The notes beneath the pieces were generated by a model. The model searched no databases. It was given only the letters and a program-made list of their open reading frames with translations, and had not been told where the DNA came from. Both the position numbers and the translations under genes were made by a program. A stretch of 58,098 nucleotides of DNA from the NCBI GenBank assembly GCA_020351995.1, contig CP070674.1, forward strand, positions 1,859,219 through 1,917,316. The letters are read 5' to 3'. Shown here piece after piece: positions 1 through 58,098 of the stretch. Position 1 is the stretch's first letter. Each line of letters opens with the position of its first letter. Origin of the DNA: Candidatus Zixiibacteriota bacterium. GTDB lineage: Bacteria > Zixibacteria > MSB-5A5 > GN15 > FEB-12.

Positions 1-1
1 G

Positions 2-394
2 CCATCGCTGTTCGTGGCGTTCTACCTGCGGGTATTGTCTCAGCTTGGCTATCATCCTTCCCTTTCATACTGTGTTGGATGCGGCAAGGAACTGGCCGGG
101 TTTGCCTCGCAAGGTGAGCGGATGTTCGGAGTCGAGCGCGGCGGGGTGGTATGCGAAGCTTGCCAAAAACCGGGAGATTATTATATTGGCTTTTCAAGTG
201 ATAGCTTTAACCGCCTGGTGTTGCTTCAGACATCATCGCTGAACGAAGCCACCGGCGCGGAAATCGGTTTTAAAGAAGCCGGCCGGTTTTTAGAGGCCTT
301 GACGAGATTCCTCGCCAGCCAGACGGGCTTTACAGCGGACCTTAAATCGCTGGCCTTTATCGAGAAGCTGAAAAACAGTCAACTGATAGGATAA
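2..394 (+). CDS. recO: DNA repair protein RecO, C-terminal part (5' end outside window)
   Basis: The reading frame is open from the first bases of the window, so only the C-terminal ~130 residues are present. The segment starts with the helix PSLFVAFYLRVLSQLGYHP, which matches the RecO family pattern before its zinc finger. A CVGC...CEAC pair of cysteine motifs about 30 residues apart then forms the RecO-type zinc site. RecO binds RecR and single-stranded DNA and loads RecA in the RecF pathway. The C-terminal helical bundle ends 8 bases before glyS, so the two genes are probably co-transcribed. I see nothing unusual. Identification rests on the zinc motif and flanking helix, because the N-terminal OB fold is not in the window. 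Confidence 0.85.
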   Translation, partial: PSLFVAFYLRVLSQLGYHPSLSYCVGCGKELAGFASQGERMFGVERGGVVCEACQKPGDYYIGFSSDSFNRLVLLQTSSLNEATGAEIGFKEAGRFLEALTRFLASQTGFTADLKSLAFIEKLKNSQLIG

Positions 395-402
395 CGACCG
401 CT

Positions 403-1743
403 ATGAGCCAAAAGAAGAACGAAAACGACCTGATGGATAAGATTGTGTCCCTGAGCAAGCGACGCGGATTTGTTTTTCCCTCTTCGGAAATATACGGTGG
501 TATCGGTTCAACCTGGGATTACGGCCCTCTCGGCGCGGAATTGAAGCGAAACCTGAAGAACTACTGGTGGGACGCCATGACCAACCGTCGCGACGATATC
601 GAGGGTCTGGACGCGGCGATACTCATGCACCCGGAAGTGTGGCATACGTCGGGGCACGTGTCGGAATTCACGGATCCGCTGGTTGATTGTAAGAAGTGCA
701 AGGCGCGATTTCGGGCCGATCAGCTCGAAATGTCCCGTTGCCCGCTGAAGCCGTCAAAGTCACCCCTGGAGTGCGGCGGGGAGCTTACCGAGGCGCGGCA
801 GTTCAACCTTATGTTCAAAACATATATGGGGCCCCTGGAGGATGACGCCAACATCGTATATATCCGGCCCGAAACGGCTCAGGGTATATATGTCAATTTC
901 CTGAATGTCAAGAACTCATCCCGGCAGAAGATACCTTTCGGGATAGCTCAGGTGGGTAAGGCCTTTCGCAACGAGATCACGCCCGGCAATTTTATTTTCC
1001 GCACCCGCGAGTTCGAGCAGATGGAGATGCAGTTTTTTGTGCATCCATCGGAGGACCAGAAATGGTTCGATTACTGGCGCGAAGAACGGTGGAAGTGGTA
1101 TGAGTCGCTGGGCATTAACATGGATAAAATGCGCTGGCACGAACATGACGAGAAGGAACTGGCCCACTATGCCAAAACGGCCTTCGACATAGAATACGAG
1201 TATCCGTTCGGGTGGCAGGAGTTGGAGGGTATTCACAATCGGACCGATTTCGACCTGAGCCGGCATATGGAAGCGACCAAGAAGGACTTGCGTTATTCAG
1301 ATGACGTTTATACTGAGAAGTTTATTCCGTATATCATCGAAACCTCGGCCGGCGTTGACCGCACGCTGCTGACCCTTCTGGTGGACGGCTACGACGAGGT
1401 TGAGATAAAAGGGGAGAAGCGGGTTTTCATGCGGTTGTCACCAAAGATTGCCCCGATTCAGGCGGCGGTTTTTCCGCTGGTCAAGAAGGATGGTATGCCC
1501 GAGTTCGCCGAGAATGTTTACCATGAACTGAAGAAACGGTTCAAGACGTTTTATGATGTTTCGGGTGCTATCGGGCGGCGCTACGCGCGCATGGACGAGG
1601 CCGGTTGCCCGTTCGGGATAACTATCGACGGTCAGACCATCGAGGACGAGACTATGACGGTGCGTGACCGTGACAGCATGGAGCAGAAGCGGATGAAAGT
1701 CGGGGAGCTTATAGAGTTTCTTGAAAAGCAGATCTACGGGTAG
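403..1743 (+). CDS. glyS: Glycyl-tRNA synthetase (class II, homodimeric type)
   Basis: This 446-residue protein charges tRNA-Gly in the cytoplasm. It is the alpha2 type, not the alpha2beta2 type of E. coli. The start MSQKKNENDLMDKIVSLSKRRG is followed by the diagnostic EIYGGIGSTWDYGPLG segment near residue 30. A CKKC...CP...C zinc-binding insertion follows at about residues 100-130, and class II motif 2 appears as FRNEITP near residue 190. The C-terminal ~100 residues form the anticodon-binding fold (SPKIAPIQAAVFPL onward). Length agrees with bacterial homodimeric enzymes. The ATG lies 8 bases after the recO stop, and the gene is followed by a good intrinsic terminator, so it ends the recO-glyS unit. 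Confidence 0.97.
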   Translation: MSQKKNENDLMDKIVSLSKRRGFVFPSSEIYGGIGSTWDYGPLGAELKRNLKNYWWDAMTNRRDDIEGLDAAILMHPEVWHTSGHVSEFTDPLVDCKKCKARFRADQLEMSRCPLKPSKSPLECGGELTEARQFNLMFKTYMGPLEDDANIVYIRPETAQGIYVNFLNVKNSSRQKIPFGIAQVGKAFRNEITPGNFIFRTREFEQMEMQFFVHPSEDQKWFDYWREERWKWYESLGINMDKMRWHEHDEKELAHYAKTAFDIEYEYPFGWQELEGIHNRTDFDLSRHMEATKKDLRYSDDVYTEKFIPYIIETSAGVDRTLLTLLVDGYDEVEIKGEKRVFMRLSPKIAPIQAAVFPLVKKDGMPEFAENVYHELKKRFKTFYDVSGAIGRRYARMDEAGCPFGITIDGQTIEDETMTVRDRDSMEQKRMKVGELIEFLEKQIYG

Positions 1744-1770
1744 GCTAACCGTCTATCCGGGTACTTAGCG

Positions 1771-1800
1771 AAAAAGCGGCCTTGGGCCGCTTTTTATTTT
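1771..1800 (+). terminator. Rho-independent terminator of glyS
   Basis: A perfect 11-bp stem (1771-1781 pairs with 1785-1795) with a TTG loop is followed by a T-rich tract to 1800. It lies 28 bases after the glyS stop. Confidence 0.85.
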
Positions 1801-1939
1801 GTGGAGGATTCGCGGCGCGCCGGAAACATCCGCTTGACAGGCTACCGTCAAGATGGTTATGTATGGCTGGGGATAAGAATCTTCTGAGTAGAATTGCATC
1901 GAGGTACATCAAAAACAACCAAATGAAAGGGGTGGGTGT

Positions 1940-3088
1940 ATGCCTGAAACACCCGAGCAAGAGAGGAAAGAGGGAGTGGGCCTGGCTCTCTCGGGCGGTG
2001 GCTTCAGGGCCACGCTTTTCCACATCGGGTCGCTGTGGCGGCTGAACGAGTTGGGGTGGCTGAAGAAGTTGTCCGAAGTTACCAGTGTGTCGGGCGGGTC
2101 GATCACGGCGGCTTACCTGGGATATCGCTGGAAAGACCTGACTTTTGACACTGAGGGTGTTGCACAGGACTTCAAAGACAAGGTGGTATTACCGCTGCGT
2201 GAGTTCTGTTCACACACGGCCGATGTGGGTAGTATTATTGGTGGGATAATAGGCCCGTTTGTTCATCCCAGTCAGCTTCTGGCCAGGAAATATCGAAAAC
2301 GTCTTTTTGGCGACGCCACGCTACAGGACTTGCCGTCGGATGAGGAGGGGCCACGGTTCACGATCTACGCCACCAGTCTTCAGACGGGCGTGAGCGTGCG
2401 TTTTTCCCGGCCATACATGGCCGATTACCTGGTGGGCATGATTGACTCACCGGATGTGAGCCTGGCCCAGGCGGTGGCGGCGTCGAGCGCTTTCCCGCCG
2501 GTTTTCTGCCCGGTGTCGCTCAAGAGAGACGTGGAGTCGTGGCGGAAAGTAGGTGGTGCGGATCTTCACGGGAATGCCAAACTTCGTTCGAAGATGCTTC
2601 TGGTCGACGGTGGTGTCTATGACAATCTGGCACTGGAACGCGTCTGGGACGATTACACCACGGTGCTGGTCAGCGACGCCGGTGCGCCTTTCGATGTTAT
2701 GGAGAGGTCGTGGAAGGTGCGAATGAGCCAGATCTTCCGGACCATCCGGGTGCTGGGCATCATTGCCGAACAGACCCGTCGTCTGCGCCGGAGAGTACTT
2801 ATGGATTTCTATACCAGCGGGGCGATGGCGGGCGCCTACTGGAATATTGGCTCGAAGACCGGTAATTATAAGTTGGAACAGGCGGGACTACCCGGACCCA
2901 TCGTAGAGGATTGCGAGGGCACGACCGAGATGAGCGAGATTCGGACGCGGCTCAATAGCTTCAGCGCGGAAGAACAGGAGCAATTGATTAATTGGGGATA
3001 TGCTCTGAATGACACAGCTATGCGTCGGTGGGTGTTGGGTCTTTCAATACAACCGGGTACATTGCCGTATCCCGATCGGGCGTTTTAG
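1940..3088 (+). CDS. Patatin-like phospholipase / acyl hydrolase
   Basis: This 382-residue protein belongs to the patatin family, serine lipid acyl hydrolases with a Ser-Asp dyad. The oxyanion-hole glycine run LALSGGGFRA is at residues 15-24. The nucleophile serine lies in TSVSGGSI (about Ser51), and the second catalytic residue lies in LLVDGGVYDN (about Asp223). There is no signal peptide, so it is probably cytoplasmic or peripheral to the membrane. A GGGGTGGG-like ribosome site precedes the ATG. The gene appears to be a single transcription unit, convergent with the next gene 15 bases away. The lipid substrate cannot be predicted. The C-terminal half, with its arginine-rich helix (RRLRRRVLMDFY), does not match anything I recognise. 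Confidence 0.88.
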   Translation: MPETPEQERKEGVGLALSGGGFRATLFHIGSLWRLNELGWLKKLSEVTSVSGGSITAAYLGYRWKDLTFDTEGVAQDFKDKVVLPLREFCSHTADVGSIIGGIIGPFVHPSQLLARKYRKRLFGDATLQDLPSDEEGPRFTIYATSLQTGVSVRFSRPYMADYLVGMIDSPDVSLAQAVAASSAFPPVFCPVSLKRDVESWRKVGGADLHGNAKLRSKMLLVDGGVYDNLALERVWDDYTTVLVSDAGAPFDVMERSWKVRMSQIFRTIRVLGIIAEQTRRLRRRVLMDFYTSGAMAGAYWNIGSKTGNYKLEQAGLPGPIVEDCEGTTEMSEIRTRLNSFSAEEQEQLINWGYALNDTAMRRWVLGLSIQPGTLPYPDRAF

Positions 3089-3103
3089 GACGCGCTGCGG
3101 TGA

Positions 3104-3652
3104 TTAAGGTCGGATCAGTTTTCGGATTTCGTTGAGTTGGGATTCGAGCGACAAAACGCCCTCCAGCCTGAGCACCGGGCAGGGTAATTTGGTCAGCCAC
3201 TTCTCATGTTTTTGCAGGCTGCGTATTTCTTCTCCGCCCATATCGTATCCCGCGGCCCATTCCATGAATTCGGTGTAATTCTGGTGCAGATAGCCGCCGG
3301 GGGCGAGGGCTTCCTCGCCGAAATGCAGCGCCTCGCGCTGTTTGAGTCGTTTCAGACGTTCCTCGGTGGTGACATACAGGAATACCACGAGGTCGAGGAG
3401 GGGAATGACCGGGTCGCCCCATCCGGCAAAATTTCCCGAGATTACGCATACCGGGTGAGTTTGAACGGTTTCCAGCAGCAATCGAGTGCGTTCTTCCTCA
3501 GGGCGGAACTTTTGAAAGGGCGGGAAGGTGGGCTCCCAGAAGATGCTGTCGGTATCTATGTAGGCGCAACCGAGTTCTCTGGCCAGGGCCCGGCCGAGGT
3601 AGGTGGTGCCCGAACCCGAGGCACCGACAATATGTATGCGAAGGTTGGTCAT
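3104..3652 (-). CDS. P-loop NTPase, adenylate/shikimate kinase-like
   Basis: This 182-residue protein starts with MTNLRIHIVGASGSGTTYLG, a Walker A motif of the small-kinase type (GASGSGTT, residues 10-17). Next comes a DTDSIFW segment at about residue 33, where such kinases bind the phosphate acceptor, then a GNFAGWG segment and a helical LID-like region rich in Arg/Lys/Glu (TTEERLKRLKQRE). The pattern resembles the topology-modulation/FlaR-like group of uncharacterised adenylate-kinase relatives. The acceptor substrate is unknown. The ATG is preceded by only a weak GAGA-type ribosome site. The gene lies 35 bases downstream of the TPR gene on the same strand, and the two may be co-transcribed. 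Confidence 0.75.
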   Translation of the reverse strand: MTNLRIHIVGASGSGTTYLGRALARELGCAYIDTDSIFWEPTFPPFQKFRPEEERTRLLLETVQTHPVCVISGNFAGWGDPVIPLLDLVVFLYVTTEERLKRLKQREALHFGEEALAPGGYLHQNYTEFMEWAAGYDMGGEEIRSLQKHEKWLTKLPCPVLRLEGVLSLESQLNEIRKLIRP

Positions 3653-3687
3653 GGTTTGTCTCGTATGCCGTCGAGATAAAAGTGCAT

Positions 3688-4980
3688 CTACTGCCCGAAC
3701 TTTGTCAGCGCCTCCAGGAATTCGCGACGTTCATCTTCCAACCAGTCGGCGTCGCACGGATACTTCTCAGATTCCTCTAGGCATTTTCTGGCGTTGGGCC
3801 CGTCCCAGAGCCCGTAATAAGAGACACCCGCGTAGAAGTAGGTCAGGGCTGCATATTCCTCAGGTAAGTCAAGCTCTTCAAGTTTTTCGAAGTGTCGCAC
3901 TGCCTCGCGGTGGCGCTTCAATAGGCAGCACAACACCAACATTGAATAGTGAAGATCGAGGTAGCGGGTCTTCTCCAATTTCGCCGGGTTGACTTTGGCC
4001 AGAATGGAGTAGGCTTTCCGTCTTTTCTTCAGGCGCAGGTACGTTTGTCCGAGCTCGTATCCTATTCGTGAATGGTACTCCTCGACATCCCCATTGTCGG
4101 GGATCAGTTTCTTGAGACGCTTAAACTGTCTCAGGGCGTCGCGGTACCGATCGAGAAGAAAGTAGATGCGACCCTTCTTTAGTCGGTACTCGAACCTGCA
4201 GCTTTGACGGTCCGGAACATCGAAATAGTGTACATATTGCTCCCCCTCTTCAGCGTACTTGAGCGCGGCGTCGTACTCGCCAAGGTGGGAGTAGGCGTCG
4301 GCGAGGTCCTTAAGCGTCAACATGAAAGAGAGTCCGTCTTCTTGTTTAGGAATTGTTTCGTACGCCCGAAGGTGATGATCTATTGCTTTGCGATGTTCCC
4401 ACATCCGCAGGTAGCACCAACCGAGCCGAAGATGAAGATTCCATTCATGAAGCTCATCGGCGAATTCGTTGAGGAGGCGTGAAAATATGTCCGCCGCCTC
4501 TGCATGCCTTCCGTCGGACGATAGAATGTGAGCGCGATCATAGAGAGCATTGGCTTCCTCCTCTCTATTCTGGCTGCTGATTTTTTGCGCCGCAAGAGGA
4601 GCCTCTTTAAGGTGCAGTGAGCCGACAAGGCGCCAGCTTCGCCAGCTATCTGCCAGTTCAAATACGGACCGATCGGAGTCGCGACTGCAGGGCACGGGAC
4701 AGAGGTTAACGGAAAAACCGGTTTCATTTTCTGACAGACGGTGGATATCGTTATCGAGGGAACCGTCACGGCTGGTGGCGACAAGCCCGTCAAACTCGCA
4801 GCGCCTGTATGTAAAAGGTTTCTGCAGTCGGAGATACAGCGCCCGGGGTGACCCGGTCGGTGCGGACCCGATTTCTTCCACGACCACCCCAAATGGGCCG
4901 CAGCCGTAATTGCTGCCGAAATCCCATGGGTCGTTGATATACAAAACGAATTTCTTGCCGAGGATTGCGTCGATGTTCAT
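3688..4980 (-). CDS. TPR-repeat protein of unknown function
   Basis: This protein of about 430 residues has no signal peptide. The N-terminal ~130 residues (MNIDAILGKKFVLYINDPWDFG onward) form a domain I do not recognise. The rest is a run of tetratricopeptide-like helical pairs, for example NALYDRAHILSSDGRHAEAAD, LGWCYLRMWEHRKAIDHH and AYSHLGEYDAALKYAEEGE, spaced by about 35-40 residues. Such repeats usually mediate protein contacts. I chose the ATG at 4980; an in-frame GTG at 5019 would add 13 residues. Neither has a strong ribosome site. It lies downstream of the GlpX-like gene on the same strand, separated by 122 bases that include a GC-rich inverted repeat at 5068-5090. Confidence 0.7.
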   Translation of the reverse strand: MNIDAILGKKFVLYINDPWDFGSNYGCGPFGVVVEEIGSAPTGSPRALYLRLQKPFTYRRCEFDGLVATSRDGSLDNDIHRLSENETGFSVNLCPVPCSRDSDRSVFELADSWRSWRLVGSLHLKEAPLAAQKISSQNREEEANALYDRAHILSSDGRHAEAADIFSRLLNEFADELHEWNLHLRLGWCYLRMWEHRKAIDHHLRAYETIPKQEDGLSFMLTLKDLADAYSHLGEYDAALKYAEEGEQYVHYFDVPDRQSCRFEYRLKKGRIYFLLDRYRDALRQFKRLKKLIPDNGDVEEYHSRIGYELGQTYLRLKKRRKAYSILAKVNPAKLEKTRYLDLHYSMLVLCCLLKRHREAVRHFEKLEELDLPEEYAALTYFYAGVSYYGLWDGPNARKCLEESEKYPCDADWLEDERREFLEALTKFGQ

Positions 4981-5102
4981 GTTTGACTCGTTAATCGCAT
5001 GCGTGACCGGTGTGCTCACCGGCCCATTGTAGAATTGAGTTCCCCCCGCCGGGTATGGTCATTCACAGCGGGATCACAGGAGAATCCCGCGCTTCGAAAA
5101 AA

Positions 5103-6779
5103 TCAGTCCGAATTAACAAACCAATCGGTGGCCAGGCGCTCGGTGGCGGCGATTATCTCGCGGTCTTTCTCATTGAGCGCACCGCGGTCAATCAGCGTCT
5201 CGACAGCCTTGTGCAACAGGACCATCTTGTCGCGAACCGGGATAATGGCCGGGTAATATTCGTTGGTGAAAAATATCCAGTAGCGTTTGGCCAGGTGGTC
5301 GTTCTCGAGCATCTTTCCGATAGCCCTGTCCAGTTTGTCACCACTTAAATCCTCGATATTTTCCTTCGGTGACATTAACAGCTCGGCTGTGTGCTTGAGG
5401 CTCTGTTTGCATTTGAATTTCATCTGCCAGCACTCGACCATGCCGAGCGAGTTGACGAAGAGGACGTTGACGCTGATTTTGTCTTTTTTCGGATCAGTTT
5501 TGACGCCGTCCATAAACGGCAGATAATAATTGTCGGTGATGGAACCGAAAGCACTGACACCTCCAGCGAAGGGGTCATCGAGAATGTCATGAACGGTGAA
5601 ATACGGTTTACGCTCGAAACGGGCATCCTGAATCTGCATGAACTCGTCTTCGGTGAAGTGGAATCGCTCTTTCCAGAGCTCTTCGGGGCTGAGATCCTTG
5701 CGGGTCAGCGACGACTGGCTGGTGAGCATACCGATAGCCTGACCGCCGCGCCACACGAGGGGAAGTACGCCTACAGCCCATTCAGCTGAACCGCCGATTT
5801 CACCTATCATCGAGAACAGGCCACGGTCATCCGGGAACTCGAGCCCGTTAAGACCCAGCAGCACCGCTGGGAGTAAATCGCCATCTTTGTCGAAAGGTGT
5901 GGCAACACCGGCTTCATTCAGGGTGTCCATCGCCGGGTAATGGCGGCTGCGATCCAAAAAGAACGCGCTGAGTTTTTTTATGCTCGAAAACCCATAGGCT
6001 TTGGCGATTACCTCGGCGGCATCGGTCAGTTTGGCTTCTCTGGGATTGAACTCGTCAAAGAATGCCCCGCCCATCCACCTCTGGACGTAGATGTCCGGCA
6101 GATGTCGTTTGACGTTGGCCTCGGTGACAAATAATGCCGTCAGACTCGAATGCAGACCTTTAATGGATTTCGTGGTACCGTCGATAACGTCGTTACCCAT
6201 CGAAAGCTGGGTCACATTGCGCGGCATGCTCAGACCATACTGCGCCCGATGCTGATCTTTGCCGAAGACAGCTCCGACAGCGATGGTGGGATTACCGCCG
6301 GCTTCCTTGCCCGGTTTAACCCGAACGCCCTCAGTGATGGCAGATTCAATTAAGACTTCCTCCCCGGTGGGAAGGGTTTCGGTGGTTGTCTGGAGGACCT
6401 CGGCCATGATCTGGGCCGAGGTACGGTCGTTGGCGCGCTTGAGATTGTTGCTCAACTCTTTGGTAACGTGATCTTTGGGAACATCGTTGAGGCTTCCCCG
6501 ACCATGAAGGCCGACAGCTATTGCCGACAGGGCCGCTGAGAGAGTTACTGACTGCCGTACCTGCCGGTTGCGAAGGGCGCCGAGATTGGAATTGTAGCTT
6601 ATCCTGTCGCAGAGGGTCATGATGGTCAGGGCATCTAAAGTGATGTCATAGTTTTCCAGGACCGCTTTGTGGCGATGGTTGAATTCGATGATCTTATCCT
6701 GGTTGAAAACGTAGTCGTCTTTCTTTCCGCGGTAGGAAAGGCGTTCATCGGCGATATTGTAGCGAAGCTTATCCTGCAT
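5103..6779 (-). CDS. Divergent GlpX-like (class II fructose-1,6-bisphosphatase family) protein
   Basis: This 558-residue protein shows no obvious family at first sight, but its central part follows the order of GlpX phosphatases. DVIDGT (residues 197-202) stands in for DPIEGT. PDIYVQRW (229-235) resembles the PDMYM segment, and FFLDRSRH (273-280) the ILDRPRH segment. DKDGD (297-301) resembles IPDGD, and GEIGGSAEW (326-334) matches GIGGAPEG with its catalytic glutamate. A VHDIL...FGSITDN stretch matches the LDDLV...ATGVTDG segment. The GlpX-like part therefore spans roughly residues 110-460. About 110 residues are added in front and 95 behind. The GEGE metal-site motif is not recognisable. The enzyme may have an altered substrate or be inactive. 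A GGGGTGG ribosome site supports the start. Confidence 0.6.
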   Translation of the reverse strand: MQDKLRYNIADERLSYRGKKDDYVFNQDKIIEFNHRHKAVLENYDITLDALTIMTLCDRISYNSNLGALRNRQVRQSVTLSAALSAIAVGLHGRGSLNDVPKDHVTKELSNNLKRANDRTSAQIMAEVLQTTTETLPTGEEVLIESAITEGVRVKPGKEAGGNPTIAVGAVFGKDQHRAQYGLSMPRNVTQLSMGNDVIDGTTKSIKGLHSSLTALFVTEANVKRHLPDIYVQRWMGGAFFDEFNPREAKLTDAAEVIAKAYGFSSIKKLSAFFLDRSRHYPAMDTLNEAGVATPFDKDGDLLPAVLLGLNGLEFPDDRGLFSMIGEIGGSAEWAVGVLPLVWRGGQAIGMLTSQSSLTRKDLSPEELWKERFHFTEDEFMQIQDARFERKPYFTVHDILDDPFAGGVSAFGSITDNYYLPFMDGVKTDPKKDKISVNVLFVNSLGMVECWQMKFKCKQSLKHTAELLMSPKENIEDLSGDKLDRAIGKMLENDHLAKRYWIFFTNEYYPAIIPVRDKMVLLHKAVETLIDRGALNEKDREIIAATERLATDWFVNSD

Positions 6780-7090
6780 TTTGCCACCCCATTGGAATTT
6801 GGCCGGTTTGCGCCGCGCAGCGGCTGAATTTATTGACGGTAAGTATCATTGTATAACCGGGCGGACCCATTTTCAAGCACTAACTTGCGGCCGCGTAGCA
6901 GTTAGCTCCGCGGGATAAACGCGACTTTCCGGTCGGGCCAGATAACCATATGAGTAATAGATGGTTATATGCCTTGACAAACAGCCGGATCTTGGTTATC
7001 TATTTCAACATTCATAGAACCTATCGAGCATTGATGTGTACTTTATATATACTCCAGATTATAAACAATTGGAAATAAGAGGATGATGTT
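6780..7090. other. Divergent intergenic region, no gene seen
   Basis: These 311 bases separate the divergently transcribed GlpX-like gene and the ABC operon. I see no coding potential. The stretch is AT-rich from about 6940 on. It contains an 8-bp inverted repeat (ATAACCAT at 6942-6949, ATGGTTAT at 6961-6968) just upstream of a promoter-like element, a possible operator. Confidence 0.5.
6974..7002 (+). promoter_or_regulatory. Candidate sigma-70 type promoter of the ABC operon
   Basis: A perfect TTGACA (6974-6979) is followed after 17 bases by TATCTA (6997-7002), about 90 bases before the ABC ATPase start. The -10 match is only moderate. The inverted repeat ATAACCAT/ATGGTTAT just upstream could be a regulator site. 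Confidence 0.4.
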
Positions 7091-7858
7091 ATGGCCAATG
7101 ATACGGCTACAACTATGATTGAATCAAAGGGGCTCAGTAAATACTACGGCCCTTTTGTGGCCATCTCCGACATCAGCTTTTCTATCCCACGGGGTCAGAT
7201 AGTGGCCTTTCTCGGTCCGAACGGGGCAGGCAAGTCCACGACCATGAAAATCCTGACCGGGTTTCTGGCTCCAAGCGAGGGAACGGCCCTCATAGGTGGG
7301 CTGGATATCCGCAAAGACCGACTTCGGGCGGTGGAAAAGCTGGGTTATTTGCCGGAAAACGGGCCTCTTTACCTGGACATGACCCCAAAGGAGCTGCTGA
7401 AGTTTTTCGGAGAAGTCCGGGGCCTAAAAGACAACAAACTTCGCGAGCGGGTCGATTACGTGGTCGATCTGTGCTCTCTTCAGGAGGTATTCGAGAAACC
7501 AATCGGTAAGTTGTCGCGGGGCTATCGTCAGCGCGTCGGTCTGGCCCACGCCCTGCTTCACGATCCTGAAGTTTTGATAATGGATGAGCCGACAGCAGGT
7601 CTCGACCCTAACCAGATCCGCGAATTTCGCTCCAACATTGCCGTGCTGGGTAAATCCAAGACAGTTCTGATATCCACCCATATCCTTCAGGAGGCCGACG
7701 CTATCGCGGAAAGGATACTCTTGGTCAACGACGGGAAACTGATGTTCGACGGCACGCCGGAAGAGCTTCGAAAAGGTGGCTCGCTCGAGGCGGCCTTCTG
7801 CGGCCTCACCGACCCGAAGCTTGCGAAGGCGGGTAGCGCAACAGGGGAGGGCCAATGA
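7091..7858 (+). CDS. ABC transporter ATP-binding protein (GldA-like)
   Basis: This 255-residue ATPase powers an ABC-2 type exporter on the cytoplasmic face of the membrane. All ABC motifs are present. Walker A is GPNGAGKST near residue 43, the signature is [12 protein letters not shown] near 140, Walker B is [12 protein letters not shown] near 160, and the switch histidine is in [15 protein letters not shown]. The sequence is closest in style to the GldA/CcmA group that pairs with GldF/GldG. It overlaps the next gene by four bases (ATGA), which indicates translational coupling. The ATG follows an AAGAGGATGATGTT ribosome site. Confidence 0.93.
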
Positions 7859-10578
7859 TGAAGGTTAACTGGAACGTCATCTATGTCATTGCCCGGCGGA
7901 ACCTGCTTTCGTATTTCGCGAGTCCCACCGGGTATGTGTTCATCACCCTGTTTATCTTCCTTAGCGCGGCGGCGGCTTTCTGGCACGGGCGGTTCTTTGC
8001 CGATAACCTGGCCAACCTGACCCAGTTGAATAATTACTTTCCCTACCTGCTTTTGTTTTTTGTTCCGGCTCTGACTATGAGTGTCTGGGCGGAAGAGCGC
8101 AAACAGGGGACCGATGAACTTCTGCTGACCATGCCCGCCACCGACCTCGAGGTTGTACTGGGCAAGTATTTCGCCGTGCTGGGGATTTACACCGCTTCGC
8201 TGATACTCTCAGTCAGTCATATTATCGTTCTGTTCTGGCTGGGCAGCCCCGATATCGGATTGATGTTTTCCAACTATGTCGGTTACTGGTTTCTGGGCGC
8301 AGCTCTTCTGGCTGTGGGTATGTTTGCCTCGCTTCTGACGGCCAATGTCACGGTGGCTTTTGTGATGGGAGCGGTGTTCTGCTCGTTTTTCATATTCGTT
8401 GATTCGGCCCTGGTGGTTTTCAGTGACTGGCTGCAGTCGGTTCTTGCGCCGCTGGGAGTCTTTAGAAATTTCGCCGATCTCGCTCGCGGAGTGGTAAGTT
8501 TTTCGGCGGTGGTGTTCTTTGTTTCGATCGCGGCCACGATGATCTATCTCAATACGGTCGTGCTCGGCCGTCGCCACTGGCCGGTTGAGGCCGGCGGCTA
8601 TCGATACTGGGTGCATCAGCTAACCCGGGCGGTGGCCCTGGTGATCGTAGTGATCAGTCTTAACGTGATTATCTCGAATATCGCGATTCGGATTGATGTA
8701 ACCGCCGAGCAACTGCATTCGCTGTCGGACCAGACGAAAGACCTGATCGACGCCTTGCCCGATGACCGACCGGTTCTGATCCAGGCGTATATCAGCCCCG
8801 AGGTACCCAGAGATTATGTGGAGACCCGGGTTAACCTGATCAGCAAACTGGAAGAAATATCGGCCATTGCCGGTGACAAGGTTCAGGTGCTGATATACGA
8901 CTGTGAGCCATTCACCGATGTAGCCCGCAATGCCCGCGAGAAATATGGCATAACCTCCCGGCGGTTGCTGGGGACTGAAACCGCCCAGGCCCGTGCCTAC
9001 GATGTGTTCATGGGACTGGCTTTTGTCAGTGGCGTGAACGAAGAAGTAGTGCCGTTTTTTGACCGGGGTTTGTCGGTCGAGTATGAACTGGTCCGGAGTA
9101 TCCGGGTAGCGGCGAAAACGGAACGAAAGAAAGTGGGCGTGGTCGATACCGGAGCGAAGCTATTCGGTGATATTAATTTTCAGACGATGAGCCGCCAACC
9201 GGCCTGGTCGGTTGTGCTCGAGTTGCAGAAGCAGTACGATGTCGTCCGGATCGATCCTTCGCAGCCGATCCTCGAAGACATGGATGCCATGCTGGTGGTG
9301 TTGCCGTCGACATTGTCGCAGGGGCAACTCTACGATCTGGCCGACTACTGCCGAGCCGGTCATCCGGTGATGATCATGGTAGATCCGCTGCCGATGTTCG
9401 ATATCGCGAAATCTCCGATAGTTCCGGCCGATTACGAACGGGCTATGTATATGGGCGACCAATCGGGTGAAACGATGGAAAAAGGAGACGTCGTCGAGTT
9501 TCTCCGGGCAGTGGGGATCAACTGGAATAGCCGGCTGGTGGTCTGGGACGCTTATAACCCCCACCCGGATTTGAGCCAGATACAACCGGAAATCGTTTTT
9601 ATCGGAGAAGGCAACGGCAGTCCGGAGCCTTTCAATCCGCTCAGCCCGGCTACGGCAGGACTTCAGGAAGCGGTGATGATGTACCCCGGCTATATTTATA
9701 AGGGGATGGAAGCCGGGCTGACATTCCAACCCCTGCTGCGAACCGGTATCCTGTCGGGTTTTCTTGACTGGACGCAATTAGTAATGCGCGGACGATTCAT
9801 GGGTATGGGCTTCAGCATTAACCCCAATCCCAGGCGTCCCCCCTCCCCCGAGGCTTACATACTCGCGGCTCGTATCCGGGGGCTTGACAGCACTATAATG
9901 GAGGATACGACGTGGTCGCTCCAGGAGGCCATGCGTGGCCTGTCCGATACGACCTGGATTGTCAAGGACGTTGACGCTATCGTGGTGGCTGACGTTGATA
10001 TAATTTCCGAGCAGTTCTTTTCGCTTCGCAGACAGGGTGTTGAGGGCTTTACCTTCGACAACGTGACGTTCTTTCTCAACTGTATGGATCTTTTGGCGGG
10101 GGATGAGTCCTTCGTCGACCTGCGAAAGAAACGGGTGAAGCACCGCACGCTGGAGACGGTCGAGGCCCAGACGAAGATGTTTATTGAACGACGGATTCAG
10201 GAAGAAAGAGATGCCGAAGAGCAGGCACAACGGGCGTTGGAGGAGGCCCAGAATCGTCTTAATGAAAAAGTCGCCGAGGTTCAGAATCGAGCCGACCTGG
10301 ACGACCAGGCCAAACAGATCATGGCCGCCAACATTCAGGAGGTCGAGAGCCGTCGTTTCGAAGCTTTAAAGGAAAACATCCAGCTTCGGATGGAAACCAT
10401 GATCCAGGCCAGCAAGGAAAACACCGAGACGGCGATCCGCTCGATCCAGACCCGAATCAAGACCCTGGCAGTGATACTCCCGCCGATACCGGTGCTGATA
10501 GTAGGCGCGTTTATATTTGTACGGCGAAAGAAACGTGAAAAAGAAGGCGCAATGGCCGCGAGAAGGTTAAGGAGCTAA
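7855..10578 (+). CDS. Fused ABC-2 permease and GldG-type periplasmic protein (GldF-GldG fusion)
   Basis: This 907-residue protein joins two parts. Residues 1-240 are an ABC-2 permease of the GldF/NosY type with about six membrane segments and the typical [15 protein letters not shown] motif after the second one. A further membrane segment ([19 protein letters not shown]) leads into a large extracytoplasmic GldG/DUF4350-like region (residues ~275-750). That region includes [20 protein letters not shown] and a beta-strand-rich [13 protein letters not shown] segment. Near residues 780-870 there is a strongly charged coiled coil, followed by a last membrane helix ([17 protein letters not shown]) and a basic tail. 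Homologues occur either as separate gldF and gldG or fused. The substrate is unknown. GldFG was first linked to gliding, but the wider family is not restricted to gliding bacteria. Confidence 0.88.
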
Positions 10579-10581
10579 GCC

Positions 10582-11940
10582 ATGAACGAGAATAAGAGGA
10601 CAATCATATATGGAGCCGTGGCGGTCGTTCTGTTGATCATCGCTATCTTTTCCTCTCCCGGCCGGATTACCCCGGAGGCCTTCATGGACCAGGGAGAGGT
10701 ATTCTTTCCCGACTTCACCGATCCCAACAAAGCCGCGACGCTCGAGGTAGTGGGCTACGACCAATCTACCGGTACCCCCAGGGCTTTTAAAGTCACCTTT
10801 AAGGGAAGCGCCTGGACGATTCCGTCGCATCACGATTATCCGGCCGACGCCAGGGATCGTTTGGCGCGGACGGCAGCGGGCGTTATCGGGATCAAGAAAG
10901 ATGAGTTCAGAACCAACAATGTTTCCGACCACGAAGCGTGCGGTGTCATCGACCCGCTCGACGAAACGGCCGGCATTTCAGGTCGGGGTCAGCGAATTAC
11001 GATTTCGGGCCAGAGCGACGAAATCCTGGCTGATGTTATAATCGGAACGCCGATCGAGATGCGGCCCAACTATCGTTACGTTCGCATACCGGGTTCGAAC
11101 CGTGTTTACGCCGCCGAGGTTGATATGGAGTTGTCCACGCGTTTTCAGGACTGGATCGACACCGACCTGCTTCGCCTGAGAAAATCCGATATAGACCGGG
11201 TGGTTCTCCGGGATTATTCGGTCAATGAAAGAACCCTGAGCATTGACGATCGTGACAACCTGGTGCTTACCCGGCAGCCGGGCAGGTGGGCGGCTAACCG
11301 AATGTCGGCCGGTCAGTCGGTGGATTCAACGGCCATAGATGAATTGCTGAGTTCGCTGGAGGGCCTTACCATCGTCGGGGTGCGCCCCAAGCCTCAGGGT
11401 TTGTCGGCTAATCTCAAAGTGGCCGGAGATCAGAAAGAATTGACCCAGGAAGATTTTGTGTCACTTCGGAACAAGGGTTTTTATCTATCCAATGATGGGC
11501 GGTTGCTCTCTAACGAGGGAGAACTTCAGGTCATGACAAACTATGGCGTGAACTATACCCTCCGTTTCGGCGAGGTAGTCTACGGCTCCGGGTTGGCTGT
11601 TTCAGCCGGGGGCGAGGACGGCTCGCGCCGGGGCGATGAAGTAGAAGGCGAAAACCGATACCTGTTCATCACTGCTGATTATGATCCCGGATACCTTCAG
11701 GAACCTCCCAAACCGACAGATACGTCGTATCTTTTCAAGGAAGAGCGGCGCTGGGACGCTACCGATCGTGCCAATAAGCTTACTAAAGATCGTCATGATT
11801 TCTGGGTGAACGCTGTGGCTCGGGGCCCACAGGCGGCGGCTGAGCTCAGCAATCGCTTCGCCGATTGGTATTATGTTATCTCCTCGGATAGTTACGACAA
11901 GATTCACCTGAAGCGTTCCGACCTTGTGGCGAATCGATAG
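10582..11940 (+). CDS. DUF4340 domain protein, membrane-anchored
   Basis: This 452-residue protein has a single N-terminal membrane anchor (TIIYGAVAVVLLIIAIFSS) and an extracytoplasmic remainder. The body, with FKVTFKGSAWTIPSHHDYPADA and DPLDE-type segments, follows the DUF4340 pattern. DUF4340 proteins are typically encoded right after GldG-type proteins and are thought to be a periplasmic part of the same ABC complex; the molecular role is not known. The ATG is only 3 bases after the stop of the fused permease, so the three genes form one operon, closed by a terminator at 11961. No enzyme motif is visible. Confidence 0.82.
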   Translation: MNENKRTIIYGAVAVVLLIIAIFSSPGRITPEAFMDQGEVFFPDFTDPNKAATLEVVGYDQSTGTPRAFKVTFKGSAWTIPSHHDYPADARDRLARTAAGVIGIKKDEFRTNNVSDHEACGVIDPLDETAGISGRGQRITISGQSDEILADVIIGTPIEMRPNYRYVRIPGSNRVYAAEVDMELSTRFQDWIDTDLLRLRKSDIDRVVLRDYSVNERTLSIDDRDNLVLTRQPGRWAANRMSAGQSVDSTAIDELLSSLEGLTIVGVRPKPQGLSANLKVAGDQKELTQEDFVSLRNKGFYLSNDGRLLSNEGELQVMTNYGVNYTLRFGEVVYGSGLAVSAGGEDGSRRGDEVEGENRYLFITADYDPGYLQEPPKPTDTSYLFKEERRWDATDRANKLTKDRHDFWVNAVARGPQAAAELSNRFADWYYVISSDSYDKIHLKRSDLVANR

Positions 11941-11960
11941 AAATCTAATCAGAACACTCA

Positions 11961-11988
11961 AAGGCAGGCTTCTCGGCCTGCCTTTTTC
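11961..11988 (+). terminator. Rho-independent terminator of the ABC operon
   Basis: A 9-bp perfect stem (11961-11969 with 11976-11984) with a six-base loop is followed by a T run. It lies 20 bases after the DUF4340 gene. Confidence 0.85.
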
Positions 11989-12124
11989 ATTTTAAATAAG
12001 TTGGGGCACAGGAGGTTAGGGGGCTGATCCTGGCCGGGCTATTTTAATGGGAAGAAATCCGCAGTCCGGCTGTAATCCCTTCAGAACAACTGAACCAGCC
12101 AACATTAAGATTCGGAGGTGGATT

Positions 12125-14017
12125 ATGCGGGGCAAATCAGCAGTAGCTTATGTTTTCCTTACCATTGTATTGATTGCCGTCACGGTTATCATCAACGCTC
12201 AGTCGTTCGGGAAAATTGAAGGGGTGGTAACTGACGCCGAGACCGGCAATCCCGTGGCCGGAGCCTCGGTCATGGTTGTAGGCACCAAAAGCGGGGCCAT
12301 GACGGGGGTTGACGGCAGGTTCGTAATCAACCGACTGCAACCGGGCAGTTACGAGCTAAAAGTATCTCATCTTGATTATGAAACGATGACAATGAAGGCT
12401 GTAACCGTCCGTACCGGAGCTACAACCGAAGCTTCGTGTAAACTCAAGAAGAAGAAATCCCAAGATCTTGGCGTCGAGATCGATGTGAAATCCGAGCAAG
12501 ATGAATTCGCGGTCTGTATGGATAAGAGCTTGGGGGTCGCTCAGGCTCCGGCGATCGGAATACCGAGATGTGTTTTGAGGGAGGGTACGGGATATTACCC
12601 GCCAGTTCATGGCGGCAACGCTATCGTCAACGGTGAAGCTTTCGACGCCATGTTCTTTAAGAACTACGGGGTCAACCCGTTTGTCGATACCGAGGACGAC
12701 CACCTGTCGACCTTCGCAATTGATGTTGATGACGCCTCTTATATAATGATGCGGTCATATCTCAATCGAGGAGCGCTACCCCCGAACGAGGCTATTCGTA
12801 CGGAAGAGTTCGTCAACCATTTCAAATACAGTTACCCGACCCCGAGGGCAGAGACTTTCGGTATTCTCTTCGAGGGTGCGCCGTCGAAGTTCGGGCAGAA
12901 CTGCCAGATGTTGAAAATCGGCATTAAGGGCTTTGAGATCGCAGATGAAAACCGCAAAGCCTCCAACCTCGTTTTTGTTGTTGATGTCTCGGGCTCGATG
13001 GGGCGCGAGGACCGGCTCGGCCTGGTCAGGAAAGCTTTGAGGCTGCTTCTGGATCAGCTCACCGGGCAGGACCGGGTGGGTATTGTTGTCTATGGTTCGG
13101 AAGGAAAGGTTATTCTCGAACCGACTTCGATTAAAGACAAGAACAAGATTGTGTCAGCCATTGAAAAGCTTTATCCCCAGGGATCGACTAACGCCGAAGA
13201 AGGTATCCGGCTGGGCTATGAAATGGCCGATAAGCAATTCGAACAGGGTAAGATTAACCGCATTATCCTCTGCTCTGACGGTGTGGCCAATGTCGGGCGA
13301 ACCGGCCCGGATGACATCCTGAAAATGATAAAGAGGTACGCTGATAAGGGTATCACGCTTTCCAGTATCGGGTTCGGGATGGGCAACTACAACGATATCC
13401 TGCTGGAGAAGCTGGGTAACAAGGGTAACGGTCACTACGCCTATGTTGATAACATCAATGAGGCTAAACGGATATTCGTTGAAAACCTGACCGGTAACCT
13501 TCAGGTGATCGCACGCGATGTCAAGATTCAGGTCGATTTCAATCCCGAGGTCGTGCGCAGTTATCGCTTGCTCGGATATGAAAACCGCGACGTTGAGGAC
13601 AACAAGTTTCGCGATGACAAAGAAGACGGCGGCGAGGTAGGTTCGGGCCATGAGGTGACGGCTCTGTACGAAATAAAATTCAGGGAGTTCGCCAGCTCGG
13701 ATCGTATCGGGACAATCTTCGTGCGCTACAAGAATCCGGATGATTTGGAGGATGTCAGGGAGATTAACCGTGATATCAAGCGGGGAGATTTCAACGGCAG
13801 CTTTGATAATTGCTCACACGAGTACCGGCTGGCTGCGTGCGCCGCTGAGTTCGGAGAGATTCTGCGCAAATCGTACTGGGCAAAAGGTTCGAAGTTGGCC
13901 GACGTTCTGGATCTGGCCAAGAGCCTTGTTAATGAGAGTGGGTCACAGGAGTTGATAGAGCTGTTAGGACTGATTTCCAAAGCCAAGGAGATGGAGCAGC
14001 AACTGGCGGAGGGTTAA
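12125..14017 (+). CDS. Secreted CarboxypepD + YfbK-type von Willebrand A protein (copy A)
   Basis: The 630-residue product starts at an ATG preceded by CGGAGGTGGATT. It opens with a signal peptide (AYVFLTIVLIAVTVIINAQS). Residues 28-105 are a carboxypeptidase-regulatory-like beta sandwich (GKIEGVVTDAETGNPVAG). From ~175 it follows the YfbK family layout: a vWA N-terminal domain (HLSTFAIDVDDASY), a vWA domain with the metal-site motif DVSGSM at 287-292, and the DUF3520-type C-terminus (YEIKFREF, EYRLAACAAEFGEILR). vWA domains bind partners through a divalent cation. The role of YfbK proteins is not known. It is closely similar to copy B at 14217; the two differ most between the CarboxypepD and vWA parts. 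Confidence 0.87.
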   Translation: MRGKSAVAYVFLTIVLIAVTVIINAQSFGKIEGVVTDAETGNPVAGASVMVVGTKSGAMTGVDGRFVINRLQPGSYELKVSHLDYETMTMKAVTVRTGATTEASCKLKKKKSQDLGVEIDVKSEQDEFAVCMDKSLGVAQAPAIGIPRCVLREGTGYYPPVHGGNAIVNGEAFDAMFFKNYGVNPFVDTEDDHLSTFAIDVDDASYIMMRSYLNRGALPPNEAIRTEEFVNHFKYSYPTPRAETFGILFEGAPSKFGQNCQMLKIGIKGFEIADENRKASNLVFVVDVSGSMGREDRLGLVRKALRLLLDQLTGQDRVGIVVYGSEGKVILEPTSIKDKNKIVSAIEKLYPQGSTNAEEGIRLGYEMADKQFEQGKINRIILCSDGVANVGRTGPDDILKMIKRYADKGITLSSIGFGMGNYNDILLEKLGNKGNGHYAYVDNINEAKRIFVENLTGNLQVIARDVKIQVDFNPEVVRSYRLLGYENRDVEDNKFRDDKEDGGEVGSGHEVTALYEIKFREFASSDRIGTIFVRYKNPDDLEDVREINRDIKRGDFNGSFDNCSHEYRLAACAAEFGEILRKSYWAKGSKLADVLDLAKSLVNESGSQELIELLGLISKAKEMEQQLAEG

Positions 14018-14043
14018 GGTTTAGCTCCAGGGGGAACGACCAG

Positions 14044-14073
14044 ACGGGGCGCACCATGAGGCGCCCCGTTTCC
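14044..14073 (+). terminator. Rho-independent terminator after vWA copy A
   Basis: A 9-bp perfect GC-rich stem (14044-14052 with 14061-14069) is followed by TTTCCCTTT. The same type of hairpin follows copies B and C, so it was duplicated with the genes. Confidence 0.75.
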
Positions 14074-14216
14074 CTTTGGGATGTGAGATAACCGGTTATG
14101 TTTTGTTGTCAGTGTCGGCACTGATTTTTTGAACACTTTCGGAAAACCCCGCGTCATTCTTATGTAATCCCCTCGCGAACAGTTGAACCATTATACCTCG
14201 GAACTGGAGGTGGATT

Positions 14217-16409
14217 ATGCGTCTCAGATCACTTATAGCGTATCTGCTCCTCACCAGTGTATTTATTGGTGTAACCGCCATAACCTATGCCGGCTCAACC
14301 GGCAAGATCGTCGGCACGATTACGGATGCCGAAACCGGCGACCCGGTGATAGGGGCCTCGGTAATGCTGGACGGCACCCGAAGGGGGGCGATGACAGACT
14401 TCGATGGCAATTATGTGATCGCCAATGTAAAGCCGGGAACTTACTCGGTGAGAATATCCCACCTTGACTACGCAACGGTAACTGTTACCGACGTTATAGT
14501 AAAAGCTGATATGAATACGGAGGTGTCGTACCAACTTGAGAAGAAAGTGTCGGATCTCGATGTGGAAATCAGCGTTCGAGACAAGAGGGACATACTGCAG
14601 ATCAGAGAGGTGTCGAACGAGATTACGATTTCCAGAGAGGCTATTCAAGGGCGACCGGTTTCGACTGTTGCTGATCTGCAGGCCGAGGCCTCAGGTGTCG
14701 TGACGAACGACGAGGGAATGATCTTCATCAGGGGTAGCAGGGCTTTTGAGGTTGCTTATGTGGTCGATGGAGTGCCTTTGGGAGACCCGCTGGGCGGATT
14801 AGGCCAGGCGGGGGCAAACCTATCTTTGGTGACGGGCAATACGCAGCGAGAAGGTGCCAGCTACCGGTCTTCGGATGACGGGTTGGTTGAAGTAACCGTA
14901 GTCAGAGATGGGTCGGATCCCAAGGGGAAGGACAAAACCTTCCAGCGGTACCTGGTCACACCAGAATGTCGTGATATTCTTATCGCCACCGGTCCGGCCC
15001 ATGGGGGAACTGCCATTGTCAACGGCGAAGCTTTCGACGCCATGTTCTTTAAGAACTACGGTATTAATCCGTTCGTCGATACCGAGGATGACCACCTGTC
15101 TACGTTTGCCATCGATGTCGATGATGCCTCTTATACAATGACCCGGTCGTATCTCGACAGGGGGGCGCTGCCCCCGAACGAGGCTATTCGTACGGAAGAG
15201 TTCATCAATCACTTCAGGTATAACTACACCGCTCCGCACGAGGAAACGTTTGAGTTGTTCATGGAAGGCTCGCCGTCGAAGTTCGGGCAGAACTGCCAGA
15301 TGCTCAGAATTGGCATCAAAGGACAGGAGATAAACCCGGAAGAACGGAAGCCGGCTAACCTGGTGTTCGTGATTGATGTTTCCGGGTCGATGGCTCGTGA
15401 GCATCGCCTCGAACTGGTCAAGAAAGCCCTGAGGTTCTTACTCGATGAATTGCGGGCGGATGACCGGGTCGGGATTTGCGTGTATGGTACGCATGGCAAA
15501 GTCATCCTGGAGCCGACGTCGATCAAGTACAAATATAAGATTGTCTCAGCTATTGAAGAGCTTCACCCTCACGGCTCGACCTTTGCCGAGGAGGGTATTC
15601 GCCTGGGCTATGAGATGGCGGATAGGCACTTCCAGAAGGGAAAAATCAACCGAATCATTCTGTGCTCCGACGGCGTGGCCAATGTCGGCCGGACCGGCGC
15701 GGATGACATCCTCAAAATGATTAAGCAGTATGCTGACAAAGGTGTCACGCTCTCAAGTATCGGTTTTGGCATGGGCAACTACAACGATATCCTGCTGGAA
15801 AAGCTCGGGAACAAGGGTAACGGGTACTATGCTTACGTGGACGACATCGGTGAGGCTCGAAAAATCTTTGTTGATAACCTCACCGGAAATCTCCAGGTGA
15901 TTGCCCGCGACGTTAAGATCCAGGTCGATTTCAATCCCGAGGTCGTCCGCAGTTACCGCTTACTCGGTTATGAGAACCGCGACGTGGAAGACAATAAGTT
16001 CCGAGATGATAAGGAAGATGGTGGCGAGATTGGTTCGGGACACGAGGTCACCGCGCTATACGAGATCAAACTCAAGGAGGATGCGACCTCCGATCTCCTG
16101 GGTACGGTTTTCGTGCGATACAAGGATCCGGACGATATGAGGAAAGTGACGGAAATCAATCGGTCCATTGAGCGGGAGGTATTCAAGCCCGGCTTTGAAG
16201 ACTGCTCGCACGAATATCGTCTGGCCGCCTGTGCCGCCGAATTTGCCGAGATACTTCGCAGGTCATACTGGGCAAGAGGTTCGAATATGGGCGATGTGCT
16301 GAAGCTGGCGAGAAATCTCTCCAATGAGAGTGACTCACCGGAGTTGATAGAGTTGATGGGGTTGATTTCCAAAGCCAAGGAAATGGAGCAGGAGCTGGCC
16401 AACAGGTAG
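14217..16409 (+). CDS. Secreted CarboxypepD + TonB-plug-like + YfbK-type vWA protein (copy B)
   Basis: This 730-residue paralogue of copy A has the same ribosome site (GGAGGTGGATTATGCG) and a signal peptide ending near YAGS. A CarboxypepD domain occupies residues 28-108. It differs by an insertion at about 125-250 that looks like a TonB-receptor plug: NEITISREAIQGRPVSTVAD, then GVVTNDEGMIFIRGSR and VAYVVDGVPLGDPLGG. No beta-barrel follows. Instead the protein continues with the vWA N-terminal domain, the vWA domain (DVSGSM at 387-392) and the DUF3520-like end. Between the insertion and the C-terminus it matches copy A almost residue for residue. A plug joined to a vWA domain suggests a surface or periplasmic binding protein, but this is inference. 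Confidence 0.85.
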   Translation: MRLRSLIAYLLLTSVFIGVTAITYAGSTGKIVGTITDAETGDPVIGASVMLDGTRRGAMTDFDGNYVIANVKPGTYSVRISHLDYATVTVTDVIVKADMNTEVSYQLEKKVSDLDVEISVRDKRDILQIREVSNEITISREAIQGRPVSTVADLQAEASGVVTNDEGMIFIRGSRAFEVAYVVDGVPLGDPLGGLGQAGANLSLVTGNTQREGASYRSSDDGLVEVTVVRDGSDPKGKDKTFQRYLVTPECRDILIATGPAHGGTAIVNGEAFDAMFFKNYGINPFVDTEDDHLSTFAIDVDDASYTMTRSYLDRGALPPNEAIRTEEFINHFRYNYTAPHEETFELFMEGSPSKFGQNCQMLRIGIKGQEINPEERKPANLVFVIDVSGSMAREHRLELVKKALRFLLDELRADDRVGICVYGTHGKVILEPTSIKYKYKIVSAIEELHPHGSTFAEEGIRLGYEMADRHFQKGKINRIILCSDGVANVGRTGADDILKMIKQYADKGVTLSSIGFGMGNYNDILLEKLGNKGNGYYAYVDDIGEARKIFVDNLTGNLQVIARDVKIQVDFNPEVVRSYRLLGYENRDVEDNKFRDDKEDGGEIGSGHEVTALYEIKLKEDATSDLLGTVFVRYKDPDDMRKVTEINRSIEREVFKPGFEDCSHEYRLAACAAEFAEILRRSYWARGSNMGDVLKLARNLSNESDSPELIELMGLISKAKEMEQELANR

Positions 16410-16434
16410 CCGACGCTCCATAGGGAAACAGACA

Positions 16435-16470
16435 AAGCGGGGCGCGAAAAGAAGCGCTCCGCTTCCCTTT
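16435..16470 (+). terminator. Rho-independent terminator after vWA copy B
   Basis: An 11-bp stem with one G-T pair (16435-16445 with 16454-16464) is followed by CCCTTT. It is related in sequence to the hairpin after copy A. Confidence 0.7.
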
Positions 16471-16610
16471 GCTGCTGATAAATAAGCGGTTAGAATCATA
16501 GACGCACCGAACTCGAATGAAAATTGAACATATGTGGAAGACGAAGCGTCCTTTGGGTGTATTCCCCTCACGAATCACGCGTGCCACGGGCATGACTAAG
16601 GAGGTAGGTT

Positions 16611-16967
16611 GTGCGAAACGGCAGGGCATCGATTCTGATTCTGATATTAGTTCCAATCTCATTTCTGTTTATCTGCATGATGTCATCTGTCAGCGCATCC
16701 GAGACAGGCAAAATTATCGGTCAGTTGACCGACGCCGGGACCGGTCAGCCAATCGTGGGGGCTTCAGTGATAATCGTCGGCACAAGGCGCGGGGCGATGA
16801 CGGATTTCGATGGTCAGTATGTGATCAGCGAACTTCGGCCGGGAATATATACGCTCAAGATTTCTCATCTTGATTATGAGACGGTGACGATTGAGGGTGT
16901 TGAGGTGAAGACTGACACGAGCGAGGAATGTTCCGACGAACCTACAAGAAGAGTCAAGGGTGAGTAA
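16611..16967 (+). CDS. Small secreted CarboxypepD-only protein (copy C, internally deleted paralogue)
   Basis: This 118-residue protein starts at GTG after an AAGGAGGTAGGTT ribosome site. It has a signal peptide (ILILILVPISFLFICMMSSVSA) and one CarboxypepD domain, GKIIGQLTDAGTGQPIVGAS through SHLDYETVTIEGV. That domain is nearly the same as in copies A and B. It ends shortly afterwards with a hydrophilic tail (SEECSDEPTRRVKGE). The vWA part is missing. About 45 bases downstream lies a trace of the 3' end of copy A (17011-17058), so this looks like a deletion derivative rather than an original single-domain gene. It may still be expressed and secreted as an isolated beta sandwich. No function is known. 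Confidence 0.7.
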   Translation: MRNGRASILILILVPISFLFICMMSSVSASETGKIIGQLTDAGTGQPIVGASVIIVGTRRGAMTDFDGQYVISELRPGIYTLKISHLDYETVTIEGVEVKTDTSEECSDEPTRRVKGE

Positions 16968-17010
16968 TATTGTAGGTAGTCGTTAAATAATATAAGTAAC
17001 TGGGGCTTTA

Positions 17011-17058
17011 ATGGCGGAGGGGTAGCCAAGGCTCCAGGCAGGGGGGAGGGGCAACGAA
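17011..17058 (+). pseudogene. Relic of the 3' end of a vWA-family gene
   Basis: The stretch reads as codons Met-Ala-Glu-Gly-stop followed by CCAAGGCTCCAGG and a purine-rich run. The end of copy A (14003-14040) reads Leu-Ala-Glu-Gly-stop, then GGTTTAGCTCCAGGGGGAAC, and also leads into a terminator. The alignment is short but collinear with the terminator, which supports a remnant. Confidence 0.5.
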
Positions 17059-17059
17059 A

Positions 17060-17092
17060 ACGGAGCGCGAGTGAGGCGCGCTCCGTTGTTGT
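17060..17092 (+). terminator. Rho-independent terminator after copy C
   Basis: A 10-bp perfect stem (17060-17069 with 17077-17086) with an AGTGAGG-type loop is followed by TGTTGTT. It also sits just past the end of the convergent epimerase gene. Confidence 0.7.
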
Positions 17093-17114
17093 TCTGCAAT
17101 TTCACTTAACGGCG

Positions 17115-18173
17115 TTATAACCAGCGCTTGAACAGTTTGAGAATACCCTGATCCCAGCCGACGCGGTGAGTAATACCCGCCTTCTGAGTGAGCAACTCCT
17201 CCTTGTGCTCAAGGTACCATTTGTGTGAGGCTATCAAAGCGTCCTGGTTGGAATAATTTGATTTCCAGCCGAGTTTCTTTTCGATCTTTTCAGTCGAAAC
17301 GTACGAATCCTTGTCGGCGGTACCGTACACCCATTTATAAAGCGGAGATATCTTCAAAAACTCAAAGACAGCCAGCGCGCCTTTGACCAGTTTGGCCGGG
17401 GTCGGCATAACCCGTGAACCGCTTCCCGCAAAATCACACAGCGCGCCCACATCGAGCTTGACCTTGTCATACATCTGAGCGCCGACGTTGAAGGTGTCGT
17501 TGACAACGTCGCGCGGAGCGGTGGAGGCCAGGACGATGGCGTCAATCAGGTCGGTTACTTCGAGAAGCTGGTAAAGATTCTCGCCTTTGCCTATAATCGG
17601 GATACGCTTGCCGCAGTCAACCCAGTCGTACAGTATCTGAAACACGCCCAGGCGTGCCGTACCGATGAAAGTCTTGGGGCGAATGACCGGGACGCACATT
17701 CCTTTTTCACGGAATTCCTCACAGACGCCCTCGCCGGCGATTTTGCTCTCGCCGTAGGCACCGACACCGATAAGGGGGTCATCTTCGACCAGCGGGTGTT
17801 TCTCCGGTACACCATACACGGCCGTGGAACTGATGAATATGACTCGTTCGACGTTACATTTCTGAGCCTGTTCGAGAGTGTTTCTCACGCCCGCAATATT
17901 GGTCGAGTATATCTCCGGCTTGGGCCAGAGTGGCAGGGCCGCGGCACAATGCACGATGATATCTATTTTGTTATCATGAATAAGGCGATACATGCCCTCG
18001 GCGTCACGCACATCCTGGTTAACCAGCAGCATGTCATCGGTGTACTCAGCTTCCAGAAAAGGAGCGATATCGTTCATGGCCAGAAAGGCCACGCCGAACC
18101 GCGGTAGATTCATCGCCAGGTGGTAGCCCAGAAAACCGGCGCCTCCGGTGACCAGTACTCTTTTACCTTTCAT
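17115..18173 (-). CDS. NAD-dependent epimerase/dehydratase (extended SDR)
   Basis: This 352-residue extended short-chain dehydrogenase starts with MKGKRVLVTGGAGFLGYHLA, the TGGxGFxG dinucleotide site. The catalytic pieces are SSTAVYG near residue 117 and the YGESK motif (Tyr-x-x-x-Lys) near residue 142. RPKTFIG follows. The C-terminal substrate-binding part ends with KIEKKLGWKSNYSNQDAL, typical of nucleotide-sugar epimerases. The sugar nucleotide cannot be named from sequence. A short C-terminal tail (GITHRVGWDQGILKLFKRWL) may be amphipathic. The start has an AAAGGAACTG ribosome site. It may act in surface polysaccharide synthesis, but no such cluster is adjacent. Confidence 0.85.
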   Translation of the reverse strand: MKGKRVLVTGGAGFLGYHLAMNLPRFGVAFLAMNDIAPFLEAEYTDDMLLVNQDVRDAEGMYRLIHDNKIDIIVHCAAALPLWPKPEIYSTNIAGVRNTLEQAQKCNVERVIFISSTAVYGVPEKHPLVEDDPLIGVGAYGESKIAGEGVCEEFREKGMCVPVIRPKTFIGTARLGVFQILYDWVDCGKRIPIIGKGENLYQLLEVTDLIDAIVLASTAPRDVVNDTFNVGAQMYDKVKLDVGALCDFAGSGSRVMPTPAKLVKGALAVFEFLKISPLYKWVYGTADKDSYVSTEKIEKKLGWKSNYSNQDALIASHKWYLEHKEELLTQKAGITHRVGWDQGILKLFKRWL

Positions 18174-18212
18174 CAGTTCCTTTCATCACAAATCTCACGA
18201 GAGACTAAGACG

Positions 18213-18240
18213 ACAAAACCGTCATATTAAAATGACGGTT
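18213..18240 (-). terminator. Hairpin terminator of the M14 peptidase gene
   Basis: A 9-bp perfect stem (18217-18225 with 18232-18240) with a six-base AT loop is followed on the minus strand by TTTTG. It lies between the peptidase stop and the epimerase start. Confidence 0.6.
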
Positions 18241-18291
18241 CTGCCATAATATAATCAATGATTCACAAAACGCAAGCGCCGACAGCTCGGA

Positions 18292-21138
18292 TTAGCCCTC
18301 CTTATCATACGGTTCTTCGCCGTAGGTGCCCATTCCCGGACCGTACAGAATAGCATTGATGAACATCTTACGGGTACCGTAGAAATAAGCCCGCGGATTA
18401 GGATCACCGGCAAACAGGATAATCTGCCCCTTGCCGTGCCGCTCGCGGGTGGCGTAAGCCGTGCCGGCCCAGCGTTCGCGCGCTTCGGGCCACAGCAGTC
18501 CTGACATGCGCAACTTGTTCTGGTCCGGGCACAGCCTGGCCGAGGTCTGGACATGTTCACCCGGCATTAAGGCATTGTGAGTGTATAGTGAGACGGGAAC
18601 ACGTTTCTTCATGCCAAAAGCCAGCCAGTCTTCGGTATCGAGGTCGGCTCTCATAATGACACCCCGGGGGAAGAAGCGGCGTTGCCATTCGTCGCGGTCT
18701 TCAAGTTCCTCCTTACCGGCCGGGGGAGCCTTTTCTTCGGGCTCCTCTTTCTTCGCCGTCACTTTATCGGGGTGCCACAGTGCCATGGTGTCGACCTGGG
18801 GAGCCTCGGCCTGAATCTCTCGCTTGAGGACCTTGTCAAAATCTTTGAGCTTGTCCAGTACCTGCCGTTTAAGTCTGACTCCACTGAGACCCGTGGTGGT
18901 GTCGGCGGCCCAGAATGCCGAGTTGCCCGTGCAAACCAGAATTCCGCCATCGGAGACCCACTCAGACAGCCGGTTAGCGCCGTGCTTGCCAAGAACGTGT
19001 TCAAACCCTCCCCACCAGGATGAGGGAATGATTAACACATTGTAACGGGAGAGATCACTGTAAGCCAATGACTGAATGCGGATAATGGAGTGGGGTATTT
19101 CGAGTTCCCGGTCGATGGCAAACCAGAGTGATCCAAAAGAACCGCCGCTGAGCGGTTCCCCGCTGACAAGAGCTATCTTCGGAGCGTTCAATAAACGGAA
19201 TGTGCCGGCTCCCAGATAAGAGCCGCTGGTCGACATGGCGGTATTGACTCCGTAGACATTGATCCCGACCTCACCAGCCAGTCTTTGCAGGACGGAAACC
19301 AGATCGTCGGGGTTACCGCGCTTGCGCAGAACAAGCGAACCGGGAAGGTAGTCGCGCCCCTCGATCGAAAACGGTTTCTGGGAAGCGTAGATCATCAACT
19401 CTTCGCCGAACATCCGGTTGAGCATCCGATAAGTTTTTTCGCCTTCCATATTGATTACGAAACCGAACTGCGCCTCGGGGTTGAACAGCTTTCCGATAGA
19501 AGTTGTTACTTCGGTTACCAGCTCTGTGGATACCGCCAGCGGAGATTTAGTTTCATAGGCATCTATGTCATAGGCCAGCGGGGTTGACCAGCCCGAGACA
19601 TCGTATATGCGAGTATCGCCGTATTTCTCCAGTTCTCGCCTTTCTTCTTTGAGAAATTCCAGTTTGAGGTGGGGGTCAAACTCACATATGGCCTTAATAA
19701 GATTGCCGTGGGTTTGATCGGTTTTGACGATGTAGGAACCCGAAGGGAATTTCTTTGAAGCGTGTTCCTCGTGATAAATATCTACCGCCGAGCGGACGGT
19801 GAAGTCCTCTTTGGCCCGATGAATCTGAATGCCCTGACCGAGAAGGGAGCTTATAAACCGGTTCATCTTCAACTCGTCGCTGTCGGGAACGAACAGGTAG
19901 GCAAGGCCGGATCGGTGGCCTTCGCTGACAATATCCTGCCGGGCCTGCCAGTAGTCGCGTATAATCTCGCGGCGATTGTTGGCGAGCGTGCGAAGATTCG
20001 CCAGTGAAGAGGTAAACTGATGGTTGACTGCCTCATGGTAGGTAAGCAGGTAGTCGTCTTCCTGCCGGACAACCCCACCGTCGACGCCAGCCTGCTCATA
20101 CAGAATACCAACCGCCCCCAAGAAAGTTAGCCACTGTGAGCCATAACCGGGGTACCAGTGTTCGTGCCATTCTTTGACATAATACGGCCATCCCCGCTGA
20201 TCGAACGCGAGGCCCTGATCGCGACTGAAAATTTCCCACCATTTGAACACGTTTTCCGGTGTGTTGTAGTTAATAGGCTGACGTGGCGGCGAGAAGAGAT
20301 AGTTATCATCGGCTCCCATTTCATGGGCGTCGACTACAAGCTGCGGATTCCAATCCAGCTGGGTTTTGACTCGTCCTTTAGTCTCTGGCTGAGTTAGCAG
20401 GATCCAGTCGCGGTTCAGGTCGAACAGGTAGTGGTTGCCGCGGCCCCAGGGCCAGACACCGCCATGCTGCTGAGCCTCCATATCATAATTGGGGACATAG
20501 CTCTTATAGGTTTGAAGCATCGAGAGCGCGCGTTCGCGGCCGTCGGGATTCTCGCATGGGTCAAGGATTATCAAGACGTTATTAAGCAGGTGCATCGTGG
20601 CCGAGTCGGTCCCGGCGGCAAGCTGATAGGCGAGTTGGACGGCGGCGTCGGTACCCGAGTATTCATCGCCATGGATGCTGTAGCCCAGCCAGGCCGTGGC
20701 CGGAAGATTCTCAACGAAAGCGTCCACTTCGGCCCTGGATTTCAGACCATCGGCGGAGGCCAGTTGGGCCGTTCTGGCTTTAATTTCCTGAAGTTTGCCT
20801 ATGTTCTCGGGTGTTCCTATAAACAGATTGTACTGGCTCCTGCCTTCGTGGGTGCTGCCGTGTGTTTCTATCAGCACCCGGTCCGAGGCTCCAGCCAGAA
20901 TTTCCAGATAGTTGATGATTTCATCAAATCGCGCTGGCCAGGAACCGACAGGATGCTTTAAATAATCATTCGGTTTGGGAATGGACTCGTCATAGGTCCC
21001 GTCGGGATAGAACGGTACCGTATCAACCGGCAGAACGTACGAATACGAGGGATGAGCCGAGGCGCCGACATCCGCGGCACCGGCCGTAATGATTATGGAA
21101 ATCAGACAGATCGCGACTGAAGGTAATTTGTGAGACAT
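18292..21138 (-). CDS. Secreted M14-family zinc carboxypeptidase, large form
   Basis: This 948-residue protein has a signal peptide (LPSVAICLISIIITAGAADVGAS) and an M14 metallopeptidase domain at residues ~50-380. Zinc ligands are seen as IHGDEYSG (His..Glu) near residue 175 and VVDAHEMG near 270. NPDGRERA gives the substrate arginine region, and YEQAG near 350 carries the likely catalytic glutamate. A middle region follows (380-640). At ~650-760 a Rossmann-like part (KIALVSGEPLSGG, LIIPSSWWGG, GILVCTGNSAFWA) resembles class I glutamine amidotransferase folds. A Lys/Glu-rich linker and a last beta domain follow. It probably trims peptides outside the cytoplasm. The AAGGAGTTCTCC ribosome site fixes the start. 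Confidence 0.88.
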   Translation of the reverse strand: MSHKLPSVAICLISIIITAGAADVGASAHPSYSYVLPVDTVPFYPDGTYDESIPKPNDYLKHPVGSWPARFDEIINYLEILAGASDRVLIETHGSTHEGRSQYNLFIGTPENIGKLQEIKARTAQLASADGLKSRAEVDAFVENLPATAWLGYSIHGDEYSGTDAAVQLAYQLAAGTDSATMHLLNNVLIILDPCENPDGRERALSMLQTYKSYVPNYDMEAQQHGGVWPWGRGNHYLFDLNRDWILLTQPETKGRVKTQLDWNPQLVVDAHEMGADDNYLFSPPRQPINYNTPENVFKWWEIFSRDQGLAFDQRGWPYYVKEWHEHWYPGYGSQWLTFLGAVGILYEQAGVDGGVVRQEDDYLLTYHEAVNHQFTSSLANLRTLANNRREIIRDYWQARQDIVSEGHRSGLAYLFVPDSDELKMNRFISSLLGQGIQIHRAKEDFTVRSAVDIYHEEHASKKFPSGSYIVKTDQTHGNLIKAICEFDPHLKLEFLKEERRELEKYGDTRIYDVSGWSTPLAYDIDAYETKSPLAVSTELVTEVTTSIGKLFNPEAQFGFVINMEGEKTYRMLNRMFGEELMIYASQKPFSIEGRDYLPGSLVLRKRGNPDDLVSVLQRLAGEVGINVYGVNTAMSTSGSYLGAGTFRLLNAPKIALVSGEPLSGGSFGSLWFAIDRELEIPHSIIRIQSLAYSDLSRYNVLIIPSSWWGGFEHVLGKHGANRLSEWVSDGGILVCTGNSAFWAADTTTGLSGVRLKRQVLDKLKDFDKVLKREIQAEAPQVDTMALWHPDKVTAKKEEPEEKAPPAGKEELEDRDEWQRRFFPRGVIMRADLDTEDWLAFGMKKRVPVSLYTHNALMPGEHVQTSARLCPDQNKLRMSGLLWPEARERWAGTAYATRERHGKGQIILFAGDPNPRAYFYGTRKMFINAILYGPGMGTYGEEPYDKEG

Positions 21139-21229
21139 GGAGAACTCCTTATTGCTGTTACACTCTGGTACAAGCAGTTAATAAACCCCAAAGACGGGGA
21201 CGTGTAAAGTGGAAATTGAGAACGCCGCC

Positions 21230-22315
21230 CTATTCGTCGATGTTCTGGGCGAGGTCGGCCCCGGCTTCCGGATGCAGTTTAAACTCAAATATCTTTAGCA
21301 GGGTAATGAACACCGCCGCGATCAATGGGCCGAGCACAATCCCGAGCAGACCAAAGATATAAATGCCTCCGAGGATCGTGAAAAACAGCATTAGTGGATG
21401 CATCGAGGTCCGGCCGGAAATGAGAAGGGGCCGAAGGACGTTATCCACCTGGCTGATAACCACGGTGCCGATGATAATGACGATCAGGCCTTTGACGTAG
21501 GAACCGCCGATTATCAGAATCAGCCCGGCCGGGATGTACACGATGAATGCCCCCACGAACGGAATTATCGATAGAAAGGCCATGATAGCACCCCAGAAGA
21601 CCGCGGATGGAATGCCGACAATGGCAAAGAGTATGCCGCCGATCAGTCCCTGTATCATGGCCACGACCACACCGCCATACATTGTAGCCTGAATAACCTC
21701 CTGCAACTGACGGAAAGTCATGTTAATCTGGCTCACCTCAAGAGGCATCAGCCTTTTGATTTTGTGAATGACTAGCTCACCGTCTTTGAAGAAATAGTAC
21801 ATGGTAAATACCATAAGGGCGAAATAAAACACCAGTCGGGTGGCGTTGGTAATGAGCCAGCTTGTCTGGTTCAGGATGACACCGCTGACACTCTCCATTG
21901 ACTGCTTAATTATCTGGTCCAGGTTGATCTTCGACAGGTCATAATATTTGGACAGTTTTGCTTTGGCGGCTTCGATCCAGGGAAGATCTATCGACAGCAT
22001 TTGCTGAAGCTCGCCGCTTTTATACATGGCGTTGACCTTGGCCACGGCGTTGGCGGCTTCACTTACCAGCGCCACAAACAGGTAGGTAACGGGCCCTATA
22101 ATCAGGATGATAATCAAAATGCATACGATGAGTGACGATAGCCCGCGGTACTTGACTATAGGAAGTAGCTTCTCGTAAAGCGGGAAGAACAATATTGCGA
22201 ATACTGCGGCCCATGCGATGGGAATAAAGAACGGAACGATCAACTGGTAGAACAGATAGAAAATAGCCGCCGCAATCAAAAAAAACAGCGAGACTAATAT
22301 ATACTCTCGTTTCAT
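21230..22315 (-). CDS. AI-2E family transporter (PerM-type membrane protein)
   Basis: This 361-residue integral membrane protein follows the AI-2E/PerM layout. There are two to three N-terminal membrane helices (ILVSLFFLIAAAIFYLFYQL, IAWAAVFAILFFPLYEKLLP), then an external segment at residues 85-160. A block of helices follows with the conserved region GGILFAIVGIPSAVFWGAIM, the PFVGAFIVYIPAGLILI motif and the C-terminal HPLMLFFTILGGIYIFGLLG. Members export small molecules or ions, and only a few are linked to autoinducer-2. An AGAGGACACGGCGG ribosome site supports the start. It appears monocistronic, 91 bases upstream of the M14 peptidase gene on the same strand. Confidence 0.88.
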   Translation of the reverse strand: MKREYILVSLFFLIAAAIFYLFYQLIVPFFIPIAWAAVFAILFFPLYEKLLPIVKYRGLSSLIVCILIIILIIGPVTYLFVALVSEAANAVAKVNAMYKSGELQQMLSIDLPWIEAAKAKLSKYYDLSKINLDQIIKQSMESVSGVILNQTSWLITNATRLVFYFALMVFTMYYFFKDGELVIHKIKRLMPLEVSQINMTFRQLQEVIQATMYGGVVVAMIQGLIGGILFAIVGIPSAVFWGAIMAFLSIIPFVGAFIVYIPAGLILIIGGSYVKGLIVIIIGTVVISQVDNVLRPLLISGRTSMHPLMLFFTILGGIYIFGLLGIVLGPLIAAVFITLLKIFEFKLHPEAGADLAQNIDE

Positions 22316-22806
22316 CCGCCGTGTCCTCTGTTTGTGCTATTGGAATCTATGGGACGCTGGTTTCACAGGCAACATTTTAAATTTTCTGCGATGCGACTAC
22401 CGACATAGTTGACCTGGAAAACAGCGTTATCAGTCGCATCCGGTTCGATGGGGTCTTACGCTGTGCGAAATGCGCCGGGGATACGGGAACGAGCCGATAT
22501 GGACCCTTTAAGTCATTGTTATAGAATAGATTACTTGACAATAAGGGATGTGCCGGTAAGGCCGGGAAATTTGGGTATCGGCAGGGGATGATAGTCCGGA
22601 TTGGTCTACTGAGGTCATTGGGGTTTATAATACGGCTAATCTATACTAAATCGGTCGCTTTTGTTCCGGGCGAGAAATATAAGCAATTGGCGTAAAGTAT
22701 TTTAAGTATTCGACGATTATAAAACTATGTCAATTGTGAACTGCGCGCATCGGTTTAGCCATATCCGGTGCCCGTAACCTTTAACTTGTGAAACAAGGAG
22801 AGAATT
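22316..22806. other. Divergent intergenic region, no gene seen
   Basis: These 491 bases lie between the AI-2E gene and the basic SANT protein. I see no convincing gene; the only sizeable frame (22409-22591) lacks family features and a ribosome site. AT-rich parts contain a TTGACA at 22535 without a matching -10 and TATAAT at 22626 without a good -35, so I cannot assign a promoter. The last 20 bases hold the ribosome site AACAAGGAGAGAATT of the next gene. Confidence 0.5.
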
Positions 22807-23196
22807 ATGGCTAGGCGTAAAACCAGAACCAGTCGCAAAGCAGTCCGTCGCTCTCGTAAGGCCTGCCGCCCGTGGAGCCGCGAGGAAATCGCATTCATGC
22901 GCAAATGGTACCGTCGGTACGAGACTGCCTGGGTTGCCCGTCAGCTCGGTCGTTCCGTGTACTCGGTTCGCTACAAAGCGGTCGATCTGAACATTCGCAA
23001 GGCGAAGCCCTCTATCTGGAAAGGTCAGAAGGGTCCCGTCAATGCGTTCCGTAAGACCAGCTGGCGCAAGCCTACCTCCCGTAAGACCGCGTCAAGGCGC
23101 AGAACTTCTCGCTCTCGCTCCTGGCGTGCTACCTCTCGTCGCCGCACGACCCGCAGGGCCAGACCCCGTCGGAAGGCGCGTCGTCGCTCGAGGTAA
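22807..23196 (+). CDS. Small basic protein: Myb/SANT-like domain plus Arg/Ser-rich protamine-like tail
   Basis: This 129-residue protein has three parts. The N-terminal 20 residues are basic. Residues ~21-65 form a Myb/SANT-type helix-turn-helix (PWSREEIAFMRKWY, then VARQLGRSVYSVRYKAVDL), of the kind whose last helix enters the DNA groove. From about residue 66 the chain is a low-complexity tail of Arg, Lys, Ser and Thr (SRKTASRRRTSRSRSW, RRRTTRRARPRRKARRR). The tail resembles bacterial histone H1-like or protamine-like tails, and I infer a nucleoid-associated or chromatin-compacting role. A strong ribosome site (AAGGAGAGAATT) and its own terminator suggest a well-expressed single gene. The S/T-R repeats could be phosphorylated, which is speculation. 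Confidence 0.75.
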   Translation: MARRKTRTSRKAVRRSRKACRPWSREEIAFMRKWYRRYETAWVARQLGRSVYSVRYKAVDLNIRKAKPSIWKGQKGPVNAFRKTSWRKPTSRKTASRRRTSRSRSWRATSRRRTTRRARPRRKARRRSR

Positions 23197-23243
23197 GCTG
23201 CTATCCGAAGCTTGAATTAGACAATACTCGGATTAGTAATTAG

Positions 23244-23272
23244 AACCCGCCTTGAATGAAGGCGGGTTTTTT
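23244..23272 (+). terminator. Rho-independent terminator of the basic SANT protein gene
   Basis: A 10-bp perfect stem (23244-23253 with 23259-23268), a five-base loop and a six-T tail. Confidence 0.9.
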
Positions 23273-23328
23273 ATGTCGGCATAATAGGGGTCGAGGTGTA
23301 TATTTCAAACACCCGATATGGAGGAAAT

Positions 23329-23676
23329 ATGGCGGTAATCAAGTATGATGAGATTGAGATGTCCAATGTGATCATGGACGGTGCCAGCAACGTGTTCAAG
23401 GCTGTAGTAATTGGCCGGGGTGAGGGGTGGGACAGTCACGCGATGCGACTCTTCCGCCTGGGTGCGGACGGCCAAACGCCCGAACATCAACATGACTTTG
23501 AACATGTCGTCTACGCGGTATTCGGGAGTGGCAAGCTTATCATCGGCGATGAAACGCATGATCTGGAAAAAGGGGATTTCGCGTTCGTACCCCCCAACGC
23601 CACACATCAATTCAGAAATCCCGGAGACGGTGACTTTGAGTTCATTTGTGTTGTCCCGGACAGGGGCGAGTACTGA
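23329..23676 (+). CDS. Single-domain cupin protein
   Basis: This 115-residue protein is one cupin barrel. Cupin motif 1 is seen as PEHQHDFEHVVYAVFGSGKL (residues ~46-65, with the metal-binding His, His and Glu pattern). Motif 2 is DFAFVPPNATHQFRNPGD, with its single His. It probably binds a divalent metal. Whether it is an enzyme, a sugar-binding protein or a storage fold cannot be said. I chose the ATG at 23329 because GGAGGAAAT lies directly before it; an upstream in-frame ATG at 23296 lacks a ribosome site. It is convergent with the superoxide dismutase gene, and both may use the hairpin between them. Confidence 0.85.
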   Translation: MAVIKYDEIEMSNVIMDGASNVFKAVVIGRGEGWDSHAMRLFRLGADGQTPEHQHDFEHVVYAVFGSGKLIIGDETHDLEKGDFAFVPPNATHQFRNPGDGDFEFICVVPDRGEY

Positions 23677-23684
23677 ACGGCGGG

Positions 23685-23718
23685 CAAAAGAAAAGCCACT
23701 CACCGTAGCGAGTGGCCC
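23685..23718 (-). terminator. Terminator of the superoxide dismutase gene
   Basis: A 7-bp stem (23695-23701 with 23710-23716) is followed on the minus strand by CTTTTCTTTTG. It lies between two convergent genes and may act in both directions. Confidence 0.65.
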
Positions 23719-23738
23719 TCTCACCAAAAGTGAACCTC

Positions 23739-24359
23739 TTACGCGGCCACAGAAGCTTTTTTCGCCTGAAGGTACAGGCTGTTGACTTTTTCCCAGTTGA
23801 TGACGTTGAAGAAGGCTTCAATGTATTCCGGTCGGCGGTTCTGGTATTTCAGGTAATAGGCGTGCTCCCAAACGTCGATACCCAGAATCGGGGTCTTGCC
23901 GATGGTCAAAGGAGAGTCCTGATTCGGTGTTGACATGACTTCCAGGTTACCGTTGTCGACAACGAGCCAGCCCCAGCCGCTGCCGAAGCGCGCCGCCGCC
24001 GCCTTTGAGAATTGTTCTTTGAAGGCATGGAAGCCGCCGAATTTATCGTTGATAGCGTCGATAACCTCACCTCGTGAGGGTGATCCTTTCCGCAGGATCT
24101 CCCAGAAGAAGGTATGGTTGACGTGCCCGCCGCCGTTGTTGCGGACGGCCATGTGGATGTCTTCGGGTACCTGACCCAGGTTGCGGATGAGTTCTTCGGC
24201 CGACATTTTCTGAAGCTCCGGGTATTTTTCCAGAGCGGCGTTCAGATTGTTAACATAGGCCTGATGATGTTTGCTGTGGTGAATCGTCATGGTCTGGGTG
24301 TCGATATACGGCTCCAGGGCATCGTAACTATAAGCCAGTTTTGGCAGTATGTGCGTCAT
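23739..24359 (-). CDS. sodA: Superoxide dismutase, Fe/Mn family (Mn-type features)
   Basis: This 206-residue cytoplasmic enzyme converts superoxide to oxygen and hydrogen peroxide. Metal ligands are seen in [13 protein letters not shown] (first His), [11 protein letters not shown] (second His) and the closing [15 protein letters not shown] (Asp and His). The residues around the metal, GGGH near 77 and STPNQDSPL near 145, fit the manganese-using subgroup better than the iron subgroup. Metal choice cannot be proven from sequence. An AAGGAGGACAAA ribosome site supports the start. Its presence agrees with the aerobic respiratory chain further along the window. Confidence 0.96.
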
Positions 24360-24576
24360 TTTGTCCTCCTTGTATTGAAACCACTTACTGTATTACTGTT
24401 TTAAACAAGATAATTTACGAAGAGTTCCCGGACCCCTGCAATCCATTATCATCATTCGATTTCGGCCCAGACCCCTGACGTTGGAGAAAGGGCGTACGGA
24501 CGGGGAATACCGTTCTACCGGGCGAAAATCGCTTGCCATTTGGACCGGAGGACTTTATTATTGGCCAGAGCGCTTA

Positions 24577-24605
24577 TTGACGATCAGTCAGGTGCTTCAG
24601 ACACT
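24577..24605 (+). promoter_or_regulatory. Possible promoter of tRNA-Lys
   Basis: TTGACG (24577-24582) is followed after 17 bases by GACACT (24600-24605), a weak -10, about nine bases before the tRNA. The distance suits a stable-RNA promoter but the -10 match is poor. Confidence 0.3.
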
Positions 24606-24613
24606 AAAAAAAT

Positions 24614-24686
<73 letters not shown>

Positions 24687-24770
24687 TTTTTTCTATGGTC
24701 GGCGACCGGCTGGAGAGCTCGCTCGCTTTGGAGTTGAAAACCCTGTCCCCAGGCTGTATAATCTGTGGTG

Positions 24771-26216
24771 ATGAATCCAAACCTCGAAGCATATCAGAAT
24801 TACTGGGCGGTTAACGGGGTAGTCTTCAGGCGTTATATAAAGGCGGCGCTGGTGATTACCGCGGTGCTTCTGGGTTATCTTCTGATTGAGGAACATTATC
24901 GTTATTTGATAGTGGCCATCGTGCCGGTGGCGGTGATTATGTGCGTTTCGAACCCGCGCCTGGCCGTTTATCAGTTCATGGTGTTGCTTTTCTCCAATGC
25001 GATGTTCAGTAGGAGCCCGGTGATTTTGTGGCTTGATTTGTCGGCCTGCCTTCTGGTTTGCGCGGCGATGCTGGACTTCTTACTGGAGTATGCACCGCCA
25101 AGGGGATTTCCCAAACTCACCCTGAATTGGGTTTTGCTTCTGGTAGCGCTTTTCATCACATCTGTAGCCGGACACAATTTCATGCTGGGTCTTAAGCCGA
25201 TGGCGCGCATAACCCTTATGGCGGCCACTTTTCTCTCAGTTTACCGGCTCTCGCGGCACTTCACGCTGAGACACCTGGTCACACTCTTCTTCTGGTTGGC
25301 CGTTCTTAATGCTTTTATAGCGCTGTCTCCGCTGGCGGTGTCGCAGCAGGCCGATCGTCTGTTCGGGCTCGGTCGGAAGACACTTGACGATATCATGATG
25401 ATAACGTTGCCGATGGGTCTGGCGTTCTATCTGTGGTCCGACAAGAAGACGGCACCCTTATATTTGCTGGGATCGGGGTTCATATTTCTGACTTTACTGG
25501 CAACCCAATCAAGATTACCGACGATGTTCGCGCTGGCTTTCTCGGCGCTGGTGATGTTTCTGGCCCTCCGTCTCATTGGGCGCAAAAAGGCCTCTGGCGA
25601 AGCCCGATCAGATTCGATCAAATCGCGGGCGACGGTTGTCCGGACTCGACGTCGGACAAAACTCACACTCCTGTTTGGAACGGTCCTGGTCGCGGTGATG
25701 GTGGCGCTTCGACCGGAAGTAATGACTGTCATCTGGCAGAGATTCGAAAGCCTGATCACTCAGACGACCGGGGGAAGCGTGGCACAGCGATTGGTTCTGT
25801 GGGGGAACGCCTGGCATGCTTTCCGGGACAATCCACTCTTCGGTCTGGGGCCGGGTAATTTCGATGTTATCCAGCTCATCTACTATTACCTGCGATTCGA
25901 CCCTATTCAGGTTTACGTTCATGGCCTGTCGGCTCATAATCTGATTCTTCACTACATGGCTGAGACGGGTATTGTGGGCACCTCGGTGCTGATTGCTCTT
26001 CTGATTCGCCAGTTGCGTCTGGCGCGAGCACAATTTAGCGTGGATAAAGCACAAAGTGACCCGGTCATAGCGATTATCCTCTACGTTCTGGCGGCAATGT
26101 TTCTGATTAACGCTTTTTTTGAGGCGGCCTGGATGTGGGGTCAGATGAGCTTCGTCTTCGTATTTTTTCTCGCCCTTATCGTCAGGTCACATGACCGTAC
26201 TTGTTCAGTAAGGTAA
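24771..26216 (+). CDS. O-antigen ligase / Wzy-like polysaccharide membrane protein
   Basis: This membrane protein of about 481 residues has roughly 11-12 hydrophobic segments. Near residue 345 it shows the Wzy_C/WaaL pattern: RLVLWGNAWHAFRDNPLFGLGPGNF, an external loop, then HGLSAHNLILHYMAETGIVG with the conserved His and the Glu-Thr-Gly end. Such proteins join or polymerise lipid-linked glycans on the periplasmic side. A basic cytoplasmic loop (GRKKASGEARSDSIKSRATV) precedes the active region. I chose the ATG at 24771; two GTG codons directly before it are also in frame. No glycan gene cluster surrounds it, so the glycan is unknown. Confidence 0.83.
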   Translation: MNPNLEAYQNYWAVNGVVFRRYIKAALVITAVLLGYLLIEEHYRYLIVAIVPVAVIMCVSNPRLAVYQFMVLLFSNAMFSRSPVILWLDLSACLLVCAAMLDFLLEYAPPRGFPKLTLNWVLLLVALFITSVAGHNFMLGLKPMARITLMAATFLSVYRLSRHFTLRHLVTLFFWLAVLNAFIALSPLAVSQQADRLFGLGRKTLDDIMMITLPMGLAFYLWSDKKTAPLYLLGSGFIFLTLLATQSRLPTMFALAFSALVMFLALRLIGRKKASGEARSDSIKSRATVVRTRRRTKLTLLFGTVLVAVMVALRPEVMTVIWQRFESLITQTTGGSVAQRLVLWGNAWHAFRDNPLFGLGPGNFDVIQLIYYYLRFDPIQVYVHGLSAHNLILHYMAETGIVGTSVLIALLIRQLRLARAQFSVDKAQSDPVIAIILYVLAAMFLINAFFEAAWMWGQMSFVFVFFLALIVRSHDRTCSVR

Positions 26217-26264
26217 GCACCTTCGACCGCGGGACTGCATCAGCCGCATTTTCCGCGTAATCTC

Positions 26265-28637
26265 TCACTCAAACCATTCGTGGGTCAGGCCGAGGGCAAA
26301 TACGTGGGTGTAATATTCGGATATTTGCCAGCTGAAGTTCAGTGAGAATCCTCGCAGGAAGCCCCAGGGGATCAATCTTCCCATACTGAAGCCTATCTCT
26401 GAGTAGGGCTTGGTGGCAACCAGAATCTGTTCGTCACCCGGCTGCGTGGGATTACCCTTCAAGTCGGTCCAGAACACGCCGCCGTATACGGCCAGCGTAA
26501 AGGGGAGGTCCTTGATAACGGGTATGCCTGTTTTCTGAAACAGTTTCCTCTCGAAGTCATGGATGGCGTAGATGGCCAGGGTCCGGCTGCCGCTGAAGTT
26601 GATCTCACCAAGGGTATGAAAATTCAGCCGGTGGTCAAAAACACCGGAGCCAAAGTCGACCGTGAAGTACTTTTGAGGAGGAAGGGTCTGGTCGGAGGCT
26701 CCCGCATAAACAAACAGTGTGCTGAAACCCCAGCCGAACATCCGCTGGCGGCGATACAACCAGGCGTAGTATCTGATAAAGTCAAAATCGTTGCCAATGA
26801 AATCGTCGGAAGCGTATTCCACTCCCAGGCGAAAAGTGGTGTAGAAGGGTGTGAAGTCGAAGTAGTCCCGGTTCTTGTATTTTATCAGCTTTCGGGAATC
26901 AAACCGAAGCGATGACTCGATCGACCGAAGTTTGCCGTCGACGATGGCGGGGTTGGGGCGGTGTAGTTTCTTCTGTCTGAGCATGCTGAATTCGGTGCCA
27001 TTATCGAGGGAACCCTGGTCGAAATCCTGGTAGGAAAGATGCCATCTCGTCTTGTCGAGGAGCTTGACGCTACCCCTCAACTGGAACCCTTTTTCGCGGT
27101 AGTAATTGTACGGGTCGGTCTTGTTGGTTATGGCCATGAAGGTGGAGTTGCCGTTGGGCGGCGCGAATATAGTGGGGCGGGTATGTACTTCGTTGCGAAA
27201 CTCTGCTCCCACTTTGAGTTTTTGCCGTGGGCACAGCATGTAATCCACGCCATATTCGTGTTGCCAGAATTCGGCATCGAAAGCATAGCCGGTCTTGAAA
27301 CGCAGGTCCCATCGGTTTCTTAGCCCAGTGAATTTGTAGCCGGCACCAAGATAGAAGCCCTCGACCCGGTTGAAGTGGAAAATATCATGGGCCATGGTCA
27401 TGATGGCCGCTATACCCAGCGAAGCCCTCATCAGTTTCTTGTGCAAAGGCTTATTGTGCTCCAGAGAGTCGATATACACATATCCCCGTTCTTCCAGTGA
27501 GGTCAGGGGCATCAACTGACCGGCTTTCCAGGTCGCTGAATCAACATCGTCGGCGTCGCTCGAGACTTCGACCGTGTATTCATTGAACAAGGTGTCCGGC
27601 AGGTCATTGGGGAAGTCATAGTTGTGCAGGGCGGCCTGAAAATCGAGGGCAAAAACCGGGACTGCCGGAAAGCCGATATTGACAACGGTCTCGAACTGGA
27701 TCATGGTAGGCATCCAGTATTTGTTCTGAAACTCGGAATAGATCTGGCGGTAGTGGGGGTCGTGAATAGCGGGTTCGTCGAAGCCATCGTTGAAGCCAAA
27801 ATCCACCCCCACGACGGCATAGGTGGAATCGGCGATCATGATTTCGCCTTCGAAAAGCGGGTCGGTCTGGTTCTTTGCTTCGATTTCCAAGACATATACG
27901 GCTCGATTGTCAATCAGAACCGTGTCCATAAGGTAATAGTCATAGTAGTCGAGGGCGTCGGTGGCCGTGGGTGACACCAGCGAGTAGCGCCCGAGATCGA
28001 TTCGATTCCGGTTGAAATCGAGCAGGTCTCCCACCGAAACGAGATTGAAGCCGGACCGAGCGTTGGCCGACTGCCGGCGCGCTGTGATTATCTCTTTGTG
28101 TTTGTCAGGATACTCGTGAAACGCGACAGCCTGGGTTTCGAGAATAGCCATGAAGTTGCTTGAGTCCGCTTTGCTGGTATCGATGACCGATGCTTTGGCG
28201 TAAGCCTTGAAGCTGTAATGCTTGATCTGCGAAAGTAGTTCATCTTTTCTTTTGATGGCCTCGATAATTATGCGCTGAGCGGCGTCGTACTGACGGTCAT
28301 AGACTCTGATTGCTGAAACCTCAACCAGGGATGGTTCTAGGAATATATTTATGACGATATTTGTATCAGCGACTTCGACTGTAGTTGTCTGAGAATAATG
28401 AGCCACGTGGCTGAATTTCAGTTCGTAGTTTCCCTCCGGCAAGCGAAGAAGAAAATAACCTTCTTCATTGGCACTGGTAGAATAGGTGGTCCCCTGGGCG
28501 GCGACAGTGGCGAAGGCGACTGGTGCGTTGGTGGAAACATCCTTGATATATCCGGTAACGGTTGTGGCCGATGAGACCTGTGCAAGGCAAACCGACAATA
28601 CTAACACCAGAATGCGAGCCATATGTGCTGTATCCAT
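26265..28637 (-). CDS. DUF5686 and carboxypeptidase-regulatory-like domain outer-membrane protein
   Basis: This 790-residue protein has a signal peptide (ARILVLVLSVCLAQVSSA). A CarboxypepD domain follows at residues ~25-105 (TVTGYIKDVSTNAPVAFATV to SHVAHYSQTTTVEV). Then comes a long DUF5686 region with YDAAQRIIIEAIKRKDELLSQI at about 113 and many beta-strand segments with aromatic ends, finishing in Phe-Glu (GLTHEWFE). The end and the strand pattern indicate an outer-membrane barrel-like protein. The family is common in Bacteroidetes and relatives and lacks a defined function. An in-frame ATG five codons inside is an alternative start. It is convergent with the O-antigen ligase-like gene, with 48 bases between. 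Confidence 0.82.
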   Translation of the reverse strand: MDTAHMARILVLVLSVCLAQVSSATTVTGYIKDVSTNAPVAFATVAAQGTTYSTSANEEGYFLLRLPEGNYELKFSHVAHYSQTTTVEVADTNIVINIFLEPSLVEVSAIRVYDRQYDAAQRIIIEAIKRKDELLSQIKHYSFKAYAKASVIDTSKADSSNFMAILETQAVAFHEYPDKHKEIITARRQSANARSGFNLVSVGDLLDFNRNRIDLGRYSLVSPTATDALDYYDYYLMDTVLIDNRAVYVLEIEAKNQTDPLFEGEIMIADSTYAVVGVDFGFNDGFDEPAIHDPHYRQIYSEFQNKYWMPTMIQFETVVNIGFPAVPVFALDFQAALHNYDFPNDLPDTLFNEYTVEVSSDADDVDSATWKAGQLMPLTSLEERGYVYIDSLEHNKPLHKKLMRASLGIAAIMTMAHDIFHFNRVEGFYLGAGYKFTGLRNRWDLRFKTGYAFDAEFWQHEYGVDYMLCPRQKLKVGAEFRNEVHTRPTIFAPPNGNSTFMAITNKTDPYNYYREKGFQLRGSVKLLDKTRWHLSYQDFDQGSLDNGTEFSMLRQKKLHRPNPAIVDGKLRSIESSLRFDSRKLIKYKNRDYFDFTPFYTTFRLGVEYASDDFIGNDFDFIRYYAWLYRRQRMFGWGFSTLFVYAGASDQTLPPQKYFTVDFGSGVFDHRLNFHTLGEINFSGSRTLAIYAIHDFERKLFQKTGIPVIKDLPFTLAVYGGVFWTDLKGNPTQPGDEQILVATKPYSEIGFSMGRLIPWGFLRGFSLNFSWQISEYYTHVFALGLTHEWFE

Positions 28638-28921
28638 CTGACTATTAGATTAGAATACCTTCACCCGTAAATGCGCTCGGAGGGGGAGGCGCGGCGTTAA
28701 CCTTTTGCGCTTTCCTTCACGACGCAGGATGATCTCAGGTTGCGTTCACCAATATTATATGCTGGAGAAGCCGATTGCAACACAAAAAAGTTGACATGAC
28801 CATCCGGTATTTTCACTATCCCTGTGTGAGCTGGATCGACAAGCCGGGCGGGTGGAACAATTCGCGCGGGGCCCTGTTTTCAAACTATAAAAGACCCGAC
28901 CTTATACGGAACAGTATCCCT

Positions 28922-29785
28922 GTGAAAGAAACCATATTACACTACATCAGGCTGACCAAGCCCACCATCATGCTTCTGGTGTTGTTCACCGGAGCGACAT
29001 CGGTGATTCTCGAAGGAAGCCTGGTTCACCGGCCGATGCTGTTTGCTTTGGTGCTAATGGGGTTGTATCTCACCGGTGGATCGGCCAATGCTCTGAATCA
29101 GTATTTCGAACGGGACATTGACGCCCGCATGACTCGCACTTATAAACGTCGCCCGTTGCCGTTGGGCAAGGTGAGTCCTGTGGGGGCGCTGGTTTTTTCG
29201 ATAGCGATAGGGGCGGTCGGAGTGGCAATTTTTGCTATCTTTTTCAACTGGCTGACCGCCGTACTCTCGCTGGGGACGATACTGTTCTATTCGCTGTTCT
29301 ATACGCTGTGGCTGAAACCCGGCACGGATCAGAACATAGTGATCGGCGGCATTGCCGGAGCTATGGCGCCGGTGGGGGCCTGGACCGCCGCTACCGGCCG
29401 GATGGACGTTATTCCATGGATCTTATTTGCCATCGTCTTTTTCTGGACACCGCCCCACTTCTGGGCGCTGGCTCTACTGTGTAAAGATGACTATGTGAAG
29501 ACTGATTTACCGATGATGCCGGTGGTGCGGGGTGACACCGCCACTCTGCGGCAGATCGTAATCTATACCGTTGTTCTGTTCGCCGTGAGCCTTACTCTGC
29601 TTGCATATGGAGGAGGCTGGTTTTATCTGGCCGTCGCGGCGTGTCTCGGCCTGATCTTCATCAAGAGGGCAGTGGATGCTTTTCGCCACCGGACCCGAAC
29701 AGCCTGGCGCGGGCTTTTTAGCTATTCGATCATCTACTTGTTCGGTGTATTCGGCGGCATGATAATCGACGGCCTGCTGCGGTAG
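28922..29785 (+). CDS. ctaB: Heme O synthase (protoheme IX farnesyltransferase)
   Basis: This enzyme of about 288 residues adds a farnesyl group to heme B, the first step toward the heme A needed by the oxidase encoded downstream. UbiA-family signatures are clear. LTKPTIMLLVLFTGA is at the N-terminus, followed by the aspartate-rich motif NQYFERDIDARMTRTYKRRPLP near residue 55. The second loop motif is KDDYVKTDLPMMPVVRG near residue 185. About eight membrane segments are present. The frame is open upstream to 28775, but homologues start close to LTKP, so I favour the GTG at 28922. No strong ribosome site decides this. The gene precedes the actA block by 197 bases. Confidence 0.9.
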   Translation: MKETILHYIRLTKPTIMLLVLFTGATSVILEGSLVHRPMLFALVLMGLYLTGGSANALNQYFERDIDARMTRTYKRRPLPLGKVSPVGALVFSIAIGAVGVAIFAIFFNWLTAVLSLGTILFYSLFYTLWLKPGTDQNIVIGGIAGAMAPVGAWTAATGRMDVIPWILFAIVFFWTPPHFWALALLCKDDYVKTDLPMMPVVRGDTATLRQIVIYTVVLFAVSLTLLAYGGGWFYLAVAACLGLIFIKRAVDAFRHRTRTAWRGLFSYSIIYLFGVFGGMIIDGLLR

Positions 29786-29982
29786 GTTACTGAATGGATA
29801 CTCATTAGGTACGGTTTGCCGTGGTTTTTGGGGGAACATTCACATATCATGGGCGTTTTTTGGGTGACTAATCGATGTCAAGTTAAAGTCAAACTTGTTA
29901 TTGCGTGCGCTCGTACCATTTTTCATTATAACGTTGTTGGGTTGAGCAGATGGGCGCAAAACCTGTAACGCGGGCGAAATAG

Positions 29983-30630
29983 TTGGCGCAGATATTTCCC
30001 AGTTGGACCAACAAGCTTCCAATTGCCCTGGCTTCGGGGGGTATATTAGTGGCCCTGGCCGTGGTCGGCTTTTTCTGGTACTATGGCTCGCCAAAATATA
30101 CCGATGTCGGATACCGTCCCCGTCAGCCCGTTCCCTACAGTCATAAACTTCACGCCGGTGATCTCGGTCTTGATTGTCGTTACTGCCACTATTCTGTCGA
30201 AAGATCCGCTTCGGCAAATGTCCCACCCACTTCAGTGTGCATGAATTGCCACAATCTCATTCTTCCCGAAAGCGAGAAGCTTCTTCCGGTGCGCGAAAGC
30301 TGGGCGTCGGGAGAGCCCATCAGGTGGGTGCGAATTCACAAGATCGGCGAGTATGCCTATTTCAATCATAGCATACATGTCAATCGCGGTGTAAGCTGCG
30401 TGAGTTGCCATGGTAATGTCGCAGAGATGGAAGTAGTCATACAGAAAGAGCCACTGAGCATGAGTTGGTGTCTTGATTGCCACCGCAACCCGGGGCCGCA
30501 TTTAAGGCCGGTCGAGGAGGTGGCAAACATGCGCTGGGTGCCGCCAGTCGATCAGGCCGAATATGCCGCCCGGATTATCAAAGAGAAAGGTATCGCGCCG
30601 CCGGAGGTGTGCTCGGCGTGCCACCGTTGA
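29983..30630 (+). CDS. actA: Alternative complex III subunit ActA, pentaheme cytochrome c
   Basis: This 215-residue protein has one N-terminal membrane anchor (IALASGGILVALAVVGFFWYY) and five heme-binding CxxCH motifs: CRYCH, CMNCH, CVSCH, CLDCH and CSACH. It is the multiheme electron-transfer subunit of the quinol:cytochrome c (or high-potential protein) oxidoreductase that replaces the bc1 complex. The expected N-terminus MAQIFPSWTNKLP is encoded from a TTG codon at 29983, with only a poor ribosome site; a short reading frame starting at 29950 ends just before it. It opens the run actA-B-C-D-E-F, and the next gene starts 5 bases after its stop. Confidence 0.9.
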   Translation: MAQIFPSWTNKLPIALASGGILVALAVVGFFWYYGSPKYTDVGYRPRQPVPYSHKLHAGDLGLDCRYCHYSVERSASANVPPTSVCMNCHNLILPESEKLLPVRESWASGEPIRWVRIHKIGEYAYFNHSIHVNRGVSCVSCHGNVAEMEVVIQKEPLSMSWCLDCHRNPGPHLRPVEEVANMRWVPPVDQAEYAARIIKEKGIAPPEVCSACHR

Positions 30631-30635
30631 CGGAT

Positions 30636-33611
30636 ATGAATAAGGATAGAAAGAAAGATAAGGTCCAGTGGAGGAGCCTGGACGAGCTGGCCGATACGCC
30701 GGAGTTCAAGGAATTTTTGCATCGCGAGTTTCCTCAAGGAGCTTCGGAGATGAACAACGACTGGAGTCGGCGCAATTTCCTGACACTTATGGGGGCATCG
30801 CTGGCTCTGGCCGGGTTGGCGGGTTGTCGTAGGCCCGAACAGAAAATTGTCCCTTATGTGAAGCCACCGGAAGAAGTCATTCCCGGAATACCGCAGTATT
30901 ACGCCACGACCATGCCCTTTGGCAATAGCGCTTATGGTTTGGTTGTGGAGAGCTACGAGGGACGTCCCTCCAAGATTGAGGGGAATCCAAAACACCCGTC
31001 AACGCTCGGAGCCTCCAATGCCTGGATACAGGCTTCGATTCTCGGATTGTACGATCCGGATCGTTCGAAGCGAGTGATGCACAACGGACAAGAAAGTAGC
31101 TGGGACAAATTCGTAACAATCTGGCGCGAGCATTCGGCGCGATATGACAGCAACGGCGGAGATGGTCTGGCGGTGTTGAGCGAGCCGTTCTCTTCACCTA
31201 CGCTGGCGCGACTAAGGAAGGAATTTCTCAGGAAATATCCGAATGCGCAATGGGTAACCTATGAGCCGGCAGGAGACGAGAACATATTCGACGGCGTGAG
31301 CATCGTGATCCCGCGCGGGTCGTACCTCCCGCTGAACGATTTCGGTCGGGCTGATGTAATCGTTTCGTTCGATTGTGATTTTCTTTTGACGGAGAGTGAC
31401 AGTATCGCTGCCTCGCGCGGTTTTGTCCAGGGACGTCGTCTTACCACTGAATACGACAGCATGAACCGTCTATATGTATTCGAACCTGGCTTTTCGCCTA
31501 CTGGCGCAGTAGCCGATCATCGTGTGGCGGTTGAGGCCAGCATCGTACCGCATTTAGTTGTCGCTCTGGCAAATGCGTTGAAGGCACAAGGTCTGGTGGA
31601 ATTGGAGTTGCCTCGCGGCTATGAACTCCCGGAGGCCCTTCGCGGGTGGGTAGAAAAACTGGCGGAAGAACTCACGTCCGCCAGGGGCCGGTCGCTGGTC
31701 GTCGCCGGGCGTAGTCAACCCGGCTCGGTTCATGCCCTGGTGCTGGCAATAAATGATGCGCTTGGTAATCTTGGCAGAACGCTGACATTGGTCGCAGCTC
31801 CGGATGGCACATACTCCCGTCCCGCGGAGTTGAGATATCGACTCATCAAGGATATCCGTGACGGGCGAGTAAAAACTCTTGTGCTGATAGGTGGTAATCC
31901 CTGCTACAGCGTTCCTGCCAACCTCGAATTCCGAAAGGTTCTGGAGAAGGTCGAGACGAGTATACATTTAAGCCCCTATTACGACGAGACCTCGCGGAGG
32001 TCCATCTGGCACATTCCTCAGGCGCATTACCTGGAGAGCTGGGGGGATGCTTCGGCCCCGGATGGGACGCGCAGTGTCATACAGCCGCTTATCGCTCCGC
32101 TTTCTAACGGTATTGCCTCTGTCGAGTTCGCGAACCTGATTGCCACAGGCGCCAACAGCGCCGGATACGATATTGTCCGGGACACGTGGGAAAACATGCT
32201 CGGCAGCGCCGGCTTTGAGAACAAATGGCGGAGAGTTTTGCACGATGGAGTCTCAACTCAACCTCCCCCTCAGACAAATGACCCCGTCACCGATTATAAC
32301 ATGGTGATAAAGGCCCTGGACGATATCAGTGGTGAGCCTCCTGGGAGAAACAACGGCCTGGAATTAGTTTTTGCCCTTTCGCCTTCGCTTTACGACGGTC
32401 GTTTCGCCAATAATGGCTGGCTGCAAGAATTGCCTCATCCGATGACAAAACTTGCGTGGGACAACGCGGCGCTGGTAAGTCCAAGAACTGCTGAAGAACA
32501 CGGTGTGAAAAATGGCGACATGGTGAAGCTATCTTATCGTGAGCGTGAGCTCGAAATGCCGATATGGATTCTTCCCGGCATGGCAGACAATACGGTTCTA
32601 CTGGAGCTTGGCTACGGCCAAGAGAACCTCGGACGGGTGGCCAACGGCGTCGGTTTCAATACCTATTTGCTGCGTCATTCGGACGCACCGTATTATGACC
32701 GTGGCCTGACGATGGTCAAGACCGGCAAAACCTACAAGCTGGCATCGACTCAGAACCATGGGAGTATGGAAGGGCGGCCTCACGTGCGGGAGGCGACGCT
32801 GGACGAATATCGCAGGCATCCGAATTTCGCCCCGGAGGCGGTTCATCATCCGCCGTTAGTTTCCATGTGGAAAGATCACAAGTACGACGAAGGCTACCAG
32901 TGGGGAATGGCCATCGATCTAACAGCGTGTACAGGATGTAACGCCTGCACCGTGGCCTGCCAGAGTGAAAACAATATTCCCATTGTGGGCAAAGAGCAGG
33001 TGCTCAACGGGCGCGAGATGCACTGGATTCGCGTTGACAGGTATTTCACCGGCGACAAGGACCGGCCCTCAGTTGTATATCAGCCGGTAGCTTGCCAGCA
33101 TTGTGAGATGGCCCCGTGCGAACAGGTTTGCCCGGTGGCGGCGACGATGCACGATAACGAAGGCCTCAATACGATGGTCTATAATCGGTGTATTGGCACG
33201 CGGTACTGTGCCAACAACTGCCCATACAAAGTACGACGGTTCAATTTCTTTAATTTCACGAAAGATACGCCGGAAGTCACGAAGATGGTCAACAACCCGG
33301 ATGTCACGGTCCGTTCGCGTGGAGTGATGGAAAAGTGTACCTACTGTGTGCAGCGTATTAACCGGGTCAAGATCGAGGCTAAAAAGGAAGACAGGGAAGT
33401 CACGGACGGCGAGATTACTACCGCCTGCCAGCAGGCGTGTCCCACCGGGGCGATTGTGTTTGGCAACGTGAATGATCCCGAAAGCAAAGTATCGAAGGTG
33501 AAGGCGCGCAACCGCAACTATGACCTTCTGGGTGAGTTGAATGTGAGACCGCGAACATCGTACCTGGCAAAGATCAGAAACCCGAACGCGAAGGTTTCAG
33601 AGAGCGACTAA
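30636..33611 (+). CDS. actB: Alternative complex III subunit ActB, iron-sulfur / molybdopterin-like fusion
   Basis: This protein of about 991 residues has a twin-arginine signal (SRRNFLTLMGASLALAGLAGC). A long region follows that resembles molybdopterin oxidoreductases but in this family lacks the cofactor. The C-terminal ~270 residues form a ferredoxin-type part with four cysteine groups: CTGCNACTVAC, CQHCEMAPCEQVCP, CIGTRYCANNCPYKVRR, and CTYCVQRI with CQQACPTGAIVFG. These hold several iron-sulfur clusters, among them a likely 3Fe-4S site. I chose the ATG at 30636 since the frame upstream overlaps actA. It faces the periplasm and is held by ActC. Confidence 0.92.
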   Translation: MNKDRKKDKVQWRSLDELADTPEFKEFLHREFPQGASEMNNDWSRRNFLTLMGASLALAGLAGCRRPEQKIVPYVKPPEEVIPGIPQYYATTMPFGNSAYGLVVESYEGRPSKIEGNPKHPSTLGASNAWIQASILGLYDPDRSKRVMHNGQESSWDKFVTIWREHSARYDSNGGDGLAVLSEPFSSPTLARLRKEFLRKYPNAQWVTYEPAGDENIFDGVSIVIPRGSYLPLNDFGRADVIVSFDCDFLLTESDSIAASRGFVQGRRLTTEYDSMNRLYVFEPGFSPTGAVADHRVAVEASIVPHLVVALANALKAQGLVELELPRGYELPEALRGWVEKLAEELTSARGRSLVVAGRSQPGSVHALVLAINDALGNLGRTLTLVAAPDGTYSRPAELRYRLIKDIRDGRVKTLVLIGGNPCYSVPANLEFRKVLEKVETSIHLSPYYDETSRRSIWHIPQAHYLESWGDASAPDGTRSVIQPLIAPLSNGIASVEFANLIATGANSAGYDIVRDTWENMLGSAGFENKWRRVLHDGVSTQPPPQTNDPVTDYNMVIKALDDISGEPPGRNNGLELVFALSPSLYDGRFANNGWLQELPHPMTKLAWDNAALVSPRTAEEHGVKNGDMVKLSYRERELEMPIWILPGMADNTVLLELGYGQENLGRVANGVGFNTYLLRHSDAPYYDRGLTMVKTGKTYKLASTQNHGSMEGRPHVREATLDEYRRHPNFAPEAVHHPPLVSMWKDHKYDEGYQWGMAIDLTACTGCNACTVACQSENNIPIVGKEQVLNGREMHWIRVDRYFTGDKDRPSVVYQPVACQHCEMAPCEQVCPVAATMHDNEGLNTMVYNRCIGTRYCANNCPYKVRRFNFFNFTKDTPEVTKMVNNPDVTVRSRGVMEKCTYCVQRINRVKIEAKKEDREVTDGEITTACQQACPTGAIVFGNVNDPESKVSKVKARNRNYDLLGELNVRPRTSYLAKIRNPNAKVSESD

Positions 33612-33629
33612 AGAGAAGGTAAGGCGAAG

Positions 33630-35021
33630 GTGAACGTTTCGGCCAAAGAACTGTCGGATAGCTCAACGCAACGAGAGATACTCGTGCTGGGCAATCCGAC
33701 GTTTGAGAAAATCACCGAGGCCGTCAGCCGAATCGTCGAAGGCAAACCGACCAGATGGTGGTACGCTTTGTTTTCGATATCGGTGCTGCTGACTATCATG
33801 CTGTTTGCCAACCTGGTATACCTGTTCTGGGAAGGTACCGGTATCTGGGGGCTGAATAATCCGGTAGGCTGGGGATGGGCGATTGTCAATTTCGTTTTCT
33901 GGGTCGGTATTGGACACGCCGGAACGCTGATCTCAGCTATCCTTTTCCTGCTTCGACAACGGTGGCGAACCTCTATCAATCGCTTTGCCGAGGCGATGAC
34001 GATATTCGCGGTAATATGCGCTTTGCTTTTCCCGGCCATTCACGTTGGACGGGTGTGGGTGTTGTACTGGGTTTTCCCGCTCCCGAACCAGATGGGGATG
34101 TGGCCCAATTTCAGAAGTCCTCTGCTGTGGGACACCTTCGCGGTAGGCACGTATTTTACCTGTTCTCTGCTTTTCTGGTACGTGGGGTTGGTGCCGGACC
34201 TGGCCACGCTCCGCGATCGGGCAAAAGCCAGGATAAAGAAGATTCTCTACGGTCTATTCGCGCTGGGCTGGCGTGGTGGCAACCGGCAGTGGCGGCACTA
34301 TGAGCTGTCGTACCTGGTGCTGGCGGGAGTATCGACACCGCTGGTGCTTTCCGTTCATAGTATTGTAAGTACCGACTTCGCGACCTCGCTGTTGCCGGGA
34401 TGGCACACGACCATATTCCCGCCGTACTTTGTCGCGGGGGCGATATTCTCCGGATTCGCCATGGTGATGACACTGAGTTTGATCGCCCGGAAGGTGTTCA
34501 AACTCGAAGACATCATCACCACAAAGACACTCGAGAGGATGAATAAGATCATATTGGTAACGGGGTTGATGGTTGGCTATGCCTACTCGATGGAATTTTT
34601 CATCGCCTGGTATAGCGGCAACGACTACGAGAGATTCGCCTTTATCAATCGCGCTTTTGGCCCCTACGCATGGGCCTACTGGATAATGGTGTCGTGCAAC
34701 GTAATTGTGCCGCAGTTATTCTGGTTCAAGAGACTCCGGACATCGATTCCGGTGATGTTCATCGCTTCGATTTTCGTCAATATCGGCATGTGGTTCGAGA
34801 GATTCGTGATCGTCGTGACTCTGTCGCGCGATTACCTGCCGTCGAGCTGGGATTATTACAGCCCGACGATCTATGATATCATGCTTCTGGTCGGCTCGTT
34901 TGGATTATTCTTTACCCTTTTCCTGTTGTTCCTGCGATATCTTCCGATGGTTGCGATGTCGGAGGTAAAGGGTGTATTGCCGCAGGCCGATCCCCACTAT
35001 AATCACGGAGAGGGTGGCTGA
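33630..35021 (+). CDS. actC: Alternative complex III subunit ActC, NrfD/PsrC-like quinol-interacting membrane protein
   Basis: This 463-residue membrane protein has ten predicted helices of the NrfD/PsrC family. Recognisable pieces are [20 protein letters not shown] near residue 75, the [22 protein letters not shown] helix, and [24 protein letters not shown] near residue 250. These carry the charged residues thought to line a proton path and quinol site. It is the first of the two related large membrane subunits (ActC and ActF). The start is a GTG after AAGGCGAAG. It overlaps actD by one base (TGATG), indicating coupling. I see no irregularity. Confidence 0.92.
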
Positions 35022-35575
35022 TGAAATCAATCTTCCAAACATTGCCACAGGTGATTCTGGCTGAATTCGACTCGGCTCACTCCCTGGTGAGCGCAGCCAA
35101 AAAGCTGCGGGAAGCCGGTTATACAAAATATGATTCGCACTCGCCGTTTCCTGTTCATGGAATGGATGACGCGATGGGTCTGAAGCGTTCACCGCTGGGA
35201 TATGTGGTAGGTGTGATGGGTTTTACCGGCATGATCGGGATGATAGCACTAACTTACTGGACGAGCGCCGTTGATTACCGCTTCGTAATATCAGGAAAGC
35301 CCTACTTCAGCTGGCAGGCCTTCGTACCGGTTATATTCGCTATCACGGTTCTCTTCTCGGCGTTGGGGGCGTTCTTCGGTATGCTGGCGTTCAATCAATT
35401 GCCGCGGCTGTTTCATCCAGTGTTTAACTCCGAGAAATTCAGCCGGGTAACCGACGGCGGATTCTTTATAAGTGTTCAGGCCGATGATCCTCTTTATGAC
35501 AGGGGCAAGGTTATTTCCTTCCTCGAATCGATCGGCGGAAGAAATGTGGAGGTTGTCGATGCTGACGAGAAATAG
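35021..35575 (+). CDS. actD: Alternative complex III subunit ActD (DUF3341)
   Basis: This 184-residue protein carries a short cytoplasmic N-terminal ferredoxin-like fold (QVILAEFDSAHSLVSAAKKLREAGYTKYD). Two membrane helices follow (GYVVGVMGFTGMIGMIALTYW and WQAFVPVIFAITVLFSALGAFFG). The C-terminal tail is cytoplasmic (FISVQADDPLYDRGKVISFLES). It matches the DUF3341 family, always found with actC and actE. It lacks cofactor sites and likely has a structural role in the complex. Its end overlaps actE by 17 bases. Confidence 0.9.
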   Translation: MKSIFQTLPQVILAEFDSAHSLVSAAKKLREAGYTKYDSHSPFPVHGMDDAMGLKRSPLGYVVGVMGFTGMIGMIALTYWTSAVDYRFVISGKPYFSWQAFVPVIFAITVLFSALGAFFGMLAFNQLPRLFHPVFNSEKFSRVTDGGFFISVQADDPLYDRGKVISFLESIGGRNVEVVDADEK

Positions 35576-36182
35576 GGTCGTCGTCACAATTTTCGTGGCC
35601 GTTGTCATGCTCGGTGTTTCAGGATGTGTTAGAGAGAGGCCCTCTGATAATCCGCCTATCCACATTAATCCGAATATGGATAATCAGCCCAAATACCGGC
35701 CACAATCGGAGAGCAAGTTCTTCGCCGACGGCGCTACCATGCGCGTACCTCCGGCTGGCACGGTGGCGGAGGGTGATTTGCGAAGCAACATTGAATACTG
35801 TACGGGGAAGAATGCCAACGGTGAATTCGTGGAGACAATACCGGATACCGTCAGTGTGAATCTGCCGCTGCTCAGGCGAGGGCAGGAAAGATTCAATATA
35901 TATTGTTCGCCCTGCCACGGTCGGGTGGGCGACGGCAAAGGCATTATGGTCAACCGGGGCTACGTGCCGCCTCCGACCTTTCACTCCGATCGTATTCGGG
36001 AGCTGCACGACGGGCAAATATTCGATGTCATCACCCATGGCGTGAGAAATATGCCGGCTTATATGTATCAGGTTCCGGTCGATGACCGCTGGGCAATCGT
36101 GGCCTACTTGAGAGCTCTTCAGAGAAGTCAGAACGCGGCGAAAGAAGATATTCCGCAGACCATGCAGGATAAGGTGAGATAA
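35559..36182 (+). CDS. actE: Alternative complex III subunit ActE, monoheme cytochrome c lipoprotein
   Basis: This protein of about 207 residues begins MLTRNRVVVTIFVAVVML and has a lipobox ending VSGC, so it is predicted to be anchored by lipid. The cytochrome part has one CSPCH motif (FNIYCSPCHGRVGDGKG, near residue 115) and an axial methionine in HGVRNMPAYMYQVP. It probably passes electrons from the ActA hemes toward the oxidase. I placed the start at 35559, inside the end of actD, because only there does the signal sequence begin sensibly. The frame upstream to 35472 overlaps actD. Confidence 0.9.
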   Translation: MLTRNRVVVTIFVAVVMLGVSGCVRERPSDNPPIHINPNMDNQPKYRPQSESKFFADGATMRVPPAGTVAEGDLRSNIEYCTGKNANGEFVETIPDTVSVNLPLLRRGQERFNIYCSPCHGRVGDGKGIMVNRGYVPPPTFHSDRIRELHDGQIFDVITHGVRNMPAYMYQVPVDDRWAIVAYLRALQRSQNAAKEDIPQTMQDKVR

Positions 36183-36190
36183 GAAAGCCG

Positions 36191-37390
36191 ATGAAGTTTG
36201 ATAGTTCAACATACAGGTTTACCGAGCCGGGCAAACTCGGGAAAATCGCTCTGTCTGCCGGTTTGGTTTTCCTTGTCATAAGTGTTCTCGGCTACTTTCA
36301 GGACAGCGCTCAGTTCTTTCTTGCCTATATAACATCATTTATGTTCTGGCTCTCAATCGCCCTGGGAGGGCTGTTCTTCACAATGCTGCACCATCTGACA
36401 GGCGCCAAGTGGAGTACCGTGCTCAGGCGTGTATCCGAGAGCGCCGCCGGTACCATTCCGCTGATGCTGATATTGTTTATTCCGATCTTATTCGGTCTGC
36501 ACGAGCTTTTCCACTGGAGTCACCCGGAAGTGTACGATCCGGCTTCACCATCCCTCGACGAACTGCTTAAGAAAAAGGAAGCGTACCTTAACGTTCCCTT
36601 CTTCGTTATCAGGGCGGTTATCTATTTCGCTGTCTGGTTTCTGCTCAGCCATTATCTCACCAAAACCTCGGTGGCCCAGGATAGCGGTCATGATGACAAG
36701 CTGACCGGCCAGATGCGGCGGGTGAGCGCTCCGGGGATGGTCCTGTTCGCACTGACGATAACGTTTGCCTCGTTCGACTGGCTGATGTCGCTGGACGCTC
36801 ACTGGTTTTCCACTATTTTCGGTGTATATATCTTCTCTGGAGCGTTCCTGGCGATAATGTCGTTCATGATCTTAGTCGGGTATTTTCAAAGAAGAAGAGA
36901 TGTTTTGACCGATGTCATCACGGTGGAACATTATCATGATCTGGGTAAACTCACTTTCGGGTTTATCATATTCTGGGCTTATATGGCCTTTTCGCAGTAT
37001 TTCCTTATCTGGTACGCCAACATACCCGAAGAGAATTACTGGTATCTATATCGCTGGGATAATTCCTGGAAGTACGTGAGCCTGGTAATAATCTTCGGCC
37101 ATTTCGTAATTCCATTCGTGGGCCTGCTGACACGGGCGGCGAAGCGTACGATACCCTATCTCGCCGTAATGGCGGGATGGATTCTGGTCATGCGCTGGGC
37201 GGACCTTTACTGGCTGGTGATGCCGACCCACCATCAGGGCGGTTTTCACTTCTCCTGGATGGATGTTACCACGTGTGTCGGCGTGGGAGGACTTTTTGTG
37301 TGGTTCTTCTGGAAGCGGTATACATCGTACGCGGTGGTGCCGGTAAAGGACCCGGGGCTCGAGGCCTCTATTCACTTCACAAATACTTAG
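36191..37390 (+). CDS. actF: Alternative complex III subunit ActF, second NrfD-like membrane protein
   Basis: This 399-residue membrane protein has about ten helices. Typical pieces are FFTMLHHLTGAKWSTVLRR near residue 63, TFASFDWLMSLDAHWFSTIFG near 200, and FSQYFLIWYANIPEENYWY near 275, as in the ActF group distantly related to ActC. It starts 8 bases after the actE stop. The family works with ActC in quinol oxidation and possible proton translocation. The last helix and tail (CVGVGGLFVWFFWKRYTSY) are followed closely by a small membrane protein gene. Confidence 0.9.
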   Translation: MKFDSSTYRFTEPGKLGKIALSAGLVFLVISVLGYFQDSAQFFLAYITSFMFWLSIALGGLFFTMLHHLTGAKWSTVLRRVSESAAGTIPLMLILFIPILFGLHELFHWSHPEVYDPASPSLDELLKKKEAYLNVPFFVIRAVIYFAVWFLLSHYLTKTSVAQDSGHDDKLTGQMRRVSAPGMVLFALTITFASFDWLMSLDAHWFSTIFGVYIFSGAFLAIMSFMILVGYFQRRRDVLTDVITVEHYHDLGKLTFGFIIFWAYMAFSQYFLIWYANIPEENYWYLYRWDNSWKYVSLVIIFGHFVIPFVGLLTRAAKRTIPYLAVMAGWILVMRWADLYWLVMPTHHQGGFHFSWMDVTTCVGVGGLFVWFFWKRYTSYAVVPVKDPGLEASIHFTNT

Positions 37391-37400
37391 GATCGTTCTT

Positions 37401-37733
37401 ATGTCCGCTAATAATTCAGAGCCGGGTGGTGGATACGAGAGGTCCGATGTCAATGTCAGGATGGTAGTCCTGATTGCGGTCGGCGTTATCGTAGTAGTTA
37501 TAGTCGCGCTTATTGTTCTCAACGAGTATTTCCTCTCAGTTAAGGAGCAGTATGTGTACGATTTGGTGTTGAAGCCGGAGTCGGTAACACTGCGAGACCT
37601 TCGTGCCGCCGAGGATGAAGTCCTTAACTCATATAAGCTTCTGGACTCGGCCGGAGGAGTCTATCGCATTCCCATCGAACGGGCCATGGAACTTGTGGCC
37701 GAGGAAGCCTATCGGGCCTCTCAGGGTAGGTAA
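37401..37733 (+). CDS. Small single-helix membrane protein in the respiratory cluster
   Basis: This 110-residue protein has one hydrophobic helix at residues ~20-42 (MVVLIAVGVIVVVIVALIVL), followed by an outer part of about 65 residues. Near its end it carries VYRIPIERAMELVAEEAY, a pattern that seems conserved in small proteins encoded with alternative complex III and caa3 oxidase genes; this is from memory and not checked. It lies between actF (10 bases upstream) and the SCO gene. It could be an extra subunit, an assembly factor, or a linker between complex III and the oxidase. Function is unknown. Confidence 0.72.
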   Translation: MSANNSEPGGGYERSDVNVRMVVLIAVGVIVVVIVALIVLNEYFLSVKEQYVYDLVLKPESVTLRDLRAAEDEVLNSYKLLDSAGGVYRIPIERAMELVAEEAYRASQGR

Positions 37734-37782
37734 TCTCCGACGGATATCGGCGGAACAAATCAGGGGGTGGTCAGTTTTAAGA

Positions 37783-38625
37783 ATGAAAATGACAAAATGG
37801 CTCCACATAATATCGATAATCATACTGATGGTTACTCCGAAACCGGCGGCTCAAGTGGTTCGGGACACAGTTCCGGAATTGATGCGAATCGACATCGAGG
37901 AGCATCTGGGCGATTACGTTCCCGTTGACCTTACTTTCACTGACGACCGGGGCCGGACCGTGCAGTTTGGCGACTATTTCAACGACGAACAGCCGGTGGT
38001 GCTGTTTCTTGGGTACTACGAGTGTCCCATGCTGTGTAATCTGGTTATGAACGGTCTCGTTCAGGGTATCAAGGAGCTCAAATGGCAACCGGGGGTCGAT
38101 TACCAGATTGTGTCGGTGAGTATAAATCCGGGTGAAACTCACCAGCTGGCTGCTGCCAAGAAGAAGAATTACCTCGAGGCTCTGCAGATACCGTCGGCAT
38201 CGGAAGGCTGGAGTTTTCTGGTGGGTGAGGAGAAACAGTCTAGACAACTGGCAGACGCGGTGGGTTTTAAGTACTACTGGGACGAAAAGACCCAGCAGTA
38301 TGCTCATCCGGCAGCCATCTACCTGATTTCGCCGGACGGAAAGATCAGCCGGTATCTGTACGGTATCCAGTTCGACCCGAAAGATCTGCGTCTGGGTCTG
38401 CTGGAGGCATCGGAAGGCCGCATCGGCAACACCCTGGATAAACTGGTTCTCTACTGTTATCACTACGATCCTGACTCGGAAGGGTATGTGATTTTCGCCG
38501 GTAATGTCATGCGATTGGGCGGATTGGTGACACTGGTCGTTTTAGGGATTCTCCTGGTTTGGTTATGGCGGCGAGAACATCACAGGAAAACTTCTCCTAC
38601 TGTATCGGCCTTAAAGAGCACCTGA
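37783..38625 (+). CDS. SCO1/SenC family copper chaperone, C-terminally anchored
   Basis: This protein of about 280 residues has a signal peptide and a thioredoxin-like SCO domain. The copper motif is CPMLC (Cys-x-x-x-Cys) in GYYECPMLCNLVMNG, with the conserved histidine in YAHPAAIYLISPDGK. A C-terminal membrane helix (LGGLVTLVVLGILLVWLW) anchors it. SCO proteins deliver copper to the CuA centre of oxidase subunit II, whose gene follows 21 bases later. The ATG at 37783 gives a sensible signal sequence; the frame upstream overlaps the small membrane protein gene. This longer SCO variant with a C-terminal anchor differs from the N-anchored one at 43270. Confidence 0.86.
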   Translation: MKMTKWLHIISIIILMVTPKPAAQVVRDTVPELMRIDIEEHLGDYVPVDLTFTDDRGRTVQFGDYFNDEQPVVLFLGYYECPMLCNLVMNGLVQGIKELKWQPGVDYQIVSVSINPGETHQLAAAKKKNYLEALQIPSASEGWSFLVGEEKQSRQLADAVGFKYYWDEKTQQYAHPAAIYLISPDGKISRYLYGIQFDPKDLRLGLLEASEGRIGNTLDKLVLYCYHYDPDSEGYVIFAGNVMRLGGLVTLVVLGILLVWLWRREHHRKTSPTVSALKST

Positions 38626-38646
38626 TCGCGAGGGATTCGAATTCAT

Positions 38647-39612
38647 ATGGATACTACCGGCACAATTTTTCTTCCACCGGGACAGTCCACTATTTCCGGG
38701 GAGGTGGATGCCCTTTTTAACTTCATCCTGTTCGCTTCGATACTTCTGTTTTTGCTGGTTGTTATCCTGTCGGGTTACTTTGTATTCCGGTACCGCAGGC
38801 GCACGGTGCCGGGAACGACCTACGGCAAGGATCATAATGTCAAACTGGAGATAGCCTGGACGGTCATACCGACGATCTTGATCATAATCGTCTTTATCTG
38901 GGGTTTCAGGACTTTCTTGAAGATGCGCGTCGTTCCTAAAGATGCAATCGAGATTAAGGTCACCGGTCAAAAATGGTTCTGGAGTTTCGATTATCCCGAG
39001 GGCGTCAATACCGTTAACGAGCTGGTGGTGCCTGTCGATAAGCCGGTCAAGCTCCTGATGTCATCCAAGGACGTTATTCACAGTTTCTTTGTCCCGAATT
39101 TCCGTATCAAGATGGATGTTCTGCCGAACAGATATTCCATAACGTGGTTCGAGGCTACCAGCGCGGGGGAGTACAATTTGTTCTGTACGGAATTCTGCGG
39201 GACAGGTCATTCCGAGATGATTGGCCGGGTGAAGGTCGTCTCGGAGAAGGAGTACGGCGAGTGGCTGGAAGCAACGGCGATACCGGCCGAAGGGATAAGC
39301 CCGGTCGAATACGGTGCCCGGCTCTATCAGTCGAAAGCATGTATAACGTGCCACTCGGTTGATGGATCGCTAAATACCGGCCCGACTTTTTACAAAAAGT
39401 TCGGTGAGCAGGAAATGATGGCGGACGGGTCGAGTGTGAAGGTAGACGAAAATTACTTGCGGGAATCGATCTTAAACCCTAACGCCAGAGTCGTTGCCGG
39501 TTACGCTCCCGTTATGCCAACCTATCAGGGGATTCTCAAAGATCGTGAGATCGACGCCCTGATTGCCTTCATTAAATCGCTAAAAGAAGATACAACCGCA
39601 AACGATGAATGA
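38647..39612 (+). CDS. ctaC: Cytochrome c oxidase subunit II with C-terminal cytochrome c (caa3 type)
   Basis: This 321-residue subunit has two membrane helices ([21 protein letters not shown] and [21 protein letters not shown]) and a CuA cupredoxin domain. CuA ligands are seen as [13 protein letters not shown] and [13 protein letters not shown] fused cytochrome c domain follows at residues ~225-315 with CITCH and an axial Met in PVMPTYQG. The fusion makes the oxidase accept electrons directly from the alternative complex III. The start is ATG at 38647, and the gene overlaps subunit I by eight bases. The aromatic electron entry near the CuA site ([11 protein letters not shown]) is present. 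Confidence 0.95.
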
Positions 39613-41221
39613 ACTTCCGACGAAAAGTTACTTGAACGACCCCAAAGGTCTGAAATCGTGGCTTCTGACGCTTGATCATAAGCGGATCGGGCTTTTGTAT
39701 CTGTTCTCGATTATGGCGGCTTTTGCGCTGGGCGGTATTTTTGCTATGCTGATCCGGTTGGAGCTGCTTTCTCCCGGAAAAGACTTCATGGAGGCCGATA
39801 CTTACAACCAGCTCTTCACTCTCCACGGCGCCATAATGATATTCCTGTTTATTATTCCGTCGATCCCGGCCATTCTCGGAAATTTCGCGCTGCCGCTGAT
39901 GATCGGCGCCAAAGACGTAGCCTTTCCGCGCTTGAACCTGGCCAGCTGGTATATATATATCCTCGGTTCGGCCTTTGCCGTGTATTCCATGGTCGCGGGG
40001 GCGGCTGACACGGGCTGGACCTTCTACACTCCGTACAGTACGGAAACCACGACATCGGTTATTTCGATGACCCTGGGGGCCTTCATTCTCGGTTTCTCAT
40101 CGATCTTCACCGGGCTGAATTTCATTGTCACAATTCACAAGCTTCGCTCGCCGGGCATGAGCTGGTTTAAAATGCCATTATTTGTCTGGGGTTTGTACGC
40201 CACGGCAATTATACAGGTGCTGGCAACCCCTGTGCTCGGTATCACGCTCCTTTTGCTGATTATCGAGAGAGTAGCCGGGATCGGCATCTTCGATCCGGCT
40301 ATGGGTGGCGACCCGGTTCTTTACCAGCATTTCTTCTGGTTCTATTCGCATCCGGCGGTGTACATAATGATCCTCCCCGGTATGGGTATTATCAGCGAGT
40401 TAATATCGGTTTTCAGCAACAAGAAGATTTTCGGCTACAAGGCCATCGCCTTTTCGTCGCTCGGCATCGCTTTTGTCAGTTTTCTGGTATGGGGACATCA
40501 CATGTTTGTCAGTGGACAATCTGAGTTGGCGGCGATGATCTTCTCGTTTTTGACGTTCTTTGTGGGCATACCATCGGGAATTAAAGTCTTTAACTGGGTT
40601 ACCACGATGTACCGGGGGTCGATCAGTCTGAAAACGCCAATGCTATACGCCCTGTCGTTTCTGTTTCTGTTCACGATTGGGGGCCTGACGGGAATATTCT
40701 TAGGGGCTTTGTCGGTAGATGTTCACCTGCATGATACCTATTTCATCGTGGCGCATTTCCATTATGTGATGATGGGCGGAACCGTGATGGCTTTTCTGGG
40801 GGGTGTGCACTATTGGTGGCCCAAGATATGGGGAAGGATGTACAGTGAACTTTGGGCCAGGATTTCCGTGGCGTTGATTTTCGTCGGTTTCAACGTGACT
40901 TTCTTCAGCCAGTTCATTTTGGGATCGCAGGGGATGCCGCGCCGTTACTACAATTATCTCGACCAGTACCAGCCGCTTCACGCCTTCTCTACTTACGGCT
41001 CATGGATACTGGGATTGGGGTTCGTGATTATGGCGGTTTACCTGGTTCATTCGCTATTCAAGGGTAGGGTGGCCGGGAGTAATCCGTGGGGTGCGCTGAC
41101 GTTTGAATGGACAACAGCATCGCCACCACCTCATGAGAATTTCGCCACAATACCGGAAACCACACATGGTCCTTATGATTTTGACAAGATCGTTCCCAAA
41201 AGAACGCTGACAGAGGATTGA
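39605..41221 (+). CDS. ctaD: Cytochrome c oxidase subunit I
   Basis: This 538-residue catalytic subunit has twelve helices and holds heme a and the heme a3-CuB site. Ligands are the His in [12 protein letters not shown] (heme a), YSHPAVYIM (CuB His-Tyr region, Tyr-Ser-His-Pro form), WGHHMFVSG (two CuB His) and [10 protein letters not shown] (heme a3 and heme a). The YSHP variant marks family A2 of heme-copper oxidases, in which the D-channel glutamate is replaced. It uses protons from the cytoplasm and pumps. Overlap with ctaC shows translational coupling. Confidence 0.97.
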
Positions 41222-41224
41222 TAC

Positions 41225-41872
41225 ATGGCGCAGGCCACCGGACAACCACATTTTCTCCAGCATCATTTCACCGATGTTGAGCAGCAACGCGAGTCCGCCA
41301 AACTGGGCATGTGGATATTCCTGATCACCGAAGTTCTCCTGTTTGGGGGATTGTTCTGTGCCTATGCTATCTATCGCTCATGGAACCCCGATATTTTTCA
41401 TAACGCCCATGTTCATCTGGATATTTTCGCCGGCACGCTCAATACCGTGGTGCTGATAACCAGTTCGGTAACCATGGCTCTGGCCATACGCTCGATGCAG
41501 CTTGGTAACCGCCCGGCAACCCTCAAGTTTCTCATCACGACCCTGCTTTTGGCCGCGGTTTTCCTTGTGGTAAAGTATTTCGAGTACAGCCACAAGATTC
41601 ATCTCGGTCAACTCCCGGGTAAATTCTATACCTTCGGCGGTATCGAGGGCACCAATCCGCATATCTTCTTCTCGGTATATTTTCTTATGACCGGTCTGCA
41701 TGGGTTTCACGTGCTGGCGGGTATGGGTGTGATAACATGGTTAATCGTCAGGACGCAACGAAACGCTTTTTCAGCGGAGTATTACACGCCGGTGGAGATG
41801 ACCGGTTTGTACTGGCATCTGGTGGATCTAATCTGGATCTTCCTGTTTCCGCTGTTCTATCTGGTGGGTTAG
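41225..41872 (+). CDS. ctaE: Cytochrome c oxidase subunit III
   Basis: This 215-residue subunit has five membrane helices. Family signatures are KLGMWIFLITEVLLFGGLF at residue ~22, LITSSVTMALAIRSM, LMTGLHGFHVLAGMG near 155 and GLYWHLVDLIWIFLFPLFYL at the end. It supports stability and proton uptake of subunit I. The ATG lies 3 bases after the ctaD stop. The N-terminal stretch MAQATGQPHFLQHHFTDVEQQ is slightly longer than in shorter bacterial forms but normal for caa3 systems. Confidence 0.95.
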   Translation: MAQATGQPHFLQHHFTDVEQQRESAKLGMWIFLITEVLLFGGLFCAYAIYRSWNPDIFHNAHVHLDIFAGTLNTVVLITSSVTMALAIRSMQLGNRPATLKFLITTLLLAAVFLVVKYFEYSHKIHLGQLPGKFYTFGGIEGTNPHIFFSVYFLMTGLHGFHVLAGMGVITWLIVRTQRNAFSAEYYTPVEMTGLYWHLVDLIWIFLFPLFYLVG

Positions 41873-41876
41873 AAGA

Positions 41877-42311
41877 ATGAAAAACGGCTCGTCACACTCA
41901 CATCACATCCTCCCGCCCAGGGTGTATCTGGGGGTAGGGGCGGCCCTGCTGATTCTGACAGCCATCACGGTTGCGGTTTCGTTTTTCAATTTTGGCCCCT
42001 ACAATTTGCTGGTGGCGATGCTGATAGCGGCCGGTAAAGCAAGCCTGGTGGCCCTGTTTTTCATGCACCTTAAATACGACAACAAACTTTACATGACGAT
42101 TTTTGTAGCTTCGGTTGTATTTCTGGCAGTATTTATAATACTCACCATGTTTGACACCCTTCGTCGCGATGATATATATGATATCGGCGCCGGGCCTATA
42201 AGGGATCGCGCGGTGATGTATGACAGCGTGGCTGTCGACTCAACTATCACGGGCGCTGATTCGATTGAGGCCGTATCCGATACCACTATCAACCAGAGCC
42301 CCGGTCAGTAA
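41877..42311 (+). CDS. ctaF: Cytochrome c oxidase subunit IV (CyoD-like)
   Basis: This 144-residue protein has three membrane helices in the layout of prokaryotic subunit IV (VYLGVGAALLILTAITVAVS, LLVAMLIAAGKASLVALFFMHL and MTIFVASVVFLAVFIILTMF). A KASLVALFFMHLKYD motif is typical of this family. A polar tail of about 45 residues rich in Asp, Ser and Thr (ITGADSIEAVSDTTIN) is longer than usual and may lie outside the membrane. It starts 4 bases after ctaE. No cofactor is expected. Confidence 0.88.
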   Translation: MKNGSSHSHHILPPRVYLGVGAALLILTAITVAVSFFNFGPYNLLVAMLIAAGKASLVALFFMHLKYDNKLYMTIFVASVVFLAVFIILTMFDTLRRDDIYDIGAGPIRDRAVMYDSVAVDSTITGADSIEAVSDTTINQSPGQ

Positions 42312-42343
42312 TGACATAGATGGGGGAAAGGGGTCCGTTGAGT

Positions 42344-43273
42344 ATGAAGAGCTTTCGTCGCTTCGCCTTAATCACGACTATCGCCACCTATATCCTGATT
42401 TTTATCGGAGGACTGGTGCGGGTTTCCGGCGCGGGGTTAGGCTGTCCCGACTGGCCGACCTGTTTCGGTCGATGGATTCCTCCGACCAGCGTAGAGCAGC
42501 TTCCGCCCGATATCGACCCGGCCCAGTTCAACTTTGTGCTGGCCTGGATCGAGTACATTAACCGACTGTGTGGGATGGTGGTCGGGTTGCTCATAGCGGC
42601 GCTGGCCATATGGGCGCTGGTGAAGCTCCGCCCGTACAGAAAGATCACGATCCCGGCGGTCGTGGCAGCCATTTTGACTGCCATTCAGGGCTGGCAGGGC
42701 AGTGTGGTCATATCTTCACAGTTGGAGTCGGCGGTGGTTACTGTTCACACCCTCCTGGCCCTCATCATCGTGAGCTTGTTGCTGTATGTGACCCAGGAAG
42801 CATACTATGAACAGGATAGACGAGCGGTTAAAGCTCCTACCTGGCCTAAAAGCGTTACGGTATCGCTGGGTATACTGTGGCTGGTAGGAGTCATACAGGT
42901 TATCCTCGGGACGCAACTTCGGTCGGCCCTGGAAGGGTTAAGCGAGAAGTATCCTTTATTGACGAGCGGCGAATGGATTTTGACGCTGGGGGCGGTCAAC
43001 CACGCTCACATGACGCTGGGGGTTTTGCTGGTCGCCTTTGCGTGGGTTGCGGGCTTTTCCATTTGGAAATATCGACAGGGGTTTACGCCACTGATGCGTC
43101 AGTCGCTTGGCCTGATGCTTATCGTCATCTCCGGGCAACTGCTGCTGGGGCTCGCTTTTATAGTCGTTGAACTCACGCCGCTGTTGCAGGTTTTTCACCT
43201 CTGGCTGGCCAGCCTATTTGTGGGATTAACGCTGGTCTTGTACGTTCAATCCAGATGGGAGGTGGTTTCATGA
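42344..43273 (+). CDS. ctaA: Heme A synthase (COX15/CtaA)
   Basis: This membrane enzyme of about 309 residues oxidises the methyl group of heme O to make heme A. It has eight helices and the characteristic GGLVRVSGAGLGCPDWPTCF motif near the N-terminus, followed by EYINRLCGMVVG with a heme-binding His-equivalent region and HTLLALIIVSLLL. I chose ATG 42344 because the run AAAGGGG at 42327-42333 would act as its ribosome site; an ATG at 42320 lies upstream of that site. It overlaps the following SCO gene by four bases (ATGA). Confidence 0.92.
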   Translation: MKSFRRFALITTIATYILIFIGGLVRVSGAGLGCPDWPTCFGRWIPPTSVEQLPPDIDPAQFNFVLAWIEYINRLCGMVVGLLIAALAIWALVKLRPYRKITIPAVVAAILTAIQGWQGSVVISSQLESAVVTVHTLLALIIVSLLLYVTQEAYYEQDRRAVKAPTWPKSVTVSLGILWLVGVIQVILGTQLRSALEGLSEKYPLLTSGEWILTLGAVNHAHMTLGVLLVAFAWVAGFSIWKYRQGFTPLMRQSLGLMLIVISGQLLLGLAFIVVELTPLLQVFHLWLASLFVGLTLVLYVQSRWEVVS

Positions 43274-43863
43274 GCGGAATAACCCGACTGATAATCCTTG
43301 TGCTTGTTGTCATAGTCCTGGCGGTCGGGGCTTATGTGGTAATCAGGCAGGCTGAAGTATCCCGGTCCGACCTCCCCGCTCTGGCCCGTCTGCCTGAGTT
43401 CGAATTCGTCACCCATGAAGGTGCCCGATTCGGCACGGAAGACATGCTGGGCGAAATCAACGTGGTTGATTTCATTTTCACTCGATGCCAAGGCCCCTGT
43501 CCGATTATGGGCGGCCACATGTCCGAGCTTTACGAACTTTTTGAGGACGCGAACAATGTTCGTTTTATCTCGATTACGGTGGACCCGGAGTACGACTCGC
43601 TATCGGTGCTTCGGGCCTATGCCGACGGTATGGGTGTCCGGGATTCCCGATGGCTCTTTCTATGGGCGCCGATTGACTCGGTGGTATGGTTAAGCGAATC
43701 CGGCTTCATGTTGGCGGCTGAGGATCTACCGGGTTCTCACACTACCAAATGGGCCCTGGTGGATCAGAACGCCACCATAAGAGGTTATTACGGCGGGACC
43801 GACCTGGCCAGTATCGAGATTCTGAAAACACACATCGTACAGCTGGTAAGGGATATGCGGTGA
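43270..43863 (+). CDS. SCO1/SenC family copper chaperone, N-terminally anchored
   Basis: This protein of about 197 residues has one N-terminal helix (LIILVLVVIVLAVGAYVVI) and a thioredoxin-like SCO domain. The motif is CQGPCPIMGGHMSELYELF (Cys-x-x-x-Cys-Pro). ISITVDPEYDSLSVLRAYAD and the copper-binding His in GSHTTKWALVDQ are also present. It is the second SCO of the oxidase cluster. Having two suggests separate roles, for example copper delivery and thiol reduction. The ATG at 43270 follows GGAGGTGG and overlaps the ctaA stop. The C-terminus overlaps the next gene by four bases (GTGA). Confidence 0.88.
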   Translation: MSGITRLIILVLVVIVLAVGAYVVIRQAEVSRSDLPALARLPEFEFVTHEGARFGTEDMLGEINVVDFIFTRCQGPCPIMGGHMSELYELFEDANNVRFISITVDPEYDSLSVLRAYADGMGVRDSRWLFLWAPIDSVVWLSESGFMLAAEDLPGSHTTKWALVDQNATIRGYYGGTDLASIEILKTHIVQLVRDMR

Positions 43864-44273
43864 GCGTCAGTGACCTTCCTACCTTAAACGCGGTGCTGAA
43901 TTTAGTCAGCGCGAGCCTTTTGCTGATCGGATATCGTTACATCAAGAGAGGTGAGCGGCGACAGCATAAGAAATTCATGATCAGCGCCCTGGGGTCATCA
44001 GCGCTCTTTCTAACCAGTTATCTCATCTATCATTATCATGTCAAGTCGGTGCCATATCCTCATTATGATTGGACCCGGCCTTTATATTTCGCGGTGTTAA
44101 TCCCACATGTTGTTCTCGCGGCTGTTATGGTCCCGTTTGTAATTGCCATCGTCTGGCTGGCTTTCCGCGAGAAGTTCACGAGCCATCGTCGGCTGGCCCG
44201 CTGGGTCTGGCCAGTGTGGATGTTTGTGTCGGTCAGCGGTGTGACCGTGTATCTGATGTTGTATCAGCTGTGA
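43860..44273 (+). CDS. DUF420 family membrane protein
   Basis: This membrane protein of about 137 residues has four predicted helices. It shows the DUF420 pattern: LPTLNAVLNLVSASLLLIGY, then RRQHKKFMISALGSSALFL with the conserved His-Lys, then PLYFAVLIPHVVLAAVMVP with a His, and HRRLARWVWPVWMFVSVSG. Members sit beside caa3 oxidase and SCO genes and are thought to help oxidase or copper maturation. I placed the start at GTG 43860, overlapping the SCO stop. It is the last gene of the respiratory block, followed by a palindromic hairpin. Confidence 0.87.
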   Translation: MSVSDLPTLNAVLNLVSASLLLIGYRYIKRGERRQHKKFMISALGSSALFLTSYLIYHYHVKSVPYPHYDWTRPLYFAVLIPHVVLAAVMVPFVIAIVWLAFREKFTSHRRLARWVWPVWMFVSVSGVTVYLMLYQL

Positions 44274-44297
44274 TGGGCTTAAAAATACGTTATGAGA

Positions 44298-44327
44298 AGC
44301 CCGTTGAATCTTAAGATTCAACGGGCT
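44298..44327. repeat. Perfect 30-bp palindrome between convergent genes
   Basis: Fifteen bases (44298-44312) are followed immediately by their exact reverse complement (44313-44327). It lies between the ends of the DUF420 gene and the first DNRLRE gene and is likely a bidirectional terminator, though neither side has a long T run. The ends share GCCCG(T/C)TGAA with the hairpin at 45630-45658. Confidence 0.7.
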
Positions 44328-44372
44328 CCACGTTGCGGAATTTATTTTCTATACGATAACTGGTTATTCAGC

Positions 44373-45485
44373 TTAGATGTCATCCACGCAGGGTCCAGGA
44401 CCGATTATGCCGCTGTTGAAATCGGCAAGTACAGCGGCCAAGTTGAGTACCAGCTCCTTGGAGTACGGACTGAGAAAATCCCAATCGGTATAGTCAAATT
44501 CAGCGAGGAATTCATCGGCAGAACTTATTTCAGCTGCAACTGAGCTGCCATCGGCGCCGGCTGCAATATTGAGCTTGGCCGCCAGAAGCTGAGCGTACAG
44601 CACTATTATGCCGTTGTCGGGATCACCCCAGAACATCCAGAGAATCTGGTATGCCGTCCACGCGTCACCTACCAGGATACTACTTACACCACCCTCATCG
44701 CCAAGCCATATCGGAAGATACTGGGTGACCAGGTCAGGCTCAGGTTCGCACCCGACACCGCAGTGGTTTCTCCAGAATTCGGGGGTGCGTGTGCATCCAT
44801 CTCCGGGCTCCTCCTCCTGTTCGACCTCACAGAAGAGCAGAACCTGTTTTTCCTTTCGTTCATCGTATCCTGATTTCAAGAATAACCTGTCGCCATAGTT
44901 GCTCGTAGCGTTCTGCTCCCAGATATAGGCGTCCGCGGTTGCGTCAACTGTCTCGGTGGCGGTTCCGCTGGGTGTGGAGTAGGTTATTTCCAGATAGGGC
45001 GGAGCTGCCTCGGGCTTGGTTCCGTGGCCGGGGTTTTCGCGAGAATAAAAGTGGGCCCAGCACATAAGATCCTGATCAAGCAGGATGCCATAATTGGGGT
45101 AATCACCGTCCAGCCAGCCCTGAACAAGGTCCGTTACATCGACCCAGAGCCATCCGGTTCCGTTGACGATAAAGGAACCGAAAACATACAAGTCATAAGC
45201 GGCTGCAAAATTACCCCATGTAACACCCAGTTCGGTCCATGGCGCGGTAATACGATGCGTTTTGACATCGACCACCATACCCGGTTCTTCGCTTCCATAG
45301 GCGTGTACATACACGAATAACTTCGCAGTCTGCAGTTCGGCGTCAGCCGGTAGAATAATTTTACTTAGCGCTGAATACCTAAAGTTGGCAGAGTCGTAAG
45401 GTTGAGTCGGGCCCGGGTCGTTCTGACAGCTTACCAGGAGAAGCCCGATCACCAGCAGGATGAAAAGAGGTGCTTTGGAAAACAT
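44373..45485 (-). CDS. DNRLRE-type lipoprotein with C-terminal CTRTxxxW domain (copy 1)
   Basis: This 370-residue lipoprotein has a lipobox at LLLVSCQNDPGPTQP. Residues ~35-215 form a DNRLRE-like beta domain, seen as SKIILPADAELQTAKLFVYV, the GVTWGNF strand, WVDVTDLVQGWLDGDYPNYG and, later, DAYIWEQNATSNYGDRLFL. A conserved region of unknown function follows at 230-360. It begins CTRTPEFWRNHCG and holds LPIWLGDEGGVSS, then YAQLLAAKLNIAAGADGSSV and an ADEFLAE segment. The cell-surface or periplasmic role is unknown. It is a close paralogue of the next gene and is transcribed from its own promoter-like element. Confidence 0.82.
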   Translation of the reverse strand: MFSKAPLFILLVIGLLLVSCQNDPGPTQPYDSANFRYSALSKIILPADAELQTAKLFVYVHAYGSEEPGMVVDVKTHRITAPWTELGVTWGNFAAAYDLYVFGSFIVNGTGWLWVDVTDLVQGWLDGDYPNYGILLDQDLMCWAHFYSRENPGHGTKPEAAPPYLEITYSTPSGTATETVDATADAYIWEQNATSNYGDRLFLKSGYDERKEKQVLLFCEVEQEEEPGDGCTRTPEFWRNHCGVGCEPEPDLVTQYLPIWLGDEGGVSSILVGDAWTAYQILWMFWGDPDNGIIVLYAQLLAAKLNIAAGADGSSVAAEISSADEFLAEFDYTDWDFLSPYSKELVLNLAAVLADFNSGIIGPGPCVDDI

Positions 45486-45571
45486 CTCCCTTACTCCTTT
45501 CGACGAAAGGTTTTGAGGAACTTAACTAGGTTTGATTGCTAGCCCTGCGATGTGGGGAACTTATCAAAAAT

Positions 45572-45600
45572 AGTATACCAATTAGTCCTGAATCGGTCAA
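45572..45600 (-). promoter_or_regulatory. Strong sigma-70-like promoter of lipoprotein copy 1
   Basis: On the minus strand, TTGACC is followed after exactly 17 bases by TATACT, about 87 bases before the ATG at 45485. Both hexamers match well. Confidence 0.65.
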
Positions 45601-45621
45601 GAAGAATCGGACCCCCACCCG

Positions 45622-45658
45622 CAAAAGAAGCCCGCTGAACCCGGATGGTTCAGCGGGC
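45622..45658 (-). terminator. Rho-independent terminator of lipoprotein copy 2
   Basis: A 12-bp perfect stem (45630-45641 with 45647-45658) with a five-base loop is followed on the minus strand by TTCTTTTG. It lies 38 bases after the stop of copy 2. Confidence 0.8.
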
Positions 45659-45695
45659 GCCACTTAGACAAAGTAGGCTATAATAGTCCGGTAAA

Positions 45696-46784
45696 TCAGT
45701 CGATATAATCGCCGCCGTCGACGTCGTCACAATGTCCCGGCCCAATTTCACCGTTGTTGTACATATCGAGCGTTTCCATCCACTCATTGACCATTTTCTG
45801 GTCGGTCTTGCTCAATTCGTACCAGCTTCCCCAGCCGTGTTCGGCAAGGAAATCGTCGGCGGCACTGACGACATCCGCCACGGCGCTGTCATTGGCCCCG
45901 GCGGCGAAGCTAAGCTTGGCCCCCAGAAGTTGCGCGTACAGCTTGATGATTCCGTTCTTCGGGCTGTCCCATGCCATGGAAAGAATCTGTACAGCCGTAT
46001 CGACATTCAGCACCGCAATACTGCTGTCAGCACCATCGTTGCCAAGCCAGATAGGAAGATACTGGGTGACCATATCGGGTTGCGGTCCGAAACCGCTCCA
46101 GTTTTTCCAATAGCCGATGGTGCGGGTGCATCCGTCCGTTGGCTGTTCTCTCTCAAAGAGCAACAGGGATTGCTTCTCCAGGTCGTTCTCGTTGAGCCAG
46201 CCGGTGTATAGCAGGTCGGCGCTGCCATGGTTGCCGTCGGCGTCGGCTTCCCAGATGTAGGCATCGGCTATCGCGATTAAATTCTCGCAAACGGTACCAC
46301 CGGCGTTGGTGTAGCAGATTTCAAGGTATGGATTATTGCTGCCGAATTCCCGGCTAAAGTAGCTGGCCCTTGGGAAATTCTGATCCTGCTGATCGATGAG
46401 GATGCCATAGTTGTCATAGGTGCCATCGAGCCAGTCCGCAACAAGGGTAGTAATGTCGGCCGAGCGCCAACCGATGTCATCGGCGACAAATGAGGCGATG
46501 ACGGCAGGATCAAATTCTCCGCCGAAGTTACTCCACGTTACGGTGCTTTCATCCCACTCGTCCGAAACCCGGTGGATGTAGATGGTTTCGCCATTAGCCG
46601 CATTAACGTAAATGTAAAATGTGGCCGACACGAGGGTTGCCCCGGGTGGCAGCTCAATCACCGAGGCCGCCTCCGGTAAGGCAGGATCGAGGCTGGCTGG
46701 TTGAACCGGGCTGGGGTCATTCTGACAGCCGATTATCAGAATGCCGATCAGGACCAACACGGTCAGGGAGGTTGTAATTCTCAT
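45696..46784 (-). CDS. DNRLRE-type lipoprotein with C-terminal CTRTxxxW domain (copy 2)
   Basis: This 362-residue paralogue of the preceding protein has a lipobox (VLIGILIIGCQNDPSPVQP). It has the same DNRLRE domain (EWDESTVTWSNFGGEFDP, ITTLVADWLDGTYDNYGILI) and the same C-terminal unit: CTRTIGYWKNWSG, LPIWLGNDGADSSI, YAQLLGAKLSFAAGANDSAV, ADDFLAEHGW. The two are similar throughout and share an ending with GPG/GPGHC plus acidic residues. The function is unknown. Each copy keeps its own promoter and hairpin, so they appear as separately expressed duplicates. Confidence 0.82.
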   Translation of the reverse strand: MRITTSLTVLVLIGILIIGCQNDPSPVQPASLDPALPEAASVIELPPGATLVSATFYIYVNAANGETIYIHRVSDEWDESTVTWSNFGGEFDPAVIASFVADDIGWRSADITTLVADWLDGTYDNYGILIDQQDQNFPRASYFSREFGSNNPYLEICYTNAGGTVCENLIAIADAYIWEADADGNHGSADLLYTGWLNENDLEKQSLLLFEREQPTDGCTRTIGYWKNWSGFGPQPDMVTQYLPIWLGNDGADSSIAVLNVDTAVQILSMAWDSPKNGIIKLYAQLLGAKLSFAAGANDSAVADVVSAADDFLAEHGWGSWYELSKTDQKMVNEWMETLDMYNNGEIGPGHCDDVDGGDYID

Positions 46785-46874
46785 ATTAAAACCCCTTTGA
46801 TTAATGGTATTCGGCTTTGGTCTTTGGGCCTCCGCGCCCCAGCGTAAGTACAGAGATGGTAAATGATCTACTTA

Positions 46875-46903
46875 AAAATAATCATTAGATGTTCATTCGT
46901 CAA
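46875..46903 (-). promoter_or_regulatory. Candidate promoter of lipoprotein copy 2
   Basis: On the minus strand, TTGACG is followed after 17 bases by TATTTT, about 90 bases before the ATG at 46784. It is parallel to the better match before copy 1. Confidence 0.45.
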
Positions 46904-46932
46904 CTGCATATCTTCTTGAGCTCGAAAGGTTA

Positions 46933-49350
46933 TCAGGTCTGCTTTTTCTCTAACTTGGCCAGCCTCATGCCGGTTTCGAGGATAACGTCGGGGTTAAGCG
47001 AGATAGAGTCGATGCCGTGCTTCACCAAGAATTCGGCGAAGTCGGGAAAATCTGACGGCCCCTGGCCGCAGATGCCGATCTTGCGCTTGTGCTTCTTGGC
47101 TACCTTGATGACATCGGCAATCAGGCGCTTGACGGCGAGGTTATTCTCGTTACCCAGATGGGCGAGTCTTCCCGAATCACGGTCAAGCCCCAGCGTTAAC
47201 TGGGTGAGATCGTTGGAGCCGATCGAAAAACCATCGAAGATCTCGGCGAATTTATCGGCCAGGACTACATTGGACGGTATTTCGCACATGACGTAAAACT
47301 CAAGGCCATTTACGCCGCGCTTGAGACCATTCTCGGCCATGATCTTTATAACGTGTTTGCCTTCCTCAATAGTACGGCAGAAGGGAATCATCACCTTGAC
47401 ATTGGTTAATCCCATTTCATCGCGAACTCTCTTAAGAGCCTGGCACTCGAGATCAAAAGCCGGGCGATAGGTTGGGTCGATATAGCGGGAAGCGCCGCGC
47501 CAGCCGATCATCGGATTGCGCTCGTCCGGTTCGAACTGTTTGCCCCCGATCAGTTCGGCGTACTCGTTGGAACGAAAATCCACCAGGCGAACGATGACCT
47601 CGCGTGGGTAGAAAGCCGCTGCGATAGTGGCTATACCGTAGGAAAGCTTATCGACGTAGTACTTCTTCTTGTCGTCGTAACCGAAAGTCAGTTTGTCGAT
47701 TTTCCTCTTGGCGCCGTTATTGGAAACGTTGGGATAGTTGACCAGGGCGAGTGGATGAATTTTTATGTAGGAATTGATGATGAATTCCTCACGGGCCAAC
47801 CCGACGCCGTCATTGGGAATCTGCGCTACTTTGAAAGCCAGCTCAGGTGTGCCGAAGATCATCTTGATCTGGGTCTTCTTGGGACGACTGATTTTTTCGA
47901 GACTGGTCTGCTTGACTTTGAAGGGCAGTTTTCCAGCGTAGACCTTGCCAATATCGCCTTGGCTACAGCAAACGGTAATGGACTTTTCCGGGGGGATTAC
48001 TCTGGTGGCTCCCGCTGCCCCCACAATGGCTGGAATGCCCAGTTCGCGGCTTACAATAGCGGCGTGCGAAGTGCGACCGCCTTCGTCGGTAACGATAGCC
48101 GAGGCAATTTTCATGATCGGCTCCCAGTCGGGGTCGGTCATGTGGGTGACAAGCACGTCGCCTTTCTGGAACTGGCTGATGTACTTTGAGTCGCGAATAA
48201 TACTGGCCCGCCCGGAGCCTATCTTTGTTCCCACGGCATAACCGGTAACGAGCAGCTCACCTTCCTTTTCTAGAACATATTCTTCGAGTACCTGTTCGTT
48301 GCGTCTGGATATGACCGTCTCGGGCCGCGCCTGCACGATGAATATCTCGCCGGAAATTCCATCCTTAGCCCACTCGATATCCATTGGCCGGCGGTGACCG
48401 GCCAAATGCGAGTAATGGTCCTCAATTACCATGGCCCAGCGCGCCAGAGTCAGAGCTTCCTGATCGGTGATACAGAATTTCTTCCGATCCTTCTCGGGTA
48501 CCGGTACGGTCTTGGTACGTTTAGATCGTCCGGCGTAAAGCATCTTCAGGCGCTTTGTGCCTAACGATTTAGAGACTATTGAGGGGTAGCCAAGCTTCAA
48601 CGTGGGTTTATGAATGTAAAACTCGTCGGGAGAAGCGGCTCCCTGAACCACAATTTCTCCCAAGCCGTATGAGGCATTGATTAGAACAACGTCCTTGTTG
48701 CCAGACTCGGTGTCGATCGAAAACATGACCCCGGACGCGCCCTTGTCGGAGCGCACCATTTTCTGGACGGTAACGGAAAGTCCGACCGAGAGATGGTCGA
48801 ATTTCTGGTCTTCGCGATAGGAAATAGCCCGATCGGTGAACATCGAGGCAAAACACTGGCGGCAGGCCTTAATCAGGGCTCGCGTTCCCCTGATATTGAG
48901 GAAAGTATCCTGCTGCCCGGCGAATGAGGCCTCGGCCAGATCCTCGGCCGTGCCGGATGAACGAACCGCGACATCAACCTTTTCGCCATACTGTTTCTCA
49001 AGCTTCTTATAATTGTATTTGATGGCCTTTTCGAGGTCGGCCGGGAAGGGGGCTTCGAGTATAAGCTGGCGGACCTGCGCCCCCCGGGCCTGCAGATTGT
49101 GGATATCGCTGGTGTCGAGGTCTTCGAGCAGTTCTTTGATTTTGTCCTGGATGCCGGCATGGGCGAGCAGATAAAAATAGGCCTCAGCGGTTATGGCAAA
49201 ACCGTTGGGAACCCGGATACCTTTGCGACTGAGATTGGAGTACATCTCGCCCAGCGACGAGTTCTTGCCCCCGACGATAGAGATGTCGCCGATGCCGACC
49301 TCTGAGAACCACAGAATTAGTTTACGTGTTTTGACTTCGTGTTCTGGCAT
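46933..49350 (-). CDS. ppsA: Phosphoenolpyruvate synthase
   Basis: This 805-residue enzyme converts pyruvate, ATP and water to phosphoenolpyruvate, AMP and phosphate, a step in gluconeogenesis. Residues ~1-350 are the ATP-grasp part, with VGGKNSSLGEMYSNL, VAVRSSGTAEDLAEASFAGQ and SGVMFSIDTESGNKD. The swivelling domain carries the catalytic histidine in GGRTSHAAIVSRELGIPAIVG. The C-terminal pyruvate-binding barrel includes GWRGASRYI, EIPSNVVLADKFAEIFDGFS, SIGSNDLTQLTLGLDRDSG and CGQGPSD with the catalytic cysteine. The length agrees with the family. No strong ribosome site precedes the ATG. It is divergent from the atp operon. Confidence 0.96.
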   Translation of the reverse strand: MPEHEVKTRKLILWFSEVGIGDISIVGGKNSSLGEMYSNLSRKGIRVPNGFAITAEAYFYLLAHAGIQDKIKELLEDLDTSDIHNLQARGAQVRQLILEAPFPADLEKAIKYNYKKLEKQYGEKVDVAVRSSGTAEDLAEASFAGQQDTFLNIRGTRALIKACRQCFASMFTDRAISYREDQKFDHLSVGLSVTVQKMVRSDKGASGVMFSIDTESGNKDVVLINASYGLGEIVVQGAASPDEFYIHKPTLKLGYPSIVSKSLGTKRLKMLYAGRSKRTKTVPVPEKDRKKFCITDQEALTLARWAMVIEDHYSHLAGHRRPMDIEWAKDGISGEIFIVQARPETVISRRNEQVLEEYVLEKEGELLVTGYAVGTKIGSGRASIIRDSKYISQFQKGDVLVTHMTDPDWEPIMKIASAIVTDEGGRTSHAAIVSRELGIPAIVGAAGATRVIPPEKSITVCCSQGDIGKVYAGKLPFKVKQTSLEKISRPKKTQIKMIFGTPELAFKVAQIPNDGVGLAREEFIINSYIKIHPLALVNYPNVSNNGAKRKIDKLTFGYDDKKKYYVDKLSYGIATIAAAFYPREVIVRLVDFRSNEYAELIGGKQFEPDERNPMIGWRGASRYIDPTYRPAFDLECQALKRVRDEMGLTNVKVMIPFCRTIEEGKHVIKIMAENGLKRGVNGLEFYVMCEIPSNVVLADKFAEIFDGFSIGSNDLTQLTLGLDRDSGRLAHLGNENNLAVKRLIADVIKVAKKHKRKIGICGQGPSDFPDFAEFLVKHGIDSISLNPDVILETGMRLAKLEKKQT

Positions 49351-49548
49351 TTATTTTGTGATTCTACTGACCCTACATTTAAATGTATTACGAATGTTAA
49401 ATAAGAAATCAAAGAAAAAAATGGACTCTTATTGTTTATTTTGTGTCCGTCAGCGGTCCGGCACGCAGCGAGCAACAATGATAACCCGGATAGCTCGAAT
49501 CGGCCTGTCAGAACAAGATGTCGGACGACATTATGGACAAAAAGGGGC

Positions 49549-49576
49549 TTGACTTTGGCAGGTGCGTGGCTATATT
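49549..49576 (+). promoter_or_regulatory. Likely promoter of the ATP synthase operon
   Basis: TTGACT (49549-49554) is followed after 16 bases by TATATT (49571-49576). Transcription would start near 49583, about 25 bases before the first start codon, with the purine-rich AAGGGCGGGG site in between. Confidence 0.6.
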
Positions 49577-49606
49577 TCCGGCTTAATATTGTAAGGGCGG
49601 GGTCTT

Positions 49607-49876
49607 TTGGCACCATTTTACCCTAAGCCTAACGGTAAGCCCGGCAAAGAGATAAAGCAAGCCAGTTTACTTATAACGATCCCGGCGATCATGTTCGCGG
49701 CGCCGGCCATTGGTTACTTTATCGGAAACTGGGCGGATAAGAAATTCGGAACGAGCCCCTACCTACTTGTTGTTGGAGTAATTTTCGGCTTTGCGGCCGC
49801 CGGAATCGAGGTTTACCGATTGGTGAAAAGATCGTCGGACCTCGATGAATCAGAGAGAAATGAAAACGGAACTTGA
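49607..49876 (+). CDS. atpZ: AtpZ/ATPase_gene1-like small membrane protein
   Basis: This 89-residue protein has two membrane helices (ASLLITIPAIMFAAPAIGYF and LLVVGVIFGFAAAGIEVYRLV), with the GNWADKKFGTSPY loop between them. This is the layout of AtpZ/AtpQ-type proteins found at the head of atp operons, thought to help magnesium or calcium uptake or c-ring assembly. The start is a TTG preceded by AAGGGCGGGG. Its 3' end overlaps or abuts the next gene, so the two are coupled. Confidence 0.8.
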   Translation: MAPFYPKPNGKPGKEIKQASLLITIPAIMFAAPAIGYFIGNWADKKFGTSPYLLVVGVIFGFAAAGIEVYRLVKRSSDLDESERNENGT

Positions 49877-50273
49877 CCTCAGCTTCATTCTCCGCACGCT
49901 TAAGACAACCGGTGTTGTTCTTTTGATCGGGGCCGCGTTCGGGTTGTATTATCTTGGCCCCTGGCCCTCGCTGGCCTTTCTCTCGGGCGGCACATGGGGA
50001 ATGGTCAATCTCATATTTATCACCGGTCTCGTCAGAGTGACCATCCGGCCCGAGGGCGTGGATACTCAAAAGGCCCTGGGTTGGGCAATAATCAAGTTTC
50101 CGTTGTTGTATGGGGCGGGCTATTTTCTGTTGAAGGTGCCCCAGTTTGAGCCGCTTCATCTGCTGGCCGGTTTTTCTTTGCTATTACTAATTATTGTCCT
50201 TAAAGTTGTGGGTCGAGCCATACTGGGCCTTGATGAGAAACAGCAGCAGAACCAGAACTTCGGTCAGGTATAG
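49860..50273 (+). CDS. atpI: ATP synthase protein I-like (AtpI)
   Basis: This protein of about 137 residues has four membrane helices (TTGVVLLIGAAFGLYYLGPW, MVNLIFITGLVRVTI, AIIKFPLLYGAGYFLL and AGFSLLLLIIVLKVVGRAIL). It occupies the usual position of AtpI before atpB. AtpI helps build the c-ring. I chose ATG 49860, preceded by CAGAGAGAA; an in-frame ATG at 49845 is possible and would overlap atpZ further. Sequence conservation in the family is low, so position is the main support. atpB follows with no gap. Confidence 0.75.
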   Translation: MKTELDLSFILRTLKTTGVVLLIGAAFGLYYLGPWPSLAFLSGGTWGMVNLIFITGLVRVTIRPEGVDTQKALGWAIIKFPLLYGAGYFLLKVPQFEPLHLLAGFSLLLLIIVLKVVGRAILGLDEKQQQNQNFGQV

Positions 50274-51131
50274 ATGATTATTTCAGCGTTGATTAACAAG
50301 GTCATGGGCGTCGGCGTCGTGAATAATTTGCCCATTCTGTCCGCCGCGACGGGCGGCGGCGACCACGGAGGCGGGGCTCCCCATCTTCCCAACATATTCT
50401 CTTTCCTGCACGATCTGGGCTGGCTGCCGGACAGCGTTTATCATTTCACGAGCGACTGGGTAAACGTTATCTACGGCATTTTCACCTCTATCATACTGTG
50501 TGTCGTGTCGATGCGAATTTACGCCCACCGAAAAATGATCCCCGGTAAGGCCCAGAATCTGGTGGAGATGCTGGTGGAGAGCATGTACAACTTCATCTAC
50601 TCCATCCTTGGCGATGAGGCGAAAAAATACACTCCCTTTCTGGGAACGCTTTTTTTCTATATCCTGATAAACAATTTCTGGGGTATCATTCCTCTGGGTC
50701 ACTCACCGTCTACCAATATCAATATCACCGCCTCGCTGGCAATTATGGTTTTCTTATACGCTCAGTATACAGGAATCAGGCGGCTCGGTATTGTTGGTTA
50801 CCTTGACCACATGGCCGGTCAGCCGCGCTCTGCCGTTACCTGGGTTATGGTAATTATCTTGTTTCCGATTCACGTGATCGGTGAATTCGCCAAACCGTTC
50901 AGTCTGGCTGTCCGACTTTTCGGCAACATAACCGGTGAGGATACGCTGGTGGCGGCGTTTGTAATGCTGGGAATCGCGTCCATTTCGTTTCTGCATCTTC
51001 CGCTCGGTGTGCCGTTTCATATCCCGTTTATGTTTCTGGGGCTTTTGCTGTCCACCATTCAGGCCCTGGTCTTTACGATTCTGTCAACGATTTACATTTT
51101 GCTGATGCTGCCGCATGAGGAGCATCATTGA
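50274..51131 (+). CDS. atpB: ATP synthase F0 subunit a
   Basis: This 285-residue membrane protein forms the proton half-channels against the c-ring. The key piece is FAKPFSLAVRLFGNITGEDT, with the essential arginine near residue 215. Other typical parts are KAQNLVEMLVESMYNFIYSI, the LINNFWGIIPLGHSPSTNIN loop and the C-terminal LLSTIQALVFTILSTIYI. The N-terminus contains a short histidine-glycine stretch (GGGDHGGGAPH). The ATG directly follows the atpI stop. Confidence 0.96.
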   Translation: MIISALINKVMGVGVVNNLPILSAATGGGDHGGGAPHLPNIFSFLHDLGWLPDSVYHFTSDWVNVIYGIFTSIILCVVSMRIYAHRKMIPGKAQNLVEMLVESMYNFIYSILGDEAKKYTPFLGTLFFYILINNFWGIIPLGHSPSTNINITASLAIMVFLYAQYTGIRRLGIVGYLDHMAGQPRSAVTWVMVIILFPIHVIGEFAKPFSLAVRLFGNITGEDTLVAAFVMLGIASISFLHLPLGVPFHIPFMFLGLLLSTIQALVFTILSTIYILLMLPHEEHH

Positions 51132-51179
51132 TAAGACAATGAGAAAGCAGAACAAATAAGGAAGTATTAGGAGGACACA

Positions 51180-51416
51180 ATGGATTATCAGTCAATGTTA
51201 TCATGGGCACTGCCTATCGGCGTCGGTGTGGCCGCTTTTGGTTCGGCCCTGGGTATCGGCCGGGCGGTCGGGTCGGCCATGGAGGCTATGGGCCGTCAGC
51301 CGGAAGCCGCCGGCAAGATCCAGACAGCCATGATTGTCGGTGCGGCCTTTATCGAGGCTCTCACTCTGTATGCCTTGCTGGTATTCATTATGCTGCAGGG
51401 TAAGATCGGCGGTTAA
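51180..51416 (+). CDS. atpE: ATP synthase F0 subunit c
   Basis: This 78-residue hairpin has two helices, the first rich in glycine and alanine ([21 protein letters not shown]), a polar RQPEAAGK loop, and the second with the ion-binding glutamate in [17 protein letters not shown]. The residue after the glutamate is Ala, and the partner Gln typical of sodium-binding rings is not seen, so a proton-driven ring is inferred. An AGGAGGACACA ribosome site fits the high copy number needed. Confidence 0.96.
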
Positions 51417-51466
51417 GCAAGACCGGTTGCAGATCCCGTCGACGGGACAAACTATAGGGTTAGCAT

Positions 51467-51949
51467 ATGGATATATCATTAGCACAGTTGATTACCCATG
51501 CCGCCGGTTTTCTGATCACCCTCTGGATTCTCAAGAAATTCGCCTGGGGGCCGCTGATGGCCATGATGGAAGAGCGCCGTAGCAAGATCGTCGGTGAGTT
51601 TCAGAAGATTGAGGATGATAAGGCCGAGGTCGATAAGCTGGCCGCCGACTACGAAGGCAAACTCAAAGATATCGACAACGAGCGACGAGTGAAAATTGTC
51701 GAGGCGGTCAGCGAGGGCAAGAAGGTGGCTGAAGAAATCAAGGCCGCCGCCCATGCCAACGCGCGCAAGATAGGCGAGAAAGCCAAAGCTGACCTGGTCC
51801 AGGATATCGCCAAGGCCAAGGTCGAGCTCAAAGAAGACATGATCTCGATTACCATGCGCGCCGCGGAAAAGATAATTGGTGAGAAGCTCGATGACACCAA
51901 GCATCGTGAGCTGATCGGAAACTTCATCGAGAACGTGGAGAAAGCTTAG
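51467..51949 (+). CDS. atpF: ATP synthase F0 subunit b
   Basis: This 160-residue protein has one N-terminal membrane helix (LITHAAGFLITLWILKKFAW) and a long charged coiled coil (KIEDDKAEVDKLAADYEGKL to ISITMRAAEKIIGEKLDD), forming the peripheral stalk with subunit delta. Only one b gene is present, so it likely acts as a homodimer. It ends 7 bases before atpH. The ribosome site is weak. Confidence 0.94.
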   Translation: MDISLAQLITHAAGFLITLWILKKFAWGPLMAMMEERRSKIVGEFQKIEDDKAEVDKLAADYEGKLKDIDNERRVKIVEAVSEGKKVAEEIKAAAHANARKIGEKAKADLVQDIAKAKVELKEDMISITMRAAEKIIGEKLDDTKHRELIGNFIENVEKA

Positions 51950-51956
51950 ATCGGCC

Positions 51957-52505
51957 ATGCTCATTTGGGAAGTCGCCGGAAAGTACGCTCGCGCCCTTTT
52001 CCTCTCGGCCCGAGAGCGAAACCTGCTCGACACCATTTACGAGCAGATGAGGGATTTGAGAGAAATGGTCCGGAAGGATCGTACTCTGCTCAATTTTCTC
52101 GGGGCGCCGCAGATACTCGAGAAGGCCAAGAAGGAGACGATCCGGGAAGTTTTCTCCAAGCGGATTGAACAACTCCTGGTCGAGTTTCTGGTGCTCCTGG
52201 TGGACAAGCGCCGCGTGAGCTTTCTGGTCGAGATTGTCGATGAATTCGAGCGTCTGGTGGAGGCCGAGAAGGGTGTGGGACGGGTGACGGTGGTCACGGC
52301 CGTGCCGCTGACTGACAACGAACGCTCCCGGCTCAGCCGGAAAATGGCCGCCAAGACGGGTCTGGAAATTGTCCTGGAGGAAAAAATCGACCGCTCCATA
52401 ATCGGCGGGCTGATTGTTATTCTCCACGATGAAATCATCGATGGTTCCATCCGGCATGGTTTGAATCTGGTGCGGGAACAACTGGGCAAGGTTCGGGTAC
52501 ATTGA
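51957..52505 (+). CDS. atpH: ATP synthase F1 subunit delta
   Basis: This 182-residue protein caps F1 and joins it to subunit b. The N-terminal helical part begins WEVAGKYARALFLSARERNL. The C-terminal part carries VTVVTAVPLTDNERSRLSRK and the family end IDRSIIGGLIVILHDEIIDGS. The length is normal. An 84-base gap with a small hairpin separates it from atpA. Confidence 0.93.
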   Translation: MLIWEVAGKYARALFLSARERNLLDTIYEQMRDLREMVRKDRTLLNFLGAPQILEKAKKETIREVFSKRIEQLLVEFLVLLVDKRRVSFLVEIVDEFERLVEAEKGVGRVTVVTAVPLTDNERSRLSRKMAAKTGLEIVLEEKIDRSIIGGLIVILHDEIIDGSIRHGLNLVREQLGKVRVH

Positions 52506-52565
52506 ACTCGGCTGCGACCCCCGGCAACCCGCCCGAAAAGCGAAAATAGACGATTGACATAAAGC

Positions 52566-52580
52566 ACAAGCTTAGCTTGT
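52566..52580 (+). promoter_or_regulatory. Small hairpin directly before the atpA ribosome site
   Basis: ACAAGC (52566-52571) pairs with GCTTGT (52575-52580) around a TTA loop, and AGGAG follows at once. It could tune atpA translation or mark an RNA processing point. No operator protein is implied. Confidence 0.35.
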
Positions 52581-52589
52581 AGGAGAACG

Positions 52590-54101
52590 ATGATGGGTCT
52601 TAACCCTGAAGAAGTATCATCGGTATTAAAGCGAGAAATTGAAAAATACGAATCCAAGCTGGAGATGGAATCGGTCGGGACCGTTCTCCAGGTTGGCGAT
52701 GGTATCGCGCGTATATGGGGTCTTGAAGATGTCCAGATGTCGGAGCTTATTCAATTCCCCGGTGACATAATGGGACTGGTGCTGAACCTCGAAGAGGACA
52801 ACGTTGGTGCGGCCATCTTCGGCTCCGATACGGAGATAAACGAAGGAGACACCGTTCGCAGAACGGGCAAGGTGGCCTCGGTGCCGGTGGGTGATGCCCT
52901 GATTGGCCGGGTGGTCAATCCTTTGGGTCAACCGCTGGACGGTAAGGGTCCCATTGTTACCGATAAATATCGGGTTATCGAGGGACGGGCACCCAGTGTC
53001 GTGGAACGTCAGCCCGTGAATGAGCCGCTTCAGACCGGTCTGAAAGCCATCGATTCTATGATTCCGATCGGCCGGGGACAGCGTGAGCTCATTATCGGTG
53101 ACCGCCAGACAGGTAAAACTGCGCTGGCCATCGACACGATTATCAATCAGAAGGATACCGACGTTATTTGCATCTACGTGGCTGTCGGGCAGAAAGCCTC
53201 TACCGTGGCCCAGGTCGTGGAGACCCTGCGCAAGCATGGTGCCATGGAATACACGACCGTGGTGTCGGCTACCGCGACCGACCCGGCCCCCCTTCAGTAT
53301 ATCGCTCCATACGCTGGCTGCGCGATGGGCGAGGAAATCCGTGACAACGGCGGGCACGTTGTGTGCATTTATGACGACCTGTCCAAGCAGGCGGCGTCGT
53401 ATCGCCAATTGTCTCTGCTTCTGAGACGTCCGCCGGGACGTGAAGCCTATCCGGGAGACATCTTTTACTGCCATTCGCGTCTTCTGGAAAGAGCCGCTAA
53501 ACTCTCCGACAAAAGAGGCGGCGGTTCACTGACGGCACTTCCGATTATCGAGACCCAGGCAGGTGACGTTTCGGCGTATATCCCCACCAACGTGATTTCG
53601 ATTACCGATGGTCAGATATTCCTTGAGTCGGAGCTATTCTTTGCCGGTATCCGCCCAGCGATTAACGTGGGTATTTCGGTTTCGCGCGTGGGCGGTAACG
53701 CTCAGGTGAAGATGATGCGCCAGGTAGCCGGGTCGCTCAAGCTGGATCTGGCCCAGTATCGCGAGCTGGCGGCGTTTACCCAATTTGGCTCGGATCTCGA
53801 TGAAGCTACCCAGAAACAACTTAACCGGGGTGAGAAGATGGTCGAGCTGCTCAAGCAGGGACAGTATGTTCCCATGCCGGTAGCCTACCAGGTCATGGTC
53901 ATCTGGGCCGGCACGAACGAATATCTGGATGACATTCCGACCGAGGCCATCGGCCGGTTCGAGGAAGGGTTTATCAAGTACTGTGAGAAGAACTATCCGG
54001 ATATAGACCATACCCTGGAGCAGGAGAAGATAATCTCGGAGGAAACCGAGGCGAAGTTAAAGTCTGCCGTAGAGGAGTTCAAGAGGCAATTTAAGCCGTG
54101 A
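52590..54101 (+). CDS. atpA: ATP synthase F1 subunit alpha
   Basis: This 503-residue subunit forms the non-catalytic nucleotide sites of F1. Walker A is GDRQTGKT near residue 170, followed by the arginine-finger region [19 protein letters not shown] near 370 and the ATP synthase alpha/beta signature [11 protein letters not shown]. The length is standard. Start: an ATG-ATG pair at 52590 after AGGAG. Its last codons (ending Arg-Gln-Phe-Lys-Pro-stop) are echoed in vestigial form at 54854-54876, before the second beta-barrel gene. Confidence 0.97.
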
Positions 54102-54129
54102 TTGCCCGGCGAACGGAGGGGAAATACAG

Positions 54130-54807
54130 ATGAATAGGAGTTGTCACGTATTGAAGCTGTTTCGGGGCTGCCTGGTCCTGCCGCTACTGGTGCTGCTGAC
54201 CGTTGGCGCTGAGGTCTCGAAGGCCGCCAAAGTCAGGCAGTTCGATGTTGGCTTGAGGGCGGGGCTGAGCTTGGCCAGCCTCGGTGGTGAAAACGGCGAT
54301 ATGTATGAAAATAGCCGTACCGGTCTTTTAGGTGGTGGGTTTGTCAGATACAGAGTGTCGAATCTGGTCTCGCTGGAAACCGACGTGTCCTACTTGAGGA
54401 AGGGCGGCAAGGGAGAGATGCTGGTCGCGGACTACAAGACGAATGAAATCACTACCGCAGAAAACGTACTGGTGCTCAACCGGGTGGTGGTTACTCCCGC
54501 ATTGGTCTTCACTCTGCCTGTTAAGGGACAGATTCGGCCTTCCCTGCTGGGAGGTGTGTCGGTTGCTTTTGCGGGTTCATCTCAGATTGAAGTTGAAGGA
54601 TTCGAGCCGGTTGATATATCCGAGTACACAAAAAGCACAATCGTGGGGTACGTAGTTGGCGTAGAGCTGGCTTACCACCTGGAGTCGACAAGAGTATTCA
54701 TTGATCTTCGCTATTCACGTGACACTGGCGATTTCTTTGAGCCGGAATCGTTTGAGTGGATAAGCCAAATCATGTCGATTGGCTTTGGCGTTGGGTTTGA
54801 GATCTAA
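54130..54807 (+). CDS. Outer-membrane beta-barrel protein 1 (porin-family, 8-stranded type)
   Basis: This 225-residue protein has a signal peptide (LVLPLLVLLTVGAEVSKA) and then a small barrel of alternating strands. It begins FDVGLRAGLSLASLGGENGD and includes LLGGGFVRYRVSNLVSLETD, LRKGGKGEM, RPSLLGGVSVAFAGSSQ and the last strand ending FGVGFEI with no aromatic terminal residue. This matches the OMP_b-brl_2/porin-family group. It lies 28 bases after atpA, before any terminator, so it is probably co-transcribed with the ATP synthase. It is most similar to barrel 2. No substrate can be named. Confidence 0.8.
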   Translation: MNRSCHVLKLFRGCLVLPLLVLLTVGAEVSKAAKVRQFDVGLRAGLSLASLGGENGDMYENSRTGLLGGGFVRYRVSNLVSLETDVSYLRKGGKGEMLVADYKTNEITTAENVLVLNRVVVTPALVFTLPVKGQIRPSLLGGVSVAFAGSSQIEVEGFEPVDISEYTKSTIVGYVVGVELAYHLESTRVFIDLRYSRDTGDFFEPESFEWISQIMSIGFGVGFEI

Positions 54808-54840
54808 TGGCGTTTTGTTATGACAGGGATCCAGCGACGA

Positions 54841-54917
54841 GAGGAAGGGTTTTAGAAGCAATTTAAGCCATGATTGACCCACCTCGATACGGATCAGGCA
54901 AGTGGAGGGAAGAACAG
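54841..54917 (+). repeat. Vestige of the atpA 3' end and leader, duplicated before barrel 2
   Basis: Bases 54854-54876 match 54082-54104 (the last atpA codons, stop and following bases) at 21 of 23 positions. The ribosome-site segment before the ATG at 54918 (GGAGGGAAGAACAGATGA) also resembles that before 54130 (GGAGGGGAAATACAGATGA). The block was evidently copied together with the barrel gene; the part between is diverged. Confidence 0.7.
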
Positions 54918-55601
54918 ATGAGAAGGAACAAAACATTAATCAAGCTTCTGAGCGGTTGCGTGATCTTATCGCTTGTGTTGGCATGCGCCGCAAGCGCCCG
55001 GACACCGGAGGGCAAACGATTCGAAGTCGGCCTCAGGGGCGGGCTTGCCGTGGGCAGCATCGAGGGTGAGGAGAGCTACCTCTGGGAAAAGTCAAGGACG
55101 GGCTTTCTCGGCAGTGCCTTCGCGCGTTATGCGGTAGCCGATTTGATTTCTCTTGAAATGAACGTCGGCTACGTAATGAAAGGGGGCAAGACGGATATCC
55201 CGCTTACCGACTATACGGAGGGGGCAGAGCCCGGTGAGATAAGCGGGTATGTACAAGCCACGCTTATCTCGGACCGTGTTGAGATGGTTCCCGTGGTAGC
55301 GGTCACTGTTCCTGTCCATGAGAAGATTAGACCTGCAATTCTGGGCGGGATATCATTGGCCTTTGCCGGCTCATCAAAGGCCAAGTTGGACGACTACGAC
55401 CCTTATGACTTGTCTGAGGCTACCACCAGCACTAATTGGGGATTCGTGGTCGGAGCGGAAGTGGCCTATCAGTTTGAGTCGGCCAGAGTCTTCGCAGATA
55501 TCAGATATTCGCGTGACTTTGGCGATTTTCACGAATCGGACCTGCTTGAGTGGATTAACGAGGTTGTATCGATAGGCGTGGGGATCGGGTTTAAACTATA
55601 G
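54918..55601 (+). CDS. Outer-membrane beta-barrel protein 2
   Basis: This protein of about 227 residues has a signal peptide (LIKLLSGCVILSLVLACAASA) and a small barrel. It is closely related to barrel 1: FEVGLRGGLAVGSIEGEES, then SRTGFLGSAFARYAVADLIS, VMKGGKTDIPL, RPAILGGISLAFAGSSKA, RVFADIRYSRDFGDFHESD and the last strand ending IGVGIGFKL. The ATG at 54918 follows GGAGGGAAGAAC; an in-frame ATG at 54870 has no such site and lies in the atpA vestige. The protein probably arose by tandem duplication with barrel 1. Confidence 0.8.
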   Translation: MRRNKTLIKLLSGCVILSLVLACAASARTPEGKRFEVGLRGGLAVGSIEGEESYLWEKSRTGFLGSAFARYAVADLISLEMNVGYVMKGGKTDIPLTDYTEGAEPGEISGYVQATLISDRVEMVPVVAVTVPVHEKIRPAILGGISLAFAGSSKAKLDDYDPYDLSEATTSTNWGFVVGAEVAYQFESARVFADIRYSRDFGDFHESDLLEWINEVVSIGVGIGFKL

Positions 55602-55669
55602 ATGAAAGAATTGTTCGAGGACAACCTGGCATCGGCAGCGAGATATTGGACAGTGAGGAGTAACAAAGT

Positions 55670-56380
55670 ATGAGACGCGCCTTAACAATTCGGAGAATCG
55701 GCTTTGTTGTCTTATTGACGGTCGCCGCGGTGCTGGTCTGTTCCGTTGTCTCGGCGCAGTCACCGGCCAAGTTGATGGGGCAAAATTTCGAGTTTGGCGT
55801 CAGAGGCGGTATCAGTTGGGCCGAGCTTGTGCATGAGAATTCCTTTTCGGGCATTGACAGCCGCATGACCTTTTCTGTGGGCGGGTTCTGGGCTTTTCCT
55901 GTATCGTCGCGTTTCGCCCTTCAACCGGAGCTGACATATAAGCGCTACGGGCACTCGTACTATGTAGTATACACAACAGAGGACTATCCGGACGGTTACG
56001 CCGAAGGCGTGTTCAGTCGTAAGCTGGACTACGTCGCAATCAGCTCGATGGTGCGGTTTCAGCCTTTGAATCGGGGGATACTGTTGCCTTTCCTTCTGGC
56101 CGGTCCCCGTCTTGATGTCAAGGTCCGTGCCGAACAAGGTCTTGAGGACGACTACTATGACATACACACTGCCAAGAAAGCGACCTTCGGGCTCGATTTC
56201 GGCGGGATGCTGGTCTTAAATCTCGAAACACCAATATTTATCGACATAAGGGGTTCGCTTGGCCTGACAGAGGCTTTTGATATACACGGTTTCCGGATGG
56301 ATGGCACGACAATAGAAGCGGTGGAGCTGAATGTGAAAGGCAACATGCTTTCGATAACAGCGGGATTCATTTTCATGTAG
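55670..56380 (+). CDS. Outer-membrane beta-barrel protein 3
   Basis: This 236-residue protein has a signal peptide (IGFVVLLTVAAVLVCSVVSAQS) and a small barrel: FEFGVRGGISWAELVHENSF, then VGGFWAFPVSSRFALQPELT, LDYVAISSMVRFQPL, LLAGPRLDVKVRAEQ, LETPIFIDIRGSLGLTEAFD, ending SITAGFIFM. It is more like barrel 4 than barrels 1 and 2, so the array consists of two sub-pairs. GTGAGGAGTAACAAAGT supplies the ribosome site. The 68 bases before it may hold a trace of the atpG 3' end (weak). Confidence 0.78.
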   Translation: MRRALTIRRIGFVVLLTVAAVLVCSVVSAQSPAKLMGQNFEFGVRGGISWAELVHENSFSGIDSRMTFSVGGFWAFPVSSRFALQPELTYKRYGHSYYVVYTTEDYPDGYAEGVFSRKLDYVAISSMVRFQPLNRGILLPFLLAGPRLDVKVRAEQGLEDDYYDIHTAKKATFGLDFGGMLVLNLETPIFIDIRGSLGLTEAFDIHGFRMDGTTIEAVELNVKGNMLSITAGFIFM

Positions 56381-56427
56381 GGCAGAGTAGGCAGGTAAGG
56401 ACCTGAAAGAAGATATTATAGACGGAT

Positions 56428-57162
56428 ATGCCGACACTTAGAGAGGTAAAAAAGCGAATTAGGACGCTCGAGTCAACCAGGCGCATCGCCAAGACTGTGG
56501 GGATGGTCATGGTGGTGATTCTGCTGTCAATTTCGGTCAGCAATGCTCAGGCACCTGACCGTGTAGTTAACCAGAAGCTGGAAATCGGTCTTAGGGGTGG
56601 CGTAAGTTGGGCTAGATTTGTCGGACAGGATAATAATCCGAATGCCGATCCACGAAAAGGGTTTACTCTGGGGGGTTACGCCAGGATCCCTATTTCCTCT
56701 CGGTTCTCTCTTCAACCCGATGTAGCTTACACGCAAAAAGGGGAGAGCGTTGTGGTTATTATTCCAGACGATTTCGAGGAAATAGCACTTAGCTTTGAGG
56801 TTGACTATATCGATATCGCGTCGCTCATCAGCTTAGATTTTGGCTGGAAATGGAATGTTCAACCTTCTCTGTTAGTGGGGCCGTGGCTGGCATTTAATGT
56901 TAATTCACAGAGAGGAGCCGGCATAAGCATACCGAATGTGAATACTTCATGGGGTTTGGTTTTCGGCGGTCGCGCCCGAATCGGTGCGGACAGACTTGGC
57001 TTCATTTTCGACGTAAGATATTCACTGGGATTGTCAGATGCATTCAAGAATGATGACGACTGGACGCCGGATGATTTTGACCCCGACAACCCGGGAATAC
57101 CATTGAATCTGGATGTCAAAACTAATGCTCTGTTGGTCACTCTGGGATTGGCGATCTGGTGA
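56428..57162 (+). CDS. Outer-membrane beta-barrel protein 4 with an AtpG-derived N-terminus (chimera)
   Basis: This 244-residue protein begins MPTLREVKKRIRTLESTRRI, almost exactly the start of AtpG (57205). Of the first 27 residues 21 are identical, and codons 1-22 agree at 57 of 66 bases. From residue 26 it changes to a hydrophobic stretch (MVMVVILLSISVSNAQA), so the AtpG segment serves as a long basic n-region of a signal peptide. A barrel follows: LEIGLRGGVSWARFVGQDNN, VGGKT-like strands, SSRFSLQPDVAYTQKGES, PSLLVGPWLAFNV and ending LVTLGLAIW. It resembles barrel 3. Internal ATGs at residues 26 and 28 lack a ribosome site and would remove all positive charges. Its start could mislead annotation into calling it an ATP synthase gamma subunit. 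Confidence 0.85.
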   Translation: MPTLREVKKRIRTLESTRRIAKTVGMVMVVILLSISVSNAQAPDRVVNQKLEIGLRGGVSWARFVGQDNNPNADPRKGFTLGGYARIPISSRFSLQPDVAYTQKGESVVVIIPDDFEEIALSFEVDYIDIASLISLDFGWKWNVQPSLLVGPWLAFNVNSQRGAGISIPNVNTSWGLVFGGRARIGADRLGFIFDVRYSLGLSDAFKNDDDWTPDDFDPDNPGIPLNLDVKTNALLVTLGLAIW

Positions 57163-57204
57163 GTAACAGATTAGTAAGTGTTATTATTAGCATGAACGGA
57201 ATAT

Positions 57205-58074
57205 ATGCCAACACTTAGAGAAGTAAAAAAACGAATTCGGACGGTCGAGTCGACCAAGCGTATCACCAAGGCCATGGAAATGGTCGCGGCGGCGAACCTG
57301 CGCAGGGCCCAGCAGCGTGTCGAACAGTCACGCCCATACAACCGGGTTTTGGAGCAGCTGCTCAGTCACCTGGCGGCGGCGTCGACTGATGAGATCACGC
57401 ATCCGTTTTTCGAGGAACGCGAGATAAAGAAGAAGACGCTGGTGCTTATCACCTCCGACAGGGGTCTTTGCGGTTCGTATAACGGCAACGCTATCCGTCG
57501 GGCGGCCCAGTGGCTAAGAGAGAACGAAGAGTTCGAATGCGAGCTGGTCACTATCGGGAAGAAGGGCAACGATTTCTTCAAGCGTCGCAAGTGGCCGGTC
57601 GCGCAGTTCTACGGTGATTGGGGTGGATCTATCGACTACGAAAAAGCCAAGGAGATCGCCCGTTTTCTGACCTGGCGCTTTATTCATGGCGAGACGGACG
57701 AGATCAGTCTGTTATATACGGCCTTCATATCCACCGTGAGGTATCGTCTGTCGATTGATCGTTATCTGCCTGTGGCCCGACCCGAGGAAAAGGAAAAAGA
57801 AGTCGGCTACAACATTGATTATATCTTCGAGCCATCGGCCGAAGCCATATACAGCTCGATTCTGCCCAACTATACGACTTCAAAGTTAATAATCGCCCTT
57901 GCGGAATCGTTTGCGTCCGAGCACGGCAGCCGTATGATCGCCATGGGCAACGCGACTTCGAACGCCGAGGAGATGGTCGATACGTTGACCTTACAGTACA
58001 ATAAGGCCCGGCAGGCTCAGATTACCAAGGAATTGCTCGAGGTAGTATCCGGCGCCGAAGCGCTGAGCGGATAA
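57205..58074 (+). CDS. atpG: ATP synthase F1 subunit gamma
   Basis: This 289-residue central shaft subunit has the family start LREVKKRIRTVESTKRITKAMEMVAAANLRRAQ, and LVLITSDRGLCGSYNGN near residue 78. The C-terminal signature FASEHGSRMIAMGNATSNA is followed by the long helix AEEMVDTLTLQYNKARQAQI. Length and motifs are intact, so this is the working copy despite the AtpG-like head on the gene before it. It starts 42 bases after barrel 4, with a weak AACGGAATAT leader. atpD and atpC are expected downstream of the window. Confidence 0.97.
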   Translation: MPTLREVKKRIRTVESTKRITKAMEMVAAANLRRAQQRVEQSRPYNRVLEQLLSHLAAASTDEITHPFFEEREIKKKTLVLITSDRGLCGSYNGNAIRRAAQWLRENEEFECELVTIGKKGNDFFKRRKWPVAQFYGDWGGSIDYEKAKEIARFLTWRFIHGETDEISLLYTAFISTVRYRLSIDRYLPVARPEEKEKEVGYNIDYIFEPSAEAIYSSILPNYTTSKLIIALAESFASEHGSRMIAMGNATSNAEEMVDTLTLQYNKARQAQITKELLEVVSGAEALSG

Positions 58075-58098
58075 AAAGAATCTGAAAAAGAATATTTT

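Follow-up and report, generated by a model that had tools for sequence, protein, structure and literature searches.

The 5' end of a gene can move as a module onto other coding sequence. This process, called terminal reassortment, has been described for type III effectors (Stavrinides, Ma and Guttman 2006, cited in PMC7406222). The locus described here, in which a gene for an outer-membrane barrel opens with a copy of the start of atpG, resembles terminal reassortment, as outlined in that citation, in that a 5' end with initiation and targeting information fronts unrelated or paralogous coding sequence. It departs from the same outline in two ways. The type III modules come from a gene for a secreted effector, whereas here the donor encodes a subunit of ATP synthase that stays in the cytosol and has an N-terminus with no part in export; and this donor, atpG, lies directly downstream in the operon and remains intact.

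Chimeric genes made by partial tandem duplication are also similar: two adjacent genes each contain a breakpoint, both parents are kept and the junction is in frame. Unlike them, the barrels described here reuse the same donor end on several bodies, and do so in at least two genera, with heads that appear to recombine later. A third comparison is with integrative elements at host genes, for example those at prfC, which restore the 5' end of the host gene. Again a duplicated gene end flanks an insert and the host gene is intact, but here there is no recombinase and no fixed junction, and the insert is a single barrel gene.

The class of event is already known, as terminal reassortment. Neither an atpG-barrel fusion nor any ATP-synthase gene as a 5'-end donor was found in the open-access literature on insertions into atp operons, on chimeric genes, on signal peptides and on Zixibacteria.

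The b4 gene and its atpG-like start

The window is the whole stretch of Zixiibacteriota DNA that was analysed, of 58,098 nucleotides. The genome from which it comes is designated G000, and its sister species G003. In the ORF list, the window ends with a run of ATP-synthase genes in the order atpB, E, F, H and A, followed by four barrel ORFs (b1 to b4) and then atpG. The features are as follows.

52590 to 54101, plus strand: atpA (F1 alpha), from the ORF list; upstream boundary of the insertion site, and a single full-length copy in G000.
54130 to 54807, plus strand: b1, a headless outer-membrane barrel gene (Pfam OMP_b-brl), with a strong Shine-Dalgarno (SD) site GGAGGGG, duplex -10.0 kcal/mol.
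54870 to 55601, plus strand: b2, also headless and a barrel gene, in tandem with its paralog b1 (44% identity); it probably starts at the ATG at 54918.
55670 to 56380, plus strand: b3, a headless barrel gene, closest to b4 in the body tree, with an ordinary signal peptide (MRRALTIRRIGFVVLL...) and a GAGGAG SD site.
56381 to 56427, plus strand: b3-b4 spacer, resembling the b3-atpG spacer of G003 and not the b4-atpG spacer of the window (local alignments, 300 shuffles).
56428 to 56505, plus strand: AtpG-derived head of b4, codons 1-26, holding the start codon, an atpG-type initiation region and a basic n-region.
56506 to 56553, plus strand: hydrophobic core and c-region of the predicted b4 signal peptide, residues 27-42 (ending SNAQA), from hydropathy and the modelled helix 4-40.
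56554 to 57162, plus strand: predicted mature outer-membrane β-barrel of b4, eight strands (PF13568; AlphaFold2; Foldseek matches to OmpA, OmpW and OmpX).
57163 to 57204, plus strand: b4-atpG spacer, 42 nt, lacking a strong SD site in its sequence and conserved between both alleles.
57205 to 58074, plus strand: atpG, intact, 289 amino acids (PF00231, 331.7 bits), donor or twin of the head.

The first two barrel genes (54130-55601) form a tandem pair of their own, 44% identical and with ordinary SD sites.

The original prediction was that b4 opens with a diverged copy of the first 27 or so codons of atpG, in a frame that is open throughout, and continues as a hydrophobic signal sequence and a barrel. 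All of this was borne out. When the alignment was recomputed, b4 (from 56428) and atpG (from 57205) agreed over codons 1-22 at 57 of 66 bases and, as proteins, at 21 of 27 residues, and the b4 frame is open over 244 amino acids. There is no third copy of the atpG start on either strand of the 58 kb window, where no other place reaches 36 of 66, and chance similarity is thereby ruled out. A Pfam profile search gave no PF00231 match in b4, which has only about its first 26 residues in common with AtpG; among the headed barrels generally, the likeness is limited to the first 16-27 residues and there is no gamma-subunit body.

The sequence after the head is hydrophobic, with a mean hydropathy of 3.06 over the 11 residues 27-37, against a maximum of 1.05 in AtpG. 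The region before this core has a charge of +6, and AXA-type sites follow the core. Thus b4 has the features of a Sec signal peptide, namely a basic n-region, a hydrophobic core and small residues at -3 and -1, this call being made from hydropathy, charge and a check of the -3/-1 positions computed here. The headed barrels have a core hydropathy of at least 2.79 and an n-region charge of +3 to +7.

The remainder of b4 matches Pfam OMP_b-brl_2 (PF13568) with 50.4 bits, against a cut-off of 27. Its AlphaFold2 model (mean pLDDT 74) consists of one helix, residues 4-40, followed by eight strands, and the nearest PDB folds found with Foldseek are OmpA (E 9.5e-8) and OmpW (E 1.2e-5). The modelled body of b4 is a small eight-stranded barrel, predicted to be located in the outer membrane. 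Its mature part is an ordinary barrel like those of PF13568 and PF13505 (OmpA/OmpW-like small barrels), whose headless members here have n-regions of 4-12 residues, whereas those of the headed proteins are of 17-26 residues and of AtpG origin. The AtpG head is probably removed from b4 together with the signal peptide.

Headed and headless barrels in related genomes

The DNA upstream of atpG was compared in 60 stretches from 59 relatives. In this Zixiibacteriota family, barrel ORFs are often found between atpA and atpG, and almost all of them have ordinary signal peptides. About 20 of the 60 stretches (L081-L140) carry outer-membrane barrel genes 5' of atpG, with numbers ranging from none to five per operon.

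Related genomes were searched for further barrel genes with an atpG-like head, and these were found in a second genus, in the genomes G037, G015 and G049. In G037 there are three consecutive headed barrels, MATLREVKKRIRTVVS joined to ATCSIFLIATT, MATLREVKKRIRTVVST joined to LLVMVFVIGI, and MATLREVKKRIKTVVS joined to RLVFMVIVLTLL, followed by atpG itself, MATLREVKKRIKSVVSTRRITSAMEMV. The single headed barrel of G015 (MATLREVKKRIKTVVSTKRITSAMEM joined to FLTALVAFFLL) weakly matches PF00231 at its residues 3-26, and that of G049 is MATLREVNKTIRMVVS joined to RLILMVIVLTLL. The junction between head and barrel varies, falling at codons 16, 17, 16, 26 and about 27, and is always adjoined by the hydrophobic core. 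Headed genes are few in number. These three genomes belong to one genus, and their heads may share one capture.

A degenerate atpG-start pattern was run against 132 genomes of the class and phylum, and extra copies joined to barrels occurred only in G000, G037, G015 and G049. Pattern matches in G059, G105 and G017 proved to be second atpG copies rather than barrel heads, those in G059 and G105 lying near contig ends. There were no further heads in 142 scanned loci (most with atpG, other phyla included). As regards other phyla, 80 atpG loci of GTDB genomes had no head; these are mostly Firmicutes and Proteobacteria, in which barrel genes should be few. One headless barrel, in G019 (L120:4356-5042), starts with MATMRKIL, a faint likeness to MATLRE that may be an eroded head or chance.

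In a tree of the barrel bodies, the headed label needs 5 changes, of which at least 3 are forced by well-supported branches. The headed bodies, as placed by this tree, are not one clade: as in terminal reassortment, the same 5' head is found on several non-orthologous bodies. Headed b3 of G037 is sister to headless b1 of the same operon (100/98), and b4 of G000 is sister to the b3 clade (88/86). The two G037 genes can be compared at the junction, where the headless b1 has MKRLLST and then LLMFVVFFAIC, and the headed b3 has RTVVST and then LLVMVFVIGIC. This pair is a cleaner case of capture than b4 of the window. Both parents of the chimera can be identified, in the headless barrel relatives (b3, G037_b1 and G015_b1) and in an atpG donor that is intact.

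The original prediction regarded the same barrel without its head, in relatives, as evidence against the fusion. Such a pair exists. From alignment column 180 onward, G015_b1 and G049_b1 are the same barrel (90-100% identity per 60 columns); the headless G015_b1 starts M-RKLLLIL (MRKLLLILTVLTLVLASSSFGFDG), and G049_b1 carries an atpG head in front (MATLREVNKTIRMVVSRLILMVIVLTLLTASSSFGFDG). The first 120 or so columns of G049_b1 resemble G037_b4 instead of G015_b1, making the gene a mosaic. The pair means that a head was gained or swapped, and is not counted against the fusion.

The sister species has the order atpA-b3-atpG. Its b3-atpG spacer resembles the b3-b4 spacer of G000, with a score above that of every one of 300 shuffles. 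The b4-atpG spacer has no such resemblance, so that the b4 head occupies the position of the atpG start in G003. From the spacer sequences, either b4 arose at that position or G003 lost it, for example by recombination between two heads. Proteins b4 and b3 are 36% identical, and the b3 proteins of G000 and G003 64%. Local alignments found no similarity between the b3-b4 and b4-atpG spacers, where a young tandem duplication would show some. Given the 36% identity and the unlike spacers, the event in the window is old (with loss in G003), or the body of b4 came from elsewhere.

Start regions, alleles and alternative explanations

The atpG genes of this family usually lack a strong SD site (median -3.2 kcal/mol, 44 genes), and their starts are A-rich and weakly folded. 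Headed barrels have starts of this kind, whereas strong SD sites predominate among the headless barrels of the same site. The median SD energy is -2.8 kcal/mol for headed and -8.5 kcal/mol for headless barrels (P=0.014), and start-region folding is -2.4 against -8.2 (P=2e-4), both P values being optimistic because the genes compared are related. The weak SD sites and weak folding of the headed genes are in the direction predicted by capture of an atpG start.

In G000 the b3-b4-atpG segment is present twice, although atpA and atpD each occur once. The second b4 allele encodes a protein 86% identical to the first, with the same head, which is nearer to atpG in its DNA. The diverged copies (window 57205-58098 and L005:7680-10240) are at contig ends, and their atpG genes are 97% identical in protein and about 90% in DNA. 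Both G000 and G003 are pseudo-chromosomes, in which contigs are joined by 100-N runs. The window copy ends at such a join directly after atpG, and the other copy begins in the b2 tail, on the far side of an N join, and continues into atpD and atpC. The two have in common only short exact words at their ends, like the arms of an assembly bubble, and G003 is split likewise. They are probably population alleles; a tandem duplication is possible. Two further observations concern these joins: an apparent DnaK-AtpG fusion ORF in G003 (L083:4347-5798) was rejected, as it arises from a run of 100 N that joins contigs within both genes, and L006:9775-17917, past a 100-N join, encodes large proteins that look secreted and contain repeats of a dockerin-like motif of the LDLDNWIEWML type.

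Four other explanations of the head were weighed, together with one of the signal core. The head could be a transcribed but untranslated leader, with the true start at an internal methionine, and b4 does have ATG codons at positions 26 and 28, just before and in the hydrophobic core. Starting there would leave no basic n-region, however, and in G037 the next start codons fall inside the core, so that an internal start would cut it. The frame of the head also stays open, with a dN/dS of 0.24 between the G000 alleles. We regard an untranslated leader as improbable.

It is slightly less probable again that the segment is kept for a function as protein, for example as a gamma-subunit helix, released or held in the membrane, that binds F1 or couples the levels of ATP synthase and outer-membrane protein. 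Its persistent likeness to AtpG, low dN/dS and place within the ATP-synthase operon would fit such a role. Its length is not constant, at 16-27 residues, and the predicted signal peptide implies that it is removed. Moreover the G000 heads carry P2I, E15G, A23T and M24V, which are absent from their own AtpG, and the dN/dS of the b4 head between alleles (0.24) is well above that of the atpG head (0) and the rest of atpG (0.03), the barrel body being at 0.15.

A site-specific recombinase that inserts barrel cassettes at the 5' end of atpG and restores atpG is very unlikely. Each headed barrel does resemble an insert, with the 5' end of atpG before it and a complete atpG after it, and the G003 spacer fits an empty site, but the scatter of the junctions listed above leaves no constant core site. 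No recombinase gene lies between atpA and atpG, where the sizeable ORFs, in the window and in the relatives' loci, are all barrels, and the headed genes are related to headless genes of the same operon.

We also considered whether the whole signal core of b4 came from AtpG by point mutations (GCG GCG GCG to GTG GTG GTG). Over codons 27-34, about half of the b4 bases are still those of atpG, but b3 accounts for the core equally well. Finally, an assembly or binning artefact fusing atpG reads to a barrel gene, to which the 100-N joins in G000 and G003 and the presence of two alleles might point, can be set aside, because several distinct junctions occur in separate assemblies (four genomes, two genera), within continuous sequence and with many differences between head and atpG.

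Proposed origin and its consequences

The best reading is the one given in the original prediction, that an exported barrel captured the 5' end of atpG, translation start included, and uses it as its own start and n-region: heads recur, the initiation features are of the atpG type, and there are headless orthologs and paralogs. The recurrence, the kinship of headed genes with headless barrels of their own operon and the apparent recombination of heads go beyond what that prediction foresaw. We consider it likely that b4 is an atpG-headed chimeric barrel made by duplication or template switching, which uses the atpG start and has the head as a removable n-region. The duplication step, translation from the head, its cleavage and any benefit are what we infer, in the following manner. 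Tandem duplication or template switching would have had its breakpoints in the signal sequence of a barrel and in codons 16-27 of the downstream atpG. The barrel would have lost its own start and n-region, and about 26 atpG codons, with their start and initiation region, would have been substituted. The product would have the order headless barrel, atpG-headed barrel, atpG, with atpG left intact. The hybrid would be translated from the atpG start, which is A-rich, unstructured and not reliant on a strong SD site. The basic AtpG segment would serve as a long n-region, probably removed by signal peptidase, in which case no AtpG sequence would reach the outer membrane. As direct repeats, the heads would probably then permit gene conversion, growth of the array, exchange of barrel bodies, and loss of barrels with no damage to atpG.

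Evidence for such recombination comes from G015_b2 and G037_b4, in a tract of 616 nt that extends from the barrel body across the spacer and into atpG. The two differ there at 8 positions, against a background identity of 85-92%. Five of the 8 mismatches fall within the 48 nt of the atpG head (P=1e-4 in a hypergeometric test, with tract limits set by eye after inspection). This suggests that the atpG head was converted by another head after a recent barrel exchange between G015 and G037; the evidence is good but not final, because there are only 8 mismatches and the limits were chosen by eye. More generally, the mosaic tracts suggest that heads recombine with each other and with atpG. The barrel tract at L119:4610-5225 and its L118 counterpart is essentially identical over about 500 bp and ends at the atpG start, in species that are 85-92% identical. 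Judged by this identity, a barrel within the ATP-synthase operon was recently exchanged between the two species by horizontal transfer.

A wider proposal, which we put forward tentatively and think somewhat doubtful, is that the 5' end of atpG acts both as a recombination seam and as a start. Successive barrels and atpG would each have a direct repeat of 48-80 bp at the front, and these repeats would let surface barrels be added, swapped, amplified and cleanly deleted inside an essential operon, each headed barrel coming under the translation start of ATP synthase. The known heads would then be snapshots of an active system of surface-protein diversification that has no dedicated recombinase.

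The finding implies that a single step is enough for a protein to gain its signal n-region and its translation start from a neighbouring housekeeping gene with a cytosolic product, and the states before and after capture of the head are kept in sister species. The locus also offers a natural test of SD-independent initiation, in that the same barrel is found behind its own strong SD site or behind an atpG start. If the head repeats are recombination seams, they would explain the fast turnover of surface proteins in the ATP-synthase operon of the uncultured phylum Zixiibacteriota.
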